DNA of 64,000 nt, from positions 26,844 to 90,843 of the forward strand of contig JAABTN010000011.1 in the NCBI GenBank assembly GCA_011389895.1, given 5' to 3'. Under the pieces are notes generated by a model, which was not told the DNA's origin, did no database searches, and saw only the letters and a program-made list of their open reading frames with translations. Shown here in pieces: positions 1-64,000 of this stretch; the stretch's first letter is position 1, and each line of letters opens with the position of its first letter. Source of the stretch: Maritimibacter sp. GTDB taxonomy: Bacteria > Pseudomonadota > Alphaproteobacteria > Rhodobacterales > Rhodobacteraceae. Both the position numbers and the translations under genes were made by a program.

Positions 1-773
<773 letters not shown>

Positions 774-813
774 CCGGTGCCGGGCTACGGCTCGGGGAGA
801 CGACGAAAACGAT

Positions 814-839
814 GAGGCGCGCCTGATCCGGTGCGCCTC
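814..839 (+). terminator. Hairpin downstream of ahcY
   Basis: The inverted repeat GAGGCGC (814-820) / GCGCCTC (833-839) lies 41 bases after the ahcY stop and before the next start. The T tract is weak (TCTTGC), so it may be a poor intrinsic terminator or a 3'-end stabilising hairpin. Confidence 0.45.
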
Positions 840-889
840 TTGCATGTCCGGGGTCCAGATCGCAGGATCGCGCGCAAAAGGGGTTGGTC

Positions 890-1864
890 ATGCGTGTGAT
901 AGTCTATGGAGCCGGTGCGATTGGCGGCGGCGTGGCGGCGGCGATTGCCCGCTCCGGCGGTGCGGTCACCGCGATTGCCCGGGGTGCGCAGCTTGATGCG
1001 ATCCGGGAAAATGGCCTGACGGTGCGCCGACCGAACGAGACGTTTACGCAGCGCTTCGATGTCGTGGAAACGCCCGATCAGGCCGGAATAGACCCTGATT
1101 GTGCTATTCTGCTCGCCATGAAAGGCCAGCATACACAAGCGGTGCTTGAGGCCCTGCGGAGCGCCGGGGTCACCGACCAGCCGATCTTCTGCCTGCAAAA
1201 CGGCGTTGGAAACGAACCCCGCGCATTGCGGTATTTTCCCAATGTCCATGGCGTTGCTGTGCTGATGCCCAGTGTGTTCATGAACCCGGGCGAAGTGGCG
1301 GTGCAAAGCCTTCCCAATCTCGGGCTGTTCTATCTTGGGCGGTTCCCCAAGGGGTCTGACGCGCAGGATCACGCGCTGGCCGAGGTGTTCACGAAAGCCG
1401 GGATCGCCGCCTTCGTGAAAGAGAGCGTGATGGACGAGAAATACGGCAAGCTCATCATGAACCTGAACAACATCGTGGTTGCCGCGCTGGGCCCCGATGC
1501 GCCGGGTGCGGCCAGCCTCAGGGACCGGGCCAAGACCGAGGCGCGCGCGGTTCTTGCCGCCGCAGGCATCGGGTGGACCGACGTGGGGCTGGATCACCCC
1601 GACCGCAAGGCGCACATGAATTGGACGCCGGTTCCGGGTTTGGCCAAGGTCGGCACCTCGACCGCGCAAAGCCTTGCCCGAGGGACGGGAAGCGTCGAGA
1701 CCGATTGGCTCAACGGCGAAATATCGCTTCTCGGACGGCTTCACGATGTGCCGACCCCGGTCAATTCCGCGCTGACCCGGATCGGCGCGATGATGGCGCG
1801 CGATGGGCGCGCCGTCGGATCGGTGTCGCTGGCCGAGATCGAGGCGGCGGTTGCGGCGTCATAA
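890..1864 (+). CDS. 2-dehydropantoate 2-reductase family protein (PanE/ApbA-like)
   Basis: A 324-residue NADPH-dependent oxidoreductase of the ketopantoate reductase family. The N-terminal Rossmann motif is GAGAIGG (about residues 7-13). The C-terminal ApbA domain starts near residue 175 and contains EKYGKLIMNLNN, with the lysine position expected for catalysis. The ATG at 890 is chosen because AAAAGGGG lies just upstream; a TTG six bases earlier is also in frame. Many paralogues of this family do not act on ketopantoate, and no pan gene is nearby, so the physiological substrate is open. It is a single gene, with the next gene 33 bases downstream in the same direction. Confidence 0.85.
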   Translation: MRVIVYGAGAIGGGVAAAIARSGGAVTAIARGAQLDAIRENGLTVRRPNETFTQRFDVVETPDQAGIDPDCAILLAMKGQHTQAVLEALRSAGVTDQPIFCLQNGVGNEPRALRYFPNVHGVAVLMPSVFMNPGEVAVQSLPNLGLFYLGRFPKGSDAQDHALAEVFTKAGIAAFVKESVMDEKYGKLIMNLNNIVVAALGPDAPGAASLRDRAKTEARAVLAAAGIGWTDVGLDHPDRKAHMNWTPVPGLAKVGTSTAQSLARGTGSVETDWLNGEISLLGRLHDVPTPVNSALTRIGAMMARDGRAVGSVSLAEIEAAVAAS

Positions 1865-1897
1865 AAGGCAAAGTTTTTCAACGGGATAGGCCACATA

Positions 1898-2857
1898 ATG
1901 GGCAAGGTTATTTCATTCGTTCTGATTTCGGTCGGTATCTTTTTCGCCATTGCTGCGGTCCTGATCGTGAGCCAGCGACCGGATGGCTCGGTCGATGGTG
2001 AGAGCCTTGGGTTTCAGACCGGAGGACCGAAACCGGAAGCCCAGCTGTTGGAATTCACCGCGCGGGACGGGGCGACGCTTGGTTACCGCGACATTCCCGG
2101 CGAGGGGCCCTTGACGGTCCTGCTTCATGGGTCTGGCTGGCATGGCGCGGCCTATGAAAACCTTGCGCGCATGATCGCGACGCGCAGCGGGCGACGGGTG
2201 ATCGTGCCGGATTTGCGCGGTCACGGACCCTTGGCCTCCCCGCGCGGCGACGTGGATTATATCGGGCAGATGGAGGCGGACCTGGCCGATCTTCTGGCCC
2301 ATATCGGGGCACCGTCCGCGGATTTCATCGGGCACAGTTCCGGGGGTGGCCTGGTGGTGCGTCTTGCCGGTGGGCCCCATGCCGACATCCTGAAGCGTGC
2401 CGTTCTGATCGCGCCGTTTCTGAAGCACAACGCGCCGACCGCGCGCGATAACAGCAATTGGGCCGAGCCGCAAACGCGCCGGATCATCGGGTTGTCGATG
2501 CTGAACACGGTCGGGATCACCGCATTCAACGGACTCAAGGTGATCGAATTCAACCTGCCTGATGAGATTTTGGCGTCTGAGCAAGGGCAATGGGCGACGC
2601 AGGCTTATTCCTACCGTCTCAATACCGGGTTCGCGCCCCGGTCGGATTACAAGGCAGACATCGCTGCCTTGCCCGACTTCCTTTTGATCGCGGGCGACGC
2701 GGACGAGGCGTTTCGGGCAGACCAATATGAACCGGTCCTGTCGGAGGCGAGCGATCGGGGGCAATACCGGCTTCTGCCGGGGGTCGGGCATCTGGATATT
2801 CTGCAAAATGCCACGGCAGCCGATGAAATCGCCACCTTTCTCGGGTCGGGCGATTAA
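1898..2857 (+). CDS. Membrane-anchored alpha/beta hydrolase
   Basis: A 319-residue protein. Residues 4-25 form one hydrophobic N-terminal helix (signal anchor) followed by a hydrophilic segment, then an alpha/beta-hydrolase fold. Visible fold landmarks are the HGSGWHG oxyanion region (about 76-82), the nucleophile elbow GHSSGG (about 144-149) with the catalytic serine, and a late histidine in GVGHLD (about 296-301). The catalytic domain is therefore probably outside the cytoplasm or held at the membrane. It lies 33 bases after the PanE-like gene and may be co-transcribed. The substrate cannot be inferred. A strong hairpin follows the stop. Confidence 0.8.
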   Translation: MGKVISFVLISVGIFFAIAAVLIVSQRPDGSVDGESLGFQTGGPKPEAQLLEFTARDGATLGYRDIPGEGPLTVLLHGSGWHGAAYENLARMIATRSGRRVIVPDLRGHGPLASPRGDVDYIGQMEADLADLLAHIGAPSADFIGHSSGGGLVVRLAGGPHADILKRAVLIAPFLKHNAPTARDNSNWAEPQTRRIIGLSMLNTVGITAFNGLKVIEFNLPDEILASEQGQWATQAYSYRLNTGFAPRSDYKADIAALPDFLLIAGDADEAFRADQYEPVLSEASDRGQYRLLPGVGHLDILQNATAADEIATFLGSGD

Positions 2858-2874
2858 GCGCGGGGCATGAAAAA

Positions 2875-2904
2875 GCCGCTGCCCCAAAAAGGGCAGCGGC
2901 GTCT
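2875..2904. terminator. Bidirectional intrinsic terminator
   Basis: A perfect 10-bp stem GCCGCTGCCC (2875-2884) / GGGCAGCGGC (2891-2900) with a 6-base loop. A-runs precede it (AAAA at 2871-2874) and TCTTT follows it. It sits between the convergent hydrolase (+) and kbp (-) genes and can end transcription in both directions. Confidence 0.85.
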
Positions 2905-2925
2905 TTAACCCCGGTTTTGGCCCGG

Positions 2926-3339
2926 TCAGGTCGGGATGCGCAGCACCTGGCCCGGGTAAATCTTGTCCGGATGGGTGAGCATCGGTTTGTTGGCCTCGAA
3001 AATCTCGTTGTAGCGACCGCCATCCCCGAGCGTTTTCTGCGAGACCGCCCAAAGCGTGTCGCCCTTTTCAACGGTGTGGAACAGCGTTTCGGTGTCAACG
3101 TCAGCCTCGACCTCGGCGATCCCGTCGACATTCCCGACGGCAAGGATGACCTTTTCCTTTTCCTCGGTGGACATCGACCCACCGGACACCGTCACCTTGT
3201 CTCCCTTGACCTTGATATCCAGCCCCTCGGTCGAAACACCCAGCTCTTCAACTTCTTTCTTCAGCGCATCCTCGTTCTTAGCATCTTCGCCTCCGAACAG
3301 CGATTTGCCCGCACCTTTCACAAAATTCCAAAGTCCCAT
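2926..3339 (-). CDS. kbp: Potassium-binding protein Kbp / LysM-BON domain protein
   Basis: A 137-residue protein with a BON domain (about residues 25-80) and a C-terminal LysM domain (about 83-135, FHTVEKGDTLWAVSQ to GQVLRIPT). The domain order, length and N-terminal MGLWNFVK match the E. coli YgaU/Kbp family, a cytoplasmic K+ sensor-type protein. The ATG at 3339 is preferred because GGAG lies just upstream; a TTG 12 bases earlier would add four residues. There is no signal peptide, which argues against a cell-wall role despite LysM. It is monocistronic and bounded by a strong terminator. Confidence 0.88.
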   Translation of the reverse strand: MGLWNFVKGAGKSLFGGEDAKNEDALKKEVEELGVSTEGLDIKVKGDKVTVSGGSMSTEEKEKVILAVGNVDGIAEVEADVDTETLFHTVEKGDTLWAVSQKTLGDGGRYNEIFEANKPMLTHPDKIYPGQVLRIPT

Positions 3340-3418
3340 GAGAATCTCCAAATCTGTTTAGCCCTTCGACATGTTGCGACGACGCGCGAGGCGGGACAAG
3401 CACCATTTGTACCGTGTG

Positions 3419-3437
3419 TCCCAAAGTCACTTTGGGA
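3419..3437. promoter_or_regulatory. 19-bp palindrome between kbp and the DUF2853 gene
   Basis: TCCCAAAG / CTTTGGGA arms with a 3-base centre form a perfect inverted repeat in the divergent intergenic region (3340-3518). It is followed by AAAATTTCC and TTGTTTT. It could be an operator for one or both divergent genes; a terminator role is less likely because no gene ends here. Confidence 0.4.
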
Positions 3438-3518
3438 AAATTTCCTTGTTTTCGACCGGTTTGCCCTTAGGCTTTCGCTTGGGTCTTGGCGGCCCGTGAA
3501 TTGAATTTGGAGTATGAC

Positions 3519-3860
3519 ATGGGCAAACGAGACGACCTTATCGCGCAATATGCGGATGATCTGAAAAACAAGTGCGGCATGACCCCGGACATGGAGCTTT
3601 TGACCAAGGTGACGATTGGCTGTGGCCCTTCGATCTATGATGCCGATGCCTCGACCGTGGCGGCTACGCAGGATCATGAGCTGGAGACGGTGAAAAACAA
3701 TTTCCTCGTCAAGAAGCTCGGGCTGGCGGATGGTCCGCAGCTTATGGATGCGATCAACGCCGTGATCGAGACCTATGGAAGATCCGAGCGGAACAAGTAT
3801 CGCGCGGTTGTCTATTACATGCTGGTCAAGCATTTCGGCAAAGAATCGGTCTACCGCTGA
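3519..3860 (+). CDS. DUF2853 family protein
   Basis: A 113-residue soluble protein of the DUF2853 family, function unknown. The sequence starts MGKRDDLIAQYADDL and carries the family-typical IYDADAS and FLVKKLG stretches. The ATG at 3519 is preceded by TTGGAG at a suitable distance; an upstream TTG would add 11 residues without a ribosome site. It stands alone between a divergent kbp gene and its own terminator. Confidence 0.8.
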   Translation: MGKRDDLIAQYADDLKNKCGMTPDMELLTKVTIGCGPSIYDADASTVAATQDHELETVKNNFLVKKLGLADGPQLMDAINAVIETYGRSERNKYRAVVYYMLVKHFGKESVYR

Positions 3861-3881
3861 TCGCCGGTTTCCGGTGTTTGA

Positions 3882-3912
3882 AAGGGCGTCCCCGTGGGCG
3901 CCCTTGTCTTTT
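3882..3912 (+). terminator. Intrinsic terminator after the DUF2853 gene
   Basis: Stem AAGGGCG (3882-3888) / CGCCCTT (3899-3905) followed by GTCTTTT, 21 bases downstream of the DUF2853 stop. Confidence 0.8.
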
Positions 3913-3974
3913 CGCGTTAGGGCGATGTTCAGGTTAACACACTGTAATTAAGGAAAATTCCATATATTCGCGGG

Positions 3975-4114
3975 TTGTGTCCCGCCGATGCCGACGCTAT
4001 CACTTGAGCACGGTCAGGATGGCCGGACCCTTATTCAAAGACACGTGTGGTGCTGAGGGAGCACGTGGGGTGGATGGAGGGTTCGGTGCGGGTGACCGGG
4101 CCCTCCACTTTTTT
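3975..4114 (+). ncRNA. Candidate small RNA with its own intrinsic terminator
   Basis: No convincing protein ORF lies between the DUF2853 terminator and the convergent DUF1761 gene. The stretch ends in a well-formed plus-strand terminator: GGAGGG (4076-4081) / CCCTCC (4101-4106), an inner CGGT/ACCG pair, then T6 at 4109-4114. Since the previous gene already has a terminator, this one implies a separate transcript. A TATATT box at 3963-3968 would start it near 3975, and internal hairpins such as GTGCT/AGCAC support a structured RNA. The -35 element is poor and no known RNA family was recognised. Confidence 0.3.
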
Positions 4115-4509
4115 CAGATCACGACAAGCACCGCGCCGATGATCGCGCAGCCAAAGACGGCATATCCACCGTCGATCAGCGTCAGCTTGAACGTCCGGCC
4201 CGCGTAGGCGTTGTTGATCATGATCCACGGGCTGATGAAGAAAAGCCCGACGCCCAGACCGGCCAGGATGCCATCGCCGATCCCGGTGACCCCGGCCATC
4301 GAGAACACATGGCGCATGAACCCGGCGACTACGACCATCGCCACAGCCGATAGCACAAAGGGTAGGGCAGAACCGCCGACCTGTGGTTTCCCATCCGGGC
4401 CGGTCGCGATTCCTGCTGCGGCCATCCACGGTTTGGACAAGACCATGTACCAGATCGCGCCAAAGATCCACGCGCCGGCAGCAGCGGCGAATACGGTCAA
4501 ATACTCCAT
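4114..4509 (-). CDS. DUF1761 family membrane protein
   Basis: A 131-residue integral membrane protein with about four hydrophobic helices. The N-terminal stretch around WIFGAIWYMVLSKPWM is typical of DUF1761, a small membrane family of unknown function. The stop codon overlaps the last T of the opposite-strand T-run at 4109-4114. The start at 4509 is preceded on the minus strand by GGAGGGG. It stands alone, convergent with the putative small RNA. Confidence 0.8.
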   Translation of the reverse strand: MEYLTVFAAAAGAWIFGAIWYMVLSKPWMAAAGIATGPDGKPQVGGSALPFVLSAVAMVVVAGFMRHVFSMAGVTGIGDGILAGLGVGLFFISPWIMINNAYAGRTFKLTLIDGGYAVFGCAIIGAVLVVI

Positions 4510-4566
4510 TTCAATCCCCTCCTAATCCTCCGATAGCTGGAGAATAGGCGAGATGCGGGTGTTCCC

Positions 4567-4986
4567 CTATTCCTTTTCACCGGCCAGTTCGAGGACGATG
4601 TTCCATTCGTCCGGCGTGACCGGTTGCACCGACAGGCGAGAATTCTTGACCAGAACCATCTCGGCAAGGCGCGGATCTTCCTTGATCATGTCGAGCGTGA
4701 CCGGGTTTTTCACGGCCCGCACCGCCCGGATGTCCACGCATTCCCAGCGGGGGTCATCGGTGGTGCTGTCAGGATGAATTTCCGCGCAAACCTCGGTAAT
4801 CCCGACGATGCGCTTTTCGTTGACCGAGTGGTAGAAGAACCCGAGATCGCCCAGCTTCATCTCGCGCATGAAATTGCGGGCTTGGTAATTGCGCACGCCA
4901 TCCCATTCTTCGCCGGTGTCGCCCTTGGCGACCTGATCATCCCAGCCCCATGTGTTCGGTTCGGTTTTGAAAAGCCAATGGGCCAT
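4567..4986 (-). CDS. EVE domain-containing protein
   Basis: A 139-residue protein spanning a single EVE domain (PUA-like fold, thymocyte nuclear protein 1 family), starting MAHWLFKTEP and containing GVRNYQARNFMREM. EVE proteins are thought to bind modified nucleobases, but no substrate is established here. Its ATG (4986-4984) overlaps the upstream gene's TGA by one base, so it is translationally coupled as the last gene of tsaD-gpsA-YciI-EVE. A longer in-frame start upstream lies inside the YciI gene and is unlikely. Confidence 0.88.
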   Translation of the reverse strand: MAHWLFKTEPNTWGWDDQVAKGDTGEEWDGVRNYQARNFMREMKLGDLGFFYHSVNEKRIVGITEVCAEIHPDSTTDDPRWECVDIRAVRAVKNPVTLDMIKEDPRLAEMVLVKNSRLSVQPVTPDEWNIVLELAGEKE

Positions 4987-5255
4987 CAGCCAACCACCTT
5001 TTTCCATTCCTCGATGCGGACGTCTTCGAACAGGCCGACCTCGTAATACGGATCACCATCGGCCCACGCCTGCGCCGCTTCCCGCGTGGTGACCGAAAGG
5101 ATCACGAGAGACCCGCACATATCGCCGTTTGCGTCAAGAAATGGGCCCGCCTGCAACACGAGACCGGTATCGGCGATATAGGCGAGATGGGCGTCGCGGT
5201 TCTTCTTGCGGGTTTCAAGGTGACCGGGTTTGTCGGTGCAGATGAGAGCGAACAT
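4986..5255 (-). CDS. YciI family protein
   Basis: An 89-residue ferredoxin-like alpha/beta-barrel protein of the YciI family. The family histidine/aspartate surface is represented by RDAHLAYI (about 20-27) and AGPFLD (about 36-41), with the late DDPY-like ADGDPYYEVGLF. The family's reaction is generally unknown. It begins immediately after the gpsA stop (TAA at 5258-5256, next start at 5255) and ends in a one-base overlap with the EVE gene, so all three are one transcript. Confidence 0.85.
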   Translation of the reverse strand: MFALICTDKPGHLETRKKNRDAHLAYIADTGLVLQAGPFLDANGDMCGSLVILSVTTREAAQAWADGDPYYEVGLFEDVRIEEWKKVVG

Positions 5256-6200
5256 TCATTCCTCCTTGAGAGGGCGGGCGAGAAGAAGCTCGCACGCTTC
5301 GTTGACGGTAACATGGCCGGCCATGACGGCGGCAACCATTTTGGTGATAGGCATGTCGATATTCGCCTTTTGGGCAAGAATAGAGACGGCTTGTGCCGTC
5401 GCCTGCCCTTCGATCGTCAGCCCCTCGGGCTGCGGTTCGCCGCGACCAAGGCGAAGCCCGTAGGTGAAGTTTCGCGACTTTTCCGAGGTGCAGGTGAGGG
5501 AAAGGTCGCCGAAACCCGACAGACCCTGAAGCGTGTCAGGCTCGGCCCCGCGCGCGATGGCGAAGCGGTTCATTTCCGCAAACCCGCGGGTCATCAGTGC
5601 GGCGCGCGCGCTTTCGCCCAGACCGGCCCCCATGGCGAGACCACAGGATATCGCGATGACGTTCTTCAACGCGCCGCCGGTGGCCACGCCGGTCAGGTCG
5701 GTCGCCCGGTAGAGCCGCAGATTTGAGCCGGAGAGTGCATGTTGCAGCGGTTCGGGGTCGGTCGCGGCGATGGTCAGCGCGGTGGGAAGCCCGGCGGCCA
5801 CATCGACCGCGAAACTCGGACCCGAGAGCAGCGCGGGCGTGGCGTTCGGGCAGGTGCGGGCAATGATCTCGACCGGGCTCTCGCCGGTGGTCAGGTCGAT
5901 GCCCTTGCAGGTCGCGACAAGCGTGCACCCCGCGAAACGGTCGGCGTGTTGCGTGAGGAACCCGGCCAGCCTCTGCATGGGAAGCGCGAGCAGAACGATA
6001 TCGGTCCCCGTGGCCTCGAGATCGCCGGTGATGGTGAGACCCTTGGGAAAGGCAAAGCCGGGGAGGCGGCGCGTGTTTTCCCGGCTCTGTGCCATGTCCC
6101 CCGGGTCGCGCGCCCAGAGCGTCACCGGGGTGCCACCCCGGGCAATGGCGATGGCAAGCGCGGTGCCAAAGGCCCCGGCCCCGAGGATGGAAACCTTCAT
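5256..6200 (-). CDS. gpsA: Glycerol-3-phosphate dehydrogenase [NAD(P)+]
   Basis: A 314-residue cytosolic enzyme that reduces dihydroxyacetone phosphate to sn-glycerol 3-phosphate for phospholipid synthesis. Visible are the Rossmann motif [10 protein letters not shown] (about 6-15), CKGID (about 105-109), GPSFA, and the catalytic-lysine segment [10 protein letters not shown] (about 181-190). Length matches the family. The start ATG at 6200 overlaps the tsaD stop by four bases (ATGA), indicating coupling. Confidence 0.96.
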
Positions 6201-7288
6201 GCCTTCGCTCCCTTCTTGCCGAACCCAAGCATTGGCTGCGCGGCCCGGTCGAGCGGCCAGCGGGGCCGCGCGGCGAGGGTCATGTCATCGGTGTGACCGG
6301 CGCGAAACCGTTCGATCCCCGCCCAGGCGATCATCGCGGCGTTGTCGGTGCAGAGCGCAAGCGGCGGGGCGAGGAAGGCAACGCCCATCTCGGCAGAAAC
6401 AGTCTCTAATGCACAGCGAATGGCCCCATTTGCCGCGACACCGCCCGCCACGGCGATAAGCGGCTCAGAGGGTTCGAGCGCGAGGTATTCGGTCAAGGCG
6501 CGGCGCGATTTTTCGGCCAGCACATCGGCCACGGCGGCCTGGAACCCGGCGCAAAGATCGGCGCGGTCCTGCACCGTGAGACCGCCGTTGTCCGCAATGA
6601 TCCGGTCCCTTTCGCGCAAGAGCGCGGTCTTGAGGCCGGAAAAGGACATGTCGCATCCGGGCCGGTCGAGGAGCGGGCGGGGCAGGCGAAAACGCCCTGC
6701 GTCGCCCCGGCGCGCTTCGGCTTCGACCGACGGACCGCCGGGTTGCGGCAGGCCCAGAAGGCGCGCGGTCTTGTCGAACGCCTCGCCCGGTGCGTCGTCG
6801 ATGGTGCCGCCCAGCCGGGTGAAATCATCGGGACCGCGCGTGACGAGGAACTGACAATGCCCGCCGGAGACGAGAAGCATAAGGTAGGGATAGCGCGCAC
6901 CATCGGTAAGCCGTGGGGTCAGCGCGTGACCGGCAAGATGGTTGACCCCGATCAACGGAAGGCCGGTTGCCGCCGAAAGCCCCTTGGCCATCATCACCCC
7001 CGCCAGCACCCCGCCGATCAGGCCGGGACCGGCGGTCACCGCGATGGCGTCGAGATCGGCAAGGGTCACGCCCGCCTCGTCCAAGGCCGTCTCGATGCAA
7101 GTGTCGAGCTTTTCGGTATGGGCGCGGGCCGCAATCTCGGGCACGACACCGCCGTAATCGGCGTGCAGCGCGGTTTGACCGGCGACGATGGAGGCGAGGA
7201 TTTCAGGGCGCGCACCAGAGCGCACCACGGCGGCGGCGGTATCGTCACATGAGCTTTCAAGGCCCAGCATGGTAATCGTCTTGGACAT
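6197..7288 (-). CDS. tsaD: tRNA N6-adenosine threonylcarbamoyltransferase
   Basis: A 363-residue member of the Kae1/TsaD ASKHA family that, with TsaB and TsaE, installs threonylcarbamoyl on A37 of ANN-decoding tRNAs. Visible are the N-terminal [11 protein letters not shown], the metal-binding pair in NHLAGH (about residues 112-117), and phosphate-loop glycines LVSGGHCQ. The reading frame is open far upstream, but [13 protein letters not shown] at 7288 is the family start. The first gene of a four-gene operon, it is divergent from hemD, an order common in Rhodobacterales. Confidence 0.97.
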
Positions 7289-7360
7289 GGCGCGCCGGTT
7301 GCGATGGGGGTTACGCCGGGATACCAACGGGGAGCGCCGCATACAATCCCGCGAGGTAAC

Positions 7361-8047
7361 ATGGCCCAGATCCCGACGCTCGTCCTGACGCGGCCACGTG
7401 TGGCGAGTGCACGGGAAGCGGCGCGTTATGACGGGCCGGTGGTGATCGCGCCGGTGATGCAGATTGTCGGGCGCGATGTGGATGTGGCGCTTGACGGGTT
7501 TCGTAGCGTCATCCTGACATCGGCCAACGCGGTGCCGTTCCTGCCCGATCTGTCTGATATGCCTGCCTACGTGGTAGGCGCGCGCACGGCAGAAGCCAGT
7601 GCCGCGACCCGTGGGGCGGATGTGCGGTTGATTGCGCAAGATGCCGATGACCTTGTCGCCCGTCTCATATCCAGTGGTGATATAAGCGGGCCCCTTCTTC
7701 ACGCCCATGGCCGTGAAACGCGGGGCGAGGTGGCCGGTCGGTTGAGTAAGGCCGGAATAGAGACTGTTTCGACCGTGATTTATGATCAGGAGCCATGTGA
7801 TCTGACCGACGCGGCAAAGCGGGTCTTGCATGGCAGCGCCCCGGTGATCTTGCCGCTTTGGTCGCCCCGAAGCGCGACGCTTGTTGCCGGGCAGACCGGC
7901 GCGCTGCCGCCCAACGTGGTGGTGATTGCCCTTAGCCCGGCGGTCGCGGAGGCCTGGCGGGACGGGACCGGGCAGACGCCCGTTGTTTGTGCCGCGCCGA
8001 CCAGCGAAGAGATGTCGCACCAAATTGACGCAGCGCGAGTGAGGTGA
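7361..8047 (+). CDS. hemD: Uroporphyrinogen-III synthase
   Basis: A 228-residue HemD-type protein that closes hydroxymethylbilane with ring-D inversion to uroporphyrinogen III. The family is poorly conserved. Here the signature is the two-domain pattern: LTSANAV (about 49-55), YVVGARTAE (about 69-77), [11 protein letters not shown], and a C-terminal [11 protein letters not shown]. The ATG at 7361 starts at [12 protein letters not shown], the usual beginning; the longer open frame reads into the divergent promoter. Position before a mitofilin-like gene and hemY supports the call. Confidence 0.88.
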
Positions 8048-8099
8048 GGTGCCTTGAGGCTGACCGGACCCATCGGTAAGGTCGGGCCTGTTGGCTGCG

Positions 8100-9410
8100 A
8101 TGTCGCGGCAAAATGGATTCGTGAGGTGGCTTTTGGCGAAAATCCCCAAATCCGGAAAACGGTCGAACGGTGATGAAACCGGTTCTGATGATCCAGCGCA
8201 GGACGCGGTTGAGGATGCCGTTGTCATAGACGATCCGTCGGACGACACCGAAACCCCGCCCAATGCCGACCCGGATGCGCCCGAAACAGCCGACGCGGAC
8301 GAAGGTAGCGAGGTCGAGGATACGGAGGCCGCCGATACCTCGGATGACCCTCTTGAGGAGCATGATCAGGGGGATGAGGCGCAGGACCCCTTTGAGGACG
8401 TGGCGCAAAAGCGGGCTGGCCCCGGACTTCTGCTTGGCGGATTCGTTCTGGCCGGTGTGATCGCCGGGATCATCGGCTTTGGAGCCGCGCAATATGCATC
8501 GGGCGGCTGGCCATTTGCCACGACCCCCGAGGAAGACCCGATTGCTTCCGCTCTGGAAGATCAGGCGCGGGATCTGTCCGCGCTTGGCGACCGGGTTGAT
8601 ACGAACGCCGCGTCGCTTTCCGAGATCGAAGGTGACACATCGCTTGAAGAGCTGGGCGGAAACCTCCGCGCCGATATCGTCGCGACGCAAAGCCGGATCG
8701 AAGAGATCAACAGCCGTCTGGGCGGGATCGAAGAGCGGATCAGCGCGCTTGAGAAAATGCCACAGGGCGACAGCGCCGAAGCGGCCGAAACCGCCGCTGC
8801 CGCCTATGAGCGCGAATTGGCCGAGATGCGCGCCATGCTGGACCGCGAAATCGCGGCGTTGAAGGAACAGCAAGCTGATGCCGAAACGCTTCAACTCAGC
8901 GCGTCCGAGGCCGCGAATGCCGCCGCGGCGCGAGCTGCGATGAGCCGTGTCATGGCCGCGCTGGACAACGGGCAACCGTTCGAGGATGCCTTGTTCGACC
9001 TGTCGACAGCGACCGGAACCGAAATCCCACCTGGGTTAGAGGCGGTTGCACCCGATGGTGTGCCAACGCTCGCCGGTCTTCAGGAAAGCTATCCGGACGC
9101 GGCGCGCGCCGCGCTGGATGATGCGCTGCGCGCCATGGTCGAGGCGGGCGAGATCGGGCGAGGCGAAGCCTTCCTGCGCACGCAGCTTGGGGCAAGGTCG
9201 CTGGAAGCGCGGGCGGGCGATGACCCGGATGCGATCCTGTCGCGGGCCGAAGCCGCGCTCAAAGCCGGGCGGATCGACAGCGCGCTTGAAACGCTCGACG
9301 CCATGCCCGAGGCCGCGCAGCCGGCGTTGGCGGATTGGATCGAGCGCGCGCGCACCCGTGCCGCGGCGCTGGAGTCCGGTGCCGCACTTAGCCAGTCCCT
9401 GAACCAGTGA
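8100..9410 (+). CDS. Mitofilin-like membrane protein (COG4223 type)
   Basis: A 436-residue protein in three parts. An acidic disordered N-terminus (about 15-105, rich in Asp/Glu) is followed by one transmembrane helix (about 110-135, [19 protein letters not shown]) and a long coiled coil (about 155-275). The C-terminal domain has paired helices typical of alphaproteobacterial mitofilin/Mic60-like proteins next to heme genes. These are linked to envelope or intracytoplasmic-membrane organisation; a direct heme role is not shown. ATG at 8100 is used, though an in-frame TTG at 8091 also exists. It lies 53 bases after hemD and 10 bases before hemY. Confidence 0.8.
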
Positions 9411-9420
9411 GGATGTGTAA

Positions 9421-10950
9421 ATGATCTGGTCCCTGTTCAAAATCATCCTCTTCGTCGTGCTGATCGGTGCGGCCACGGTGGGCGCGGCTTACCTTTTGGA
9501 AACCGAAGGCGGCATTCGAATCGACGTGGGCACGACCGAGTTCAACCTTGGTGCGCTTCAGGCGGTGATCGCGCTTGTCGTCCTGGTCCTGGCGCTCTGG
9601 CTCTTGTTGAAGCTCGCGGGGCTTCTGGTGGCGGTTGTGCGGTTTCTCAACGGCGATGAAACCGCGATTTCGCGGCATTTCGACCGCAACCGCGAGCGCA
9701 AGGGGTACGAGGCCTTGGCAGACGGGCTCATGGCGCTGGCGTCGGGTGAAGAGCGTATCGCGATGACCAAGGCGGCGCGGGCCGAACGGTATCTGCGCCG
9801 GCCCGAGTTGACCAACCTGATCACCGCGCAGGCCGCCGAGATGGGGGGAGATCGCAAGAAGGCGACCGAGGTTTACAAGCGGCTTCTTTCCGATGAGCGG
9901 ACGCGTTTCGTGGGCGTGCGCGGGTTGATGAAGCAAAAGCTGGAAGAGGGCGATACAGACACCGCCATGCGGCTGGCGGAAAAGGCCTTTGCCCTGAAGC
10001 CGCAGCATGCCGAAACCGGCGATATCCTGCTTGCCTTGCAAGCGAGCGAGGCGGATTGGACCGGTGCGCGCGCCACCTTGGGGTCAAAGGTCAAACATGG
10101 GGCCCTGCCCAAAGACGTGGGCAAACGGCGCGATGCGGTCTTGGCATTGCAAGAGGCGAAGGACGTGTTCGAGGAGGGCAATTCCATCCGTGCCCGCGAG
10201 GCCGCGATCGAAGCCAACCAGAAATCGCCTGACCTGATCCCTGCCGCGATCCTCGCATCGCGCGCTTATCTTGAGCAGGACAACCCGCGTTATGCCGCGC
10301 GCGTTCTGTCGAAGGCGTGGAAGGTGTCGCCGCATCCCGATCTTGCCGCGGCCTTTGCCGCGATCCGGCCCGAGGAAAACTCGGCCGAGCGGGTGAAGCG
10401 GTTCAAGACGCTGACAAAGGCGCAGCCCGATCATCCGGAGACCCGGATGTTGCTTGCCGAATTGCACATCGCCGCCGGGGATTGGGCCAAGGCCCGCGAT
10501 GCGCTGGGCGATCTGGCCGAAAGCCACCCGACCCAACGCGCGCTTACGCTCTTGGCCGCGATCGAACGGGGCGATGAAGCGCCCGACAGCGATGTGCGCG
10601 CGCTTCTGGCCAAGGCCGTGGTTGCCCCGCGCGGGCCGCAATGGGTCTGTGACAAGTGCAATCACATCCATGGCGACTGGGCCCCAATCTGCGGCAATTG
10701 CGGTGCGTTCGACACTCTGAGCTGGCGGGAACCCGAGGCATCGGCGGTGCGCATGCCCGGTGGAGCCGAGATGGATGCCCTTCTGGTCGGTGCGCCCGAC
10801 ATTGCGCCCGACCCCGAGATGGTCGTGGAGGCGCCCGAAGACCCCGCCGCGCCGGAGCCCGAGGTCGAAGACGCCGCCGAATACGTGATCGACGCCGAGG
10901 TGGAAGAGGCTGATGCACCGGACGCGGACGATAAAACCGATCCGCGCTGA
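9421..10950 (+). CDS. hemY: HemY-type TPR membrane protein
   Basis: A 509-residue protein with two N-terminal membrane helices (about 4-24 and 43-63) followed by the HemY_N region and several tetratricopeptide-like helical pairs (about 95-400). Such HemY proteins sit with hemD and are named for heme synthesis, but their biochemical role is unsettled. They are not the protoporphyrinogen oxidase also called HemY. Near residue 410 a zinc-ribbon/rubredoxin-type knuckle is seen: CDKC, then CGNC about 13 residues later, followed by an acidic tail. It is co-directional with and close to the mitofilin-like gene, likely one operon. Confidence 0.85.
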   Translation: MIWSLFKIILFVVLIGAATVGAAYLLETEGGIRIDVGTTEFNLGALQAVIALVVLVLALWLLLKLAGLLVAVVRFLNGDETAISRHFDRNRERKGYEALADGLMALASGEERIAMTKAARAERYLRRPELTNLITAQAAEMGGDRKKATEVYKRLLSDERTRFVGVRGLMKQKLEEGDTDTAMRLAEKAFALKPQHAETGDILLALQASEADWTGARATLGSKVKHGALPKDVGKRRDAVLALQEAKDVFEEGNSIRAREAAIEANQKSPDLIPAAILASRAYLEQDNPRYAARVLSKAWKVSPHPDLAAAFAAIRPEENSAERVKRFKTLTKAQPDHPETRMLLAELHIAAGDWAKARDALGDLAESHPTQRALTLLAAIERGDEAPDSDVRALLAKAVVAPRGPQWVCDKCNHIHGDWAPICGNCGAFDTLSWREPEASAVRMPGGAEMDALLVGAPDIAPDPEMVVEAPEDPAAPEPEVEDAAEYVIDAEVEEADAPDADDKTDPR

Positions 10951-11051
10951 CACCCTTGGTCCACGCGCGACGGACAAAAGCCGCATCTCGTGGAAAAAAG
11001 GGCTACACACCCGCGAATGTCGGTGATAATCACCGCGCACCAAAGCGAAGT

Positions 11052-11090
11052 GCCGGTGTAGCTCAGCTGGTAGAGCACATCATTCGTAAT
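11052..11090 (+). pseudogene. 5' half of a tRNA-Thr(CGT) gene
   Basis: GCCGGTG (acceptor), the D-arm GCTCAGCTGGTAGAGC and the anticodon loop TTCGTAA are intact. The 3' side of the anticodon stem is degraded and there is no T-arm, no matching CACCGGC acceptor strand and no CCA. It shares a 19-base D-arm block and the anticodon loop with the intact tRNA-Thr 126 bases downstream, but the acceptor sequence differs, so it is not a simple tandem copy. Confidence 0.75.
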
Positions 11091-11177
11091 GTTGCTCTCA
11101 CTTCGGGGCTAGGTGGTTGACGAGTAACGATAATAAGTGCCCTAAAACGGGCGGGTAAGACGGAAAAAGACGGAGTT

Positions 11178-11253
11178 GCCGCAGTAGCTCAGCTGGTAGA
11201 GCAATGCATTCGTAATGCATGGGTCGGGGGTTCGAGTCCCTTCTGCGGCACCA
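11178..11253 (+). tRNA. tRNA-Thr (anticodon CGT)
   Basis: A complete cloverleaf. The acceptor is GCCGCAG (11178-11184) / CTGCGGC (11243-11249). The D-arm holds CTCAGCTGGTAGAG. The anticodon stem is ATGCA/TGCAT around TTCGTAA with CGT at 11211-11213. The T-loop is GGTTCGAGT, and an encoded CCA ends the gene at 11253. It reads ACG codons. It sits between the broken tRNA-Thr half and the methyltransferase gene. Confidence 0.95.
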
Positions 11254-11395
11254 TCTTTCTCAGGCAGGGCACGCGCCCTGTCAAAGTTCTGGTAAGAACA
11301 AAGTACGAACGATACCAGATATGGGTTGGCTGATTCGCTCCCCTCTGGCATCCTGAGGCAGAGCCGGGGGCGAACACCCGGCGGGAGGGTCGGCA

Positions 11396-13024
11396 GTGGA
11401 CACAAGCGAGCACAGGAAGGCGAGGGGCGCATTCTTCACACCGCCGGAAATCGCGCGCTACCTCTGCGATTGGGCTGTCCGCAAACCTACTGACACGGTG
11501 TTCGAGCCCTCGTGCGGCGAGGCCAGCTTCCTGATGGCTGCGGGTGAACGTCTGCGGACGCTTGGGGCCAATCCGCTGTTCTGGGGCGAACAGTTGCAGG
11601 GCGTCGAGATTTTCGACACCTCCGCCCGCAATGCCGAGGCCCTCCTGCAGGGGGCTGGCTTTGACGCCCGCGTGGCCGTGGGCGACTTCTTCGAGCATGA
11701 TCCGCCGCTCGCTTATGACGCCATCGTGGGCAACCCGCCCTTCATCCGGTACCAGAACTTCAGCGGCGCGGCCCGGTCACGGAGCCTAGAGGCTGCCCTT
11801 GCCCAAGGGGTCCGGTTGTCGGGTCTTGCCAGCTCTTGGGCGGCATTCGTGGTGAAGGCAGCCCTGCACCTTGCGCCGGGCGGACGGCTCGCGCTCGTGC
11901 TGCCCGCCGAACTGCTGAGCGTGAACTATGCGCAGGAGGTCCGCCGCTTCCTGCTGCGCCGCTTTGGGCGCGTCCGCCTCATCATGTTTGAGGACAGGGT
12001 TTTCCCCGGCGTCCTTGAGGAAGTGGTCCTGCTGCTGGCAGACGGCACCGGCGGCGCGTCGTGCCTTGAGGTCCACCAGACAAAGGACGTGCGCTCGCTC
12101 GCCTCTGTCGAGGTTGCCGAGTGGATCCAGCACACGCCCAGCGGGGACAAGTGGACGCCCGCCCTTGTCGCTGAGGAAGCCTTCGCCACCTACCAAGGCT
12201 TGGTCGATGAGCGCTTTGAGCTGATGCGCGAATGGGGACGCCCCTACCTCGGGGCGGTGACCGGCAACAACAAATTCTTCTCTCTCTCAAGGGCAGACGC
12301 AGCCGCCCATGGCCTGTCCGACGCAGACCTTGTCCGCATATCCCCGCCGGGCGCACGTCACCTGCGGGGGCTGACATTCACGGATGCCGTCTGGCGGCAG
12401 CTCGCCAGCGAGGGCGCGCGGTGCCTGCTGTTCAGCCCCGGCGACAACCCGTCCGACGCCGCGAGGCGCTTCATTGAGGCCGGGTCGGAGGCTGGTGTGT
12501 CCGGGGCGTACAAGTGCCGGGTGCGCAGCCCGTGGTGGCGCGTTCCTCTTGTCGAGGCACCAGACCTGTTCCTGACCTACATGAACCACGACAGGCCGCG
12601 CCTCGTGACGAATGCGGCCAAGGCACATATCCTGAATTCAGTCTATGGGGTCCGCCTTGCGGACGGGCGGCGCGAGGTCGGGCGCGACCTCCTGCCAATC
12701 GCCAGCCTGAACAGCATCACGCTTCTGGGCACAGAAGTTGTCGGGCGGGCCTATGGAGGCGGGCTCTTGAAGATGGAGCCCAGAGAGGCAGACAACCTGC
12801 CCCTCCCGTCCCTTGAACGCATCCGCGCCTCTGAACAGCAGCTCCGTAATGCAAGGCCGCAGCTTGCAAGTGCCCTCCGCCGGGGAGATGTGGCGTCCGC
12901 AGTTGAGGCGGTTGACCGCATCATCTTGGCGGATGTGCCAGAAGATGATCTAAAGGCATTGAGGCTGGCGCGCGAATTGTTGTTCCAGCGCCGCCGCGCA
13001 CGGGGGAAGGGTGTCGAGAGTTGA
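11396..13024 (+). CDS. Class I N6-adenine DNA methyltransferase (restriction-modification type)
   Basis: A 542-residue SAM-dependent methyltransferase. Motif I is VFEPSCGEASFL (about 36-47) and the catalytic motif IV is NPPF (about 112-115), typical of N6-adenine enzymes. The N-terminal GAFFTPPEIARYL resembles Eco57I/N6-MTase entry segments. The C-terminal about 250 residues probably hold target recognition. The GTG start at 11396 has GGGAGGG about 10 bases upstream. It overlaps the next gene by 14 bases, and the pair looks like a type II restriction-modification unit sitting beside tandem tRNA-Thr sequences, so acquisition by transfer is likely. Confidence 0.85.
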   Translation: MDTSEHRKARGAFFTPPEIARYLCDWAVRKPTDTVFEPSCGEASFLMAAGERLRTLGANPLFWGEQLQGVEIFDTSARNAEALLQGAGFDARVAVGDFFEHDPPLAYDAIVGNPPFIRYQNFSGAARSRSLEAALAQGVRLSGLASSWAAFVVKAALHLAPGGRLALVLPAELLSVNYAQEVRRFLLRRFGRVRLIMFEDRVFPGVLEEVVLLLADGTGGASCLEVHQTKDVRSLASVEVAEWIQHTPSGDKWTPALVAEEAFATYQGLVDERFELMREWGRPYLGAVTGNNKFFSLSRADAAAHGLSDADLVRISPPGARHLRGLTFTDAVWRQLASEGARCLLFSPGDNPSDAARRFIEAGSEAGVSGAYKCRVRSPWWRVPLVEAPDLFLTYMNHDRPRLVTNAAKAHILNSVYGVRLADGRREVGRDLLPIASLNSITLLGTEVVGRAYGGGLLKMEPREADNLPLPSLERIRASEQQLRNARPQLASALRRGDVASAVEAVDRIILADVPEDDLKALRLARELLFQRRRARGKGVES

Positions 13025-13748
13025 CGGACTCATAGAAGCCGCACTGAGGTCTGCCGGGGACAAACCGGCGGACACGGCCACTGCACCCGTGAAGAAGGCT
13101 TACAGCGAAAAGATTTCAAACGTGGTCGCCCTCGCCATTGCCGAGGAGCTGCGGTCACGCGGCTTGAAAGGTGCCCGGCCTGCCCCGCCCGGGGAGCTGG
13201 ACACGTCCGGCGCAGAGCGGCGCATGGCGGGCGGGATCGGCGCGAAGAAGGTTGACGTGACTTGGGCGATGGAGGAGGCGGGGCTGATCCTCGGCATCTC
13301 GATCAAGACCATCAACTTTCGAGACAAGAAAACCAAGAACTTCCAGAAGAACCTGACCAACCGGCGCGGCGACATGCTGTTTGAGGCCGTGACTCTTCAC
13401 CGCCGGTTCCCCTATGCCGTGTTGGGTGGCTTCTTCTTCCTGGACCAAGGGGCGTCCACGGACGGCACCGACCGGCGGCGCTCCACCTTCCTGAATGCCC
13501 ATACCCGTCTCCGGCTGTTCACGGGGCGCGATGACCCCGGCGGACGTGATGAACAGTATGAGCGGCTCTACATCGTCCTGCTGGACGCTTCATCGGGCCA
13601 TGCGAATTTCACCGCCTACCTTGTCGGGGAGCCCGAAAGACCGGTGCCGATTTCCGACGCGCTGGACGAACTGTTGCAGGTGACGGCCATCCGCAACCCG
13701 GACTTCTATGACTATGCAGACGGCGCGCTTGGCCCACTCAGCGGCTAA
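13011..13748 (+). CDS. Putative restriction endonuclease, PD-(D/E)xK-like
   Basis: A 245-residue protein with no family recognised outright. Its position (overlapping the methyltransferase by 14 bases, GTG start with GGGGGAAGG upstream) strongly suggests the partner nuclease. A possible nuclease core is KKVDVTW (Asp near residue 80) followed after about 15 residues by GISIKT (about 95-100), fitting a D-x(n)-(E/S)xK variant with Ser at the acidic position. DRRRSTFLN and RLYIVLLDAS follow in the C-terminal half. Function is inferred from context more than from sequence. Confidence 0.55.
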   Translation: MSRVDGLIEAALRSAGDKPADTATAPVKKAYSEKISNVVALAIAEELRSRGLKGARPAPPGELDTSGAERRMAGGIGAKKVDVTWAMEEAGLILGISIKTINFRDKKTKNFQKNLTNRRGDMLFEAVTLHRRFPYAVLGGFFFLDQGASTDGTDRRRSTFLNAHTRLRLFTGRDDPGGRDEQYERLYIVLLDASSGHANFTAYLVGEPERPVPISDALDELLQVTAIRNPDFYDYADGALGPLSG

Positions 13749-13953
13749 TTCAGGGGAAACTTGCGCTTGCAATGCAGCCCGGCCAGCCCCATGTTCCCGA
13801 CAGGTGGGCTTTGACCGTGAGCCCGTAACCGCCTCCCCAGTGGCATTCAGAGGTGGGCCGACATGACCAAGTGTAACTTCGGTTGCGCTGGCCTGTCGGC
13901 TGTACGCGCATGTCTGCCGCCTGCCAGCGCTCCGACTAGATCGGAGACGCCAC

Positions 13954-14100
13954 ATGAGCGACCATCAAACCTTCGACGCCGCAACCGCGCGGCATTTCAA
14001 CCGCCGCCCCGGCGGTTCACGGCACCATGCCTATGAGGACGGCCACGGCAACATCTGCCTGTGGTGTCAGGGCCGCTCGCCCCGGGGCGGCGCAGCGTGA
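13954..14100 (+). CDS. Small ORF, 48 residues, CxxC-containing
   Basis: The ATG at 13954 is preceded by GGAGA at a 6-base spacing and reads 48 codons to TGA at 14098-14100. The product starts MSDHQTFDAATARHF and holds a C-x2-C pair in ICLWCQG, so a metal-binding knuckle is possible. Its last codons overlap the truncated di-haem gene on the other strand, so the C-terminus may be a breakpoint fusion. I do not recognise the family. The 205 bases between the endonuclease gene and this ORF hold no convincing gene. Confidence 0.4.
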   Translation: MSDHQTFDAATARHFNRRPGGSRHHAYEDGHGNICLWCQGRSPRGGAA

Positions 14101-14704
14101 TGGTTTCCCCGCCCGCAAGCGTGACATCCCGCGTCTCCCACGCGAAATCCAGCGCGGCTTCTGCGGGTAGCCCGGAGGTGGCAAATTCCTGCACCTGTCG
14201 GCCATAGGTCGGCTCCGGCGCGGTGGCGATGTAATCGGCAATATCAGCAAGATCAGGGTCTGTTTCACCCGGAACCGCAAGCGCGAGGACAAAGGAAATC
14301 GCGTTGTCATCGGGGCCGTCCGGCAGGTGTCCACGCCCGGCGTTCAGGTGGCAGTTCTGGCATCCGCGCGCGTTGTAGAGCGGGCCCAACCCGTCGCTCG
14401 CCCTGGTGACGGTGGGGGCCTGCACCCAAAGCTTGTCAAACATGCTTTTGCCGGCGGTGAAATCGACCTTCCGGCTGAGTGACATGTTGGCGGGGGGCTG
14501 ATCGAGGGCAAGCCGGTCGGTGCGCGCCTGCACGGTGGCCGCGCCCGCAGGATGGGTTTCAAAGTCTTCGGGCTTGGTGAAATCCGTGGTAGGCGCGGTG
14601 ACGCGGGCGATGCGCGTCTGTTCTTCGCTGGTGCGCGGCACAAAGGCAATCGGATCATCGCCGGGCGGGTCGCCCAGCGCGGGTGCGGCGGCGCAGAGCG
14701 CCAC
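13997..14704 (-). pseudogene. Truncated di-haem oxidoreductase (DUF1111 family)
   Basis: From a probable GTG start at 14704 the product reads like the N-terminal half of the roughly 500-residue di-haem 'thiol oxidoreductase' family: a short signal-like start, then CQNCH (about residue 106), the first c-type haem site. After GGETITLRR near 14090 homology-like sequence stops and the frame runs into the adjacent small-ORF DNA, ending at 13997. The second CxxCH and the cytochrome-peroxidase-like C-terminus are missing. In related genomes this gene is followed by further imelysin-locus genes; here they are replaced by the restriction-modification patch. Almost certainly non-functional. Confidence 0.7.
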
Positions 14705-14714
14705 CGCGATGAAG

Positions 14715-15200
14715 TTACTCGCTTTCTTCCATGGTCGCCGCGTTGAGCTGAATATAATTCGCTTCGCCAATGCGGTCGAACAGCTCAAGCTGGGTTTCCA
14801 GGAAATCGATGTGACCTTCCTCATCAGCAAGCAGTTCCTCGAAAATCTTCATGCTGACGTAATCGTCAGCCTCTTGGCAGACACCGCGTGCTTCGCGATA
14901 GAGCTTGGCGGCGGAATGTTCGGCGGCAAGGTCGGCTTCCAGCGTTTCACGCGGCGTCTCACCAATTTTCAGCGGGTCGAGCTTTTGCAGGTTCGGGTGG
15001 CCTTCGAGAAAGATAATTCGTTCGATCAGCTTGTCCGCGTGATGCATCTCTTCGATGCTTTCCTCGCGGGATTTCGCGGCCATCTTGGCCAGACCCCAAT
15101 CGTCCTGGAGACGGAAATGCAGCCAGTATTGGCTGACCGCGGTCAATTCGTGACGCAGCGCCGTGTTCAGGTATTCAATAACCTTGTCGTTGCCCTTCAT
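14715..15200 (-). CDS. bfr: Bacterioferritin
   Basis: A 161-residue iron-storage ferritin. Ferroxidase ligands are visible in [12 protein letters not shown] (Glu and His around residues 47-54, with Met52 as the haem ligand) and in helix D ([17 protein letters not shown]). The start at 15200 begins [12 protein letters not shown], the family standard. It overlaps the end of bfd by 26 bases, so the two are co-transcribed with the upstream imelysin gene. It stores iron released or received through the Bfd partner. Confidence 0.96.
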
Positions 15201-15441
15201 GATGAACGTCCTTCTCTTGCTGACTGCGCAGGTTGCACAGGTCTGGCGGGACCCCGACCCTATCATCCTGGCGCATCGTCGCAACGAAGTGCGAAATGCA
15301 GCCCCCGCATTCCGGGGATTTCCCGAGCGCGTGGTAGACGCGCCCGGGGGTGATGATCGACTGCGCATCCGCGGCGCGCATCCAGTCGATCGCGGCTTGA
15401 ATGTCGCGGTCCGTGATATGCTGGCAGTGACAGACGATCAT
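15175..15441 (-). CDS. bfd: Bacterioferritin-associated ferredoxin-like [2Fe-2S] protein
   Basis: An 88-residue protein with four cysteines in the Bfd arrangement: C-x-C at residues 4 and 6 (MIVCHC) and C-x2-C in ECGGC (about 45-48). Bfd reduces bacterioferritin to mobilise Fe2+. It is longer than the usual 60-70 residues because its C-terminal frame runs 26 bases into bfr. It lies 15 bases after the imelysin stop region in the same operon. Confidence 0.85.
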
Positions 15442-15456
15442 CTTCTTCGCTCCGGC

Positions 15457-16230
15457 TTACTGGAAAACGGCGTCGGGATTGTCGAGGCTGTCGGACCCCT
15501 CGAAGGCAATCTGACCAAGGCCCATCTTGGCGACGATGCGTTCGATCGTCGCGGTCTGGTCAATCAACCCGTCGATCGCGGCCATGATGATCGCTTCACC
15601 TTCCGCGTTGCCCGGTGCAAGCATCTGGTCATAGGCCATGCCACCTTCGGCGGTGTCCGAGAGGTCCGTCATGGCGACCATGGTCGAATCCTGCTTTGCC
15701 TTCATCTCGGCATCGAGATCGGCATCGGTGGCCGCGACGAGGTCAGAGTGCGACGCCCCCTCGACCGTGGAGCCGTCAACGCGGGTGTAGGACCCGAGAT
15801 AGACGTTCTGCACGCCCAGCCCATCGTTGTAATGCGAGCGGTGGGTGTTGTCGGAGAAGCAATCATGCTCTTCCTCCGGGTCGTTCAGCAGAAGACCAAG
15901 GCGCATGCGTTCACCGGCCTGTTCGCCGTAGGACAGGCTGCCCATCCCGGTCAGGATCGCGGCGATGCCGGCGTCTTCGTCTGACAGCACGGTTTCGCGC
16001 GCTTCGCCGGAGTCGCCCCAAGCCGCGCGCGCGGCGGCAAGCGTGTCTTCCGACGGGGACGCGATCAGGGCGTTGACCGCGTCGTTCAACGTCTGGGCGG
16101 TTGTCAGGCTGTCTTCGTAGCCGGCACGGGCAATGTCGGCATAAGTGGTGAGAACGTCGCCCTTCGTTGCGGCGAAGGCGGGAACGGCCGCGAGAACGAG
16201 CGCTGTTGCCGTGAGTGTCGTGTGTTTCAT
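15457..16230 (-). CDS. Imelysin family iron-regulated protein
   Basis: A 257-residue periplasmic or lipoprotein-like protein. It opens with a signal peptide (MKHTTLTATALVLAAVPAFA, about 1-20) followed by the imelysin/EfeO-M75-like fold. Recognisable are TTYADIARAGYEDSL and the region DEDAGIAAILTGMGSLSYGE (GxHxxE-type site degenerate here), and CFSDNTHRSHYND. The family is induced by low iron. The ATG at 16230 gives a proper signal peptide; the longer frame does not. First gene of imelysin-bfd-bfr-(di-haem), with a palindrome 50 bases upstream. Confidence 0.85.
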   Translation of the reverse strand: MKHTTLTATALVLAAVPAFAATKGDVLTTYADIARAGYEDSLTTAQTLNDAVNALIASPSEDTLAAARAAWGDSGEARETVLSDEDAGIAAILTGMGSLSYGEQAGERMRLGLLLNDPEEEHDCFSDNTHRSHYNDGLGVQNVYLGSYTRVDGSTVEGASHSDLVAATDADLDAEMKAKQDSTMVAMTDLSDTAEGGMAYDQMLAPGNAEGEAIIMAAIDGLIDQTATIERIVAKMGLGQIAFEGSDSLDNPDAVFQ

Positions 16231-16279
16231 AACTGTCCCTTGTCGATTGGGTTCACTGTGATGAAATATACTTGATAGA

Positions 16280-16297
16280 TTTACTCTGGAAAGTAAA
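16280..16297. promoter_or_regulatory. Candidate iron-response operator upstream of the imelysin operon
   Basis: Perfect 6-6-6 inverted repeat TTTACT-N6-AGTAAA, 50 bases upstream of the imelysin start in an AT-rich stretch. Position and symmetry suit an iron regulator of the Fur/Irr/RirA group, but the motif was not matched to a specific consensus. Confidence 0.45.
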
Positions 16298-16365
16298 ACC
16301 GACAAATTTAGTCAGCTTTAGACTTGTTCCAAACCGGTGTCCTTTGGCGGGCGTCCGCAAACGGA

Positions 16366-16390
16366 ATGAGCGGCCCCTGGGGCCGCTCAT
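16366..16390 (-). terminator. Hairpin downstream of the TRAP operon
   Basis: Perfect 10-bp stem ATGAGCGGCC / GGCCGCTCAT with a CCTGG loop, about 90 bases beyond the DctM stop on the minus strand. There is no clear T-run, so the terminator call is moderate. The gene-free stretch 16231-16481 holds the iron-type palindrome and this hairpin only. Confidence 0.5.
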
Positions 16391-16481
16391 GCATGGTTTC
16401 TCGATCTGGGGAGGGGCGTTGCCCCTCGCCGCGCGCGCGGGCGCGCGTCTCACACCAAGGTATTTGGAAATCGATGAAGGA

Positions 16482-17780
16482 TCACAGGAACCCCGGGAGC
16501 CAGAGCACCAGCGCCGGGAAGGCGATGACGATGGCGACCACCGCGATGTCGGAGAGAATGAAGGGGATCACGCCCCGGAACACCTGTACGACGCTAACAT
16601 ATTTGCTCGCCACGTTTTTTATCACGAAGACGTTCAGCCCGACCGGGGGTGTGATCATGCCGATCTCGAGCAGTTTCACCACCAGAACGCCGAACCAGAC
16701 GAGGTCGATGTGTTGGGCTTCGAGCACAGGGAGGAACACGGGGAGCGTGACCAGCATCGCCCCGAACGGCTCCATGAAGGTGCCAAGGGCGAGGTAGATC
16801 GCCACGATGATGAACATGAGGCCGACATAGCCGATCTCGGAGCTGGCCACGGCCTGCGAGATGAAGCTTTGCAGGCCCGAGAGGCCCAGGAAACGGGTGA
16901 ACATCGTGGCGGCGAAGCCGATGATCAGGAGCGAACCGGTGGTGGTCACGGTTTCGATCAGGGAGCGCGAGATTGCGGTCCATGTCAGCTTTCCCGTGGC
17001 CCCGGCGACGAGGAAAGTGCCGAGCGCCCCGATGGCGCCTGCTTCGGTTGCGGTGAACAGGCCGCTGAACAGCCCGCCGAACACGAGAATGATGAGCGCG
17101 AGCACCGGCAGGAGCGACAGGAACACCTTCGCCCCTTCGCCTTTGTCCACCTCGGCGCGGGGCGGGATGATGTCGGGGCGCAGAAGGCTTATGGTCAACA
17201 CGACGATGGTATAGGCGATGGCGGTCGCGATGCCGATGCTGATGCCGCCGAGGAACACTTTGGTCACCGATGTTTCGGCGATGATTCCGTAGATGATCAT
17301 CAGGATCGAGGGGGGGATCAGCGCCCCGATGGTGCCTCCCGCCGCGATCGCGCCGGAGGCGATCGAGGGGCGGTAGCCGGCCTTGACCATCTCGGGGATG
17401 GCGATGCGGCCCATGGCGGCGGCGGTTGCGATGGACGAGCCAGAGAGGGCGGCGAAGCCGGAACAGGCGAAGATCGAAGAGATTGCGAGACCCCCCGGCA
17501 ATCGGGCGAGGAGCACCTTGGCCGCATCGAACAGGCCCGCGGTCAGCCCGGTGTGAAAGGCGACGAAGCCCATCAGCAGGAACATGGGAACCGCGCTCAT
17601 GGTCCAGCTTGCGACGAAGCTGTAAGGCGTGTTCTCAAGGATCCCCATGGCGGGTTTGATGCCGATCATCGCCCAGATGCCGGAGAAGGACACGATGATC
17701 AGGGCCAGCGCGACGGGCAGGCGCATGATCAGCAGGATGCCAAGGGCGACGACACCCCAGATACCGATCTCGACGCTCAT
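16482..17780 (-). CDS. TRAP transporter large permease (DctM), aromatic cluster
   Basis: A 432-residue, about 12-helix membrane protein of the DctM family that carries substrate together with Na+. Family signatures include the N-terminal LGILLIMRLPVALAL, the SGSSIATAAAMG loop and the late TPPVGLNVFVIK. The start ATG overlaps the small-permease stop by four bases (ATGA). Operon order dctP-dctQ-dctM on the minus strand follows directly after the amidohydrolase gene, so the substrate is probably a hydroxycinnamate or other lignin-derived aromatic acid. Confidence 0.93.
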   Translation of the reverse strand: MSVEIGIWGVVALGILLIMRLPVALALIIVSFSGIWAMIGIKPAMGILENTPYSFVASWTMSAVPMFLLMGFVAFHTGLTAGLFDAAKVLLARLPGGLAISSIFACSGFAALSGSSIATAAAMGRIAIPEMVKAGYRPSIASGAIAAGGTIGALIPPSILMIIYGIIAETSVTKVFLGGISIGIATAIAYTIVVLTISLLRPDIIPPRAEVDKGEGAKVFLSLLPVLALIILVFGGLFSGLFTATEAGAIGALGTFLVAGATGKLTWTAISRSLIETVTTTGSLLIIGFAATMFTRFLGLSGLQSFISQAVASSEIGYVGLMFIIVAIYLALGTFMEPFGAMLVTLPVFLPVLEAQHIDLVWFGVLVVKLLEIGMITPPVGLNVFVIKNVASKYVSVVQVFRGVIPFILSDIAVVAIVIAFPALVLWLPGFL

Positions 17781-18295
17781 GTGTTTGCCTCGTCAAGTTT
17801 GTTGCCAAGGCTCGGCACGGCGTAGCCGACCGCGAGCAGGGCCGCGACAACAGCCGCGAGGGTGAAGCCCACGGGGGCGAAATAGAAGGAATGCCAGACC
17901 GGCATTTTATAGGTGGCGATTTCAACGAGCGTGCCGACGCGGGTTTCCGAGATCGCCTTGTCCCAGTTGGTCCAGGCAAGGAAGCTATAGATGACTGCGG
18001 CGATCAGCATCACCATGATATCCGAGAGGCGGCGCATTCGGTCAGACAGGGCGAAATCAATGAGTTCGACGGAAATCATCTGGCGGCGCAGTTCGAGCCA
18101 GCCGAGGGGCAGAAAGGCGAGCGCGGTCATGTAATAGCGCGCGACGATTTCGGGGACCGTGTTCATCGAGATACGGAAGACGTTGCGCAGGGCCACGTCC
18201 AGCGAGATATGGAGCATCATCGCCACGACAGCGAAGGCCCCGATAAATCCCATGATCCGCGCGATCCACATGGCGGACGTGATCAGATGTTTCAT
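17777..18295 (-). CDS. TRAP transporter small permease (DctQ), aromatic cluster
   Basis: A 172-residue protein with four predicted membrane helices, matching DctQ. ALRNVFRISMNTVPEIVARYYM (about 34-55) matches the family's conserved first-half region. ATG at 18295 (MKHLITSAMW) is preferred over an upstream in-frame ATG. It couples to the large permease by an ATGA overlap and is separated from dctP by a strong hairpin. Confidence 0.9.
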   Translation of the reverse strand: MKHLITSAMWIARIMGFIGAFAVVAMMLHISLDVALRNVFRISMNTVPEIVARYYMTALAFLPLGWLELRRQMISVELIDFALSDRMRRLSDIMVMLIAAVIYSFLAWTNWDKAISETRVGTLVEIATYKMPVWHSFYFAPVGFTLAAVVAALLAVGYAVPSLGNKLDEANT

Positions 18296-18316
18296 GGTCC
18301 CACCCAATTAAAAGGG

Positions 18317-18342
18317 GCCCCGGCCCGCTGTCGGGCCGGGGC
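18317..18342 (-). terminator. Intra-operon hairpin between dctP and dctQ
   Basis: An 11-bp perfect stem GCCCCGGCCCG / CGGGCCGGGGC with a 4-base loop, followed on the minus strand by CCTTTTAATT. It likely acts as an attenuator or 3' stabiliser, giving more binding protein than permease, as is common in TRAP and ABC operons. Confidence 0.75.
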
Positions 18343-18350
18343 GGAGGCGA

Positions 18351-19439
18351 TTACATGCCGTAGGTCGAGAAATCGACGTCAGACCAGATCTCGTCCCACG
18401 CGCGTGCGGCGAGCGCTTCGGGGTCGGTGCCCACCTCGGCCACGACACCTTCCCACTTTTCGATCAGGGCCGCGAAATCGGCGGCAAGCGGGTTTGCCTC
18501 GACGCGCGATTGCACGTCGCTTTCGGCAAAGGCGTTGGATGCGGAGAGGAATTCTTCGCTCGGCTCATTGTCGGCGATCCCGGCTTCGGCCACGGCAGCG
18601 TTCGCTTCATCCGGCATCTGGTAGGCCCAGCGGTCGGTGAGCTGCGGGTCACCGCGGTTGGCGGCTTTCGCAAATTGCTCGCGCTGGTCGACCGACATAT
18701 CGGCCCAGGTGTCGGCGGCGACGGTGAAGTTCGAGGTCACGTGGTAGGTGCCCAGCGGAACGCGTAGCACGTGGGTCGCAACATCAACCAGACGATAGGA
18801 CAGCATGTCCGCGATCGAGGCCATGGTGCCATCAATGGTCCCCTGGCTCATCGCTTCGAAGGTTTGGCCCACCGGCAGGTTCACCGGGGTTGCGCCGAAG
18901 TTCTCAGCCCAACGCGAATAGGGCGCGCCGCCGGAGCGAAGACGCATGCCTTGCAGATCGTCCAGCGTTTCAACCGGTTGCGTGGTCATCAGAACATAAA
19001 CATCCGACGAGCCCGCCCCGAGGAACACGCCGCCGAAGTCTTTGTATTCCTGCTGGCAGGGGTCGCAATTCACGACCCATTCGGTCATGGCCCAAGCCAT
19101 CGCGTGCGGGTTCCGCCCGGCGAGCGCGATGTCACCGGCAACACCGGTTTGCGGGAAATCCGCCGCGAAATAGAGCGGCAGCGAGTTGCCGACCGCGGCG
19201 AGGCCGGTTTGAAGGGCATCCTTCATCTGCGGAAGCGATACCACTTCGGGTCCGACCACGTTGGCGGTCATGTCGCCACCGCTTTCCTCGGCAAGGAATT
19301 CGGCGAATTTGCCATACATGTAGGCCGCCGGGTGCGCCGGCGGGGCCGCCGGGGCCGCGACGAACGATTGCGCCTGGGCGACGGCGGTGAAGGAAAGTGC
19401 GGCTGCAAAAGCAGTACCGGTCAGGTTCCAAAGTTTCAT
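18351..19439 (-). CDS. TRAP substrate-binding protein (DctP), aromatic cluster
   Basis: A 362-residue periplasmic protein with a Sec signal peptide (about 1-23, ending AVAQA). The DctP fold is marked by DDLQGMRLRSGGAPYSRW (about 178-195), the ligand-arginine region, and the long-helix pattern near the C-terminus. Two cysteines (CDPC, about 121-124) are unusual for DctP proteins and may form a disulfide. Ligand is predicted from neighbours (feruloyl-CoA-type ligase, crotonase) to be a hydroxycinnamate-like acid. Confidence 0.9.
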   Translation of the reverse strand: MKLWNLTGTAFAAALSFTAVAQAQSFVAAPAAPPAHPAAYMYGKFAEFLAEESGGDMTANVVGPEVVSLPQMKDALQTGLAAVGNSLPLYFAADFPQTGVAGDIALAGRNPHAMAWAMTEWVVNCDPCQQEYKDFGGVFLGAGSSDVYVLMTTQPVETLDDLQGMRLRSGGAPYSRWAENFGATPVNLPVGQTFEAMSQGTIDGTMASIADMLSYRLVDVATHVLRVPLGTYHVTSNFTVAADTWADMSVDQREQFAKAANRGDPQLTDRWAYQMPDEANAAVAEAGIADNEPSEEFLSASNAFAESDVQSRVEANPLAADFAALIEKWEGVVAEVGTDPEALAARAWDEIWSDVDFSTYGM

Positions 19440-19466
19440 GGGGTCTCCTCCCTTTATGTTGCGTCC

Positions 19467-20348
19467 TTAAAGATCCAAGAGTTTCTTGGCATTTTCCTTG
19501 AGGATGAGCGGACGCACCTCATCCTTGAAGGGTGCCTTCTCAAAGTCGGCAAGCCAACGGTCCGGCGTGATCGCCGGCCAGTCGGAGCCGAAAAGCATCT
19601 TTTTCTTGAGAAGGGAATTTGCGTATTTCACCAGGATTTCCGGGAAGTACTTGGGCGACCAGCCGGACAGGTCAATGTAGACGTTCGGCTTGTGCTGAGC
19701 GACGGCCAATGCCTCTTCCTGCCATGGGAAGGACGGGTGGGCCATGATGATCTTGAGATCGGGGAAATCCACCGCGACATCGTCGATGGACATCGGGTGG
19801 GAATACTTCAGACGCATGCCCATGCCGCCATGCATCCCTGATCCGACGCCGGTCTGCCCGGTGTGAAACAGCGTGATGACGCCTTCTTCTTCGAGCACTT
19901 CGTAGAACGGGTAGGCCATCCGGTCGTTGGGCCAGAACCCCTGAAGCGTCGGGTGGAATTTGAAGCCCCGCACGCCGAAATCGCGGATCAGACGGCGCGC
20001 TTCGCGCGCAGCCATCTTGCCCTTCCAAGGGTCGATCGAGGCGAAGGGGATCAGGATGTCGTCATTCTCCGCGCAGAGCTCGGCCACTTCTTCGTTGGAA
20101 TAGCGGTTGAAGCCGGTTTCGCGTTCGCTATCGACCGGGAAGATCACCGCCCCGATCTTGCGCTCACGGAAATACTGGGCGGTCTGCGGCACGGTCGGCA
20201 GCATACCGTCAGCCCCGGCGGGGTTGCCAAAGTAGCTCGCCATCCCCTTCTGGAATTCGATGTATCCGTCATCGCGGTCGTGGCGACAGGGTTCTTCCGC
20301 ATGGGTGTGGATGTCGATTGCGATCAGCTCGTCAAGATTGAGAGGCAT
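19467..20348 (-). CDS. Amidohydrolase family protein (COG2159 type)
   Basis: A 293-residue TIM-barrel metal-dependent hydrolase/decarboxylase. Metal ligands are visible: DIHTH (about 12-16), FHTGQTG (about 136-142), AHPSFPW (about 186-192) and the catalytic Asp in FGSDWP (about 253-258). Its superfamily includes aromatic-acid decarboxylases and ring-fission-product hydrolases (ACMSD, LigW, LigJ relatives). It overlaps the MarR gene by 17 bases and precedes the TRAP genes, so it belongs to the aromatic operon. The exact reaction is unknown. Confidence 0.82.
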   Translation of the reverse strand: MPLNLDELIAIDIHTHAEEPCRHDRDDGYIEFQKGMASYFGNPAGADGMLPTVPQTAQYFRERKIGAVIFPVDSERETGFNRYSNEEVAELCAENDDILIPFASIDPWKGKMAAREARRLIRDFGVRGFKFHPTLQGFWPNDRMAYPFYEVLEEEGVITLFHTGQTGVGSGMHGGMGMRLKYSHPMSIDDVAVDFPDLKIIMAHPSFPWQEEALAVAQHKPNVYIDLSGWSPKYFPEILVKYANSLLKKKMLFGSDWPAITPDRWLADFEKAPFKDEVRPLILKENAKKLLDL

Positions 20349-20814
20349 GAGTGTCCAGTCCTGTGAGTTTTTTCAGCAGCCCGATAAGCGTTTCGATCTC
20401 GTCGGGCGAAAGATAATTCCGTTCATCGTGGTGGTGTTCGATGAACGCGGTCCGGTTGGCGGCCACGAACCGCTGGCCCTCGGGGCTAAGCGACAGGCGC
20501 ACGGCGCGGCGGTCATCAGCCGGGGTGGCCCGTGACACCAGTCCCCGATCGACAAGCCGCCCGGTGAGCTTTGTCATATGGGCGGGCTTGATCGACAGAA
20601 TGCGCGCGACCGCGCCTTGCCGCAGCCCGGGGTTCAGGCCGATGACCCATAACACGGTGAATTCGCCGGGTTTCAACCCATGTCCACCAAGGGAATCGAA
20701 GAAGCGTTCGAACACCTGAATTTGCGCGACCCGTAACAGAAAGCCGAGCGAATCCGAAATCTCGCCAAGCTCGATCTTGTCCACGTCCGGTTGACGGGTC
20801 AGCGCATCGGTCAT
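20332..20814 (-). CDS. MarR family regulator of the hydroxycinnamate genes
   Basis: A 160-residue winged-helix regulator. The recognition-helix region is QGAVARILSIKPAHMTKLTGRLVDRGLV (about 62-89) followed by the wing DDRRAVRLSLSPEG. Its ATG overlaps the crotonase stop by one base, so it is translated with the catabolic genes and can give feedback. By analogy with CouR/HcaR/FerR-type regulators it would be released by a hydroxycinnamoyl-CoA. Two inverted repeats in the divergent promoter are likely its sites. Confidence 0.85.
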   Translation of the reverse strand: MTDALTRQPDVDKIELGEISDSLGFLLRVAQIQVFERFFDSLGGHGLKPGEFTVLWVIGLNPGLRQGAVARILSIKPAHMTKLTGRLVDRGLVSRATPADDRRAVRLSLSPEGQRFVAANRTAFIEHHHDERNYLSPDEIETLIGLLKKLTGLDTHASQS

Positions 20815-21596
20815 CAGCCCCCCGGTCGGGCGACCTTGCCCGCTTTCTTGTTGAGGAAGGCATTAAGGCGTTCTTCCGCCTCGGGGCTGGTGGCGGTGAA
20901 AGAGGCGATGAAGCTTTCGACGAAAAGACCATCGTCGGCCCCCATGTCCTGAATACGGGGAAGCGCGTTGATCACCGCGTAATTCGATATTTCGGCATTG
21001 GTGGCGGCTTGGGCGGCCAGCGCGACGGCCTTTTCAAGGGCGGCGCCTTCGTCGACCACATACTGCACGATGTTCCATGTCTCGGCGGTGTTCACGTCCA
21101 CCGAGCGGCCCGTCAGCATCATGTCGGTCATGCGGGCAACCCCCATGAGGCGGGCCGAGCGGACCGAGGCACCGCCGCCCACGAAAATGCCGCGCTGACC
21201 TTCGGGGAGCGCGAAAAAGGCGGTGTCGTCGGCCACCCGCACATGGACGGAAGACGCCAGCTCAAGCCCGCCACCGACAACCGCGCCATGCAGCGCGGCG
21301 AACCACGGCAGTTTGCCTTTTTGAATCCAACCGAAGACCTCGTGCCAGCGGCGCGAGCCGTGGACACCTTCGAAGGGGGTCTTCTTCACGTGTTCGGCAA
21401 GGTCCAGACCGGCGCAGAAATGCGGCCCATGTCCATAAATCACGCCTGCCTTGGCTTCATCTTCGGCCCGGCGAACGAGCAGGGCCAGCTCTTCGACGAA
21501 GGCATCCGAGATCGCATTGCGCTTCTCGGGCCGGTTCAGGCCGAGAATGGCCACGTTTTCCCGGACCTCGTAGGTCAGGTAAGTCAGCTTTTCCAC
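20814..21596 (-). CDS. Crotonase family protein, candidate feruloyl-CoA hydratase/lyase
   Basis: A 260-residue enoyl-CoA hydratase/isomerase fold. Visible are the N-terminal LNRPEKRNAIS (about 19-29), the oxyanion-hole segment HFCAGLDLAEH (about 58-68) and the second oxyanion/catalytic region AVVGGGLELASS (about 103-114). Divergent from a feruloyl-CoA-synthase-like ligase, so it plausibly cleaves feruloyl-CoA to vanillin and acetyl-CoA. The GTG at 21596 is chosen because GGAGGA lies right before it; an ATG 12 bases upstream contains that ribosome site. Specific lyase activity is inferred from context. Confidence 0.8.
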   Translation of the reverse strand: MEKLTYLTYEVRENVAILGLNRPEKRNAISDAFVEELALLVRRAEDEAKAGVIYGHGPHFCAGLDLAEHVKKTPFEGVHGSRRWHEVFGWIQKGKLPWFAALHGAVVGGGLELASSVHVRVADDTAFFALPEGQRGIFVGGGASVRSARLMGVARMTDMMLTGRSVDVNTAETWNIVQYVVDEGAALEKAVALAAQAATNAEISNYAVINALPRIQDMGADDGLFVESFIASFTATSPEAEERLNAFLNKKAGKVARPGG

Positions 21597-21608
21597 ATGT
21601 CCTCCCAT

Positions 21609-21629
21609 GCGACTCACGTCTTGAGTCGC
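21609..21629. promoter_or_regulatory. Inverted repeat 1 in the crotonase/ligase divergent promoter
   Basis: GCGACTCA / TGAGTCGC with a 5-base spacer is a perfect 8-bp dyad just upstream of the crotonase ribosome site. It is a good candidate for MarR binding that blocks minus-strand transcription or translation initiation. Confidence 0.55.
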
Positions 21630-21649
21630 GGATTTACTATTGACGTATT

Positions 21650-21667
21650 TAGTTTCCGCGTAAACTA
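21650..21667. promoter_or_regulatory. Inverted repeat 2 and ligase promoter
   Basis: TAGTTT-N6-AAACTA is a perfect 6-6-6 dyad. It sits between a plus-strand -35-like TTGACG (21640-21645) and overlaps a -10-like AACTAT (21663-21668, 17-base spacing). A repressor bound here would occlude RNA polymerase for the ligase gene. Confidence 0.55.
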
Positions 21668-21708
21668 TTTTCTCAAAGGCGACAATTGCGGCGCCGAGGG
21701 AGGACCGA

Positions 21709-23544
21709 ATGACAAATGCTCCGATGCGCCCGGTGGCGCTGTGGACCCCCGTGATCAAGTCAGAGACACGGGACGATGGAACGATTCTGGTGTGGCAGGA
21801 CGAGCCGCTGGGTGCGTATCCGACGCGAATCACCGATCGGATTGATCATTGGGCCATAACGGTGCCGGACCGGGTCTGGATGGCGGAACGCGCCATGGGT
21901 GAAGAGGCGTGGCACAGCGTCACTTATGGCGAGCTGCGCGACCGCGTGCGCGCGATTGGCCAAGCGTTGCTTGATCTTGGCCTGTCGACCGAGCGGCCCC
22001 TGGTGATCCTGTCGGGCAATTCGGTGGCGCATGCCCTGATGGCGCTGGGCGCGCAGTATGTCGGCGTGCCCTCGGCGGCGATTGCGCCGGCCTATGCGTT
22101 GGTATCGACCGACTTTGGCAAGCTTCGGGGGGTGCAGGAACAGATCACGCCGGGCGCGGTGTTCTGCGACCATCTTGAGCCGTTTGAGCCGGCGATCAAG
22201 ACAGTTTTTCCCGATCTGCCGCGTCTTGGGCTTGATGGTCCCGGGCTTGCCCTGTCGTGGGATGATCTGCTTGCGACGCCGGTGACCAAAGCGGTCGATG
22301 CGGCCAATGCGGCGATCACGCCCGATACCGTGGCAAAGTTCATGTTCACCTCGGGCACCACAGGGTCGCCCAAGGCGGTGATCCAGACCCAGCGCATGCT
22401 GTGCGCCAACATCGAACAGGTCACCGATTGCTATGCCTACCTGCGCGATGAGCCGCCCATGGTGCTTGACTGGGCGCCGTGGAACCATGTTGCGGCGGGC
22501 AACCTGATGTTCAACATCGTGCTTTACAATGGCGGCACCTTTCACATCGACGCGGGTCGCCCGACGAAGGACATGATCCACGAGACGATCCGCAACCTGC
22601 GCGAAATCAAGACGAACTGGTATTTCAACGTGCCCGCCGGGTTCGAGATGATCCTGCACGCGATGGAAAGCGATCCGGGCTTCGCCAAGCATTTCTTCTC
22701 GGAAATGAAGCTGATGTATTACGCGGGCGCGGCGATGGCGCAGCATACATGGGATGATCTGAAGCGGGTGGCGGTTCAGACCACGGGTGAAGAAATCCTG
22801 CTTGCCACCGGTCTGGGCGCAACGGAAACCGCGCCTTTCGCGCTGTTTCAGAGCGATCCTCAGGACAGCCCGGGCAACATCGGCGTGCCGGCCAAGGACC
22901 TGACGCTCAAGCTTGTGCCGAACGAGGGCAAGCTTGAGGCGCGGGTCAAGGGGCCGAACATTACGCCGGGTTATTGGCGCAACGAGACGCTGACGAAAGA
23001 GGCCTTTGACGATGAAGGGTTCTACATGCTTGGCGATGCGCTTCGGTTCGCGACGCCGGGGGATCCTTCGAAGGGGTTTTTCTTCGACGGGCGCGTGGCC
23101 GAGAATTTCAAGCTTCAGACCGGGACATGGGTGTCGGTCGGTGCGGTTCGCGCGAAGCTCACCGATGCGCTGGGCGGTCTCGCGCGCGACGTGGTGCTTG
23201 TCGGCGATGGCGAGGAAAAGCTGGGCGCGCTTTTGGTGCCGTTCCGACCAGAGATGGAAAAGCTGGTGACGGGCGGTGCGGAGATGGCGGATGCCGAGCT
23301 GTTTGCCCACCCCGTGCTTGCCGAGGTGATCGCCGAGCGGCTGGGGGCCTATAACGCCAAGGCGACAGGGTCGTCGATGCGGGTGCCGCTGGCGATGGTA
23401 CTGGTCGACCCGCTGGATCTCGACAAGGGCGAGGTCACCGACAAGGGGTCGGTGAACCAGCGCGCGGTTCTGCGCGAACGCGCGGAATTGGCCAATGCGC
23501 TTTATGGCGATGACCCGAGGGTGATTCACGCCAAGCGCCCCTGA
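21709..23544 (+). CDS. Feruloyl-CoA synthase-like AMP-dependent ligase
   Basis: A 611-residue acyl-CoA synthetase. The AMP-binding signature FTSGTTGSPKAV is at about residues 214-225, the ATGLGATETAPFA motif at about 364-376, and MLGDALRF (about 439-446) carries the adenylate-binding Asp. N-terminal features (SGNSVAHALMALGAQYVGVPSAAIAP) match the feruloyl-CoA synthase subgroup. The usual catalytic-lysine tail is replaced by an extended C-terminus, as in that subgroup. It would activate ferulate or coumarate with CoA and ATP. It is divergent from the crotonase, sharing the regulatory region. Confidence 0.85.
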   Translation: MTNAPMRPVALWTPVIKSETRDDGTILVWQDEPLGAYPTRITDRIDHWAITVPDRVWMAERAMGEEAWHSVTYGELRDRVRAIGQALLDLGLSTERPLVILSGNSVAHALMALGAQYVGVPSAAIAPAYALVSTDFGKLRGVQEQITPGAVFCDHLEPFEPAIKTVFPDLPRLGLDGPGLALSWDDLLATPVTKAVDAANAAITPDTVAKFMFTSGTTGSPKAVIQTQRMLCANIEQVTDCYAYLRDEPPMVLDWAPWNHVAAGNLMFNIVLYNGGTFHIDAGRPTKDMIHETIRNLREIKTNWYFNVPAGFEMILHAMESDPGFAKHFFSEMKLMYYAGAAMAQHTWDDLKRVAVQTTGEEILLATGLGATETAPFALFQSDPQDSPGNIGVPAKDLTLKLVPNEGKLEARVKGPNITPGYWRNETLTKEAFDDEGFYMLGDALRFATPGDPSKGFFFDGRVAENFKLQTGTWVSVGAVRAKLTDALGGLARDVVLVGDGEEKLGALLVPFRPEMEKLVTGGAEMADAELFAHPVLAEVIAERLGAYNAKATGSSMRVPLAMVLVDPLDLDKGEVTDKGSVNQRAVLRERAELANALYGDDPRVIHAKRP

Positions 23545-23573
23545 TCGCGAAGTCTTTGACACCGACCCCGCGT

Positions 23574-23595
23574 TGTATACATTCGCGTGTATACA
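23574..23595. promoter_or_regulatory. Tandem TGTATACA operators upstream of the GntR gene
   Basis: Two perfect copies of the 8-bp palindrome TGTATACA (23574-23581 and 23588-23595) lie 12-33 bases before the GntR start. A third copy stands before the neighbouring O-demethylase gene (24413-24420). Shared motif and location suggest autoregulation by this GntR protein. Confidence 0.7.
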
Positions 23596-23606
23596 CGGGA
23601 GGTGAA

Positions 23607-24329
23607 ATGACCAGCGACAAGGGCAATACCAACGCGAAACGGGCCGCATACGACCTGCGGCAGCGGATCATCAAGGGCGAATTGCCCGGTGGCACCCGGC
23701 TTTTCGAAGTCGCGCTGGCCGAAGAGCTTGACGTGTCGCGCACGCCGGTGCGCGAGGCGATGAGCCGCTTGGCGGAAGAGGGGCTTTTGGAGCGTGCGCC
23801 AAGCGGCGGCTTTGTCGTGCGGTCCTTTACCCACCGCGACGTGGTCGATGCGATCGAGTTGCGCGGTGTGCTTGAAGGCACCGCGTTGCGCCTGACAGCC
23901 GAGACGGGTGTGGCGGGCGAGGCGATCACGGCCATCAGCGCGCTGGTGGACCAGATTGACGCCTGTTTCGCCGATCCCGGCCTGCCCGATCTCGACCTGT
24001 ATTCCGAGCTGAACGCCAGTTTTCATGACGATATGGCGGCGCTCTGCCCGTCTGCCATTGTGCAAAGCGAGTTGGAGCGGGTGAAGTCGCTTCCTTTCGC
24101 GTCGCCTTCGGCTTTCGTGTTCCGTCAACGTGACCGCGCGGGGATGTTACAATCGCTGATCCTGGCGCAGGCGCAGCATCGCGCGATGATCGAGGCGATC
24201 GCGTCGCGAGAAGGCGCGCGGGCCGAAGCCTTGGCGCGCGAACATGCCCGAATCGCCCGAAACAATCTTGAAGCCAAGGCGTTCGGTGCAGATTACCAGC
24301 ATCCGGCCATGGCCCTCGTGATCGAGTAA
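23607..24329 (+). CDS. GntR family regulator (FadR/FCD subfamily)
   Basis: A 240-residue protein. The N-terminal winged helix contains RQRIIKGELPGGTRLFEVALAEELDVSRTPVREAMSRL-type sequence (about 12-49), and the C-terminal FCD ligand-binding domain is all-helical (about 75-220). It lies between the ligase and a LigM-like demethylase and most likely controls the latter through TGTATACA sites, with a role like VanR-type vanillate regulators. The ATG at 23607 is preceded by GGGAGGTG; an upstream in-frame ATG lies in the operator. The effector is not known. Confidence 0.87.
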   Translation: MTSDKGNTNAKRAAYDLRQRIIKGELPGGTRLFEVALAEELDVSRTPVREAMSRLAEEGLLERAPSGGFVVRSFTHRDVVDAIELRGVLEGTALRLTAETGVAGEAITAISALVDQIDACFADPGLPDLDLYSELNASFHDDMAALCPSAIVQSELERVKSLPFASPSAFVFRQRDRAGMLQSLILAQAQHRAMIEAIASREGARAEALAREHARIARNNLEAKAFGADYQHPAMALVIE

Positions 24330-24412
24330 ACCCACAGCTCGCATACATTTTCCGGTGAATATTGCCGAAAATTCGGAATTCCCCTTGCAATTCGCGCAGC
24401 ACATGGCATCCA

Positions 24413-24420
24413 TGTATACA
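24413..24420. promoter_or_regulatory. Third TGTATACA site, before the O-demethylase gene
   Basis: TGTATACA lies 24 bases upstream of the LigM-like start, identical to the two sites before the GntR gene 840 bases away. Probable GntR operator that links regulator and enzyme. Confidence 0.65.
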
Positions 24421-24443
24421 ATTTTGCTGTAAGGGAGGACACC

Positions 24444-25850
24444 ATGGCAAAAACCCTCGAACAAATCATGCAGTCCGAAAACATCATTGATCGGCTGCGA
24501 AACTCCAAGACCGGGATGTATGTCTACCCGGTCGTGGCCCCCGAATTCACCAACTGGCGGTCCGAGCAGAACGCATGGCGTGACTCGGTGGTTCTGTATG
24601 ACCAATCGCACCACATGGACGAGGTGACGATCGAAGGCCCGGATGCGGAAGCCTTCCTGTCGCACGTTGGCATCAACTCGTTCGCCAACTTCGGCACCGA
24701 CGTGGCCAAGCACTTTGTGCCGGTGACGCCGGCGGGCCACGTGATCGGCGACCACATCATCTTCCGCCTGGAAGAGCAGAAATTCCTCACCGTGGGCCGC
24801 GCCCCGACCTCGAACTGGATCATGTTCCAGGCCGCGATCGGCAAGTGGAACGTGAAGGTTTCCCACGATCCGCGCTCGGATTCGCGCCCGGATGGCAAGG
24901 CGATCTATCGCACCCACTACCGCTTCCAGATCCAGGGTCCGGATGCCGACAAGATCTTTGAAAAGATCAACGGTGGCCCGGTGCCGGAGGTCAAATTCTT
25001 CCGTGTCGCCGAGATCAACATCGGCTCGCGCCGGGTCAAGGCGCTGCGTCACGGTATGGCCGGTGCGCCCGGTCTGGAAATCTGGGGCCCTTACGCGGAC
25101 AAGCATTACATTCAGACCACCATTGAACAGGCCGCGCGCGACGTGGGCGTCGAGATGCACAAGGTCGGCTCGCGCGCCTATTCCACCAACACGCTGGAAT
25201 CCGGTTGGATCCCCTCACCGCTTCCGGGCATCTACTCCGGCGACGGCATGATGAAGGAGTACCGCGAATTCCTGACCGAAAACTCCTATGAAGCCAGCGG
25301 TTCGATCGGCGGCTCCTTCGTGGCCGACAACATCGACGACTACTACGTCAATCCCTTTGAACTTGGATACGGGTTCTACATCGGCTGGAAGAAGGACGAC
25401 TTCATCGGCAAGGACGCGCTTGCGAAACTGAAAGACGCGCCGACCAACCGCAAGAAGGTGACGTTCGAGTGGAACGCGGAAGACGTGATCAAGGTCATCG
25501 GGTCGTCCTTTGCGCCGGGTGAGAAGAACTACAAGTGGATCGATTTCCCGCAGCCCAACTATGCGTCGTCCTCGGCCGATATGGTCATGCACGGCGACAA
25601 GATGGTCGGGATGTCGATGTTCAACGGCTATTCGTTCAACGAACGTTGCATGCTGTCGCTGGGTGTCGTCGACCAATCGGTCGAAGAGGGCGATGTGCTT
25701 GAAATGATCTGGGGCGAACCGAACGGGGGCTCTGAGAAGACCTCGACCGAGCCGCACGAGCAAACGACGATCCGCGTGCGGGTGTCGCCGACGCCGTATT
25801 CGACGGAAGCGCGCACCAACTATGCCGATAGCTGGCGGACCAAGAGCTGA
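24444..25850 (+). CDS. Tetrahydrofolate-dependent aromatic O-demethylase (LigM/DesA-like)
   Basis: A 468-residue GcvT-fold protein. The N-terminal region (GMYVYPVVAPEFTNWRSEQ and DQSHHM, about 24-55), GAPGLEIWGP (about 207-216) and the long LESGWIPSPLP region match LigM/DesA, the folate-linked vanillate/3-O-methylgallate and syringate demethylases of Sphingobium. These transfer the methoxyl methyl to tetrahydrofolate. Length fits LigM (about 470) rather than DmdA (about 370). ATG at 24444 has GGGAGG upstream. It takes over downstream of feruloyl-CoA cleavage in the predicted route. Confidence 0.85.
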   Translation: MAKTLEQIMQSENIIDRLRNSKTGMYVYPVVAPEFTNWRSEQNAWRDSVVLYDQSHHMDEVTIEGPDAEAFLSHVGINSFANFGTDVAKHFVPVTPAGHVIGDHIIFRLEEQKFLTVGRAPTSNWIMFQAAIGKWNVKVSHDPRSDSRPDGKAIYRTHYRFQIQGPDADKIFEKINGGPVPEVKFFRVAEINIGSRRVKALRHGMAGAPGLEIWGPYADKHYIQTTIEQAARDVGVEMHKVGSRAYSTNTLESGWIPSPLPGIYSGDGMMKEYREFLTENSYEASGSIGGSFVADNIDDYYVNPFELGYGFYIGWKKDDFIGKDALAKLKDAPTNRKKVTFEWNAEDVIKVIGSSFAPGEKNYKWIDFPQPNYASSSADMVMHGDKMVGMSMFNGYSFNERCMLSLGVVDQSVEEGDVLEMIWGEPNGGSEKTSTEPHEQTTIRVRVSPTPYSTEARTNYADSWRTKS

Positions 25851-25866
25851 GGCTCTGAATTTCGGG

Positions 25867-25891
25867 CAGGGCGGTGATCATCGCCGCCCTG
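25867..25891 (+). terminator. Hairpin after the LigM-like gene
   Basis: CAGGGCGG / CCGCCCTG with a 9-base loop, 16 bases past the stop and followed by TTCAC. The rest of the 211-base gap to the next gene holds only its promoter region, with no clear ORF. Confidence 0.6.
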
Positions 25892-26062
25892 TTCACGATA
25901 CCGAACGCAGACCGTCGCGCTCCTGCTTTCGGTGCCTCCATAGCCAAAGCTTATGGAGTAACGCGCGAATGTGATTTGTGCGTCCCGGACTTGGTCCTAG
26001 GTTTTGGCGGTGTGCCGTCCTAGGGTGGGGACAGCAAATCTAAACCTTTGGGAGGTAATGAA

Positions 26063-27043
26063 ATGATCCATACACTTCGCACCGCGGCTGCTGCCGCCGC
26101 GCTGACCGTCGCCGCCACGGCCCCCGGCCTTGCGGAAACTGTCAAATTCGCTCACTGGGTGCCGCCCGCGCACACGCTGACCGCATCCACGATCGAACCG
26201 CTGGCTGCCGCCGTGGAAGATGCGGGCATCGAGATCGAGGTTTACCCGGGTGGTGAACTGGGCGCAGGCCCGCTTGAGCAATACGTTCGTGTTGTGCAGG
26301 GCGTCGCCGATGTCGTCTGGGGCCTTCAGGGCTATACCTCGTCGCAATTCCCGCTGACCATGTTGTCGGAACTGCCGGGCGCGAAGCCCGAGGACATGAC
26401 CGGCTACGACATGATCTGGAACGCCTATGAAGCCGGTCAGCTTGCCGGCGAGTTTCCGGGCACCGTGCCGCTCGCCCTGTGGCTGTCGGAACCGAACGTG
26501 TTCATCATGAAAGACGTCGATGTCCGCACGCCGTCCGACCTTGATGGTCTGAAAATCCGCGTGTCGGGGTCTGCCGCCGCAGCCGCTGTTGAATCGCTCG
26601 GCGCTACCCCGGTGCAAATGCCGGCAGGCGAAATCTACAACTCGCTTCAAACCGGGTTGATCGACGGTGTCATCACCGGCGCTTCGGCCATCGGTGACTT
26701 CAAGCTGGACGAGGTGGCCAACAGCTACACGCTCAACGCGCCGCTCGGCCATATCTCGTTCTACGTCGTGATGAACGAAGGCAAGTATAACGGCCTCGAC
26801 GACGAACAGAAGGCAGCGCTTGATGCCATCGCCGGTCGCGAGCTTTCGAAATCGGCGGAAGAGGGCTGGTATGCCCGCGCAGAGTCGGTGATCGAATCGA
26901 TCAGCGCGATGGACGACAACACCGTCTACACGCTGTCCGACGAAGAGCGCGCGGCGTTCGAAGAACTCACCTACCCGATCCGTGATCGCGTTGTGGGCGA
27001 AGTCGGCGGCGCAGACGTGCTTGCCACCATGCGCGGCGAGTAA
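26063..27043 (+). CDS. TRAP substrate-binding protein (DctP), second system
   Basis: A 326-residue periplasmic binding protein with a signal peptide (about 1-23, ending GLA). Family landmarks are the DLDGLKIRVSG segment (about 158-168) and LGATPVQMPAGEIYNSLQTGLIDGVITG-type sequence (about 177-204) typical of DctP proteins. GGGAGG precedes the ATG at 26063; the TTG at 26048 is rejected. First gene of a dctPQM-hydrolase-YciI unit between the two O-demethylase genes, so an aromatic acid ligand is likely. Confidence 0.9.
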   Translation: MIHTLRTAAAAAALTVAATAPGLAETVKFAHWVPPAHTLTASTIEPLAAAVEDAGIEIEVYPGGELGAGPLEQYVRVVQGVADVVWGLQGYTSSQFPLTMLSELPGAKPEDMTGYDMIWNAYEAGQLAGEFPGTVPLALWLSEPNVFIMKDVDVRTPSDLDGLKIRVSGSAAAAAVESLGATPVQMPAGEIYNSLQTGLIDGVITGASAIGDFKLDEVANSYTLNAPLGHISFYVVMNEGKYNGLDDEQKAALDAIAGRELSKSAEEGWYARAESVIESISAMDDNTVYTLSDEERAAFEELTYPIRDRVVGEVGGADVLATMRGE

Positions 27044-27046
27044 AAC

Positions 27047-27565
27047 TTGCTTCACCGCATCAACTCTTGGGCAGACAGGCTTATCCGCCTGGCTGCCCTT
27101 GTCGGCACGGTCGGCCTCGTGGTTGAGGTCACCGTGATCCTTGTCGATGTGATCGGACGTTTCTTTGGAACGCCGCTCACAGGGGCGCAGGATCTGACCG
27201 CGATGGGGCTGACCCTGATCGTGTTCGGGGGAATGGCGCTTTGTGACAAGGTGGGGGGGCACGTGAACGTGGACCTGTTCGAAGGCAGCATGCCGCGCTG
27301 GATGATCTGGACGGGCGATTTCGCCTCGGCAGTGATCGGGGCGGTGATCTTTCTCGGGATCGCGTGGACAACGTGGCAATCCATTGTCCTGATGCGTTTT
27401 CAGCTGGGCATCGTTCAGACCACGAATATCATCGACCTTCAATTCGATTGGTTCAAATCCGCCATCGTCGTGATGTGTCTTATCACCGCGTTCGGCATGA
27501 TCCTGCGCGCTGTCGGTCTGATCGTGACGGGTGAAACCGGGCAGGAAAGCAAGGGGCACGCATGA
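27047..27565 (+). CDS. TRAP small permease (DctQ), second system
   Basis: A 172-residue four-helix membrane protein. The family pattern VILVDVIGRFFGTPLTGAQDL (about 27-47) is clear. The start is probably TTG at 27047, three bases after the dctP stop, since the first in-frame ATG is well inside the family region; the ribosome site is weak, consistent with coupling. It overlaps dctM by four bases. Confidence 0.85.
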   Translation: MLHRINSWADRLIRLAALVGTVGLVVEVTVILVDVIGRFFGTPLTGAQDLTAMGLTLIVFGGMALCDKVGGHVNVDLFEGSMPRWMIWTGDFASAVIGAVIFLGIAWTTWQSIVLMRFQLGIVQTTNIIDLQFDWFKSAIVVMCLITAFGMILRAVGLIVTGETGQESKGHA

Positions 27566-28866
27566 GCGTTGAACTGATCGGGCTCATCGGCCTCATTTCA
27601 CTTTTTCTTCTTCTGGGTCTTCGCATCCCCGTGGCCTTCGCGATGTTCGCGGTGGGCTTTGTCGGGGTGTCGATCCTGAATTCGCCGCAAGCGGCGCTGA
27701 GCCAGTTGGCGTCTGACAGCTTCTCGCTCGCCGGGCGTGTCGAGCTTGTCGTGGTGCCGCTGTTCATCCTGATGGGGAACGTGGCGACCGAAACGGGGAT
27801 GAGCCGAAAATTATATGACGCGGCCTATGCCTGGATCGGATCGGTCCGGGGCGGGTTGGCGTCGGCAACGGTCGTGGCCTGTGGCGGCTTTGCCGCCCTG
27901 TCGGGGTCTTCCGTTGCCTCGGCGCTCACGATCGGGCGTGTGTCGCTCGCGCAGATGAAGCGGTTCGATTACGACGACCGCCTGTCGACCGGCGTGGTTG
28001 CGGCAGGGGGCACGCTTGGCATCCTGATCCCGCCCTCGACCGGATTCGTGATCTACGCGCTTTTGACGCAGGAATCCATTGGCCGCTTGTTTCTTGCCGG
28101 TGTTCTGCCCGGTCTCTTGCTGTTGTCGATGTTCATCCTGACGATCCTGATCCTGACGTGGTTCAAGCCCGAGATGGGGCCCAAGGGTCCGTCGACCTCG
28201 TTCACCGAAAAGATGAGATCCACCGGCGGTGCGGCCCCCATACTTTTGGTGATCGTTCTGACCATCGGCGGGATTTATACCGGGATCTTTTCGCCGGTCG
28301 AAGCCTCGGCGGTCGGGGCCGGGCTGGTGATCCTGTTCGGAACCCTGATGGGCAATCTCACGCTGGCGAAATTCTGGAAGGCCGCGCAGGATAGCGTTGT
28401 GACCACCGCCACCGTCATGCTGATCCTGATCTCGGCCTACATGATCAAGACGTTTCTTGCCCTGAGCCAGATCCCCCTGTGGCTTGGCACCTATCTTGAA
28501 GCGCTGGCGATCCCGGTTCTGGGTGTGCTGGCGATCATGCTGGCGATCTACCTGATCCTGGGCTGTTTCCTTGAAGGGTTCGCCATGATGGTGCTGTCGA
28601 TGCCGATCTTCTTCCCGGTGGTCCAGCAACTTGGGATCGACCCGATCTGGTTCGGGGTGCTGGTCGTGCTGACGCTGGAGATGGGTCTGATTTCGCCGCC
28701 GGTCGGGTTGAACGTCTTTATCGTGAAATCCGTCGCACCGGATGTGTCTCTGGCCAAGATGTTCCGGGGTGTTGCGCCCTTCTGGGTCGCGATGTTCCTC
28801 ACGCTGGTAATCCTGGTGGCGTTTCCGCAAATCGCGCTGTTCCTGCCGAATACGATGATCCAATGA
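27562..28866 (+). CDS. TRAP large permease (DctM), second system
   Basis: A 434-residue multi-helix transporter subunit. Signatures are LLGLRIPVAFAMFAVG near the N-terminus, the SGSSVASALTIG loop (about 113-124) and SPPVGLNVFIVK (about 376-387). ATGA overlaps join it to dctQ upstream and to the hydrolase gene downstream. Confidence 0.93.
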   Translation: MSVELIGLIGLISLFLLLGLRIPVAFAMFAVGFVGVSILNSPQAALSQLASDSFSLAGRVELVVVPLFILMGNVATETGMSRKLYDAAYAWIGSVRGGLASATVVACGGFAALSGSSVASALTIGRVSLAQMKRFDYDDRLSTGVVAAGGTLGILIPPSTGFVIYALLTQESIGRLFLAGVLPGLLLLSMFILTILILTWFKPEMGPKGPSTSFTEKMRSTGGAAPILLVIVLTIGGIYTGIFSPVEASAVGAGLVILFGTLMGNLTLAKFWKAAQDSVVTTATVMLILISAYMIKTFLALSQIPLWLGTYLEALAIPVLGVLAIMLAIYLILGCFLEGFAMMVLSMPIFFPVVQQLGIDPIWFGVLVVLTLEMGLISPPVGLNVFIVKSVAPDVSLAKMFRGVAPFWVAMFLTLVILVAFPQIALFLPNTMIQ

Positions 28867-29540
28867 CCGTTGTGTTGATCCCCGGGCTGCTCTGTGACCG
28901 GTTCTGTTGGGAGCCGGTGTTGGAGCGGATGCCGGACGCGACCGTGGCCGAGCTATCGTCGCAGGACAGCATCGAACAGATGGCGGTCGATTGCCTTGCC
29001 ATTTCCGAGGGGCTATTGGAGGTTGCCGGGCATTCCATGGGCGCGCGCGTGGCGATGGAAATGGCCCGGATCGCGCCCGGGCGGGTGCGGCGTCTGGCGC
29101 TTTTGGACACCGGGATACATCCGCTCAAGGAGGGCGAGGTCGAGAAACGGGCCGAGATCGTGCAGTTCGCGCATGACAAGGGGATGGCCGCGTTGGCCGC
29201 GCGCTGGTTGCCCCCGATGGTCTACGAGAAGAACCAGACACCGGAGCTGATGGCCGCGCTCACCGAGATGGTGATGCGCCGTGACCCCGATATTCATGAG
29301 CGTCAGATCCGCGCGCTGGTCGATCGCCCGGATGCAAGCGCATATTTGCCCGAGATCACCTGCGAGACCCTTTTGATGGTCGGGCGGCAGGACCAATGGT
29401 CGCCGGTCAACCAGCACGAAGATATGCTGAAGCTTCTGCCCAACGCCCGCCTTGAGGTGATCGAGAATGCCGGTCATTTCGCGCCGGTGGAACAGCCTGC
29501 CGCAGTGGCCGATGTATTGGTGCCGTTCCTGAGGAATTGA
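28863..29540 (+). CDS. Alpha/beta hydrolase in the second TRAP operon
   Basis: A 225-residue soluble alpha/beta hydrolase. Visible are PGLLCD (about 7-12), the nucleophile elbow AGHSMGAR (about 58-65) and the catalytic histidine in NAGHFAP (about 200-206). Its ATG overlaps the DctM stop by four bases, so it is made with the transporter. It may hydrolyse an ester or lactone brought in or formed in the aromatic route; no substrate can be named. Next gene follows after 3 bases. Confidence 0.82.
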   Translation: MTVVLIPGLLCDRFCWEPVLERMPDATVAELSSQDSIEQMAVDCLAISEGLLEVAGHSMGARVAMEMARIAPGRVRRLALLDTGIHPLKEGEVEKRAEIVQFAHDKGMAALAARWLPPMVYEKNQTPELMAALTEMVMRRDPDIHERQIRALVDRPDASAYLPEITCETLLMVGRQDQWSPVNQHEDMLKLLPNARLEVIENAGHFAPVEQPAAVADVLVPFLRN

Positions 29541-29543
29541 GCG

Positions 29544-29858
29544 ATGTTTTTCCTGATGGAGAACCTGCATCACCCCGGCAAGCAGGCGGAGCGCGACCGG
29601 CTTCGCCCGACGCACCGCGATTGGGTCACCTCGGGCGGCAATGGCCTGTGTTCGGTGTTGATCGGCTCGGCCCTGTGGGATGATGCGGGCGCGGCGATCG
29701 GGCATTGGGGTGTGCTGGAAGCCGACACGGCAGAGGCCGCGCGTGCCTTTGCCGAAGGCGACCCGTTTCACGCCGAAGGGGTCGTGCGCACCCTGAAGCT
29801 CACCCGGTTGGCGGATGGGTTTCAGGCGGACCGGATCGCCACGCGCATGTCGGGCTGA
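29544..29858 (+). CDS. YciI-like small protein
   Basis: A 104-residue dimeric alpha/beta-barrel-type protein (YCII superfamily), with RPTHRDWV (about 22-29, carrying the family histidine) and AFAEGDPFHAEGV (about 69-81). Relatives include muconolactone-isomerase-like and chloromuconolactone dehalogenase enzymes, so a lactone role with the preceding hydrolase is possible but unproven. Convergent with the LysR gene eight bases away. Confidence 0.75.
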   Translation: MFFLMENLHHPGKQAERDRLRPTHRDWVTSGGNGLCSVLIGSALWDDAGAAIGHWGVLEADTAEAARAFAEGDPFHAEGVVRTLKLTRLADGFQADRIATRMSG

Positions 29859-29865
29859 GGAGGCG

Positions 29866-31074
29866 TCAAACCTCGCCCGCCTCGGCAATCTTTTCGCGCA
29901 GGATCCGCAGAAACTCGGCAATGGCCGCGCTGGGCGGGTCGTCGCCAAAGCGCGTGACCCCGATCGAGACGCGCGATCCGGGAAGGGTGATATCCACCGG
30001 CTTCAACGCGCTTCGCAGGTTTTTCAACGCCGCGCGCCCATAGCACAAAAGGGCGATGGATTGGCTGGCAACGATCATCTGTTCGGCATTTGAAAAGCTG
30101 AACATCTCGGCGGATTGGGCGGGCGGGATCGTGCCCGCTTCGCGAAACACCCGGTCAAAAAAGGACCGGATCGGCGTGCCGTGGGGGGCGACGATCCATT
30201 GTTCATCGGCAAGCTCTCGGATCGACGGGCTTCGGGTATGAACCGGGTGATCGGCGCGGGCGATCATAAGGTAGTCCTCGTGATACAGATGCTCTTCGCG
30301 AAACCCCGGAAGCGGCGAGGGGTCGCGCAACACGCCGATGATCAGGTCGATCTCGCCCCGCTTCATCGCTTCGGCCAAGGTTTCATACCCGCCCGGCACG
30401 GCGACGAGGTGAACCAGAGGATGGTCGCGCGTGATTTGCCCGAAGGCGTCGAGCACCATGGATTGGCCGGAAAACGGTAGCATCCCGACCGACACGCGGC
30501 CCACGAGCGCATCGCCGGTGGCGTCAAGGAGGGCGGGGATATCTGCAAGGGTCGCCGCGATCCGGTCCCACAGGGCGGCCAGCGCGCGGGCGGCGTCGGT
30601 GGGTTCCAACCCGGTCTGGCGGCGGTGAAACAGGGTCGGGCTGACGTAATCCTGACAGGCGGTGAGAGATTGGCTGACCGCCGGTTGGCTGATCCCCAAC
30701 GCCCGCGCGGCACCGGATGCGGTGCCCGAGCGGACCACGGCAGAGACCGCGCGCAGGTGACGCCAGCGCAGCAGACGGGGCAGCCGCGCGGGGCCCGCGT
30801 TGCCAAGCGGCCCCCGTTCGACCGCCTCCATGTCGGCCGCAATCCGGCGGCATTGCGCGATCACGATGTCGCCCATCGCGGTGGGTTCGGACCCGGACCA
30901 GCCGCGTTGAAAAAGCGTCACGCCCAACCGTTCCTCGGCATCGTGGAGCGAGCGCGAGAAGGCCGGTTGTGACAGCGCGACGGAATCGGCGGCATCCGAC
31001 ACCCGCCGATGTTCGGACAGGGACCGGATCACGCGCACGTGACGGGCCGACAGCGGGAGCACTTGCCTTTGCAT
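29866..31074 (-). CDS. LysR family regulator with two tandem DNA-binding domains
   Basis: A 402-residue regulator, about 100 longer than usual LysR proteins. Two complete LysR-type winged helices are seen. Domain 1 spans about 6-65, with SQPAFSRSLHDAEERLG; domain 2 spans about 100-160, with GISQPAVSQSLTACQ. A single effector domain follows (about 185-395, with VSVGMLPF and GEIDLIIGVL). The start is uncertain: ATG at 31074 lacks a ribosome site and has TATAAT about 5 bases upstream, so a leaderless mRNA is possible; an in-frame ATG lies at 31119. It is divergent from a demethylase/metF pair and probably controls it. Confidence 0.88.
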   Translation of the reverse strand: MQRQVLPLSARHVRVIRSLSEHRRVSDAADSVALSQPAFSRSLHDAEERLGVTLFQRGWSGSEPTAMGDIVIAQCRRIAADMEAVERGPLGNAGPARLPRLLRWRHLRAVSAVVRSGTASGAARALGISQPAVSQSLTACQDYVSPTLFHRRQTGLEPTDAARALAALWDRIAATLADIPALLDATGDALVGRVSVGMLPFSGQSMVLDAFGQITRDHPLVHLVAVPGGYETLAEAMKRGEIDLIIGVLRDPSPLPGFREEHLYHEDYLMIARADHPVHTRSPSIRELADEQWIVAPHGTPIRSFFDRVFREAGTIPPAQSAEMFSFSNAEQMIVASQSIALLCYGRAALKNLRSALKPVDITLPGSRVSIGVTRFGDDPPSAAIAEFLRILREKIAEAGEV

Positions 31075-31177
31075 AGTGATATTATAAGCGAAACGATTAG
31101 CAATATACAGACTGCGCATAAGCGCGCGACGCGGCGGCCCCCTATATCCATGTCAACGAATTAGGGAGACTTCCGAA

Positions 31178-32554
31178 ATGTGCGCCAAAACGCTTGAAGA
31201 CCGTCTGACGGGCTATGACAGCCCCTTTGCCATGCTTTATGAAAACCAGATGGGGCGCTACCCCTTCCCGATCGAAGGCGAATACACCCACTGGGCCGAA
31301 GAACAGCGCGCTTGGCGCGAAGGCGTCGCGCTGATGAACCAGAGCTTCCACATGACCGATCTCTACGTGAAGGGGCCGGATGTGATGAAGCTGCTTTCGG
31401 ATATTTCCGTCAACAGCTATGCCAAGTTCGGCAAGGGCAAGGCCAAGCAGATCGTCTGTGTCAACTATGATGGCTACCTGATCGGCGATGCGATTGTTTT
31501 CGGGCTTGAGGACGACGAAGTGAACATCGTCGGCCGCCCGATCGTGCCGAATTGGGTGCAGTATCACGCGGAAACCGGGGGTTATGATGTCACCGTCACG
31601 CGGGATGAGCGAAAGCTGGATGACCCGGACAACCGTCGCCTGACCTACCGCTACGAGGTGCAGGGACCGCTGGCGCTCGACCTTCTGAACAAGGTCAACG
31701 AAGGGGGCGCGCTGACCACCAAGTTCTTCAACATGGGCGAGATCACCATTGCGGGCTGCAAGGCGCAGACCCTGTCCCACGGGATGGGCGGGGCGCAGGG
31801 TCTGGAAATCTGGGGTCCGTTTGATGAGGGTGACAAAGTCAAGGCCGCGCTGATCGAGGTGGGCCGTGAATTCGGTCTGCGCCTTGTCGGATCGCGGGCT
31901 TATGCGTCGGCGGCGGCGGAAAGCGGTTGGGTGCCCTCGGTGCTTCCTGCGATCTATACCGGCGACAAGATGAAGCCCTATCGCGAATGGCTTTCGGCCA
32001 CTGCGTTCGAGGCGATTTCCACCCTTGGCGGGTCGATGAAGACCGGCAATGTGGAAGATTACTACATGACGCCGTGGGATGTGGATTATGGCCGGGTGGT
32101 CAAGTTCGACCATGATTTCATCGGGCGTGGCGCGCTTGAACAAATGGCCGATGGCCCGCATCGCCAGAAAGTCACGCTCGTCTGGAACCATGACGATGTG
32201 CAGGCGGTCTATGCCGGGCAGTTGGGCCACGAAGACCTGCCCACAAAGAACATGGATTTCCCGGCGGCGCATTATGCCTCCTACCCCTATGATCTGGTCA
32301 CGCGGGATGGGAAAACGGTGGGAATCAGCATCGCCCCGGCATACTCGGCCAACGAGAAAGCATGGATCAGCCTGGCGATTTTGAACCCCGAAGTGGCGGA
32401 AACCGGCACGGAAGTGACGGTAACGTGGGGTGAGCCGGACGGTGGGTCGTCTAAACCGACGGTCGAACGGCACCGTCAGGCGCAAGTTCGCGCAGACGTG
32501 CACCCTTGGCCCATTCACGAGGCATCCCGCCTCACGTATCGTAGCCAGAGTTGA
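31178..32554 (+). CDS. GcvT-like O-demethylase, second and diverged copy
   Basis: A 458-residue aminomethyltransferase-fold protein, homologous over its full length to the LigM-like protein at 24444. Shared elements are the HWAEEQRAWREGVALMNQSFHM region near 36-57 and QGLEIWGP (about 207-214), ESGWVPSVLPAIYTGDK, DYYMTPWDVDYG. Differences in the N-terminal pocket suggest a different methoxylated substrate. GGGAGA precedes ATG 31178. The MetF-like gene 11 bases downstream is expected to oxidise the methyl-tetrahydrofolate formed. Confidence 0.82.
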   Translation: MCAKTLEDRLTGYDSPFAMLYENQMGRYPFPIEGEYTHWAEEQRAWREGVALMNQSFHMTDLYVKGPDVMKLLSDISVNSYAKFGKGKAKQIVCVNYDGYLIGDAIVFGLEDDEVNIVGRPIVPNWVQYHAETGGYDVTVTRDERKLDDPDNRRLTYRYEVQGPLALDLLNKVNEGGALTTKFFNMGEITIAGCKAQTLSHGMGGAQGLEIWGPFDEGDKVKAALIEVGREFGLRLVGSRAYASAAAESGWVPSVLPAIYTGDKMKPYREWLSATAFEAISTLGGSMKTGNVEDYYMTPWDVDYGRVVKFDHDFIGRGALEQMADGPHRQKVTLVWNHDDVQAVYAGQLGHEDLPTKNMDFPAAHYASYPYDLVTRDGKTVGISIAPAYSANEKAWISLAILNPEVAETGTEVTVTWGEPDGGSSKPTVERHRQAQVRADVHPWPIHEASRLTYRSQS

Positions 32555-32565
32555 GGAGAGGAAGA

Positions 32566-33441
32566 ATGTCCGTGGTTTCCATGATGAAAAACAACACCGC
32601 CCCGTTGAGCGACCTTCTTCAGGGTGTCTCGATCGAGGTGATGCCGCGCACCGCCGCCAAGATCGAGGATTTCACCGCGATCCTGCCCGCTGGCACGCGC
32701 GTCTACATCGCCCATATCGAGGGCACGCCGATCGAGGAAATGACCGACACCGCGAAGCGGCTCGCCGCAGGCGGGTTCGAGGTCATGCCGCACTTCCCGG
32801 CCCGGATCATGAAAGATGATGCCGAGCTCAAGGATTGGGTCGACCGCTACGTGAGCGAAGCGGGGATTGACACCGCGCTGCTTCTGGGCGGATCGCCGAC
32901 CACGCCGTTGGGCAAGATCGAAAGTTCGATCCAGCTTCTGGAATCCGGGTATTTCGACGGGTTCAAGCGTCTGCATATCGCCGGGCACCCGGAAGGCAAC
33001 AATGACATCGACGCCAAGGGCCAGACCACCCATGTCGACGAAGCGTTGCGCTGGAAGCAGGCCTATAACGACCGGTCCGAGGCCGAAATGGCGATCATCA
33101 CGCAGTTCGCCTTTGACGCCAAGCCGGTGACGGATTGGGCCGAGCGTCTGGCGGAGATGGGTATCACCATGCCGGTGCACGCCGGGGTCGCGGGTCCGGC
33201 CAAGCTGCAGACGCTGATCAAGTTCGCCATTGCCTGTGGCGTCGGTCCGTCGCTGGGCGTGCTGCAAAAGCGGGCGAAGGATTTGACCAAGCTTCTTAAA
33301 CCCTTCGAGCCGACCGAGGTGTTGACCGATCTGGCCGCCTACAAGGCCGGCAACCCCGACAGCCTGATCGAAAAGATCCATGTCTTCCCGCTGGGCGGGA
33401 TCAAGGCGAGCGCGGAATACCTGCGCGAAAACGGGGCCTGA
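32566..33441 (+). CDS. metF: Methylenetetrahydrofolate reductase-like protein
   Basis: A 291-residue MetF-type TIM barrel that interconverts methyl- and methylene-tetrahydrofolate with FAD. Recognisable are ISIEVMPRTA (family SxEfxPP start, here degenerate), HIAGHPEGNND (about 140-150) and QFAFDAKPVTDW (about 180-191). AGGAGAGGAAG precedes the ATG. Linked to an O-demethylase, it likely runs in the oxidative direction to regenerate folate and send the methoxyl carbon into C1 metabolism, rather than serving methionine synthesis. Confidence 0.85.
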   Translation: MSVVSMMKNNTAPLSDLLQGVSIEVMPRTAAKIEDFTAILPAGTRVYIAHIEGTPIEEMTDTAKRLAAGGFEVMPHFPARIMKDDAELKDWVDRYVSEAGIDTALLLGGSPTTPLGKIESSIQLLESGYFDGFKRLHIAGHPEGNNDIDAKGQTTHVDEALRWKQAYNDRSEAEMAIITQFAFDAKPVTDWAERLAEMGITMPVHAGVAGPAKLQTLIKFAIACGVGPSLGVLQKRAKDLTKLLKPFEPTEVLTDLAAYKAGNPDSLIEKIHVFPLGGIKASAEYLRENGA

Positions 33442-33470
33442 GCTTCAGGCCTCCCACCACTCCGAACACC

Positions 33471-33504
33471 CGGGCGTCCATGGGCAATCATGGGCGCCCG
33501 TTTT
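33471..33504 (+). terminator. Intrinsic terminator after metF
   Basis: A 12-bp stem CGGGCGTCCATG / CATGGGCGCCCG with one G-T pair and a 6-base loop, then TTTT. It ends the demethylase-metF unit and separates it from the convergent exporter permease. Confidence 0.85.
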
Positions 33505-33514
33505 GCACTCGGGG

Positions 33515-34357
33515 TCAGGTCGATCTGCTCAAGAGCCGGTCGTGGTGCTGACGCACGAGAAACAGGCCGAAGACCAGCATGACCATTGCCACCCCGAGCA
33601 CATACGCGGGGCTGGCAAAGGCGGCGTCATAGCGCGGGTAAATGGCGGCGCGGGCGAGCGATACGGTATGCATCAAGGGGTTCCAATAGAGGATATCCTG
33701 CGCGAGCTGTGGCATGTCTTCGTACATGAACAGTACCCCGGATGCGATGAACAGGGGGCGCGAGGCGAAATGCCAGATGTCGCCGATGACCGGCCCCTCC
33801 ATGAAGACATAACAGGTCAGCGTGCCAAAACCGAAGCCGATGGCGGCGGTCAGCATAAGGGACGCAAGCAAAAGCCCAATGTCAAATCGCATGGCTGATC
33901 CGGTCAGGAAGGCGACCGCATAGATCAGGATGAAGAAGACGATCATCGAGACCGTGAGGTTCAGCAGGAACCGGGCAAGGATCGCGTCGAACCACGTGAC
34001 GGTCGGAAACTGTAACAGCGCGTTCGTGTAGGTGAGAGATTTCTGCACCGGCCCCGTGATCGCGGCATAGACCGAAAAGGTCAGCTGGCCCGAGGCATAA
34101 TACAGGATGAACGACGATCCGAGCGACGGCGCGCGTTGCAGAAGGCTGAACGCGAAACTCAGAACAAGGATCAGGATCATCGGCGACATCAGAGCCCAGA
34201 AAAAGCCGAAGGGCGATTTCCCATAGCGTGCGCCCATTTCGCGCAGGATCAGCGCCGAAACCGTGCGCAGGGTCGGAAAACTGCGGCGCGGACCGGGTCC
34301 GACCGCAGGCCTTTGCGCGGGCGGGAGCGGGAGGTCAGGGGGCTGTGTTTGGGGCAT
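33515..34357 (-). CDS. Polysaccharide export ABC permease (KpsM/Wzm-like)
   Basis: A 280-residue ABC-2 type permease. A Pro-rich cytoplasmic N-terminus (about 1-25) is followed by six membrane helices. The RTVSALILREMGARYG segment (about 31-46) is the amphipathic interface helix typical of KpsM/CtrC. With the divergent KpsE-like and KpsT-like genes it forms an ATP-driven exporter for capsule-type polysaccharide. The permease is on the opposite strand, 50 bases away, so the parts share a bidirectional promoter rather than one operon. Confidence 0.88.
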   Translation of the reverse strand: MPQTQPPDLPLPPAQRPAVGPGPRRSFPTLRTVSALILREMGARYGKSPFGFFWALMSPMILILVLSFAFSLLQRAPSLGSSFILYYASGQLTFSVYAAITGPVQKSLTYTNALLQFPTVTWFDAILARFLLNLTVSMIVFFILIYAVAFLTGSAMRFDIGLLLASLMLTAAIGFGFGTLTCYVFMEGPVIGDIWHFASRPLFIASGVLFMYEDMPQLAQDILYWNPLMHTVSLARAAIYPRYDAAFASPAYVLGVAMVMLVFGLFLVRQHHDRLLSRST

Positions 34358-34407
34358 CCTGTGCAGGTATACTATCTAGAGTTGTATTGTGCTAGTATGT
34401 AGAAGGA

Positions 34408-35697
34408 GTGGGAAGACTTCAAACGCTTGAAAGGTATGCCTTGGCCAATGACATGAAAGCCGCGCCGACCCCGAAGCAAGGCCCCGGGGGTGACAACCCA
34501 AAGGGGAGCGGCCCGTCGGGCAAAACCCGCCGTGCGCCGATTGCCCCGGTGCTGGTGCGTCCGATGGCCCGCGCGGCGCGGCGAAAGCGGCGTCACACCT
34601 TCGTGCTCCTGTCCTTTCTCATTCTCGTTCTCGCCCCGGTGGCCGGGGTGACGTGGTATATCAATGCCCGCGCGGTGGATCAGTTCGCTTCAACCGCCGG
34701 GTTCACCGTGCGGCAGGAAGACGACAGCGCGCCCATGGCGGCGCTGAGCGGGCTGGCGCAATTCGCCGGGGCGCCGTCGATCGCGGGGGCCCTGGACGCG
34801 GATATTCTTTACGAATTCATCCAGAGCCAAAGTCTTGTCTCCCGGATCAACGCGGACCTTGATCTTCGGGGGCATTTCACCGGGCCCCATGACCAAGATC
34901 CGGTCTTCGCGCTGACGCCCGGCGGCACAATCGAGGATCTTTACCGGTACTGGGGCCGGGTGGTGCAGATCGACTATGACAGCACCACCGGGCTGATCGG
35001 GTTGGAGGTCCGCGCTTTCGACTCGGGGTTTGCCAAGACCATTGCAGAACGCATCCTTGAAGAGAGCCAGACCTTGGTCAACGATCTTAATGCGCAGGCC
35101 CGGTCCGATATGCTGCGGAGTGCCGAACAGGATGTCACGGCGAGCCTTGAGCGGCTCAGGGCGGCGCGGCAGGCCTTGGTCACGTTTCGCACCCGCACGC
35201 AGATCGTCGATCCCGAAAGCGATATCCAGACCCGGATGGGTGTTCAAAACTCGCTGCAACAGCAATTGGCCCAGGCATTGATCGACCACGATCTTTTGGC
35301 CCATTCCGCGCGCGCGGACGATTCGAGACTGGTGCAGGCAAGGTTGCGGATCGACGCCATTCGCGACCGGTTGGCGGAAGAGCGCAGCAGCTTTTCCTCG
35401 GGCGAAAGCTATGACGGGGTCGAAAGCTATCCCAACCTGATCGCGGAATATGAAAGCCTCGCCGTGGACCGGGAGTTCGCGGAAGAGACATATCGCGGGG
35501 CCCTTGCACAAAAAGAGCTGGCGGTGGCGAACGTGACGCGAAAGACCCGGTATCTGGCAACCTACGTGCGACCGACCATGGCGGAAACCGCGCTCTACCC
35601 ACAGCGGGTGCAGGTCGTGTTCATGACGCTTTTGTTTTCGCTTTTGTTCTGGGCGCTTGTGACGCTGGTCTATTACTCCGTGCGTGACCGGAGCTGA
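34408..35697 (+). CDS. Capsule polysaccharide export inner-membrane protein (KpsE-like)
   Basis: A 429-residue polysaccharide co-polymerase-type protein. A cytoplasmic N-terminus is followed by a transmembrane helix at about 68-90, then a periplasmic domain with coiled coil (about 210-360, ERLRAARQALVTFRTRTQ). A second helix at the C-terminus (about 398-424) completes the KpsE/CtrB topology. GTG 34408 has an overlapping AAGGAG; ATG 34453 is an alternative start. It would span the periplasm to link the ABC exporter with the outer-membrane channel. Stop lies 4 bases before kpsT. Confidence 0.85.
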   Translation: MGRLQTLERYALANDMKAAPTPKQGPGGDNPKGSGPSGKTRRAPIAPVLVRPMARAARRKRRHTFVLLSFLILVLAPVAGVTWYINARAVDQFASTAGFTVRQEDDSAPMAALSGLAQFAGAPSIAGALDADILYEFIQSQSLVSRINADLDLRGHFTGPHDQDPVFALTPGGTIEDLYRYWGRVVQIDYDSTTGLIGLEVRAFDSGFAKTIAERILEESQTLVNDLNAQARSDMLRSAEQDVTASLERLRAARQALVTFRTRTQIVDPESDIQTRMGVQNSLQQQLAQALIDHDLLAHSARADDSRLVQARLRIDAIRDRLAEERSSFSSGESYDGVESYPNLIAEYESLAVDREFAEETYRGALAQKELAVANVTRKTRYLATYVRPTMAETALYPQRVQVVFMTLLFSLLFWALVTLVYYSVRDRS

Positions 35698-35701
35698 GGC
35701 G

Positions 35702-36361
35702 ATGATCAGGTTCGAAAACCTGTCGAAAAGCTTTCGGGTCATGAACCGTGCGAAGGTCGTGATCGACGATCTGACCCTGACCCTGCCCACCGGTAAGTCG
35801 CTGGGGTTGCTGGGGCGCAACGGGGCCGGGAAGACGACGCTTCTGCGAATGATATCGGGCGCGTTGGAGCCGACGCGGGGACGGATCGTGACCGATGGGT
35901 CGATCTCTTGGCCGGTTGGGCTTCGCGCGGCGTTTCATCGGGATATGACCGGGGCGCAGAACGTGCGTTTCGTGGCCCGGATCTATGGCGTCGACACCGA
36001 TGAGTTGGTCGAATTCGTGCGCCATTTCTCGGACCTTGGCGATCAGTTCCACATGCCGTTCAAAACCTATTCCTCCGGTATGCGGTCGCGGATTTCCTTT
36101 GGCACCGCCATGGGGATCAGGTTCGACACCTATCTAGTCGACGAGGTCACTGCGGTTGGGGATGCCAGCTTTCGCAAGAAGAGCAAGGCGGTGTTTCTGG
36201 ACCGGGTCGCCAATGCCTCGGCCATCATGGTGAGCCACCGGATGAACGATATCCGGTCGTTCTGCGATGCCGGGATTGTTCTGAATGATGGCAAGGTCGC
36301 CTATTTCGACGATGTGAACGAGGCGATCGCGGTGCATGAAGCCCAGATGACGCTGCGCTGA
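35702..36361 (+). CDS. Polysaccharide export ATP-binding protein (KpsT-like)
   Basis: A 219-residue ABC ATPase: Walker A GRNGAGKTT (about 38-46), signature YSSGMRSR (about 123-130) and Walker B TYLVDEV (about 143-149). The short length and the LIDDLTLTLPTGKSLG-type start match KpsT/CtrD. Start ATG 35702 lies 4 bases after the kpsE stop. No capsule synthesis genes are adjacent apart from glf 5 kb away. Confidence 0.9.
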   Translation: MIRFENLSKSFRVMNRAKVVIDDLTLTLPTGKSLGLLGRNGAGKTTLLRMISGALEPTRGRIVTDGSISWPVGLRAAFHRDMTGAQNVRFVARIYGVDTDELVEFVRHFSDLGDQFHMPFKTYSSGMRSRISFGTAMGIRFDTYLVDEVTAVGDASFRKKSKAVFLDRVANASAIMVSHRMNDIRSFCDAGIVLNDGKVAYFDDVNEAIAVHEAQMTLR

Positions 36362-36516
36362 CCCCCCGGGTTGGGGCCTGTCGCGGCAGTCATGATTAAA
36401 TTCCTGTAAACAAAAGCTAATAATGGAAACAAAGGTCGTGGACGTGCCATTTTATGTGCCCGTCTCCGACATCCTGACAGGTCACAAACACCCCCATCAC
36501 GAGAGCGGGGGTTCAT

Positions 36517-39285
36517 GTGGCTATTTCATTGGAGGGCAGATTTTTCGCCGGGCTGGGGCTGCTCGATCAGGGGATCGAGCACATGGTCCTTGTCGCCGAT
36601 GGCGCCGGGCTGACCCTGTTCACGGGGTCGGGGCGCAATGGCGGCCTTGCCTCTTTCACCCTGAACCCGACCGGCGGGGCCAGTGTCGCGGATACGCAGG
36701 TGTTCCACGGTGATTGGACCACCGGTGTGTCTGACAGCTTTGCCTTGGTGTCGGCCCCCGGCGGCGGGTTGGAGGCCGTGATCGGGTCGACCCAAACCGG
36801 CATGATCAGTGCCTATTCGGCCGCAACCGATGGCCAGATCGGCGCCTTGTCGACCTATGGCGGTTTCGGCCAAGGCACGCGCCCGGTGTCGATCGGGGAA
36901 AGCGGTGCCGGGGGGCTGGCCTTTGCCGGACACGACGGCACGTTGGGCTACGCCGCGCGGGGGGGAAGCGGTGATCTGACGACATGGGTCGAGATCGCGG
37001 ATGACGATACCATGCATGTGGACCATGTGAGCGCGGTGGAAACCGCCATGGTCAACGGCGCCGATGTTCTGATCGTCGGCGACGCCGGAGAGGACGGGGT
37101 CACCACCTTCGTTCTCACGGGCGGTGTGCCGATCATGGCCGACAGCGCCGGGCCCGCCGACGGGATCGGGGTCATGGACCCCGCCGATATTGCGGTGGTC
37201 GATGTTCTGGGACAAAGCTTTGTCATCGTCGGATCGGCGCAGGGCCAGAACGGGGCGCTCACCGTCTTTTGGCTGGGCCCGGACGGCGCGTTGACGCGCA
37301 CCGATCATATCACCGACAACCAGCACACGCGGTTCGGCGGCCTGACCACGATCGCCACGGTCGAGGTCGATGGCCGCCAGTATGTCGCCAGCGGCGGGGC
37401 CGACGATGGCGTGTCGCTTTTTGTCCTGTTGCCGGGCGGCCAGCTTCAGTTTCTCGACGTGATCGAGAACAACTGGGTCGATGGCGGTCCCGGGCAGGTG
37501 GCGCTTGCCAATATCTCGGCCCTCGCGGCGGGGCGATTGAACGACCAGATCCGGATCATCGCTGCTTCGCAGGAAGAAGCGGGGTTGACCGACCTGTCGT
37601 GGAGCGTCGCGAACCAAGGGATTCAGGCGCAGGCGGGCACCGGGGGCGACACGCTGTCGGGCAATTCGGGTCACGATATTCTGGTCGGCGGTGCGGGGGA
37701 TGACACGCTCACCGGCGGGGCCGGGGATGACATCATCGTTGACGGGGCGGGCGCGGATATCCTGACCGGTGGTGATGGCGCGGATCTTTTCGTGCTGCGC
37801 GATGACGATGCCGAAGACATTATCATGGATTTCGACGCCGGTCAGGATCGTCTGGACCTGTCGTCATGGCCTTTCTTCTATGACCCATCGCAACTCAGCA
37901 TCCTGCCCAACGCCAATGGTGCGGAAATTCTGTTTCGAGGGGTGCGCACCATCCTGCGCTCGAAGGACGGCGGGCCGATCAACGCGGCGGATGTTCGGGC
38001 CGCGGTGGCCCGGACCCCGGACCGCGCCATGGACCTGTCGGGTTACGTGTTTCCCGAAGACCCCGAAGATCCGGATGACCCTGGCGACGATGGCGACGGT
38101 AGCGGGGATGAGGGCGGCGATGGAGACGATGGTGAAACTGACGATGGCGACACCGACGACGGGGATGAAACCGGGGGCGGCGGCGGATCCGGCGGCACGG
38201 GGCCCGACACGGTCCAACTTGACCCGGGTGGCGACAGTTACATTCACGGCACCGACGCAGCGGTCGTGGTTCTGGGCGGAACCGGGAATGACTATGTCGA
38301 GACCGGTGGGGGAGACGACCATATCAGCGGCGGGGCCGGCAATGACCAGCTTGGCGGACAGGGCGGCAATGATACGATCTCGGGCGGTGACGGAAACGAT
38401 ACCATCTGGGCGGCTGCCGGGGATGACGAGGCTTATGGTGAGGCGGGCGACGATTCGATCTTTGGCGGCTCTGGCAACGACCTTCTGGAAGGTGGGGCGG
38501 GCGAGGATTTTCTCGACGGATCAACGGGCAACGACATCTTGCGCGGTGGTCCGGGGCACGATGTGCTGCACGGCGGACCCGGAAACGATGTTCTGGAAGG
38601 CGGCGCGGGCGATGACACGCTGCGCGGCGATACGGGCGACGATATCCTACGCGGGGGCGAAGGCGAGGACATGCTCTTTGGGGGCCGCGGGAATGACACG
38701 CTGGAAGGGGGCCCGGGAGATGATGTTTTGTTTGGCAACCACCAGCAGGATACGTTGATCGGCGGGCCGGGCGACGACATGATCTTTGGTCAAAAGGACC
38801 ATGACGTTCTGGAAGGCGGTGACGGCAATGATCAGCTTTTTGGCGGACGGCGCGGGGATACGCTGTTCGGCGGTGATGGCGATGACACGCTTTGGGGTCA
38901 AAACCACGCGGATACGCTGTGGGGCGAGGCCGGCAATGATACCCTTTATGGCAACAAGGGGCCCGATACGCTCATGGGCGGTGAGGGGAACGATACGCTG
39001 AGGGGTGGTCGGGGCCATGACACGCTTTATGCGGGGCCCGGAGACGATTGGCTTCACGGCGGTCGCGGTCGCGATACCTTCGTGTTCTACCCGATTGATG
39101 GCACCAACCGGATTTACCAGTTTGAGGACCGTGATACGCTGATCCTGCGCGACATCAATCGCGCTGACGTTTCGCTCGTGACCTCCGGGTCGGATATGAT
39201 CATCGACTGGGGTATCGGCTCGGTTACGCTTGAGGGGTATGGCGGGTCCGGGTTTTCGCTTAACGATATCGATTTCCTCGCCTGA
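36517..39285 (+). CDS. Large RTX calcium-binding repeat protein
   Basis: A 922-residue acidic protein in four regions. An N-terminal beta-propeller-like repeat region comes first (about 1-370). A short RTX block follows (about 377-430, GGxGxDxLxGG). Next is a 50-residue Asp/Glu/Gly linker (about 513-561). A long C-terminal RTX block (about 575-850) of roughly 17-20 nonapeptides ends in a type I secretion tail. No Sec signal is present. It is probably exported by a type I system (not in this window) and folds with Ca2+. GTG 36517 is preceded by GCGGGGG within a hairpin (36491-36511). Confidence 0.85.
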   Translation: MAISLEGRFFAGLGLLDQGIEHMVLVADGAGLTLFTGSGRNGGLASFTLNPTGGASVADTQVFHGDWTTGVSDSFALVSAPGGGLEAVIGSTQTGMISAYSAATDGQIGALSTYGGFGQGTRPVSIGESGAGGLAFAGHDGTLGYAARGGSGDLTTWVEIADDDTMHVDHVSAVETAMVNGADVLIVGDAGEDGVTTFVLTGGVPIMADSAGPADGIGVMDPADIAVVDVLGQSFVIVGSAQGQNGALTVFWLGPDGALTRTDHITDNQHTRFGGLTTIATVEVDGRQYVASGGADDGVSLFVLLPGGQLQFLDVIENNWVDGGPGQVALANISALAAGRLNDQIRIIAASQEEAGLTDLSWSVANQGIQAQAGTGGDTLSGNSGHDILVGGAGDDTLTGGAGDDIIVDGAGADILTGGDGADLFVLRDDDAEDIIMDFDAGQDRLDLSSWPFFYDPSQLSILPNANGAEILFRGVRTILRSKDGGPINAADVRAAVARTPDRAMDLSGYVFPEDPEDPDDPGDDGDGSGDEGGDGDDGETDDGDTDDGDETGGGGGSGGTGPDTVQLDPGGDSYIHGTDAAVVVLGGTGNDYVETGGGDDHISGGAGNDQLGGQGGNDTISGGDGNDTIWAAAGDDEAYGEAGDDSIFGGSGNDLLEGGAGEDFLDGSTGNDILRGGPGHDVLHGGPGNDVLEGGAGDDTLRGDTGDDILRGGEGEDMLFGGRGNDTLEGGPGDDVLFGNHQQDTLIGGPGDDMIFGQKDHDVLEGGDGNDQLFGGRRGDTLFGGDGDDTLWGQNHADTLWGEAGNDTLYGNKGPDTLMGGEGNDTLRGGRGHDTLYAGPGDDWLHGGRGRDTFVFYPIDGTNRIYQFEDRDTLILRDINRADVSLVTSGSDMIIDWGIGSVTLEGYGGSGFSLNDIDFLA

Positions 39286-39298
39286 CATGAGGCCCGCG

Positions 39299-41218
39299 TC
39301 ACGCCAATGCCCAATCGAAGGTGATCGCAGGCCCAAGCCCGCTGATCGTCTCGAGACCGTCGAGGAAAATCGCATCTCCGTCACCGAACAGGATGCCGAC
39401 ACCCTCCGGCGTCCACCGGGCCAAGGCCAAAAGCGCGGCTTTCCCGCCGCCCGACCCCAGGAGGGTTGGGTCGAGGACAAGCGTGTCATGCGCCCGGTCG
39501 AAATCGGTGATCCGGTCGGTCCCGTCGCCCGAGGTGAAAATGAAACGGTCCCGCCCCGCACCAAGGGTCACGATGTCGTCCCCCTTGCCGCCGCGAATGG
39601 TGTCGTGTCCGGGACCGCCATAAAGCCTGTCGTCCCCGCGCCCTCCGACAATCCGGTCGTTCCCGGCCCCGCCCCTGATAACATCGTCCCCGGGACCGCC
39701 AAACAACCTGTCGTTGCCTTGAGCCCCGATAATCAGGTCGTCCCCGCGATTGCCCCGGGCCCAGTCGTCACCGCCCCCCAGCCGGATCAGGTCATCGCCC
39801 ATGCCCCCGAACACGATGTCGTCGCCCACCCCGGTCTGGATCGTATCGGCCCCCGCGCCGCCCCGGACGTGATCATGACCTTTTCGGGTGACGATCATGT
39901 TGTCTGCCCCGTTTCCGATGATCCGGTCGTTGCCATGGCCCGAGATCGCGTTCTCGATCACCACGTCATGGGCGATGGTGAAGCCACCTGATACGCCTTG
40001 CACCGCCGAGACAAACCCGCCTCCACCGGGTTCATAGGCCAGCGTCGCGGGCCGAAGGTCGATCACCGCCGGGCGCAGGCCGCCGTATGTAATCGTGTCG
40101 ATCCCGCCCGCGTCCCAGATGCTTTGCCACCCGGTGCCCAGCTGGTTCATCCGGGGCAGGCTGTAGGTGTCGTTACCGGTGGCGGTGGTCATGTTCGCGC
40201 CGTAGCGCGCCTGAAGCAACGCGATGTCGAGCGCCATGGGCCCGGCTTGCGCCCCGAAAAGGCCAAGCGACGAGACCCCGTGCCCGGCCCCGAGCGTATG
40301 CGCGCCGGTGTTGTAGGACATCGCGGTGTAGACGCCTTGGTTCAGGTCGAAGGCGGCGTAGTCGTGATACGGGTGAACATCGTCGACGCCGGGATCGTCG
40401 CCCAAGACCATTTCGGACGAGCTGCCGCCGGTGTCGTGCGGATGGGCGAACCCGAGGCCATGAAGCAACTCGTGCGTGAGGGTCGCGAACCCGACCCCGC
40501 CGATCTCAAGATCGCCACCGGGGCTTCTATCCCATGCCCGGCCATTGAACATGCCGCGCCCGGCGTTGGGCGTCGTTGGTGGTTGAAAGAACCCCACGTC
40601 GCCGGCCCCCATGTCCCCATCCGTGTCGAGCCCCATGACAAGGTCTGCGTCATCTGCTGAAAACACCCGCTCAAACGTCAGTTGAGAGATTGCCTCAAGC
40701 CTGTCGAGCGCCTTGGTAAGCTGTTGTATTTCATAGACGTTCCAGCCTTCGCTGGTGAAGTCGGTTCCATTTCTGGTCAAGACAAGATCACCGGGTTCGG
40801 CAAGATAATAGCGCACATCGCTGGTCGCCAGCCCCGCGCCCCAGTCGATGGCCTCCAACGGCGTCGGACCGGCGCGGGCGACGGTGAGCGCATAGGTGCC
40901 GGTGATCGGGCCCGAGCCATAGGCTTCGATGAAATAGGACCCTGTCGCCTCGGCTTCAAAGGTGATCTCGGCATGGGTGGCGTCCCCGTGGGCATCGAAA
41001 TTCCATGCCATGAGCGCCCCGGTTGCATCGTAGAGGTCGAGAACCGGGTCGGCGAGCGCATGGGGGCCCGCCCCGGCCAAGGTAATGCGAACCGTTTCGC
41101 CTTTTTCAAGATCGAGCTTGAACAGGTCCTGTCCAAACACCGTCTCGATCGCGCCGGTGTGCGTGGCCCCGATCGTAACGCTGACGTCGGTCGTCATGGT
41201 TGAGATAATATGGCTCAT
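39299..41218 (-). CDS. Serralysin-like RTX metalloprotease
   Basis: A 639-residue secreted zinc protease. A prepeptidase-like beta domain (about 1-115) leads into a peptidase M10 domain with HELLHGLGFAH (HExxHxxGxxH, near residue 247) and a Met-turn AMSYN. RTX nonapeptides follow (about 440-560, GGAGNDRIVGGRGDD) and then a C-terminal type I secretion region. No Sec signal is seen. It is convergent with the large RTX gene 13 bases away; both probably use the same type I exporter elsewhere. Confidence 0.9.
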   Translation of the reverse strand: MSHIISTMTTDVSVTIGATHTGAIETVFGQDLFKLDLEKGETVRITLAGAGPHALADPVLDLYDATGALMAWNFDAHGDATHAEITFEAEATGSYFIEAYGSGPITGTYALTVARAGPTPLEAIDWGAGLATSDVRYYLAEPGDLVLTRNGTDFTSEGWNVYEIQQLTKALDRLEAISQLTFERVFSADDADLVMGLDTDGDMGAGDVGFFQPPTTPNAGRGMFNGRAWDRSPGGDLEIGGVGFATLTHELLHGLGFAHPHDTGGSSSEMVLGDDPGVDDVHPYHDYAAFDLNQGVYTAMSYNTGAHTLGAGHGVSSLGLFGAQAGPMALDIALLQARYGANMTTATGNDTYSLPRMNQLGTGWQSIWDAGGIDTITYGGLRPAVIDLRPATLAYEPGGGGFVSAVQGVSGGFTIAHDVVIENAISGHGNDRIIGNGADNMIVTRKGHDHVRGGAGADTIQTGVGDDIVFGGMGDDLIRLGGGDDWARGNRGDDLIIGAQGNDRLFGGPGDDVIRGGAGNDRIVGGRGDDRLYGGPGHDTIRGGKGDDIVTLGAGRDRFIFTSGDGTDRITDFDRAHDTLVLDPTLLGSGGGKAALLALARWTPEGVGILFGDGDAIFLDGLETISGLGPAITFDWALA

Positions 41219-41337
41219 GACCCGGCAAACCCCTTGTTGCCCACGGCCAAACGGGGCCGTCGATCGGATTAAACACGCATTTGCATAAAATGGGAGATAT
41301 TCCGGGGGTCTTGGTAAACCCGGCCGGTTGCAAAGCG

Positions 41338-42546
<1,209 letters not shown>

Positions 42547-42605
42547 TTAAGCCGGGCGGGGAGAGTGCCAGTATATGATCAGCATGGGGAGATGGGATTT
42601 GGGGC

Positions 42606-43499
42606 ATGGGTGACAGGCAATCCGACTGGATGGCAGTGGAATGGCAGGAGGAAAGCCTGACCGTCTGGATCATGGCGCCGGATGGCGCGATGAAGGACCG
42701 GCTTGAGGGTGCGACCGGGTCGGCAGGGCTGAAGCCCGATGCGCTGGAGCCCGTGCTTGGCGCGACCATTGCCGCCCATCTCGCCGATGATGCGCAAACC
42801 GACATCTTGATCGCGGGAAGCCCGGCGCGACCGGGGTTCTGGGACACATCGGTTGCGGGCCGCGCGGTGCCCTGCCCGCCCGCCGACACACAGGTGCTTA
42901 CCCCGGTCACGATGCGCGATGACCGGATGAAGGTGCAATTGGTCACCGGCCTGACGCAGACCGCCCCGCCCGCGCTGATGCTGGCCGACAGCCTGCGGGT
43001 CGCCGGGTTCCTCGCCCAGACTCCGGGCTTTGACGGGGTGCTGTGCCTGTCCGGGGCGCGGAGCCATTGGGCGCATGTCAGCGCGGGCGAAGTTGTGTCG
43101 TTCCAGACCGTCCTGACCCAGACCCTCGTTGAGGCCGCCTTGGGCGCGCTTGGCATCGGGCCGGGGCCGGTGACGATGGGCGAACTTGGTCTTGCCGCGA
43201 TGGAAGACGTGATGTCCCGGCCCGAGCGGATTGGACAGAAAATAGGCTCTAACGCAGCCCAAATCGCCTTGGGCAAAGCAGGCGAAGGGGAAAGCCGCGA
43301 GGCCATTCTGGGGGCTTTCATCGGGCTTGAGCTGGCGTCGATGAAACCCTATTGGCTGGGGCAACAGGTTGCGCTGGTCGCGCCTGGGGCGCTTCAGGAG
43401 GCCTACCGGATCGCGCTGGGCGGGCTTGGACTTGCCCCGGTCACGGCGGATGCGGAAGAGATGCTTCTGGCCGGCTTCCGGGCCGTTCGCGGCCTGTGA
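42606..43499 (+). CDS. 2-dehydro-3-deoxygalactonokinase-like protein
   Basis: A 297-residue ASKHA-fold sugar kinase of the DgoK family, recognised by WMAVEWQEESLTVW at the N-terminus, VLCLSGARSHWAHVSAGEV in the middle and IGLELASMKPYWLG near the C-terminus. DgoK phosphorylates KDGal in galactonate breakdown. No aldolase (dgoA) or dehydratase lies next to it, so it is an orphan here and the substrate is unconfirmed. Confidence 0.78.
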   Translation: MGDRQSDWMAVEWQEESLTVWIMAPDGAMKDRLEGATGSAGLKPDALEPVLGATIAAHLADDAQTDILIAGSPARPGFWDTSVAGRAVPCPPADTQVLTPVTMRDDRMKVQLVTGLTQTAPPALMLADSLRVAGFLAQTPGFDGVLCLSGARSHWAHVSAGEVVSFQTVLTQTLVEAALGALGIGPGPVTMGELGLAAMEDVMSRPERIGQKIGSNAAQIALGKAGEGESREAILGAFIGLELASMKPYWLGQQVALVAPGALQEAYRIALGGLGLAPVTADAEEMLLAGFRAVRGL

Positions 43500-43527
43500 C
43501 ACCTTGCGGGTGTTGTTGCCCGGTGCG

Positions 43528-44634
43528 TCAGGGTTCCGGTGCGTCGGCGGCCTTCTGCAACGGGCGGCCCACGTCTTCGGGTCCGACCGAGACGGTTTTC
43601 ACGATGGCGTGGCAGCTCTGACCAACGGCGAGTGCCATGGCCTCGGCAGAGCGCCGGGTGATGCGGGCCGACAGACGGTCGCCGCCGACATCCAGCAGAA
43701 CCATCATCCCCGGCCCCTGTCCGGCGCGAATCTCGGTCACCGTGCCCTTGAGAATGTTGAGGGCGGAAAGCCCCTCGGGGCGCGCGCGCGACAAGATCAC
43801 GTCCTGCGCCGTGATGCGCAGCTGGATCATCGCGCCTTCGGGGGCGTCGATCCGGGGCAACCAGAGCGGTCCGGCAGCGGCGGAAAGCTCGCTCAGCCCA
43901 TCGGCATGGTGGCGGGCGACACGGGCCTTCAGCACCGACGCCGCGCCCCGGGCCCCCATTGCGCCAACGTCACCCAGCACCTCGCCCGGCGTGCCAACAG
44001 CGGCGACCTGACCGTCGCGCAAGGCAACAACGGTGGTGGCGAGGCGCGCGACCTCGGATGCGGAATGGCTGACATAGAGGATCGGCACGCTCACCTCGTC
44101 GCGCAACCGTTCGAAATAGGGCAGGATTTCAGCCTTTCGCGCGTCATCCAGCGCAGCCAGCGGCTCATCCGCGAGGATCAGGCGCGGCGCGGCGAGGAGC
44201 GCGCGGCCAATGGCGACACGCTGTTTCTCACCCCCCGACAGCGCGCCGGGGCGCCGGTTCAGAAGCGGCCCGATCCCCAGCATCTCGACCACGTGCGACA
44301 TATCCTCGCGCGGCGCGTGCCTTGGGGCGAACCAAGCGCCGTAGGCGAGGTTTTGTTTCACGGTCAGATGGGGAAACAGGCGGCCTTCCTGAAAGATATA
44401 GCCCAAACGGCGGTGATGCGGTTTCAACCGGATGCGCTGCGTGGTGTCCAAAAGCACCCAGTCATCGGTGGCGACGCGCCCCACATCAGGGGTCAGAAGC
44501 CCGGCAACGGCGTTCACCACGGTCGTCTTGCCCGACCCCGAACGCCCGAACAGCACCGTCACCCCGGGGGGCGCATTGAACTCCACGTCGAGCGTGAAGT
44601 CTTCGAAGGCATGGCGCAGTGAAACCTCAAGCAT
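43528..44634 (-). CDS. modC: Molybdate ABC transporter ATP-binding protein
   Basis: A 368-residue ATPase: Walker A FGRSGSGKTT (about 31-40), signature LSGGEKQRVAIGRAL (about 128-142), Walker B LILADEPLAALD, and a C-terminal TOBE domain (about 290-350) that senses molybdate. ATG 44634 overlaps the modB stop by one base. Last gene of modABC. Confidence 0.95.
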   Translation of the reverse strand: MLEVSLRHAFEDFTLDVEFNAPPGVTVLFGRSGSGKTTVVNAVAGLLTPDVGRVATDDWVLLDTTQRIRLKPHHRRLGYIFQEGRLFPHLTVKQNLAYGAWFAPRHAPREDMSHVVEMLGIGPLLNRRPGALSGGEKQRVAIGRALLAAPRLILADEPLAALDDARKAEILPYFERLRDEVSVPILYVSHSASEVARLATTVVALRDGQVAAVGTPGEVLGDVGAMGARGAASVLKARVARHHADGLSELSAAAGPLWLPRIDAPEGAMIQLRITAQDVILSRARPEGLSALNILKGTVTEIRAGQGPGMMVLLDVGGDRLSARITRRSAEAMALAVGQSCHAIVKTVSVGPEDVGRPLQKAADAPEP

Positions 44635-45332
44635 CACGTGCCCCCCACCCGGGCCGCGATGCGACGCGAAATCCACTCGGACACCGCCAAAGCCGCGGCC
44701 GCCAGCGCGATCGACAATGCAGCGAGCCGGGCCGCCCGCGCCTCACCATCCGGTGTTTCCAGCAGCAGGTCGATGGCCAGCGGGATTGTCTGGGTCTGGC
44801 CAGGGATGTTCGACACGAAGGTGATCGTTGCCCCAAATTCGCCCATACCCTTGGCGAAGGTCAGCATGGTTCCAGCAAGTATACCGGGCAGGATCAGGGG
44901 CAGCTTGACCGTTAGGAAGACCCACATGGACGAAGCGCCGAGCGTAGAGGCGGCCTGTTCCAGCTTCGGGTCCACGGCTTCGATCGACAGTTGCACTGCG
45001 CGCACCATGAAGGGAAAAGCCATCACACCGGCGGCCAGCGCCGCCCCGGTCCACCTGAAGGCGAAGGTGAAGCCCAGAGTGCTGTCCAGAAAGCCGCCCA
45101 CGGGCCCGCGCGTTCCGAAGGTCAGCAGCAACAGATACCCCGTGACCACCGGCGGCATGATGAGAGGAAGGTGGACGACAACGTTTAGCACTTCGCGCCC
45201 CGGAAACCTCCAGCGTGCCAGCGCGTTGGCGACAAAGACGCCCAAGGGCAGGCTGACAAGCGTTGCCCAGAACGCCACCTTGAGCGACAGGCGCACCGCC
45301 TCCCATTCTGTCGGGGTAAACCAGTCTGTCAT
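44634..45332 (-). CDS. modB: Molybdate ABC transporter permease
   Basis: A 232-residue permease with five membrane helices and the EAA loop EQAASTLGASSMWVFLTVKLP (about 139-159). The start ATG 45332 (MTDWFTPTEW) is four bases after the modA stop; a longer open frame reaches into modA and is rejected. Confidence 0.94.
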   Translation of the reverse strand: MTDWFTPTEWEAVRLSLKVAFWATLVSLPLGVFVANALARWRFPGREVLNVVVHLPLIMPPVVTGYLLLLTFGTRGPVGGFLDSTLGFTFAFRWTGAALAAGVMAFPFMVRAVQLSIEAVDPKLEQAASTLGASSMWVFLTVKLPLILPGILAGTMLTFAKGMGEFGATITFVSNIPGQTQTIPLAIDLLLETPDGEARAARLAALSIALAAAALAVSEWISRRIAARVGGT

Positions 45333-45336
45333 GCGG

Positions 45337-46107
45337 CTAGTTTTCTGCCATCCCGAAACCTTCGTTCTCAAAGGCCTGCCGCGCCTCGGGGCCACGCAGG
45401 AAGTCGAGGAAGGTTTGGATCAGCGGATTATCGCTCTCGGTCATTCCGGCGGCGGGGTAGACGATGGGGGGATGGGTGTCTGGCGGGAAGGTGGCGACCA
45501 CGGTCACGTCACCGTCGGCTGCCGCGTCGGTGGCGTAGACAATGCCAAGGGGCGCTTCGCCGGTCGCGACGAAGGCCAGCGCCGCGCGCACATTTCTGGC
45601 CTGCGCCACCTGCGGCGCGACGCTGTCCCACAACCCGAGGCTGGTGAGCGCCGCCTTGCCATAGATCCCCGCTGGCACGGCATCGACCAGCGCCATAGCC
45701 AGCCGCCCGTCGCCCAGAAGGCGGGCGAGGTCCATGTCCGGCGCGATCTCGATCGGTGCGTCATCCGCGTCGGCGGCGATCAGCACGATGGCATTGGTCA
45801 GAAGATCGAATCGCGTGCCGTCCGCGACCAGCCCGTCTTGTTCCAGCGTGTCCATCCAGCCGGGATTGGCGGAGATGAAGATATCCGCGGGCGCGCCCTG
45901 CTGGATCTGCCGGGCCAGTGCGGAGGACCCGGCGAGAGAGAGGGTCAGGTTGTGCCCCGTGGCATCCTCGAACCGCTCTTTCACGGTGGCCATGGCATTG
46001 CTCATGCTGGCGGCGGCGAAGATGGTGATGTCCCCGGCCTGGACGAGGGTTGGCGTCGCCAGGGTCAGGGCCGTTGCAGCAGCTTTGAAAATGACGGGCT
46101 TGGACAC
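45337..46107 (-). CDS. modA: Molybdate-binding periplasmic protein
   Basis: A 256-residue periplasmic protein. A signal peptide (about 1-23, ending LVQA) is followed by ITIFAAASM, the molybdate-contacting start of mature ModA. DIFISANPGWMD and GKAALTSLG are further landmarks. GTG 46107 (SKPVIFKAA) is chosen because it gives a clean signal peptide with GAGGGA upstream; an ATG 42 bases earlier overlaps a palindrome. Confidence 0.92.
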   Translation of the reverse strand: MSKPVIFKAAATALTLATPTLVQAGDITIFAAASMSNAMATVKERFEDATGHNLTLSLAGSSALARQIQQGAPADIFISANPGWMDTLEQDGLVADGTRFDLLTNAIVLIAADADDAPIEIAPDMDLARLLGDGRLAMALVDAVPAGIYGKAALTSLGLWDSVAPQVAQARNVRAALAFVATGEAPLGIVYATDAAADGDVTVVATFPPDTHPPIVYPAAGMTESDNPLIQTFLDFLRGPEARQAFENEGFGMAEN

Positions 46108-46133
46108 GGGCAGCAATCCCTCGCACTCCTGAT

Positions 46134-46149
46134 ATGTTTCGCAAAACAT
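46134..46149. promoter_or_regulatory. Palindrome upstream of modA
   Basis: ATGTTT-CGCA-AAACAT, a perfect 6-bp dyad 27 bases upstream of the modA start and 31 bases downstream of the modE stop. Candidate Mo-responsive operator for the adjacent ModE-like regulator, though not a match to the long E. coli ModE consensus I know. Confidence 0.4.
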
Positions 46150-46179
46150 GTCGCAAGCCTTGGGCTGCAAGGTCAAGCG

Positions 46180-46575
46180 TTATTTTTTGCCGGGAATATC
46201 CCTTATCAGCCCGCCCAATCGTGCAAGACGCGCCGCCCCTGCCGCCGCTGTCTCGTCTTCAAAGGCCCGGTATTCCGTCAGAACCTCGCGCCCAAGATCG
46301 GTGAGAACCGCCCCGCCGCCGCCCGGTCCGCCCCGGGTGCTGTCGACAAGAGGCGCGCGGAACATGGCGTTGAGCGTGCCGATCAATTCCCAAGCGCGCT
46401 TGTAGCTCATCCCCATCTCGCGCCCTGCGGCGGCAATGGACCCACAGCGGTCGATCCGTTCCAAAAGGTCTGCCTTGCCCGGTCCGATCATCTTGCCGTC
46501 ACCAAAGACGATGCGGATGCGAAGCAACGGGTCAGGTCCGGCCGGGTCGGAAGGGCGATGTGGTTTGGATTTCAT
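46180..46575 (-). CDS. ModE-like winged-helix regulator (DNA-binding domain only)
   Basis: A 131-residue protein equal to the N-terminal LysR-like winged helix of ModE. RIDRCGSIAAAGREMGMSYKRAWELI (about 46-71) is the typical helix-turn-helix with the wing GGGGAVLTDLG. The C-terminal molybdate-binding TOBE pair of full ModE is missing, as in many alphaproteobacterial ModE-like proteins. ATG 46575 is four bases from the 51-bp repeat, so its promoter lies within or beyond that repeat. It likely controls modABC. Confidence 0.82.
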   Translation of the reverse strand: MKSKPHRPSDPAGPDPLLRIRIVFGDGKMIGPGKADLLERIDRCGSIAAAGREMGMSYKRAWELIGTLNAMFRAPLVDSTRGGPGGGGAVLTDLGREVLTEYRAFEDETAAAGAARLARLGGLIRDIPGKK

Positions 46576-46578
46576 AAC

Positions 46579-46629
46579 GCGACGATGACCGGGTTTCCCG
46601 CCGCGGATCAAGCAAGGATTTGCGTGGGC
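46579..46629. repeat. 51-bp direct repeat, left copy
   Basis: 51 bases identical to 55998-56048, beginning GCGACGATGACC and ending TTTGCGTGGGC, in the same orientation 9,419 bases apart. This copy directly precedes the modE start codon. Flanks outside the 51 bases differ, so it is a bounded repeat and not part of a longer duplication. Confidence 0.95.
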
Positions 46630-46716
46630 GTGCAGGTCAGCCACATCAGCACCTTTGGCTCAGGGTTTAAAAACCCCGGCTTCAACCCCGCCCTCGGCCT
46701 CTCTGCCAGATCCGCG

Positions 46717-47898
46717 TCAGGGGCGTGGTATGGCGTGGAAGGATGCGCTGAGCGGTCCGTATTCCGGCCAGTTGGTCATCTCCAGCGGCCCGACCTGTTC
46801 CAACCGCTCGGTCTTTTGCGTCAGTTGCAGCAATGTCTCGCGCAGGAGCACACGGGCAAGCGGCGCGCCGGGGCACATATGCGGCCCGCGTCCAAAGGTC
46901 AAAAGGTCGCGTGCGGTCCGGTCCAGCCGGTAGCTGTCGGGTTCTTCGAACACCGCCGCATCCCGGTTGGCCGAGGTGAAGACGATGGCGACCGGATCAC
47001 CCTTGCTCACCGGACAGCCCCCGATCTCGGTATCCTCGCGCGCCGTGCGGGCAAAGCCGCGGTAGGGTGTGTACAGCCGCAGCAATTCCTCAAGCGCGTC
47101 GGGCACGAGCGCCGGGTTCGCGGTCAGTTCCGCGTGGTGTTCCGGGTGGCGGGCCAGATGTACCGCCATCGACCCGATGAACGTCGTCGGCGCGATGATG
47201 CCCACCAGCAGGAATTGACGCAGAGCCCCGAGGATCAGGTCATCGGCCAGTGGTTCGCCCGCAACCCGCACGGCCAGAAGGCTCGCCGTCGGGTCGGTTT
47301 CGGGATCGCGCGGGTTTGCGTGACGGTCCGCAATCAGGTCGGCGGCAATGTCATAAAGCGCGTCCGACTTGATGCGGAGCAGATCGAAATCCTGCCGCTG
47401 CAGCGCCATGTTGAATTCTGCCCCTACCTTGCGGATTTGCTCGGCCTTGTTCGGCGACAGGTTGAAAAACTCAGCAAGCAGGGCGATGGGCAGGAGGAAC
47501 GAGAAATCCTTGCAGATGTCGCCACCGCCCGTCTCGATCCATGGGTCGAGAAACTTCGCCACCATCGGCTTCAGCCGCGCGTCCCAGTCCGCTAACCGGG
47601 ACGGGGTCAGATGGCGCTGTATCGCGTTGCGGTAGGGTGTGTTGTGCGGCGGATCAAGATGAAGCGGCGGGCGGCGTTGCGTGGTTGCCACGCGCGGCAC
47701 CACGTTTTGCACCGTGGTCGTGAACATCTCCCAGTTTTCCAGAACCTCGCGCGCATCCGCGTGCCGGGTCACGGCCCAGAAACCGCCCATATCGTCGGAC
47801 CATGCAACGGGGCAATGCGCGCGAAGCTTGGCGAACAACGCGTGCGGGCTGTCGAAATCCTCGGTGTCGGGGACTTTGAAATCGGGGGTGTGGGTCAT
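46717..47898 (-). CDS. Cytochrome P450 (first of pair), atypical I helix
   Basis: A 393-residue soluble bacterial P450. The haem-thiolate loop is FGRGPHMCPG (about 332-341), and ExxR occurs in EELLR. In the I helix, where AG(H)(D/E)T is expected, the sequence is LLVGIIAPTTFIG: the acidic residue and the following threonine are replaced by Ala-Pro or shifted by one. That pair normally delivers protons for O2 activation, so the mechanism may be unusual. Its ATG overlaps the upstream P450 stop by four bases. No ferredoxin or reductase gene lies on the island. Confidence 0.9.
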   Translation of the reverse strand: MTHTPDFKVPDTEDFDSPHALFAKLRAHCPVAWSDDMGGFWAVTRHADAREVLENWEMFTTTVQNVVPRVATTQRRPPLHLDPPHNTPYRNAIQRHLTPSRLADWDARLKPMVAKFLDPWIETGGGDICKDFSFLLPIALLAEFFNLSPNKAEQIRKVGAEFNMALQRQDFDLLRIKSDALYDIAADLIADRHANPRDPETDPTASLLAVRVAGEPLADDLILGALRQFLLVGIIAPTTFIGSMAVHLARHPEHHAELTANPALVPDALEELLRLYTPYRGFARTAREDTEIGGCPVSKGDPVAIVFTSANRDAAVFEEPDSYRLDRTARDLLTFGRGPHMCPGAPLARVLLRETLLQLTQKTERLEQVGPLEMTNWPEYGPLSASFHAIPRP

Positions 47899-49100
47899 GG
47901 TGTGCCTCGCATGTCGAGTGTCAGGCTGTTGATCCCGAACTCGGTCCAGCGGCCCCATGTCGGGGTGCCCACGACCTTCAGTCCGGGCTGCGCGATCAAC
48001 GCATCAATCATCACGTCGAGCTGAAGTTTCGCCATCGCTTGCCCCATGCACATATGCGTGCCGTAGCCAAAGGTGATGTGGCGGTTCGGGTTTCGGGCCG
48101 GGTCAAAGGTTTCGGGGGCATCGAACACCGCCGGGTCGCGGTTGGCCGAGCCGTAATTCATGGCAACCGGCGTGTCCTTGGGTATAAACGTGCCGTTCAG
48201 CACCGTGTCGGTCGTCGCCACCCGCGCAAGGCTCTGGTTCGCCGGGTAGAAGCGCAAGATCTCGTCGCGAAACGTCGGTTTGACCGATGGATCGGCACGC
48301 AAAAGCGCCACATGCTCTGGATTGGTGGCAAGATGCCAGGCCAGCGAATTCATCAGGCAGCGCGACGCGATGTGACCGCCGACCAGCAGCAAACGCACCA
48401 TCCCGGCCAATTCGCGCTCTGTGAACGGCGCCCCCTTGAGCGGCTGGGCCAGAATGCTCGACACCATGTCGGTCTCGGGATCGCGCGGCTGTGCCATGCG
48501 GCTTTGGGCCAATCGCGTGGCAAAGGCATCGACGCCTTTGGACATCTGCCCGGCGGTCTTCATGTCCCGTTCCTGGATCGCGTGGACGTAGGTCGCAGAC
48601 AGTCTCCCGATCTCGAGCGACTCCTCGGTGTCGAACCCCACGATCAGACCCAGCGACCCTTGGCTCATCGGTTCCCCGATCTGGAGCGGGAAATCCACCT
48701 GTGCCGGGTCTTTGGCCTTGGCGTCCGCAAACAGCCGGTCGACCAGCGCGAAAAGTTGCGGCTCGAACGTGCGAATCTTGTTCAACTTGAAGGACGGGTT
48801 CATCGCCTTGCGATACCGTTCGCTCTCGGGCGGATCCTTTTGCAGGGGCAACCGGGGCAGACCCAGCTTTGGTGACGCCGGAACGATGGACAGCTTGGTC
48901 GCGGTGAAGGTCTCGTGGTCTTTCTCGACTGTCAGAATGTCTTCATACCGCATGACCGTGAAAAACCCGCCCCACTTGTCGCTCCAGGCGACCGGGTGCT
49001 TTTCACGCAAGTTGCGCCAGACCGCCGGGTAGGTGTCGATGGTCTCTGGATCATGCGGGTCCCAGACGGACCTCAGTTCATTAATCTGTTCGGCAGCCAT
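47895..49100 (-). CDS. Cytochrome P450 (second of pair), lacks acid-alcohol pair
   Basis: A 401-residue P450. The haem loop is FGYGTHMCMG (about 344-353) and ExxR occurs in DEILRF. The I-helix segment LLLVGGHIASRCLM has Ile-Ala where Asp/Glu-Thr is expected, so the canonical acid-alcohol pair is absent. ATG 49100 has GGAG nine bases upstream and lies inside the end of dctM (28-base overlap). The two P450s are only distantly similar, which suggests different roles, for example a catalytic and a product-specific step. Confidence 0.9.
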   Translation of the reverse strand: MAAEQINELRSVWDPHDPETIDTYPAVWRNLREKHPVAWSDKWGGFFTVMRYEDILTVEKDHETFTATKLSIVPASPKLGLPRLPLQKDPPESERYRKAMNPSFKLNKIRTFEPQLFALVDRLFADAKAKDPAQVDFPLQIGEPMSQGSLGLIVGFDTEESLEIGRLSATYVHAIQERDMKTAGQMSKGVDAFATRLAQSRMAQPRDPETDMVSSILAQPLKGAPFTERELAGMVRLLLVGGHIASRCLMNSLAWHLATNPEHVALLRADPSVKPTFRDEILRFYPANQSLARVATTDTVLNGTFIPKDTPVAMNYGSANRDPAVFDAPETFDPARNPNRHITFGYGTHMCMGQAMAKLQLDVMIDALIAQPGLKVVGTPTWGRWTEFGINSLTLDMRGTP

Positions 49101-50350
49101 AGGGTGATCTCCGGAACATAGGTGATAAGGATAAGAAAGCACGCCATGATCAGAACGAAGGGGATCATGCCGCGCATGGCCTCGGACATCGGCGCCTTCG
49201 CGATCGACGACAGAACGAACAGGTTCAGCCCGATGGGCGGCGTCAGGAAAGCGATTTCCATGTTGACGATCAGCACGATTCCGAAGTGCACCGGGTCGAT
49301 CCCGAGCGGCCCGAGAACCGGCAGGACGATCGGCGTCACGATGAGCATCACGGCAATTGCATCAAGGAACATACCAAGGATCAGCATCATGATGTTCAGC
49401 GCGAGCAGGAATTGCCAGGGCTTCAGATCCGCCTCGATGGCGAATTCAACCAGCTTGGTGGGCACGCCCGACCCCGTGATCCAATGCGCAAACAGCAACG
49501 CGAACATGACGATGAACGACACGCCCGAGGCCGCCTTCATGCCTTCGGCGGTCATCGAGAAGATGTCTCGGAGTCCCACCTCCCGATAGACAAAGACCGC
49601 GATCACCACGCTGGCAACCGCAGCGACGCCCGCGCTTTCTGTCACGGTGGTGTAGCCCGAGTAGATACCGACAAAGACGAACAGCGGGATCGCGACAGCC
49701 GGCAATGCGCGCAGGTTCTTCGAAATGAATTCCTGCCGCGTCGCGCGGTCGCCCGAAGCATAACCCTTGCGCCGGGAATAAAACATCACCCAGGTGCCCA
49801 GGAGCACCGCCTGGATCAGGCCGGGGATGACACCGGCGATGAACAGGCGCGGCACGCTTTCCTCCGAGATCAGGCCATAGAGGATCATCGACAACGACGG
49901 CGGGATCAGGATGCCCATGGTGCCCGACGCCCCGACCAGACCCAGCGCGAAGGGCCGGTCATAGTTGCGTGCAACCATGGCGGGGATCAGGAACGTTCCC
50001 ATCGCCATCGCGGTCACGACGGACGAGCCGGAAATCGCGGCGAACAGCGTCGTGGCAAGCACGGCGACCAGACCCAGCCCCCCGCGCAGGTGCCCCACCC
50101 ATGTTTCGGCCGCATCAATGATGATCCGCGCGATACCTCCTTTTTGCATGAAGGTCGCAGCAAGCACGAAGAAGGGCACCGCGAGAAAGGTGGGCGAGTT
50201 GAGGCCCGACACCGTATGCGCCGCGGCATCCATCAAGGGGCGGCCCTCGATGGCGATCATCACCATCGCCGTGACCCCGAGAGCGACGAAGATCGGCGCG
50301 CCCAAAGCCATCAGCACAAGCATCCCGAAAAGGCCGATAAATGCGTCCAT
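49073..50350 (-). CDS. TRAP large permease (DctM), island system
   Basis: A 425-residue DctM-family permease: VALGVTAMVMIAIEGRPLM near the start, SGSSVVTAMAMGTFL (about 92-106) and TPPIGLNLFVLSSIA (about 374-388). It starts three bases after the dctQ stop, and its 3' end overlaps the P450 start by 28 bases, placing transporter and oxygenases in one transcript. Confidence 0.92.
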   Translation of the reverse strand: MDAFIGLFGMLVLMALGAPIFVALGVTAMVMIAIEGRPLMDAAAHTVSGLNSPTFLAVPFFVLAATFMQKGGIARIIIDAAETWVGHLRGGLGLVAVLATTLFAAISGSSVVTAMAMGTFLIPAMVARNYDRPFALGLVGASGTMGILIPPSLSMILYGLISEESVPRLFIAGVIPGLIQAVLLGTWVMFYSRRKGYASGDRATRQEFISKNLRALPAVAIPLFVFVGIYSGYTTVTESAGVAAVASVVIAVFVYREVGLRDIFSMTAEGMKAASGVSFIVMFALLFAHWITGSGVPTKLVEFAIEADLKPWQFLLALNIMMLILGMFLDAIAVMLIVTPIVLPVLGPLGIDPVHFGIVLIVNMEIAFLTPPIGLNLFVLSSIAKAPMSEAMRGMIPFVLIMACFLILITYVPEITLWLPNRLMN

Positions 50351-50353
50351 GGA

Positions 50354-50869
50354 TCAGTCTTCCTTTGTCGGGATGGTAGAGACATGGCCGAACGGACGTT
50401 GTCCGTTCAGCATCATCAGCGTCACGCGCAAGAGGATCAGAGCCATACCCACGGGCAGCGGAAGAAATACCGCGAAACCCTGTGGCGTGCGCAGCGAGGA
50501 ACCAGAGCGTTCATCAAGCAGATTTGCGAATTCGTATGCCTGCCAGCCATACACCATCATCACGGCGACGAAGGCGACCGACAGGACCGACATTGCCCAC
50601 CCAAGAACCCGGCGTGCCCTCGGTCGAAGGGCCGCGATGAAAACCTCGGTATGCAGGTGGCGATCTTCCTGCACGATCGCAGCACCGGCCAGAACGGTGG
50701 CCCAAATGATGAAATAGATCGACACTTCCGTGGCCCAATCGACGGCATGGGCCGGCGCCACAATGCGCAGGGCGCCGCCTCCCAGAAAGATAAGGAGCGA
50801 GATCAGGAGCAAGACGCCGATCAAGACGGTCTCGACCCGAGACCATACGTTGAGGATACGGGGGATCAT
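50354..50869 (-). CDS. TRAP small permease (DctQ), island system
   Basis: A 171-residue four-helix membrane protein. AHAVDWATEVSIYFIIWATVLAGAAI (about 39-64) is the typical DctQ region. Downstream dctM begins after three bases; a hairpin lies between this gene and dctP. Confidence 0.88.
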   Translation of the reverse strand: MIPRILNVWSRVETVLIGVLLLISLLIFLGGGALRIVAPAHAVDWATEVSIYFIIWATVLAGAAIVQEDRHLHTEVFIAALRPRARRVLGWAMSVLSVAFVAVMMVYGWQAYEFANLLDERSGSSLRTPQGFAVFLPLPVGMALILLRVTLMMLNGQRPFGHVSTIPTKED

Positions 50870-50897
50870 GATGAACCTGTCTGGATAGATATTGGTG

Positions 50898-50923
50898 CTG
50901 CCCCGCGACGGAGCGCGGGACAG
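50898..50923 (-). terminator. Intra-operon hairpin between island dctP and dctQ
   Basis: CTGCCCCGCG / CGCGGGACAG, ten pairs with one mismatch and a 6-base loop. No strong T-run follows, so it is more likely a processing or attenuation element that raises the ratio of binding protein to permease. Confidence 0.55.
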
Positions 50924-50934
50924 CGCGTTGCGAT

Positions 50935-51948
50935 TTACTGGTTACCATCCAGCGCCTCGGTCACGCGGGCGATGAAATCGGCATCCATACCACCATCGGC
51001 GACGATCTGCTGCTGCAGGCCCAACAAGGCATCGCGTTGTTCGGCGACCACCTCCGGGTCGGCATCCAGAACCGTGACGCCATTGTCGGCCAAAGTTTCG
51101 CGCGCCTGTGCCATTTCGTCCCTCGCATACGCCGCGGCCCATTCGCCGACCTCGACCCAGGTATCGCGAATGATCGCCTGTTGTTCTTCGGTCAGCTCAT
51201 CCATGGTTCGCTGCGACACGACCGGCATGTAGAACCCCCAGCCCGCATTGTCGGCAAAGATGTTCTTGATCCCGGATTCCCACAGCTTGCCACCGATGAT
51301 GGTCAGCTCGGTCACACCGCCCATGCCGTCGATCTGCCCCTGCGACAACAGCAGCGGAATTTCGGACCGGCGCGCGGCCTGCGGGGCACTCCCCATCTCT
51401 TTCAGCACACCGACAACCACCGGCGATGGCGGGGTGGCAAGCTTTAGACCCGTCAGGTCATCGTAGCTCTCGACAACCGTGTCAGTGGTAAAGGCCGTGT
51501 GTTGCGGCGCGAACAGGAACGCAGGTCCCGGCAGGTGAATGCCCTTCTTGGCCATCATGTCGCCCAGCTCGTCACCAATCGGACCTGACAGGATTGCGTT
51601 TGCCTCTTCCACCGTGCGTCCGAAAAACACAGGCAGGACCGAGAACGACAGGTTCGGCTCGAATTGGCTCATCGTCACATTGGCCTGGATCGACATGTCC
51701 AACGCGCCCGAGGCCAGCGCCCGGATCGCATCGGCGGATTTGTATAGCTGTGCGGCCGGGAATACCTCGACGGTCATTTCCCCGCCGGACGCTTCCTCGA
51801 TCGCGTCGGCCCAGCGGTCTGCGGCAAGGTTGCGCACGTGTCCCGGTGGGGTTTCCACCGACAACCGCAATTCGGTCTCGGCCAAGACGGTGGACCCCGC
51901 CGTGGCCATGATGGCGCCAAGCACCGTGGTCTTGATGAACGTCTTCAT
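50935..51948 (-). CDS. TRAP substrate-binding protein (DctP), island system
   Basis: A 337-residue periplasmic binding protein with a signal peptide (about 1-23, ending TVLA). DctP landmarks are YDDLTGLKLATPPSP (about 161-175) and EIPLLLSQGQIDGMGG (about 194-209). Its ligand is unknown; the surrounding CoA-transferase, reductase-like and P450 genes suggest an organic acid that is then activated and oxidised. Confidence 0.9.
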   Translation of the reverse strand: MKTFIKTTVLGAIMATAGSTVLAETELRLSVETPPGHVRNLAADRWADAIEEASGGEMTVEVFPAAQLYKSADAIRALASGALDMSIQANVTMSQFEPNLSFSVLPVFFGRTVEEANAILSGPIGDELGDMMAKKGIHLPGPAFLFAPQHTAFTTDTVVESYDDLTGLKLATPPSPVVVGVLKEMGSAPQAARRSEIPLLLSQGQIDGMGGVTELTIIGGKLWESGIKNIFADNAGWGFYMPVVSQRTMDELTEEQQAIIRDTWVEVGEWAAAYARDEMAQARETLADNGVTVLDADPEVVAEQRDALLGLQQQIVADGGMDADFIARVTEALDGNQ

Positions 51949-51985
51949 GTGTCTCCTCCCTGAAGATGTGAATGGATGGGCCGGT

Positions 51986-53119
51986 TTACCCCCCGGTCCC
52001 TGTTATGGTTTCGTTGTTCTGCCCAAGATGTGGCGCGCCCCGGTCCGTGCCCGGCCCGCCACTGGCCATCCGAAACCCGGCGTTGAGAACCCGGTCGCCC
52101 TCGATATCCAGAAACAGATTGCGCTCGGAAAGATGTGGCATCCTGATCGTCTCAGACACTTCCATGACCCGTGCGGCGGACAACCCCGCCTCGCGAAACA
52201 ACCGTTCCCAAACCGTGGCATCGCGCGTCTCGAATGCCTTGGCCAGTTCCGCGCGCATCGCATCGGCATGGGCCAGCCGGTCGATTCGGGTCGCAAACCG
52301 CGGATCTTCCAGAAGCTGGCTCACGCCCAGCACCGACAGCATCTTTTCAACGTGATGATCCTCGACCGCGCCCACGGTTATTTCGCCCGACTGACAGGCA
52401 AACGTGTCGGCGGTCGGTGCGCGGCTGAACCCGCGATTGCCCGTGCGCTTATGTCCCTGCCCGGCCATGAGCAGCGGGTTGACCACCGAGGACAGCATCA
52501 CGAGCGTCGCATCCAGCATCGCGACATCCACGTTCTGGCTCTCGACCAGCCCGCGCTCCTTCTGGATAACGGCGGTCTGAATGGCAAAGGCCGCAAGCAG
52601 CCCCGCATAAGTGTCGACGATGGGGAAACCGATCCGCATCGCCGGATCGCCCTCGTTGCCTGAAAGCCGCATCAACCCCGACAGGCTCTGCACGATCTGG
52701 TCGATCGCGGCAACGTCGCGCATATCGCCGGTCTGGCCGAACCCCGACACCGAACAATAGATCACACCGGGGTTTAGCGCCTTGACCGCCTCGTATCCCA
52801 GCCCCAGCCGTTCCATCACACCGGGACGGAAATTCTCGACGACGATGTCAGCACCAGCGACCAGTTTGCGCGCCGCCGCCACCCCGTCCTCGGATTTCAG
52901 GTCCAGTGCGACGCTTTCCTTGCCGATGTTGATTCCGCGAAACGCGGGCGCCATGCCCCAGTCGTCGCGGTTCGGGGCGTAGTTGCGCAAGAGGTCGCCT
53001 GTCGGCGTCTCGACCTTGATGACCCGCGCGCCGTTCAGGGCGAGAAAATGAGTCGCAAGCGGTCCAGCCACGACATGACTGAAATCGACAACCGTATAGC
53101 CTTCAAGCGCACGCGCCAT
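51986..53119 (-). CDS. CaiB/BaiF family CoA-transferase
   Basis: A 377-residue class III CoA-transferase. The N-terminal DFSHVVAGPLATHFLALNGARVIKVE-type segment (about 12-37) and ENFRPGVMERLGLGYEAV (about 95-112) are diagnostic. The catalytic aspartate is expected near FPIVDTYAG (about 165-173). RBS GGAGGAG precedes ATG 53119. It moves CoA between organic acids without ATP and would activate the substrate imported by the TRAP system for the adjacent reductase-like pair. Confidence 0.9.
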   Translation of the reverse strand: MARALEGYTVVDFSHVVAGPLATHFLALNGARVIKVETPTGDLLRNYAPNRDDWGMAPAFRGINIGKESVALDLKSEDGVAAARKLVAGADIVVENFRPGVMERLGLGYEAVKALNPGVIYCSVSGFGQTGDMRDVAAIDQIVQSLSGLMRLSGNEGDPAMRIGFPIVDTYAGLLAAFAIQTAVIQKERGLVESQNVDVAMLDATLVMLSSVVNPLLMAGQGHKRTGNRGFSRAPTADTFACQSGEITVGAVEDHHVEKMLSVLGVSQLLEDPRFATRIDRLAHADAMRAELAKAFETRDATVWERLFREAGLSAARVMEVSETIRMPHLSERNLFLDIEGDRVLNAGFRMASGGPGTDRGAPHLGQNNETITGTGG

Positions 53120-53174
53120 TCTTGCTCCTCCTTAATATGTATCTTTGTGAACTATTTTTTGTCTGTCAATGACA

Positions 53175-54443
53175 TTATGTCGCAGGAGACACCCGGCGGA
53201 TCGCGTCGGCCACATCCGCCTTGGCCCGCGCCCCGTCCCACTTGCGCGCGTCGACCATGTCGGCGTGGATTTCGACCACCTCGACACCGGCCGCCGTCAG
53301 GTCTTCGACTATGAAATTCGTGCAATAGCCCGACGGTCGGTCCGCCTCGGGCACCAGCACGACGGCAAGATCGATACGGTAATCGCGCGCCTGTTTGACC
53401 AGCCACGCATTCGCCCAAGGCGCCTGATGGAGCTGTTCGTTCATCGTCACCACCCGCGCGGCGAGCGCACGCAGATAGTCGCCCTTGGTCCGGCGCACGT
53501 ATCCGTCGGCAGCGAACGGCAGATACATCGACCAGGCGAAGACCGCGCCGAACTCTTCCTCGAAGGCGGTGTAAAACTTGGTGTCGAACCACAGCCCTGC
53601 ACCGATCCACATCATGCGCACGCGTTCGTCTGCGACGACCGCCTGCTCCGTCGCGATCCGTTCGCCCACCGCGTCCCGGAACCGCGCAGCATGTCCCACG
53701 GCCCAGTCCGAGCCCCGGTGCCACTGCGGAATCATTACGTTCGGTATCTGCTCCCCGATCCTGACCGGCACCCGTTCGGCCCCGGCGATCAGCCGGTTCG
53801 CCTCCTCGAAGATCAGCTCCTGCTCCTCGATCCGCTCCATGTAGGCCCCGAAGCCGTCATGGTCGAACGCACGCCCCGTGATCTCCTCCACCTGCCCGAT
53901 CAGGTCTTCGATCTGGGCCTGCATCAGGTTCAGCCGCGCGGTGCCATAAAGCGCCTCCCAGTCGTCGCGCGCGCGCTCCCACCAGTTGTTCAGGTTCTCG
54001 GCAGGGGCCGGCGCGTGCAAAAGCGACAGCCTCGCCCCGGCCTGGTCCGCATACAGTTGAAACAACCGTTGCTGATCGTCCGACGACTGGCGCGCGCACA
54101 GGATCGCCGGGTCCGGCAACCCGCCCCACGGCTGGCGGTCAGGGTCTCCGTCCAACGCCGAAATCACGCCCATGGCCGAGTATTTCGCAAGGCTGTCGTG
54201 AAACCCCATCTCGGCCCCGCGATCGAGCGTATGGGTCGAAAGCTGCTTGGCCGCGATCACCGATGACCACCATTGGTTCACCACCACCGGCATATCCATC
54301 GCATGAAAAATCTCGTGCGGCGTGTCGGCATTGACGAAAGCGAACCGCGCGCCCGCCTCGATCTGCGACCTGAGCGCCCTGACCCAATCGCGCTGGTATC
54401 CCATCGCCTCGGCTGAAATGGCAAGCGGTTCGTAAGCCATCAT
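53175..54443 (-). CDS. 2-hydroxyacyl-CoA dehydratase / benzoyl-CoA reductase-like subunit A
   Basis: A 422-residue protein resembling HgdB/BcrB/BzdO-type subunits (PF06050 superfamily). Supporting stretches are NADTPHEIFHAMDMPVVVNQWW (about 37-58), LPDPAILCARQSSDDQQ and MIPQWHRGSDWA (about 270-281). Members carry cysteines that bind a [4Fe-4S] cluster and are oxygen-sensitive. Here only two cysteines exist (ILC and GYC), and a Cys-type position reads AKYSAM. GGGAGGG precedes ATG 54443, which overlaps the next subunit gene by four bases. Assignment is from remembered family patterns, not a search. Confidence 0.65.
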   Translation of the reverse strand: MMAYEPLAISAEAMGYQRDWVRALRSQIEAGARFAFVNADTPHEIFHAMDMPVVVNQWWSSVIAAKQLSTHTLDRGAEMGFHDSLAKYSAMGVISALDGDPDRQPWGGLPDPAILCARQSSDDQQRLFQLYADQAGARLSLLHAPAPAENLNNWWERARDDWEALYGTARLNLMQAQIEDLIGQVEEITGRAFDHDGFGAYMERIEEQELIFEEANRLIAGAERVPVRIGEQIPNVMIPQWHRGSDWAVGHAARFRDAVGERIATEQAVVADERVRMMWIGAGLWFDTKFYTAFEEEFGAVFAWSMYLPFAADGYVRRTKGDYLRALAARVVTMNEQLHQAPWANAWLVKQARDYRIDLAVVLVPEADRPSGYCTNFIVEDLTAAGVEVVEIHADMVDARKWDGARAKADVADAIRRVSPAT

Positions 54444-55384
54444 GCGCCCTCCCCGATCACGATATCGCCCGGTTCGGGCCAACGCGGCAGGAACCCGAGG
54501 TCCGTAAACCCGACGCCCAGCCTGGCACAGAGATCGCGCACCTCGGGCATGAGCCAGCCCCAAAGGTCGTCATGCGGGTCCACCTGCCAGACGACGCGGT
54601 CGACCCCGTGCTCAACAAGCGCCCCCTCGATGCCTGGTAAGTAGAGAGGCTCGGGCTGACGCGCGGCAAAGGGGTTGGCGGCCTGCGCACGAAGCGCGCT
54701 ATCGACCCCGGCCCCGCCCGCGGCACACGCCTGATCCAGCGCCTGTTGATCCAGCACCAGCAAACCGATGTCATCAAGCGCAGCATGAAGCACTGCGTTG
54801 CCCAATGGCCCGCCGAGCAGAGCAAGCCGTTCGCCCCCTGCGGGCGTCCTCGCCATCCAGGTCACGACACGCCCTTCCGCCAGCACGGCGCGCGTGGCAA
54901 AGGCGCCTGCCCCACTGATCCTTCCCGCCGATTGCGCGGCAAGCAGGTCGTCGAACACGGCCGCCGGGCCCTGAATTCCCGGCTCCGGTGCCCAGCCCAG
55001 TGCGCGCAATTCCTGCGTGAGCCGGTCAAGCTCGGACTTGTTGAACGCCTGCGCCGCGTCGTGGTCAGCGGGTATGATGTTGAGCATGATCGGCATAGGT
55101 GCCCGCTTCGGCATGACGCCCCGGCGACGAAGTTCGAAGGCATATTGGCACGCGATCATCGCACCGGGGCTTTCGCGCAGGAATATGATGGCAGTCATGT
55201 CGTCAAATTGGCCTGCCGCCAGACCACTCAGAACCGAAGCCGCGAAGGGATCCATGAATGGTTCGATATAGCGGTCGGCTGCGGTGTCACCTTCCGCAAG
55301 GTGAAGAGTGACATCGACCGGTCGCAGACCGACCGACGCGAACACGCCCAACGGCGCCCCGAAGCCGAATACACCTACCCGCAC
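54440..55384 (-). CDS. 2-hydroxyacyl-CoA dehydratase / benzoyl-CoA reductase-like subunit B
   Basis: A 314-residue partner protein with the related fold pattern GVFGFGAPLGVFASVG, YIEPFMDPFAASVLSG (about 38-53) and LRESPGAMIACQYAFELRR (about 68-86), and a late DPHDDLWGW. It is shorter than usual (about 380) and has three scattered cysteines. GTG 55384 is chosen because GGGAGGACATA lies directly before it. Overlap with subunit A by four bases implies equimolar expression. A function as enzyme is not established. Confidence 0.55.
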   Translation of the reverse strand: MRVGVFGFGAPLGVFASVGLRPVDVTLHLAEGDTAADRYIEPFMDPFAASVLSGLAAGQFDDMTAIIFLRESPGAMIACQYAFELRRRGVMPKRAPMPIMLNIIPADHDAAQAFNKSELDRLTQELRALGWAPEPGIQGPAAVFDDLLAAQSAGRISGAGAFATRAVLAEGRVVTWMARTPAGGERLALLGGPLGNAVLHAALDDIGLLVLDQQALDQACAAGGAGVDSALRAQAANPFAARQPEPLYLPGIEGALVEHGVDRVVWQVDPHDDLWGWLMPEVRDLCARLGVGFTDLGFLPRWPEPGDIVIGEGA

Positions 55385-55405
55385 TATGTCCTCCCTGACA
55401 CAATC

Positions 55406-55420
55406 GTTCACTAACTGAAC
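55406..55420. promoter_or_regulatory. Candidate MarR operator in the island divergent promoter
   Basis: GTTCA-CTAAC-TGAAC is a perfect 5-bp dyad, 22 bases upstream of the subunit B start and 74 bases upstream of the MarR gene. A second palindrome, TGCAATTGCA (55442-55451), stands nearer the MarR gene. Both lie in the divergent region 55385-55493. Confidence 0.5.
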
Positions 55421-55493
55421 TTTATGGCACGGTCAACGACTTGCAATTGCACACCGAATTCGGGAACCTGCGCTGTATGAAGAAGGAAGCGAC

Positions 55494-55991
55494 GTGAGCG
55501 AAATCAAGGAAAACGGCAAAAGCCGGATCATTCTCGGCCCGCTGGCGCAGGATCTGCCGTTCATGTTCCGCAACCTCCATTCGATGCTCCGCTCGATCGG
55601 TGCGTCAATCCGGGGGCCGCTAGACCTCGAATCCGGGTCTATCGGCATTCTGTGCCTGATCTGGGTCAATCCCGGCATCTCGCAAAACGATCTGGCCGAA
55701 AACCTCGCGATGAAGAAATCGGCCATCGCCAAGTTGGTGAAATCGCTCGAAGCACAGGGTCTGATCGACCGCGAACGCGTGTCCGGCGACCGTCGTATGA
55801 ACGCGATCACTCTGACCTCGGACGGGCACAAGCTGGTCGCCTCGATCCGCGAACTGTCCGTGCCTCTGAACGAGGCGGTGATGGTCGGTATCTCGCAAGA
55901 CGAAATCGAGGTTTTTTTCCGCGTCCTCGAAAAACTCCACGCCTCGCTCGCCGCGCGCGTGTCGGTCAGCGCATCCGTGCAGAACGATTGA
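55494..55991 (+). CDS. MarR family regulator of the island
   Basis: A 165-residue winged-helix regulator: ISQNDLAENLAMKKSAIAKLVKSLEAQGLIDRERV-type HTH (about 63-97) and wing GDRRMNAITLTSDG. GTG 55494 has AGAAGGAAG upstream. It is divergent from the reductase-like/CaiB/TRAP/P450 transcript and is its probable local repressor, responding to a substrate or CoA intermediate. Confidence 0.86.
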   Translation: MSEIKENGKSRIILGPLAQDLPFMFRNLHSMLRSIGASIRGPLDLESGSIGILCLIWVNPGISQNDLAENLAMKKSAIAKLVKSLEAQGLIDRERVSGDRRMNAITLTSDGHKLVASIRELSVPLNEAVMVGISQDEIEVFFRVLEKLHASLAARVSVSASVQND

Positions 55992-55997
55992 CCCCGT

Positions 55998-56048
55998 GCG
56001 ACGATGACCGGGTTTCCCGCCGCGGATCAAGCAAGGATTTGCGTGGGC
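55998..56048. repeat. 51-bp direct repeat, right copy
   Basis: Exact copy of 46579-46629, starting seven bases after the MarR stop and ending 84 bases before tRNA-Lys. Read with the left copy it brackets the candidate island. Confidence 0.95.
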
Positions 56049-56132
56049 AGGCCAAAGACGCCGCGAATCCCGGAATGAAACCTGCCCTGCGAAAGGACAT
56101 AGCGCAGACGTCCGCCAAGGTCTGGAAGTCAG

Positions 56133-56208
56133 TGGTGAGCCGTGCAGGATTCGAACCTGCGACCCACTGATTAAAAGTCAGTTGCTCTACCAACTGAGCT
56201 AACGGCCC
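56133..56208 (-). tRNA. tRNA-Lys (anticodon TTT)
   Basis: A complete cloverleaf on the minus strand: acceptor GGGCCGT/ACGGCTC, D-arm GCTCAGTTGGTAGAGC, anticodon stem CTGAC/ATCAG-side with loop around TTT, T-arm GCAGGTTCGAATCCTGC, and encoded CCA. It lies 84 bases right of the 51-bp repeat. Confidence 0.96.
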
Positions 56209-56391
56209 ACTGTGGCGCGCTAGGTAGCTGTCGCTTGTGGGGCGGTCAAGCCCCGAATCTCGGGTTTGGGTCAGTTTCTTGGGGGGCTGCGGCCCGGGGT
56301 GATGCAGGGTGTCCTGCAGGCTGTCGTGCTTGGGGGCGAGCAGGTCCAGTCGGTGCTGGAAATAGGGGTTCATGGGGCGTATATGGCGGGC

Positions 56392-57225
56392 ATGAGCACC
56401 GCGCGCGATCCATCAGGCCTTGCCTTCATGAAATGGCATGGGGCCGGCAACGACTTCGTGATCTTCGATTCACGGGGGCGCGAAGCCATGACCACCGCGC
56501 CGCTCGCCCGTGCGCTGGGTGACCGGCACCGGGGGGTGGGATTTGATCAACTCGCCGAGATCCGGGACAGCGACGGGGCGGACGTCGATCTTGATTTCTG
56601 GAACACGGACGGGTCGCGGGCCGGGGCCTGTGGCAATGCCACGCGTTGCGTGGCGCGCTACCTGTTCGATCAGACCGGGCGCGACCGCATGACCCTGCGC
56701 ACCGCGCGTGGCGTGCTGGAGGCGCGGCTGATCGCGGGTGCGGTGCATGTGAACATGGGACATCCGCAGATGATGTGGGACGAGATCCCCTTGTCAAAGC
56801 CGCTGGATACGGAGCATTTGCCGCTTGACGGTGACCCCATGGCGGTCGGGATGGGCAACCCCCATGCGGTTTTTTTCGTCGATGACGTGGGCCACGTGGA
56901 CGTGGAAGCGTGGGGGCGGGCGGTTGAGTTCGACCCGCTTTTCCCGCAGCGCACCAATGTCGAGTTTGCCGAGGTTCGCAACCGGGGCGAGATCCGCATG
57001 CGGGTGTGGGAACGGGGCACGGGCATCACGCTGGCCTGTGGGTCCGGGGCCTGTGCCACCGCCGTGGCCGCGGTGACCCGTGGCCTGACGGACCCGGCGG
57101 TGCACATCGAGGTTGATGGCGGGTGGCTTTCGCTGGACTGGCGCGATGACGGGGTCTGGATGACCGGGCCGACCGCGCATGTGTTCGATGCCACGTTGAC
57201 CAATGCGTTCATGGAGTCCCTGTGA
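56392..57225 (+). CDS. dapF: Diaminopimelate epimerase
   Basis: A 277-residue cofactor-free epimerase that makes meso-diaminopimelate for lysine and peptidoglycan. The two catalytic cysteines are in GACGNATR (about 73-80) and [10 protein letters not shown] (about 215-224). KWHGAGNDF (about 13-21) is the N-terminal signature. ATG 56392 gives the family length; ATGs further upstream in frame are less likely. It overlaps mtaB by one base. Confidence 0.96.
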
Positions 57226-58487
57226 TGGACGCGAAACCCCCGATATTCGCGACGCTCGGCTGTCGCCTGAACGCATATGAAACCGAGGCGATGAAGGCGC
57301 TTGCGGATCAGGCAGGGGTTCAGGGTGCGGTGGTGGTCAACACCTGTGCCGTGACCGCAGAAGCCGTGCGCAAGGCCCGCAAGGAAATTCGCCGCCTGCG
57401 GCGGGAGAACCCGTATGCCAAGGTGGTCGTGACCGGTTGCGCGGCGCAGACCGAGCCCGAGACCTTCGCGGGCATGGACGAGGTCGATCTGGTCGTCGGC
57501 AACGCCGAGAAGATGGACCCCGAGACATGGACAAGGCTGGGTCCGGATTTTGTCGGCGAGACCGAGCGGGTGCAGGTGGACGACATCATGTCTGTCACCG
57601 AGACCGCCGGGCATTTGATCGACGGGTTCGGCACACGCTCGCGCGCCTATGTGCAGGTCCAGAACGGCTGTGATCACCGCTGCACCTTCTGCATCATTCC
57701 CTATGGCCGGGGCAATTCGCGCTCGGTCCCCGCGGGCGTCGTGGTCGATCAGATCAAGCGTCTGGTGGACACGGGGTTCAACGAGGTCGTGCTGACCGGT
57801 GTGGACCTGACGTCCTGGGGGGCTGATCTGCCGGGGGTGCCGCGTTTGGGCGATTTGGTGATGCGCATCCTGCGGCTGGTGCCGGACCTGGCGCGTCTGC
57901 GGATTTCATCTATCGATTCCATCGAGGTGGACGAGAACCTGATGCTGGCCATCGCGAGCGAGCCGCGTCTCATGCCGCATCTGCACCTGAGCCTTCAGCA
58001 TGGCGATGATTTGATCCTCAAGCGGATGAAGCGCCGCCACCTTCGTGACGATGCCGTCGCGTTTTGCGAAGAGGCGCGCAAACTGCGCCCCGGCATCACC
58101 TTCGGGGCCGACATCATCGCGGGGTTCCCGACCGAGACGGAGGCGCATTTCGAAAATTCGCTGAAGCTGGTTGAGGCATGCGACCTGACGTGGCTTCACG
58201 TCTTTCCCTATTCGGCGCGCGAGGGCACGCCGGCCGCACGTATCCCGCAAAAAGTGAACGGGGGCGTGATCAAGGATCGGGCCGCGCGGCTTCGTGCCGC
58301 CGGGGAGGCCGCCGTGTCCCGCCATCTCGCGGCGCAGCAGGGTGTCACCCACGCGGTGCTTATGGAGAATGCGCGCATGGGGCGGACCGAGCATTTCGCC
58401 GAAGTGTCTTTTTCCAGCGATCAGCCTGAGGGCGAAATCGTGCGGGCGGTGATTACAGGGCAGGCCCACGGTCAACTGGTGGCCTGA
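57225..58487 (+). CDS. mtaB: tRNA ms2t6A37 methylthiotransferase
   Basis: A 420-residue radical-SAM methylthiotransferase (MtaB type) that adds the 2-methylthio group to t6A37. The N-terminal UPF0004 domain carries cysteines in LGCRLNAYE, NTCAV and TGCAAQ. The radical-SAM loop is CDHRCTFC (about 147-154) and a TRAM domain closes the protein. The product of tsaD in this window makes the substrate modification. It overlaps dapF and the next gene by one base each. Confidence 0.95.
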   Translation: MDAKPPIFATLGCRLNAYETEAMKALADQAGVQGAVVVNTCAVTAEAVRKARKEIRRLRRENPYAKVVVTGCAAQTEPETFAGMDEVDLVVGNAEKMDPETWTRLGPDFVGETERVQVDDIMSVTETAGHLIDGFGTRSRAYVQVQNGCDHRCTFCIIPYGRGNSRSVPAGVVVDQIKRLVDTGFNEVVLTGVDLTSWGADLPGVPRLGDLVMRILRLVPDLARLRISSIDSIEVDENLMLAIASEPRLMPHLHLSLQHGDDLILKRMKRRHLRDDAVAFCEEARKLRPGITFGADIIAGFPTETEAHFENSLKLVEACDLTWLHVFPYSAREGTPAARIPQKVNGGVIKDRAARLRAAGEAAVSRHLAAQQGVTHAVLMENARMGRTEHFAEVSFSSDQPEGEIVRAVITGQAHGQLVA

Positions 58488-59107
58488 TGCATCCCAACCC
58501 CGCCTTTCGCAAGACCGAGACCGCCCGCAACATCGCCTTTGCGCGTGACCGGGGTTTCGGCATCCTGTCGGTGAACGGCGCGGACGGGCCGTTGATGGCG
58601 CATGTGCCGTTCACGTTGAACGAGGCGGGCGCGATTGCGGCGCTGCATCTTGTGCGGTCGAACCCGATCCTCGCCGCGCTGAATACGTCGCAACCCGCCG
58701 TGATCGCGGTCAACGGGCCGGACGGATACGTTTCGCCCGACTGGTACGGCGTTGAAGATCAGGTGCCAACCTGGAACTACGTCGCCGTTCACCTGCGCGG
58801 GCAGTTGGAGCAGCGGCCACAGGACGAGCTGCCGGAGCTCCTGGAGGTTCAGTCGTCCGCATTCGAGCGCCGGATCGCGCACAAGGCACCGTGGCGGCCC
58901 GAGAAGATGACGCCCGAGGTCTATGAGAAGATGCAGCGGGCCATCGTGCCCCTGCAGCTTACCATCGAAACGGTCGAGGGGACCTGGAAGCTGGGCCAGA
59001 ACAAACCGGCATCGGTGCGCCACGCGGCAGCCCAGAGCCTTGGAACAGGGCTGGGACAGGACTTGGCGGCCCTTGAGGCGTTGATGCGCCATCCCGACCT
59101 TGACTGA
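58487..59107 (+). CDS. FMN-binding split-barrel protein (PaiB-like)
   Basis: A 206-residue protein of the PaiB/'FMN-binding negative transcriptional regulator' family, with the flavin-fold start MHPNPAFRKTE, SPDWYGVEDQVPTWNYVAVHLRG-type core (about 82-104) and VEGTWKLGQNK (about 164-174). Despite the family name, no HTH is visible; it is probably an enzyme or FMN-binding protein. ATG overlaps the mtaB stop by one base. Confidence 0.85.
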   Translation: MHPNPAFRKTETARNIAFARDRGFGILSVNGADGPLMAHVPFTLNEAGAIAALHLVRSNPILAALNTSQPAVIAVNGPDGYVSPDWYGVEDQVPTWNYVAVHLRGQLEQRPQDELPELLEVQSSAFERRIAHKAPWRPEKMTPEVYEKMQRAIVPLQLTIETVEGTWKLGQNKPASVRHAAAQSLGTGLGQDLAALEALMRHPDLD

Positions 59108-59165
59108 GGATTAGGATTGGACAGCAGGACAGGTTACTCCTAGTCTCGATGTGAAGGAGAATAAC

Positions 59166-59447
59166 ATGCCTCTGCCGCTCGTTCCCATTGCCCTGTCTCT
59201 CGCCGCGACCGGATCGGTCGCTCTTGCAACCTATCGGCTGGTCCGCAGGATCGAGCCGGGGCGGCGTGACCAGCGCGCCGAGGATGCCTTTGACGACGCG
59301 CCCGAGGGGGTCACCCTCAGGCGCACGCATGACCAAGCCAATGCAACTGCCCGGATGCGCCGGACCTTTCGGTTCGGTCCCAATGGCACGGCGATCGCGA
59401 TTGACGCGAACCTCATGGGCCGGTTCTCGGTGAAAAGGATCGACTGA
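59166..59447 (+). CDS. Small membrane-anchored hypothetical protein
   Basis: A 93-residue protein with one N-terminal hydrophobic helix (about 4-25, PLVPIALSLAATGSVALATY) and a charged cytoplasmic remainder with an FRFGPNGTAIAID segment. AAGGAG sits well before ATG 59166. It precedes the GST gene by one base gap, and the two look co-translated. I do not recognise the family. Confidence 0.65.
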   Translation: MPLPLVPIALSLAATGSVALATYRLVRRIEPGRRDQRAEDAFDDAPEGVTLRRTHDQANATARMRRTFRFGPNGTAIAIDANLMGRFSVKRID

Positions 59448-59448
59448 C

Positions 59449-60057
59449 ATGATGCAGCTTTTGGGAAACCCGGCCTCGCCCTATGTGCGCAAGGTGCGGG
59501 TGGTGCTTGAGGAAACCGGGCAGGCGGACGAGGTCGAGCGCATTGATGTCGCCACCTCGCCGATCAAAAGCGCGCCCGAAGTGACGGCGGCCCATGCGAC
59601 GAAGAAGATCCCCGCGCTCATTCGCCCCGATGGCTGCACGCTTTATGACAGCCGCGTCATCACCCGGTTCCTCGATGCCCGTGCGGGCGGCACGCTGTAT
59701 CGTGAAAACCGGGTTTGGGAGGTTCTGACGCTGGAGGCGACCGGGGATGGCATTCTCGATGCCGCCGTGTTGATGGTCTACGAGTCGCGCTGTCGCCCCG
59801 AGGACAAGCAAGATCACGGGTGGGTCGATGCACAATGGGGCAAGATCGACAATGCCCTGTCCGCGCTGGAAGCCCGCTGGATGAGCCACCTGTCCGGGCC
59901 GCTGGATGCCGGGCAGATCGCCGTGGGCTGCGCGCTGGGCTATCTCGATTTCCGCCATCCCGGGCGTGAATGGCGCAAGGGGCACGGGGCGCTGGACGAT
60001 TGGTTCGCGGTGTTTTCCCAACGCGCGGCGATGACGGCGACCGCACCCACGGATTGA
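59449..60057 (+). CDS. Glutathione S-transferase family protein
   Basis: A 202-residue GST. The thioredoxin-like domain is about 1-77 with NPASPYVRKVRVV (catalytic Ser/Tyr region at about 8-12), the cis-Pro in KKIPALI and the ESR-like DSRVI glutathione motif (about 66-70). The C-terminal helical domain spans about 85-195. The ATG pair at 59449 gives the start. Substrate unknown; detoxification or stress is the usual role. Confidence 0.88.
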   Translation: MMQLLGNPASPYVRKVRVVLEETGQADEVERIDVATSPIKSAPEVTAAHATKKIPALIRPDGCTLYDSRVITRFLDARAGGTLYRENRVWEVLTLEATGDGILDAAVLMVYESRCRPEDKQDHGWVDAQWGKIDNALSALEARWMSHLSGPLDAGQIAVGCALGYLDFRHPGREWRKGHGALDDWFAVFSQRAAMTATAPTD

Positions 60058-60314
60058 CCGGAGGGGGCGCAGGGTGTGCGGCGACGTGATGCGGCAAATT
60101 AACCCGATAGAATTGATCGGGAATGGCCAAAACATCTGACTTGGATGCAGGATTCCCGCGTTTCAAGGATTCGCGAGCGAAATCTGACCCCTGTGCGCGT
60201 TTGTCCGCTGGACGGGTGAGGTTTTCAACGTTAAACACCGCCGCGATGGGCCGGAGGCTTCCCCGGCCTCTGGACGTATTGGCCGCGCGTGCGGCGCAGC
60301 AAGGGAGAGCATTC

Positions 60315-60878
60315 GTGTCACATGCTGACGATCACGAAGGGACCCGCCGGGATTTCCTCTATTATGCCACCGCCGGTGCCGGTGTCGTGGCCACGGGCGC
60401 GGCGGTTTGGCCGCTTGTAAACCAGATGAACCCTTCGGCCGATGTCCGGGCGCTCAGCTCGATCCGCGTGGACATTTCGGGCATGAACGAAGGCAGCCAG
60501 CTCACGGTCAAGTGGCTTGGCAAACCGGTGTTCATCCGCTTCCGCACGCAAGATGAAATTGATGCTGCGAACGCCGATGAGGTCGACAGCCTGCCGGACC
60601 CGGATGCGCGCAACGCGAACATCGACGAAGGTCTGCCCGCGACCGACCAGAACCGCACGCTCGACGAAGACGAGAAATGGCTTGTCATGATGGGTGTGTG
60701 CACCCACCTCGGCTGCGTCCCGCTGGGCGACGGTGCCGGTGACTACGACGGGTGGTTCTGCCCCTGCCACGGGTCGCACTACGACACCGCAGGTCGTATC
60801 CGCCGCGGACCGGCGCCCGAGAACCTTCCGGTTCCGGTCGCGGCGTTCGTCGACGAAACAACCATTCAGCTGGGCTAA
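60315..60878 (+). CDS. petA: Ubiquinol-cytochrome c reductase Rieske subunit
   Basis: A 187-residue Rieske protein of complex III. A twin-arginine signal-anchor ([12 protein letters not shown], about 9-20) is followed by the membrane helix and flexible hinge. Cluster-binding motifs are CTHLGC (about 129-134) and CPCHGS (about 149-154). GTG 60315 with GGGAG upstream gives the family start MSHADDHEG; the longer open frame is not used. First gene of petABC, oxidising ubiquinol in the bc1 complex. The 257 bases upstream hold its promoter region and a CCCGAT/ATCGGG dyad (60103-60121). Confidence 0.97.
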
Positions 60879-60889
60879 CGGAGGACACA

Positions 60890-62212
60890 ATGGCTGGTAT
60901 CCCCCACGACCATTACGAGCCGAAGACCGGCTTTCAAAAATGGCTGCACGAACGCCTTCCGATCGTGTCGCTTGCCTATGACACCCTGATGCTTCCCACG
61001 CCCAAGAACCTGAACTGGTGGTGGATCTGGGGCATCGTTCTGGCGTTCTGCCTCGTGTTGCAGATTGTCACCGGCATCATCCTTGCGATGCATTACACGC
61101 CGCATGTCGACATGGCCTTTGCCTCGATCGAGCACATAATGCGCAACGTGAACGGCGGCTTCTTCCTGCGCTATGTCCACATGAACGGTGCGTCGCTGTT
61201 CTTCGTCGCGGTCTACATCCACATGTTCCGTGGCCTTTTCTACGGCTCCTACAAGGCGCCGCGCGAGGTCACGTGGATCATCGGTATGCTGATCTACCTT
61301 GCCATGATGGCAACCGGTTTCCTCGGCTACGTTCTGCCTTGGGGTCAGATGTCGTTCTGGGGCGCCACGGTCATCACCGGGCTGTTCGGTGCGATCCCGT
61401 TCGTCGGCGAAGCGATCCAGACATGGCTTCTTGGCGGACCGGCCGTTGGCAACGCCACGCTGAACCGCTTCTTCTCGCTGCACTACCTGCTGCCCTTCGT
61501 GATCGCCGCCCTTGTTGCGGTTCACATCTGGGCCTTCCACACCACGGGCAACAACAACCCGACCGGTGTCGAGGTGCGGCGCGGATCGAAAGACGAGGTC
61601 AAGAAAGACACGCTGCCGTTCTGGCCCTATTTCGTGATCAAGGATCTGTTCGCGCTGGCGATCGTGTTGCTGGTGTTCTGGGCGGTTGTCGGCTTCATGC
61701 CGAACTACCTTGGCCACCCGGACAACTACATTGAGGCTGACGCGCTCGCCACACCTGCGCACATCGTGCCGGAATGGTATTTCCTGCCGTTCTACGCGAT
61801 CCTGCGGGCCTTTACCGCCGATGTCTGGGCGGTGCAGTTCGTGAGCTGGATCACCGGGGGCATCATCGACGCCAAGTTCTTTGGTGTGCTGGCGATGTTT
61901 GGCGCGATCTTCGTGATGGCGCTGGCCCCGTGGCTCGACACCTCGTCGGTCCGGTCGGGTAAATATCGCCCGGCGTTCAAATGGTGGTTCCGCCTGCTCA
62001 TCATCGACTTCATCGTGCTGATGTGGGTCGGGGCGCGTGACACGGAATTCCCGCACGACTGGATTTCGTTGATCGGCTCGACCTACTGGTTTGCCTATTT
62101 CCTCGTGATCTTGCCGCTTCTGGGTGTGTTCGAAAAACCGACCAGCCCACCGGAAACCATCGAGGAAGACTTCAAGGCCCATTATCCCGACGCTCCGTCG
62201 GCGGCCGAGTGA
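60890..62212 (+). CDS. petB: Cytochrome b of the bc1 complex
   Basis: A 440-residue, eight-helix membrane protein carrying two b haems with four His ligands, for example [16 protein letters not shown] and the helix with [18 protein letters not shown]. The [10 protein letters not shown] (about 286-295) Qo-site motif is present. GGAGG precedes ATG 60890, 11 bases after petA. It binds quinol and quinone at Qo and Qi. Confidence 0.98.
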
Positions 62213-62231
62213 GAGAGAGGATCACAGAACA

Positions 62232-63035
62232 ATGATCAAGAAACTCACCCTATCCGCGATCACCGCGCTCGCGCTTTCGGTCACCGGCGCAATCGCCGCC
62301 GGTGACGGGGATACGCATATCGACGATGTCGCGTTCTCGTTCGAAGGTCCGTTCGGCACCTATGATGTCGATCAGCTTCAGCGCGGGCTGAAGGTCTATG
62401 CCGAGGTCTGTCGCGCCTGTCACGGGTTGCAATACGTGTCCTTCCGGTCGCTGTCCGAGCCGGGCGGGCTTGGCTACACCGAAGAGGAAGTGCGCGCCTG
62501 GGCGGCCGAAAACTTCGAAGTGTTCGACCCCGAGATTGACGATTATCGCCCGGCCTTGCCGCGTGACAATTTCCCGGCGGTGTCCGGGTTTGGCATGGGG
62601 CCGGATCTAAGCCTGATGGCCAAGGCGCGCGCGGGCTTCCACGGCCCGGCGGGCACGGGCATCAACCAGCTTTTCAAAGGTATGGGCGGTCCGGAATACA
62701 TCACCAGCTTTCTCATGGGCTTCACCGGTGAGGAAGACGAGGTGGCCGGTCAGTTCCTTTATGAGAACACCGCCTTTGACGGTGGCTGGGTGTCCATGGC
62801 GCCGCAGCTTTTCGATGATCTCGTCGAATACGATGACGGCACCCCGGCAACGGAACAGCAAATGGCCGAAGATGTTGCGGCCTTCATGATGTGGACCGCC
62901 GAACCCAAGATGATGGCGCGCAAACAGGCCGGCTTCGTGGGTGTCATCCTGCTCGTCGTGCTCGCGTCGCTTCTGTATCTGACGAACAAGAAGCTTTGGG
63001 CACCGCACAAATACGGCAAGGAAATGGATCTCTGA
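62232..63035 (+). CDS. petC: Cytochrome c1 of the bc1 complex
   Basis: A 267-residue protein with a signal peptide (about 1-20), the haem c motif CRACH (about 55-59) and a C-terminal membrane anchor (about 236-256). The axial Met lies in the mature domain. ATG 62232 follows petB closely. It passes electrons from the Rieske protein to cytochrome c. A strong terminator ends petABC. Confidence 0.97.
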
Positions 63036-63062
63036 TCCACCCGATCCTTGTGGGCGAGAGCG

Positions 63063-63092
63063 AAGGGCGGCCCACAGGCCGCCCTTTATCTT
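63063..63092 (+). terminator. Intrinsic terminator of petABC
   Basis: Perfect 10-bp stem AAGGGCGGCC / GGCCGCCCTT with a CACA loop, followed by TATCTTTT. Confidence 0.9.
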
Positions 63093-63116
63093 TTCACCAG
63101 ACCCGGCCTGCGCCGG

Positions 63117-63812
63117 TCATATCCCGAGGTAGTCGCGCAGCGCTTCGGGCGGGTTGGCGAAAATCTCTTCCGTCGGAACCGAGGCATCGACCCTGCCTTC
63201 AACTACCAGCATCACCTCGTCCGCGATCCGCCGGGCGTCCGCCGGTTCGTGGCTGACCATGAGAAGCGTCGCGTCGGTGCTTTCGGCCAGATTGGCCACG
63301 AGGTCGAGCATATCGGCCCGAAGCGCCGGGCCGAGCGCGCCGAAGGGTTCATCCAGCAACAAAAGCGGTTGGTCCCGCAAGAGTGCGCGCGCCAACGCGA
63401 CGCGGGCCATTTGCCCACCGGACATCGCCCCGGGTTTGCGGTCGCCAAGTCCGGACAGCCCGACACGCTCCATCGCGTCATCCACGCGCCCGGTCTCATC
63501 CTTCGTAAGGCGCAGGGACGGGGACAGACCAAGCCCGATGTTCTGCGCTGCCGTGAGATGGGGAAACAGGTTGTTGTCCTGAAAGATCATCGAAATGGGA
63601 CGCGCACCGGGGGCGAGCGGGCCAACATCCCGCCCTTGCCACAGGATGCTCCCTTCATCCGGTGTCTCGAACCCGGCGAGCGCGGAGAGAAGCGTGGATT
63701 TCCCCGCGCCCGAGGGGCCGAGAATGGCCACCTTGCGCCCGGTGCTGATGGTAAAATCGGCGTCCAGCGTGAAATCATCATAACTCAATCGCAGGTTTTC
63801 AACCGTCAACAT
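63117..63812 (-). CDS. thiQ: Thiamine ABC transporter ATP-binding protein
   Basis: A 231-residue ABC ATPase: Walker A GPSGAGKS (about 33-40), signature MSGGQMARVALARAL (about 129-143) and Walker B LLLLDEPFGAL (about 149-159). The MLTVENLRLSYDDF start and short length fit ThiQ. Its ATG at 63812 overlaps the thiP 3' end by 14 bases. With ThiP and ThiB it imports thiamine. Confidence 0.9.
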   Translation of the reverse strand: MLTVENLRLSYDDFTLDADFTISTGRKVAILGPSGAGKSTLLSALAGFETPDEGSILWQGRDVGPLAPGARPISMIFQDNNLFPHLTAAQNIGLGLSPSLRLTKDETGRVDDAMERVGLSGLGDRKPGAMSGGQMARVALARALLRDQPLLLLDEPFGALGPALRADMLDLVANLAESTDATLLMVSHEPADARRIADEVMLVVEGRVDASVPTEEIFANPPEALRDYLGI

Positions 63813-64000
63813 TGATGCGACCTCCCCGGTCGAGAAGCCAGAACACCACAAGGCTCAGAGCCAGCAGGACAAGCGCGGCCCCGGCCGCGTCGTCCATCCG
63901 GTAGGCAGTGAGCAGGCGATAGATCTGCAAGGGCAGTGTGGGCGTGTCCGGGCTGGCAAACAAGACGATGACCCCGAGATCGCCCAGTGACAGCGCGCCC
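63799..64000 (-). CDS. thiP: Thiamine ABC transporter permease, C-terminal end (cut by window edge)
   Basis: The last 66 codons of a permease on the minus strand, ending DRGGRINVDG before TGA at 63801-63799. It contains LGDLGVIVLFASPDTPTLPL and a final hydrophobic helix (LVLLALSLVVFWLL). The typical ThiP terminal segment and overlap with thiQ make the call. Confidence 0.88.
   Translation of the reverse strand, partial: GALSLGDLGVIVLFASPDTPTLPLQIYRLLTAYRMDDAAGAALVLLALSLVVFWLLDRGGRINVDG

Follow-up and report, generated by a model that had tools for sequence, protein, structure and literature searches.

A conserved gene cassette combining TRAP uptake, a family III CoA-transferase, an HgdB/BcrB-like pair and twin P450s

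Introduction

The textbook chemistry of the HGD-D family is radical chemistry, which needs a [4Fe-4S] cluster and an ATP-driven activase and belongs to anaerobic life. The window analysed here, a 64,000-nucleotide stretch of Maritimibacter sp. DNA, encodes two HgdB/BcrB-like proteins (HgdS and HgdL) next to two cytochrome P450s, a family III CoA-transferase (CaiB) and a TRAP transporter. What does such a pair do beside P450s, and is the neighbourhood a system of its own? A branch of the HGD-D family that is free of cluster cysteines, shows no activase in searches and is paired with P450s would show the conversion of this scaffold to other chemistry. In alphaproteobacteria, the cassette would also amount to a catabolic route fed by a TRAP transporter.

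Results

A chain of eight genes beside a divergent MarR gene

Eight minus-strand genes run as a chain from 55384 to 46717; next to them lie a MarR gene in divergent orientation and a palindrome of MarR type (Table 1). An earlier note on this DNA had proposed such a chain under one MarR regulator, and both the chain and the MarR gene are confirmed. All named genes are present in open frames, and their Pfam identities are above cut-off; HgdS alone has no Pfam match. From HgdS to P450b, the coding ends are spaced by −4, +55, +37, +65, +3, −28 and −4 bp (−28 to +65 bp overall). Because the coding ends overlap or are tightly spaced, the eight genes are likely one transcript. A sigma-70 promoter scan of the locus gave 0 sites versus 2.4 expected in shuffles.

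For HgdS, the GTG at 55384 is the most likely start, rather than 55411, since the ribosome-binding site and the start are kept in 6/6 aligned loci. HgdL starts at one of two ATGs (54443 or 54440). Codon usage places the start of P450a near 49100 and that of P450b at 47898, and a codon-usage script was used to pick the reading frames of GC-rich relative loci.

Table 1. Features of the cassette locus, in window coordinates
Feature	Coordinates	Strand	Evidence or remark
MarR-family regulator, divergent	55494..55991	+	PF01047 45 bits, PF12802 43 bits
Likely MarR operator GTTCA-N5-TGAAC, candidate	55406..55420	.	21 bp upstream of HgdS start
HgdS, small subunit, HadC/BzdN fold	54440..55384	-	Predicted model and Foldseek; alignments
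HgdL, large subunit, HadB/BzdO fold	53175..54440	-	PF06050 (HGD-D), 112 bits; model; alignments
CaiB, family III CoA-transferase with Asp169	51986..53119	-	PF02515 (CoA_transf_3), 351 bits
DctP, TRAP solute-binding protein	50935..51948	-	PF03480, 139 bits
DctQ, TRAP small permease	50354..50869	-	PF04290, 67 bits
DctM, TRAP large permease	49073..50350	-	PF06808, 361 bits
P450a	47895..49100	-	PF00067, 93 bits; haem Cys and ExxR, without acid–alcohol pair
P450b	46717..47898	-	PF00067, 58 bits; features as P450a; GIIAPTT I-helix motif

The cassette is one conserved branch of a wider family

Identical eight genes in identical order are found at 10 of the 44 loci from named genomes (type A), and by tblastn the divergent MarR gene lies beside nine of these ten. 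The possibility that the neighbourhood is conserved nowhere, which the earlier note had raised against itself, is thus removed. The ten loci and the window form one clade (support 100/99). The co-occurrence that the note had asked for is also seen between genomes: P450b orthologues occur in 5/11 genomes with an HGD-D-like gene versus 0/360 without one (G764, at 23 bits, was dropped from the 12 matches in this comparison). The cassette is thus conserved in several alphaproteobacteria. It belongs, as a single branch, to a larger family with a shared core, in which the P450s are optional: P450b is present at 17/44 loci, and six of the 11 HgdL genomes are without it.

Literature searches, judged by titles and abstract openings and covering few subscription journals, returned no description of the cassette or the family. 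Together, these results support the proposal that TRAP uptake, a family III CoA-transferase, an HgdB/BcrB-like pair and twin P450s form a conserved combination that is undescribed in the literature searched.

An accidental neighbourhood or decaying genes could account for the absence of both the cluster cysteines and the P450 acid–alcohol pairs described below. We consider this highly improbable. Gene decay is rejected because of conservation: the frames are open, the gene order is retained across genera, the altered motifs are invariant and a palindrome is shared in the gaps of the cluster.

HgdS and HgdL keep the fold but lack the cluster cysteines

The predicted folds of HgdS and HgdL are of the BzdNO/HadBC type. 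The HgdS model (pLDDT 91.7) matches HadC/BzdN structures in Foldseek. By these models the cassette encodes two different subunits of HGD-D fold, and a heterodimer (HgdSL) is predicted. At three loci (L091, L139 and L140) HgdS and HgdL are fused in one reading frame; the long frame at L141 was not counted as a fusion because its N-terminal part missed the HgdS profile. In the models, both folds are common to HgdSL and the catalytic pair of the oxygen-sensitive class I benzoyl-CoA reductases (BzdNO, MbdON, BcrBC), with TM scores by query of 0.81 for BzdO and 0.74 for BzdN, and MbdO is the best PDB sequence match (50 bits). However, identity over the structural match is 16–17%, and neither the ligand cysteines nor the activator subunits of these reductases were found.

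As described in PMC11574389, three cysteines in each subunit of component D bind a [4Fe-4S] cluster. In alignments of the window's branch, all three are absent from both subunits. The ligand positions hold A85, S119/S120 and A366/D367 in HgdL and D45, S72 and D272 in HgdS; this matching is made at low identity, with HgdL positions shifting by 1–2 residues between aligners and, for the small subunit, six all-Cys columns in canonical sequences from which we infer the three ligands. These HgdS sites do not always carry an acid. Type A rows have Ser or Gly at position 72, and sphingomonad-order rows with a separate HgdS gene have a residue other than Asp at position 45 (residues were counted without loci having a short or uncalled HgdS).

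No activase was found either. In the window's own genome (92% complete), the best PF01869 match reaches 26.3 bits versus a cut-off of 31.5, and tblastn gave no activase match at 64 family loci. Among 14 other family genomes, 11 are without an activase over the cut-off and three have one that is unlinked, whereas canonical genomes have two adjacent activases in 4/4 cases. Because the cluster cysteines are missing in both subunits and no activase was found, HgdSL should not, judging by sequence, use the known radical mechanism. The earlier description of the pair as reductase-like, or as catalysing an ordinary HgdB-type step, is not supported by these results. The source databases name key proteins 'benzoyl-CoA reductase subunit' or '2-hydroxyacyl-CoA dehydratase', and for this branch these names are misleading.

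HgdSL might still carry out a classical dehydration akin to that of FldABC or HadABC, with the cluster held by other ligands and the activase encoded elsewhere in the genome. A CoA-transferase with a two-subunit dehydratase is the layout of those systems, whose clusters also encode the activase. Among relatives, the full set of three cysteines remains in the HgdL of L089, and two of them remain in 13 sphingomonad-order rows (counted without L040 and L045, with L041 reported separately). Rare Fe–S clusters with Ser or Asp ligands exist, according to PMC11574389. Compared with HadABC/FldABC, however, the cassette has a CoA-transferase and a dehydratase-like pair with cluster cysteines in neither subunit, no activase gene was found, and P450s and TRAP uptake are added. 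The canonical HGD-D mechanism was rejected because the cysteines are missing, no activase was found over the cut-off in the window's own genome and the P450s imply use with oxygen; a classical reaction by HgdSL is very unlikely. The cassette differs from the double-cubane cluster protein DCCP in that the canonical ligand columns carry no Cys and no activase-type partner gene was found.

CoA transfer and uptake

CaiB has the CoA_transf_3 fold, and Asp169, which we take to be the catalytic Asp, is present in 11/11 type A copies, window included. Its best PDB match is YfdE (213 bits), one of the YfdE/FRC formyl-CoA/oxalate CoA-transferases, but CaiB matches seven NCBIfam models and stays below the cut-off of each. 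In sphingomonad-order loci a double CaiB gene lies between HgdS and HgdL. Where CaiB occurs in three copies, one copy is without the catalytic Asp (26/26 loci), as in two-subunit CoA-transferases such as BbsEF.

This arrangement would also suit a different role: HgdSL may have ceased to be an enzyme by itself and instead serve CaiB enzymes in a CoA-transfer complex, as a scaffold that binds CoA thioesters or as their partner. Yet the cassette in the window has only one CaiB, which keeps its Asp, and the charged and aromatic residues of HgdL show strong conservation, for example in PQWHRGS and WIGAGLWFDT (23 sequences of A1), which resemble an active site more than a scaffold. We therefore regard a scaffold role as unlikely.

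DctP, DctQ and DctM are adjacent and make up a TRAP transporter. The closest solved relative of DctP, 4p47, is a distant one (91 bits). We assume that aromatic acids are bound in 4nap/4pgn/4pgp, 5im2 and 4p56. The PDB matches of the window DctP and of the L090 DctP comprise many solute-binding proteins, and no substrate is claimed from them; a literature search by the entry codes of the DctP matches found no paper.

The twin P450s are unusual

Both P450s proposed earlier are present with intact haem sites, but they do not belong to the standard type. The haem-ligating Cys motif and ExxR are kept in 13/13 P450a and 18/18 P450b aligned orthologues, while the I-helix acid–alcohol pair typical of oxygen-activating P450 monooxygenases is absent in every one of them (13/13 and 18/18). 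The I-helix motif reads GGH(I/V)(A/V)(S/P)R in P450a and an invariant GIIAPTT in P450b; the CYP125MRCA motif is GNETTRN. CYP125/CYP142-like P450s are closest by sequence, CYP125MRCA being the best PDB match of both proteins (166 and 135 bits). In contrast to these, the cassette pair is without the acid–alcohol pair, has no redox partner in the cassette and is encoded by genes overlapping by 4 bp (10/10 loci measured, window included; intergenic distances were measured without L004). Some genuine P450 monooxygenases also lack the acid–alcohol pair.

Neighbouring genes and the likely substrate

FAD_binding_3 hydroxylases follow P450b at L033–L035, which have the same cassette type, and aromatic pathway genes adjoin deep relatives. 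Flanking aromatic genes are found only in a minority (L089, L090, L128, L135 and L142 of 20 loci read; L033–L035 of 10 type A loci), and aromatic genes are common in sphingomonads. A formaldehyde pair occurs at a single locus only. We infer an aromatic substrate and demethylation by the P450s, and predict that the cassette degrades an acid, likely an aromatic one, when oxygen is present.

Other neighbours could point to an acid that resembles a peptide, an amino acid or a betaine, on which the P450s would perform N- or S-demethylation. ABC importer parts (SBP_bac_5 where tested) and GntR-type, CapA-like or MmgE/PrpD genes lie in varying sets by P450b or CaiB at L013, L021, L024, L025, L029 and L036. 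An SBP_bac_5-type ABC importer or parts of one are found at the P450b-bearing L021, L024, L025 and L167 (the same region as L036), with a CapA-like and an MmgE/PrpD protein in addition at L024 and L167; therefore, the substrate could be non-aromatic. Against this stand the hydroxylases in the same cassette type and the aromatic pathway genes beside deep relatives, and a non-aromatic substrate seems rather unlikely.

A proposed route

With an aromatic substrate, uptake through the TRAP transporter would bring in an aromatic acid, probably a methoxylated one, which CaiB would convert to its CoA thioester. The predicted HgdSL heterodimer, of benzoyl-CoA-reductase fold but lacking the Fe–S ligands, would catalyse a likely redox-neutral step on the thioester. 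This could be an acid–base or metal-assisted acyl-CoA elimination, hydration or isomerisation served by the HgdS carboxylates that stand in for Cys, which would make HgdSL a non-radical acyl-CoA lyase or dehydratase rather than a reductase. Oxidation or demethylation would be the likely task of the twin P450s. Points against the scheme include the HgdL genomes that have no P450b, the distance of DctP from its closest solved relative and a Pfam search that found no ferredoxin partner in the cassette. We consider this scheme quite possible, if a little short of an even chance.

A broader reading is put forward more tentatively, and as a whole it is somewhat doubtful. The benzoyl-CoA-reductase/2-hydroxyacyl-CoA-dehydratase scaffold may have been rebuilt into an oxygen-tolerant acyl-CoA enzyme independent of ATP and Fe–S, its HgdS cluster site turned into a carboxylate site that perhaps binds metal. 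It would serve aerobic aromatic-acid catabolism beside coupled unusual P450s, and relatives with two or three HgdL cysteines would be living intermediates.

The MarR palindrome

MarR probably controls the cassette at the GTTCA-N5-TGAAC site in response to the acid or to its CoA ester, and the conserved palindrome offers a direct way of testing for the inducer and hence for the substrate. The motif came from a custom script; a generic inverted-repeat search of the MarR–HgdS gap returned none. The second strict copy in the window's own genome lies at C25:1219, near Oxidored_molyb and Ferric_reduct genes. No cassette gene was called in the 9 kb read at this site, and the copy is taken as chance. 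The palindrome arms are invariant in 6/6 aligned type A loci, and the motif stands in front of HgdS at 22/43 loci, window counted in (L041 and L045 were left out of this count).

Conservation of the HgdSL cassette

The eight-gene chain of the window begins with HgdS and HgdL, predicted small and large subunits with HadC/BzdN and HadB/BzdO folds, and ends with two P450 genes. Intergenic distances from HgdS to P450b are, in order, -4, +55, +37, +65, +3, -28 and -4 bp. HgdS most likely starts at the GTG at 55384, because 6/6 aligned loci conserve this start and its ribosome-binding site.

Genes of the HgdSL cassette in the window
Gene	Position	Strand	Remark
MarR	55494-55991	+	divergent from the eight-gene chain
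HgdS	55384-54440	minus	
HgdL	54440-53175	minus	
CaiB	53119-51986	minus	
DctP	51948-50935	minus	
DctQ	50869-50354	minus	
DctM	50350-49073	minus	
P450a	49100-47895	minus	
P450b	47898-46717	minus	

An HgdL profile search yielded 44 loci in named genomes. Ten carry the full eight-gene order by tblastn (L002-L007, L033-L035 and L042, among fetched loci with HgdL relatives) and are termed type A; nine also have the divergent MarR, the exception being L003 (tblastn). Their hosts are Maritimibacter, Mesobacterium, Ahrensia, Pararhodobacter and others. The gene set singled out in the earlier note is thereby borne out as a conserved cassette, one not previously described within the literature searched.

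In type B, CaiB and MarR diverge from HgdS-HgdL, after which come further CaiB genes, usually three, and a different TRAP transporter. By clustered gene table, type B's TRAP occurs in 27/44 loci and the window's TRAP type in 12/44, with P450a and P450b in the same 12. Two of these (L028, L030) carry the module beside a type B layout, and P450b homologues also occur in type B loci L018, L020, L021, L024, L025 and L028. An HgdL tree of 68 rows groups all 11 of type A in a single clade (support 100/99), next to which stand 31 related rows (99/94) from type B loci, hybrids and truncated loci.

Directly downstream of P450b (43528-46644) lie a ModE-type regulator gene (87 bits, under the cut-off of 98.5) and genes resembling ModA, ModB and ModC by eye. 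None of them clustered with a gene from the fetched loci, and all are outside the conserved cassette.

P450b co-occurs with HgdL among genomes of the order

HgdL is rare, with four clear members in 385 genomes of the class. Within the window's order, the HgdL profile matched 12 of 371 genomes, one of which (23 bits) was excluded as a non-member. P450b orthologues (E <= 1e-90) were found in five of the 371: 5/11 genomes with HgdL and 0/360 without, part of the co-occurrence that the earlier note had proposed to look for. The association has p = 8e-9, or 2.7e-7 with the window's own genome omitted; two of the five positives come from one genus, which makes independence among the five incomplete. 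All five have P450b and HgdL on one contig, <=12 kb apart; P450b is absent from the other 6/11 HgdL genomes.

The P450a and P450b genes overlap by 4 bp in 10/10 loci measured, and the proteins share 33% identity. Every aligned row of both keeps the haem Cys and ExxR. Neither has the I-helix acid-alcohol pair: P450a reads GGH(I/V)(A/V)(S/P)R (13/13) and P450b GIIAPTT (18/18), unlike the nearest solved relative, with GNETTRN at this position. The window's genome holds three further P450 genes (six matches, two being fragments of one).

HgdSL lacks the cluster cysteines of the known radical enzymes

According to the review PMC11574389, canonical pairs hold each subunit's cluster by three Cys ligands and require an ATP-driven activase for reduction, radical chemistry being needed because the beta proton is weakly acidic. 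HgdSL shares the fold of this benzoyl-CoA reductase/2-hydroxyacyl-CoA dehydratase family but lacks the cluster cysteines. HgdL is the only PF06050 match in the window's genome. By tblastn with two activases, no activase matched at the 44 named loci or 20 further ones (L089-L091, L127-L143); the same search does detect activases at canonical loci. Canonical genomes have two adjacent activases (4/4). Among family genomes, 11/14 have no activase over cut-off and three (G014, G175, G595) have one each, unlinked; in the window's genome the best match falls under cut-off. Within the limits of sequence evidence, these searches exclude the known radical mechanism for the branch to which the window belongs.

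The earlier reading of a reductase-like pair holds for the predicted fold. Two defining family features were tested, the cluster cysteines being absent and no activase being found, so we do not count HgdSL among that family's dehydratases or reductases. The fold is already known; what the searched literature does not describe is the conserved cassette around a member without cluster cysteines, a finding more interesting than a first reading of the sequence could show.

A putative MarR operator

The palindrome GTTCA-N5-TGAAC, a candidate MarR operator, lies upstream of HgdS in 22/43 loci, window counted, and was not found before HgdS in 21. Across 910 kb there are 56 sites, against about one expected from base composition, all within or bordering gaps of the gene cluster. 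Of these, 24 precede HgdS; most of the other 32 stand ahead of CaiB or in the gap from HgdL to the following CaiB, and some precede the P450-linked DctP (L028, L030) or lie beside the ABC importer (L025). In the window's genome a looser pattern gave seven sites, two of them strict, and a reversed control one.

Substrate hints

Several neighbouring genes hint at an aromatic acid. L089 encodes a VanA_C Rieske protein, as does L135, and a p-hydroxycinnamoyl-CoA hydratase/lyase (465 bits, cut-off 276); L090 encodes a 4-hydroxybenzoate 3-monooxygenase (613, cut-off 539) with a clustered homologue in L128; and L142 encodes a lignostilbene-dioxygenase-like protein (604 bits, under the cut-off of 800). 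In L033 an FAD_binding_3 hydroxylase directly follows P450b, and members of its gene cluster are also present in L034 and L035. SBP_bac_5 importer, CapA and MmgE/PrpD neighbours count against an aromatic substrate, which is the best of several candidate readings. At a single locus (L167:3750-7407), P450b is followed on the same strand by a class III alcohol dehydrogenase and S-formylglutathione hydrolase (fghA), both over cut-off, a hint of demethylation.

In L142, a glycyl-radical enzyme (PF02901 and PF01228; 14189-16582) and the lignostilbene-dioxygenase-like gene (6551-8074) lie <=7 kb from the HgdL relative.

The wider HgdSL family

The HgdL of genome G325 is identical to that of an Erythrobacter MAG, with relatives in Novosphingobium, Sphingomonas and the like. 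Of 17 loci read from its order, 12, together with L090, run TonB-receptor-like, CapA-like, DctQ, DctM, HgdS, double CaiB, HgdL, DctP, then a CaiB and, mostly, hydrolase-like genes. The double CaiB is backed by two profile matches per frame in 13 long frames. In L091, L139 and L140, the HgdL reading frame extends to about 790 residues, and the HgdS profile matches its N-terminal portion (E 1e-15, 1e-9 and 3e-19).

In 26/26 three-copy loci, the middle tandem CaiB (L009:12480-13574 and equivalents) has Tyr or Phe for the catalytic Asp, so this copy probably serves as the inactive partner in a heterodimer. CapA-like proteins seem part of the wider system because they also turn up in four type B loci (L013, L024, L029, L036); that of L090 is PF09587. 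CapA-like genes (PF09587) stand beside HgdSL in distant lineages (L024:3320-4438, L090:3548-4660).

The HgdSL relative of L143 is flanked on both sides by short transposase-like frames of one family, assigned by eye, and because of these frames the pair may be mobile between genomes.
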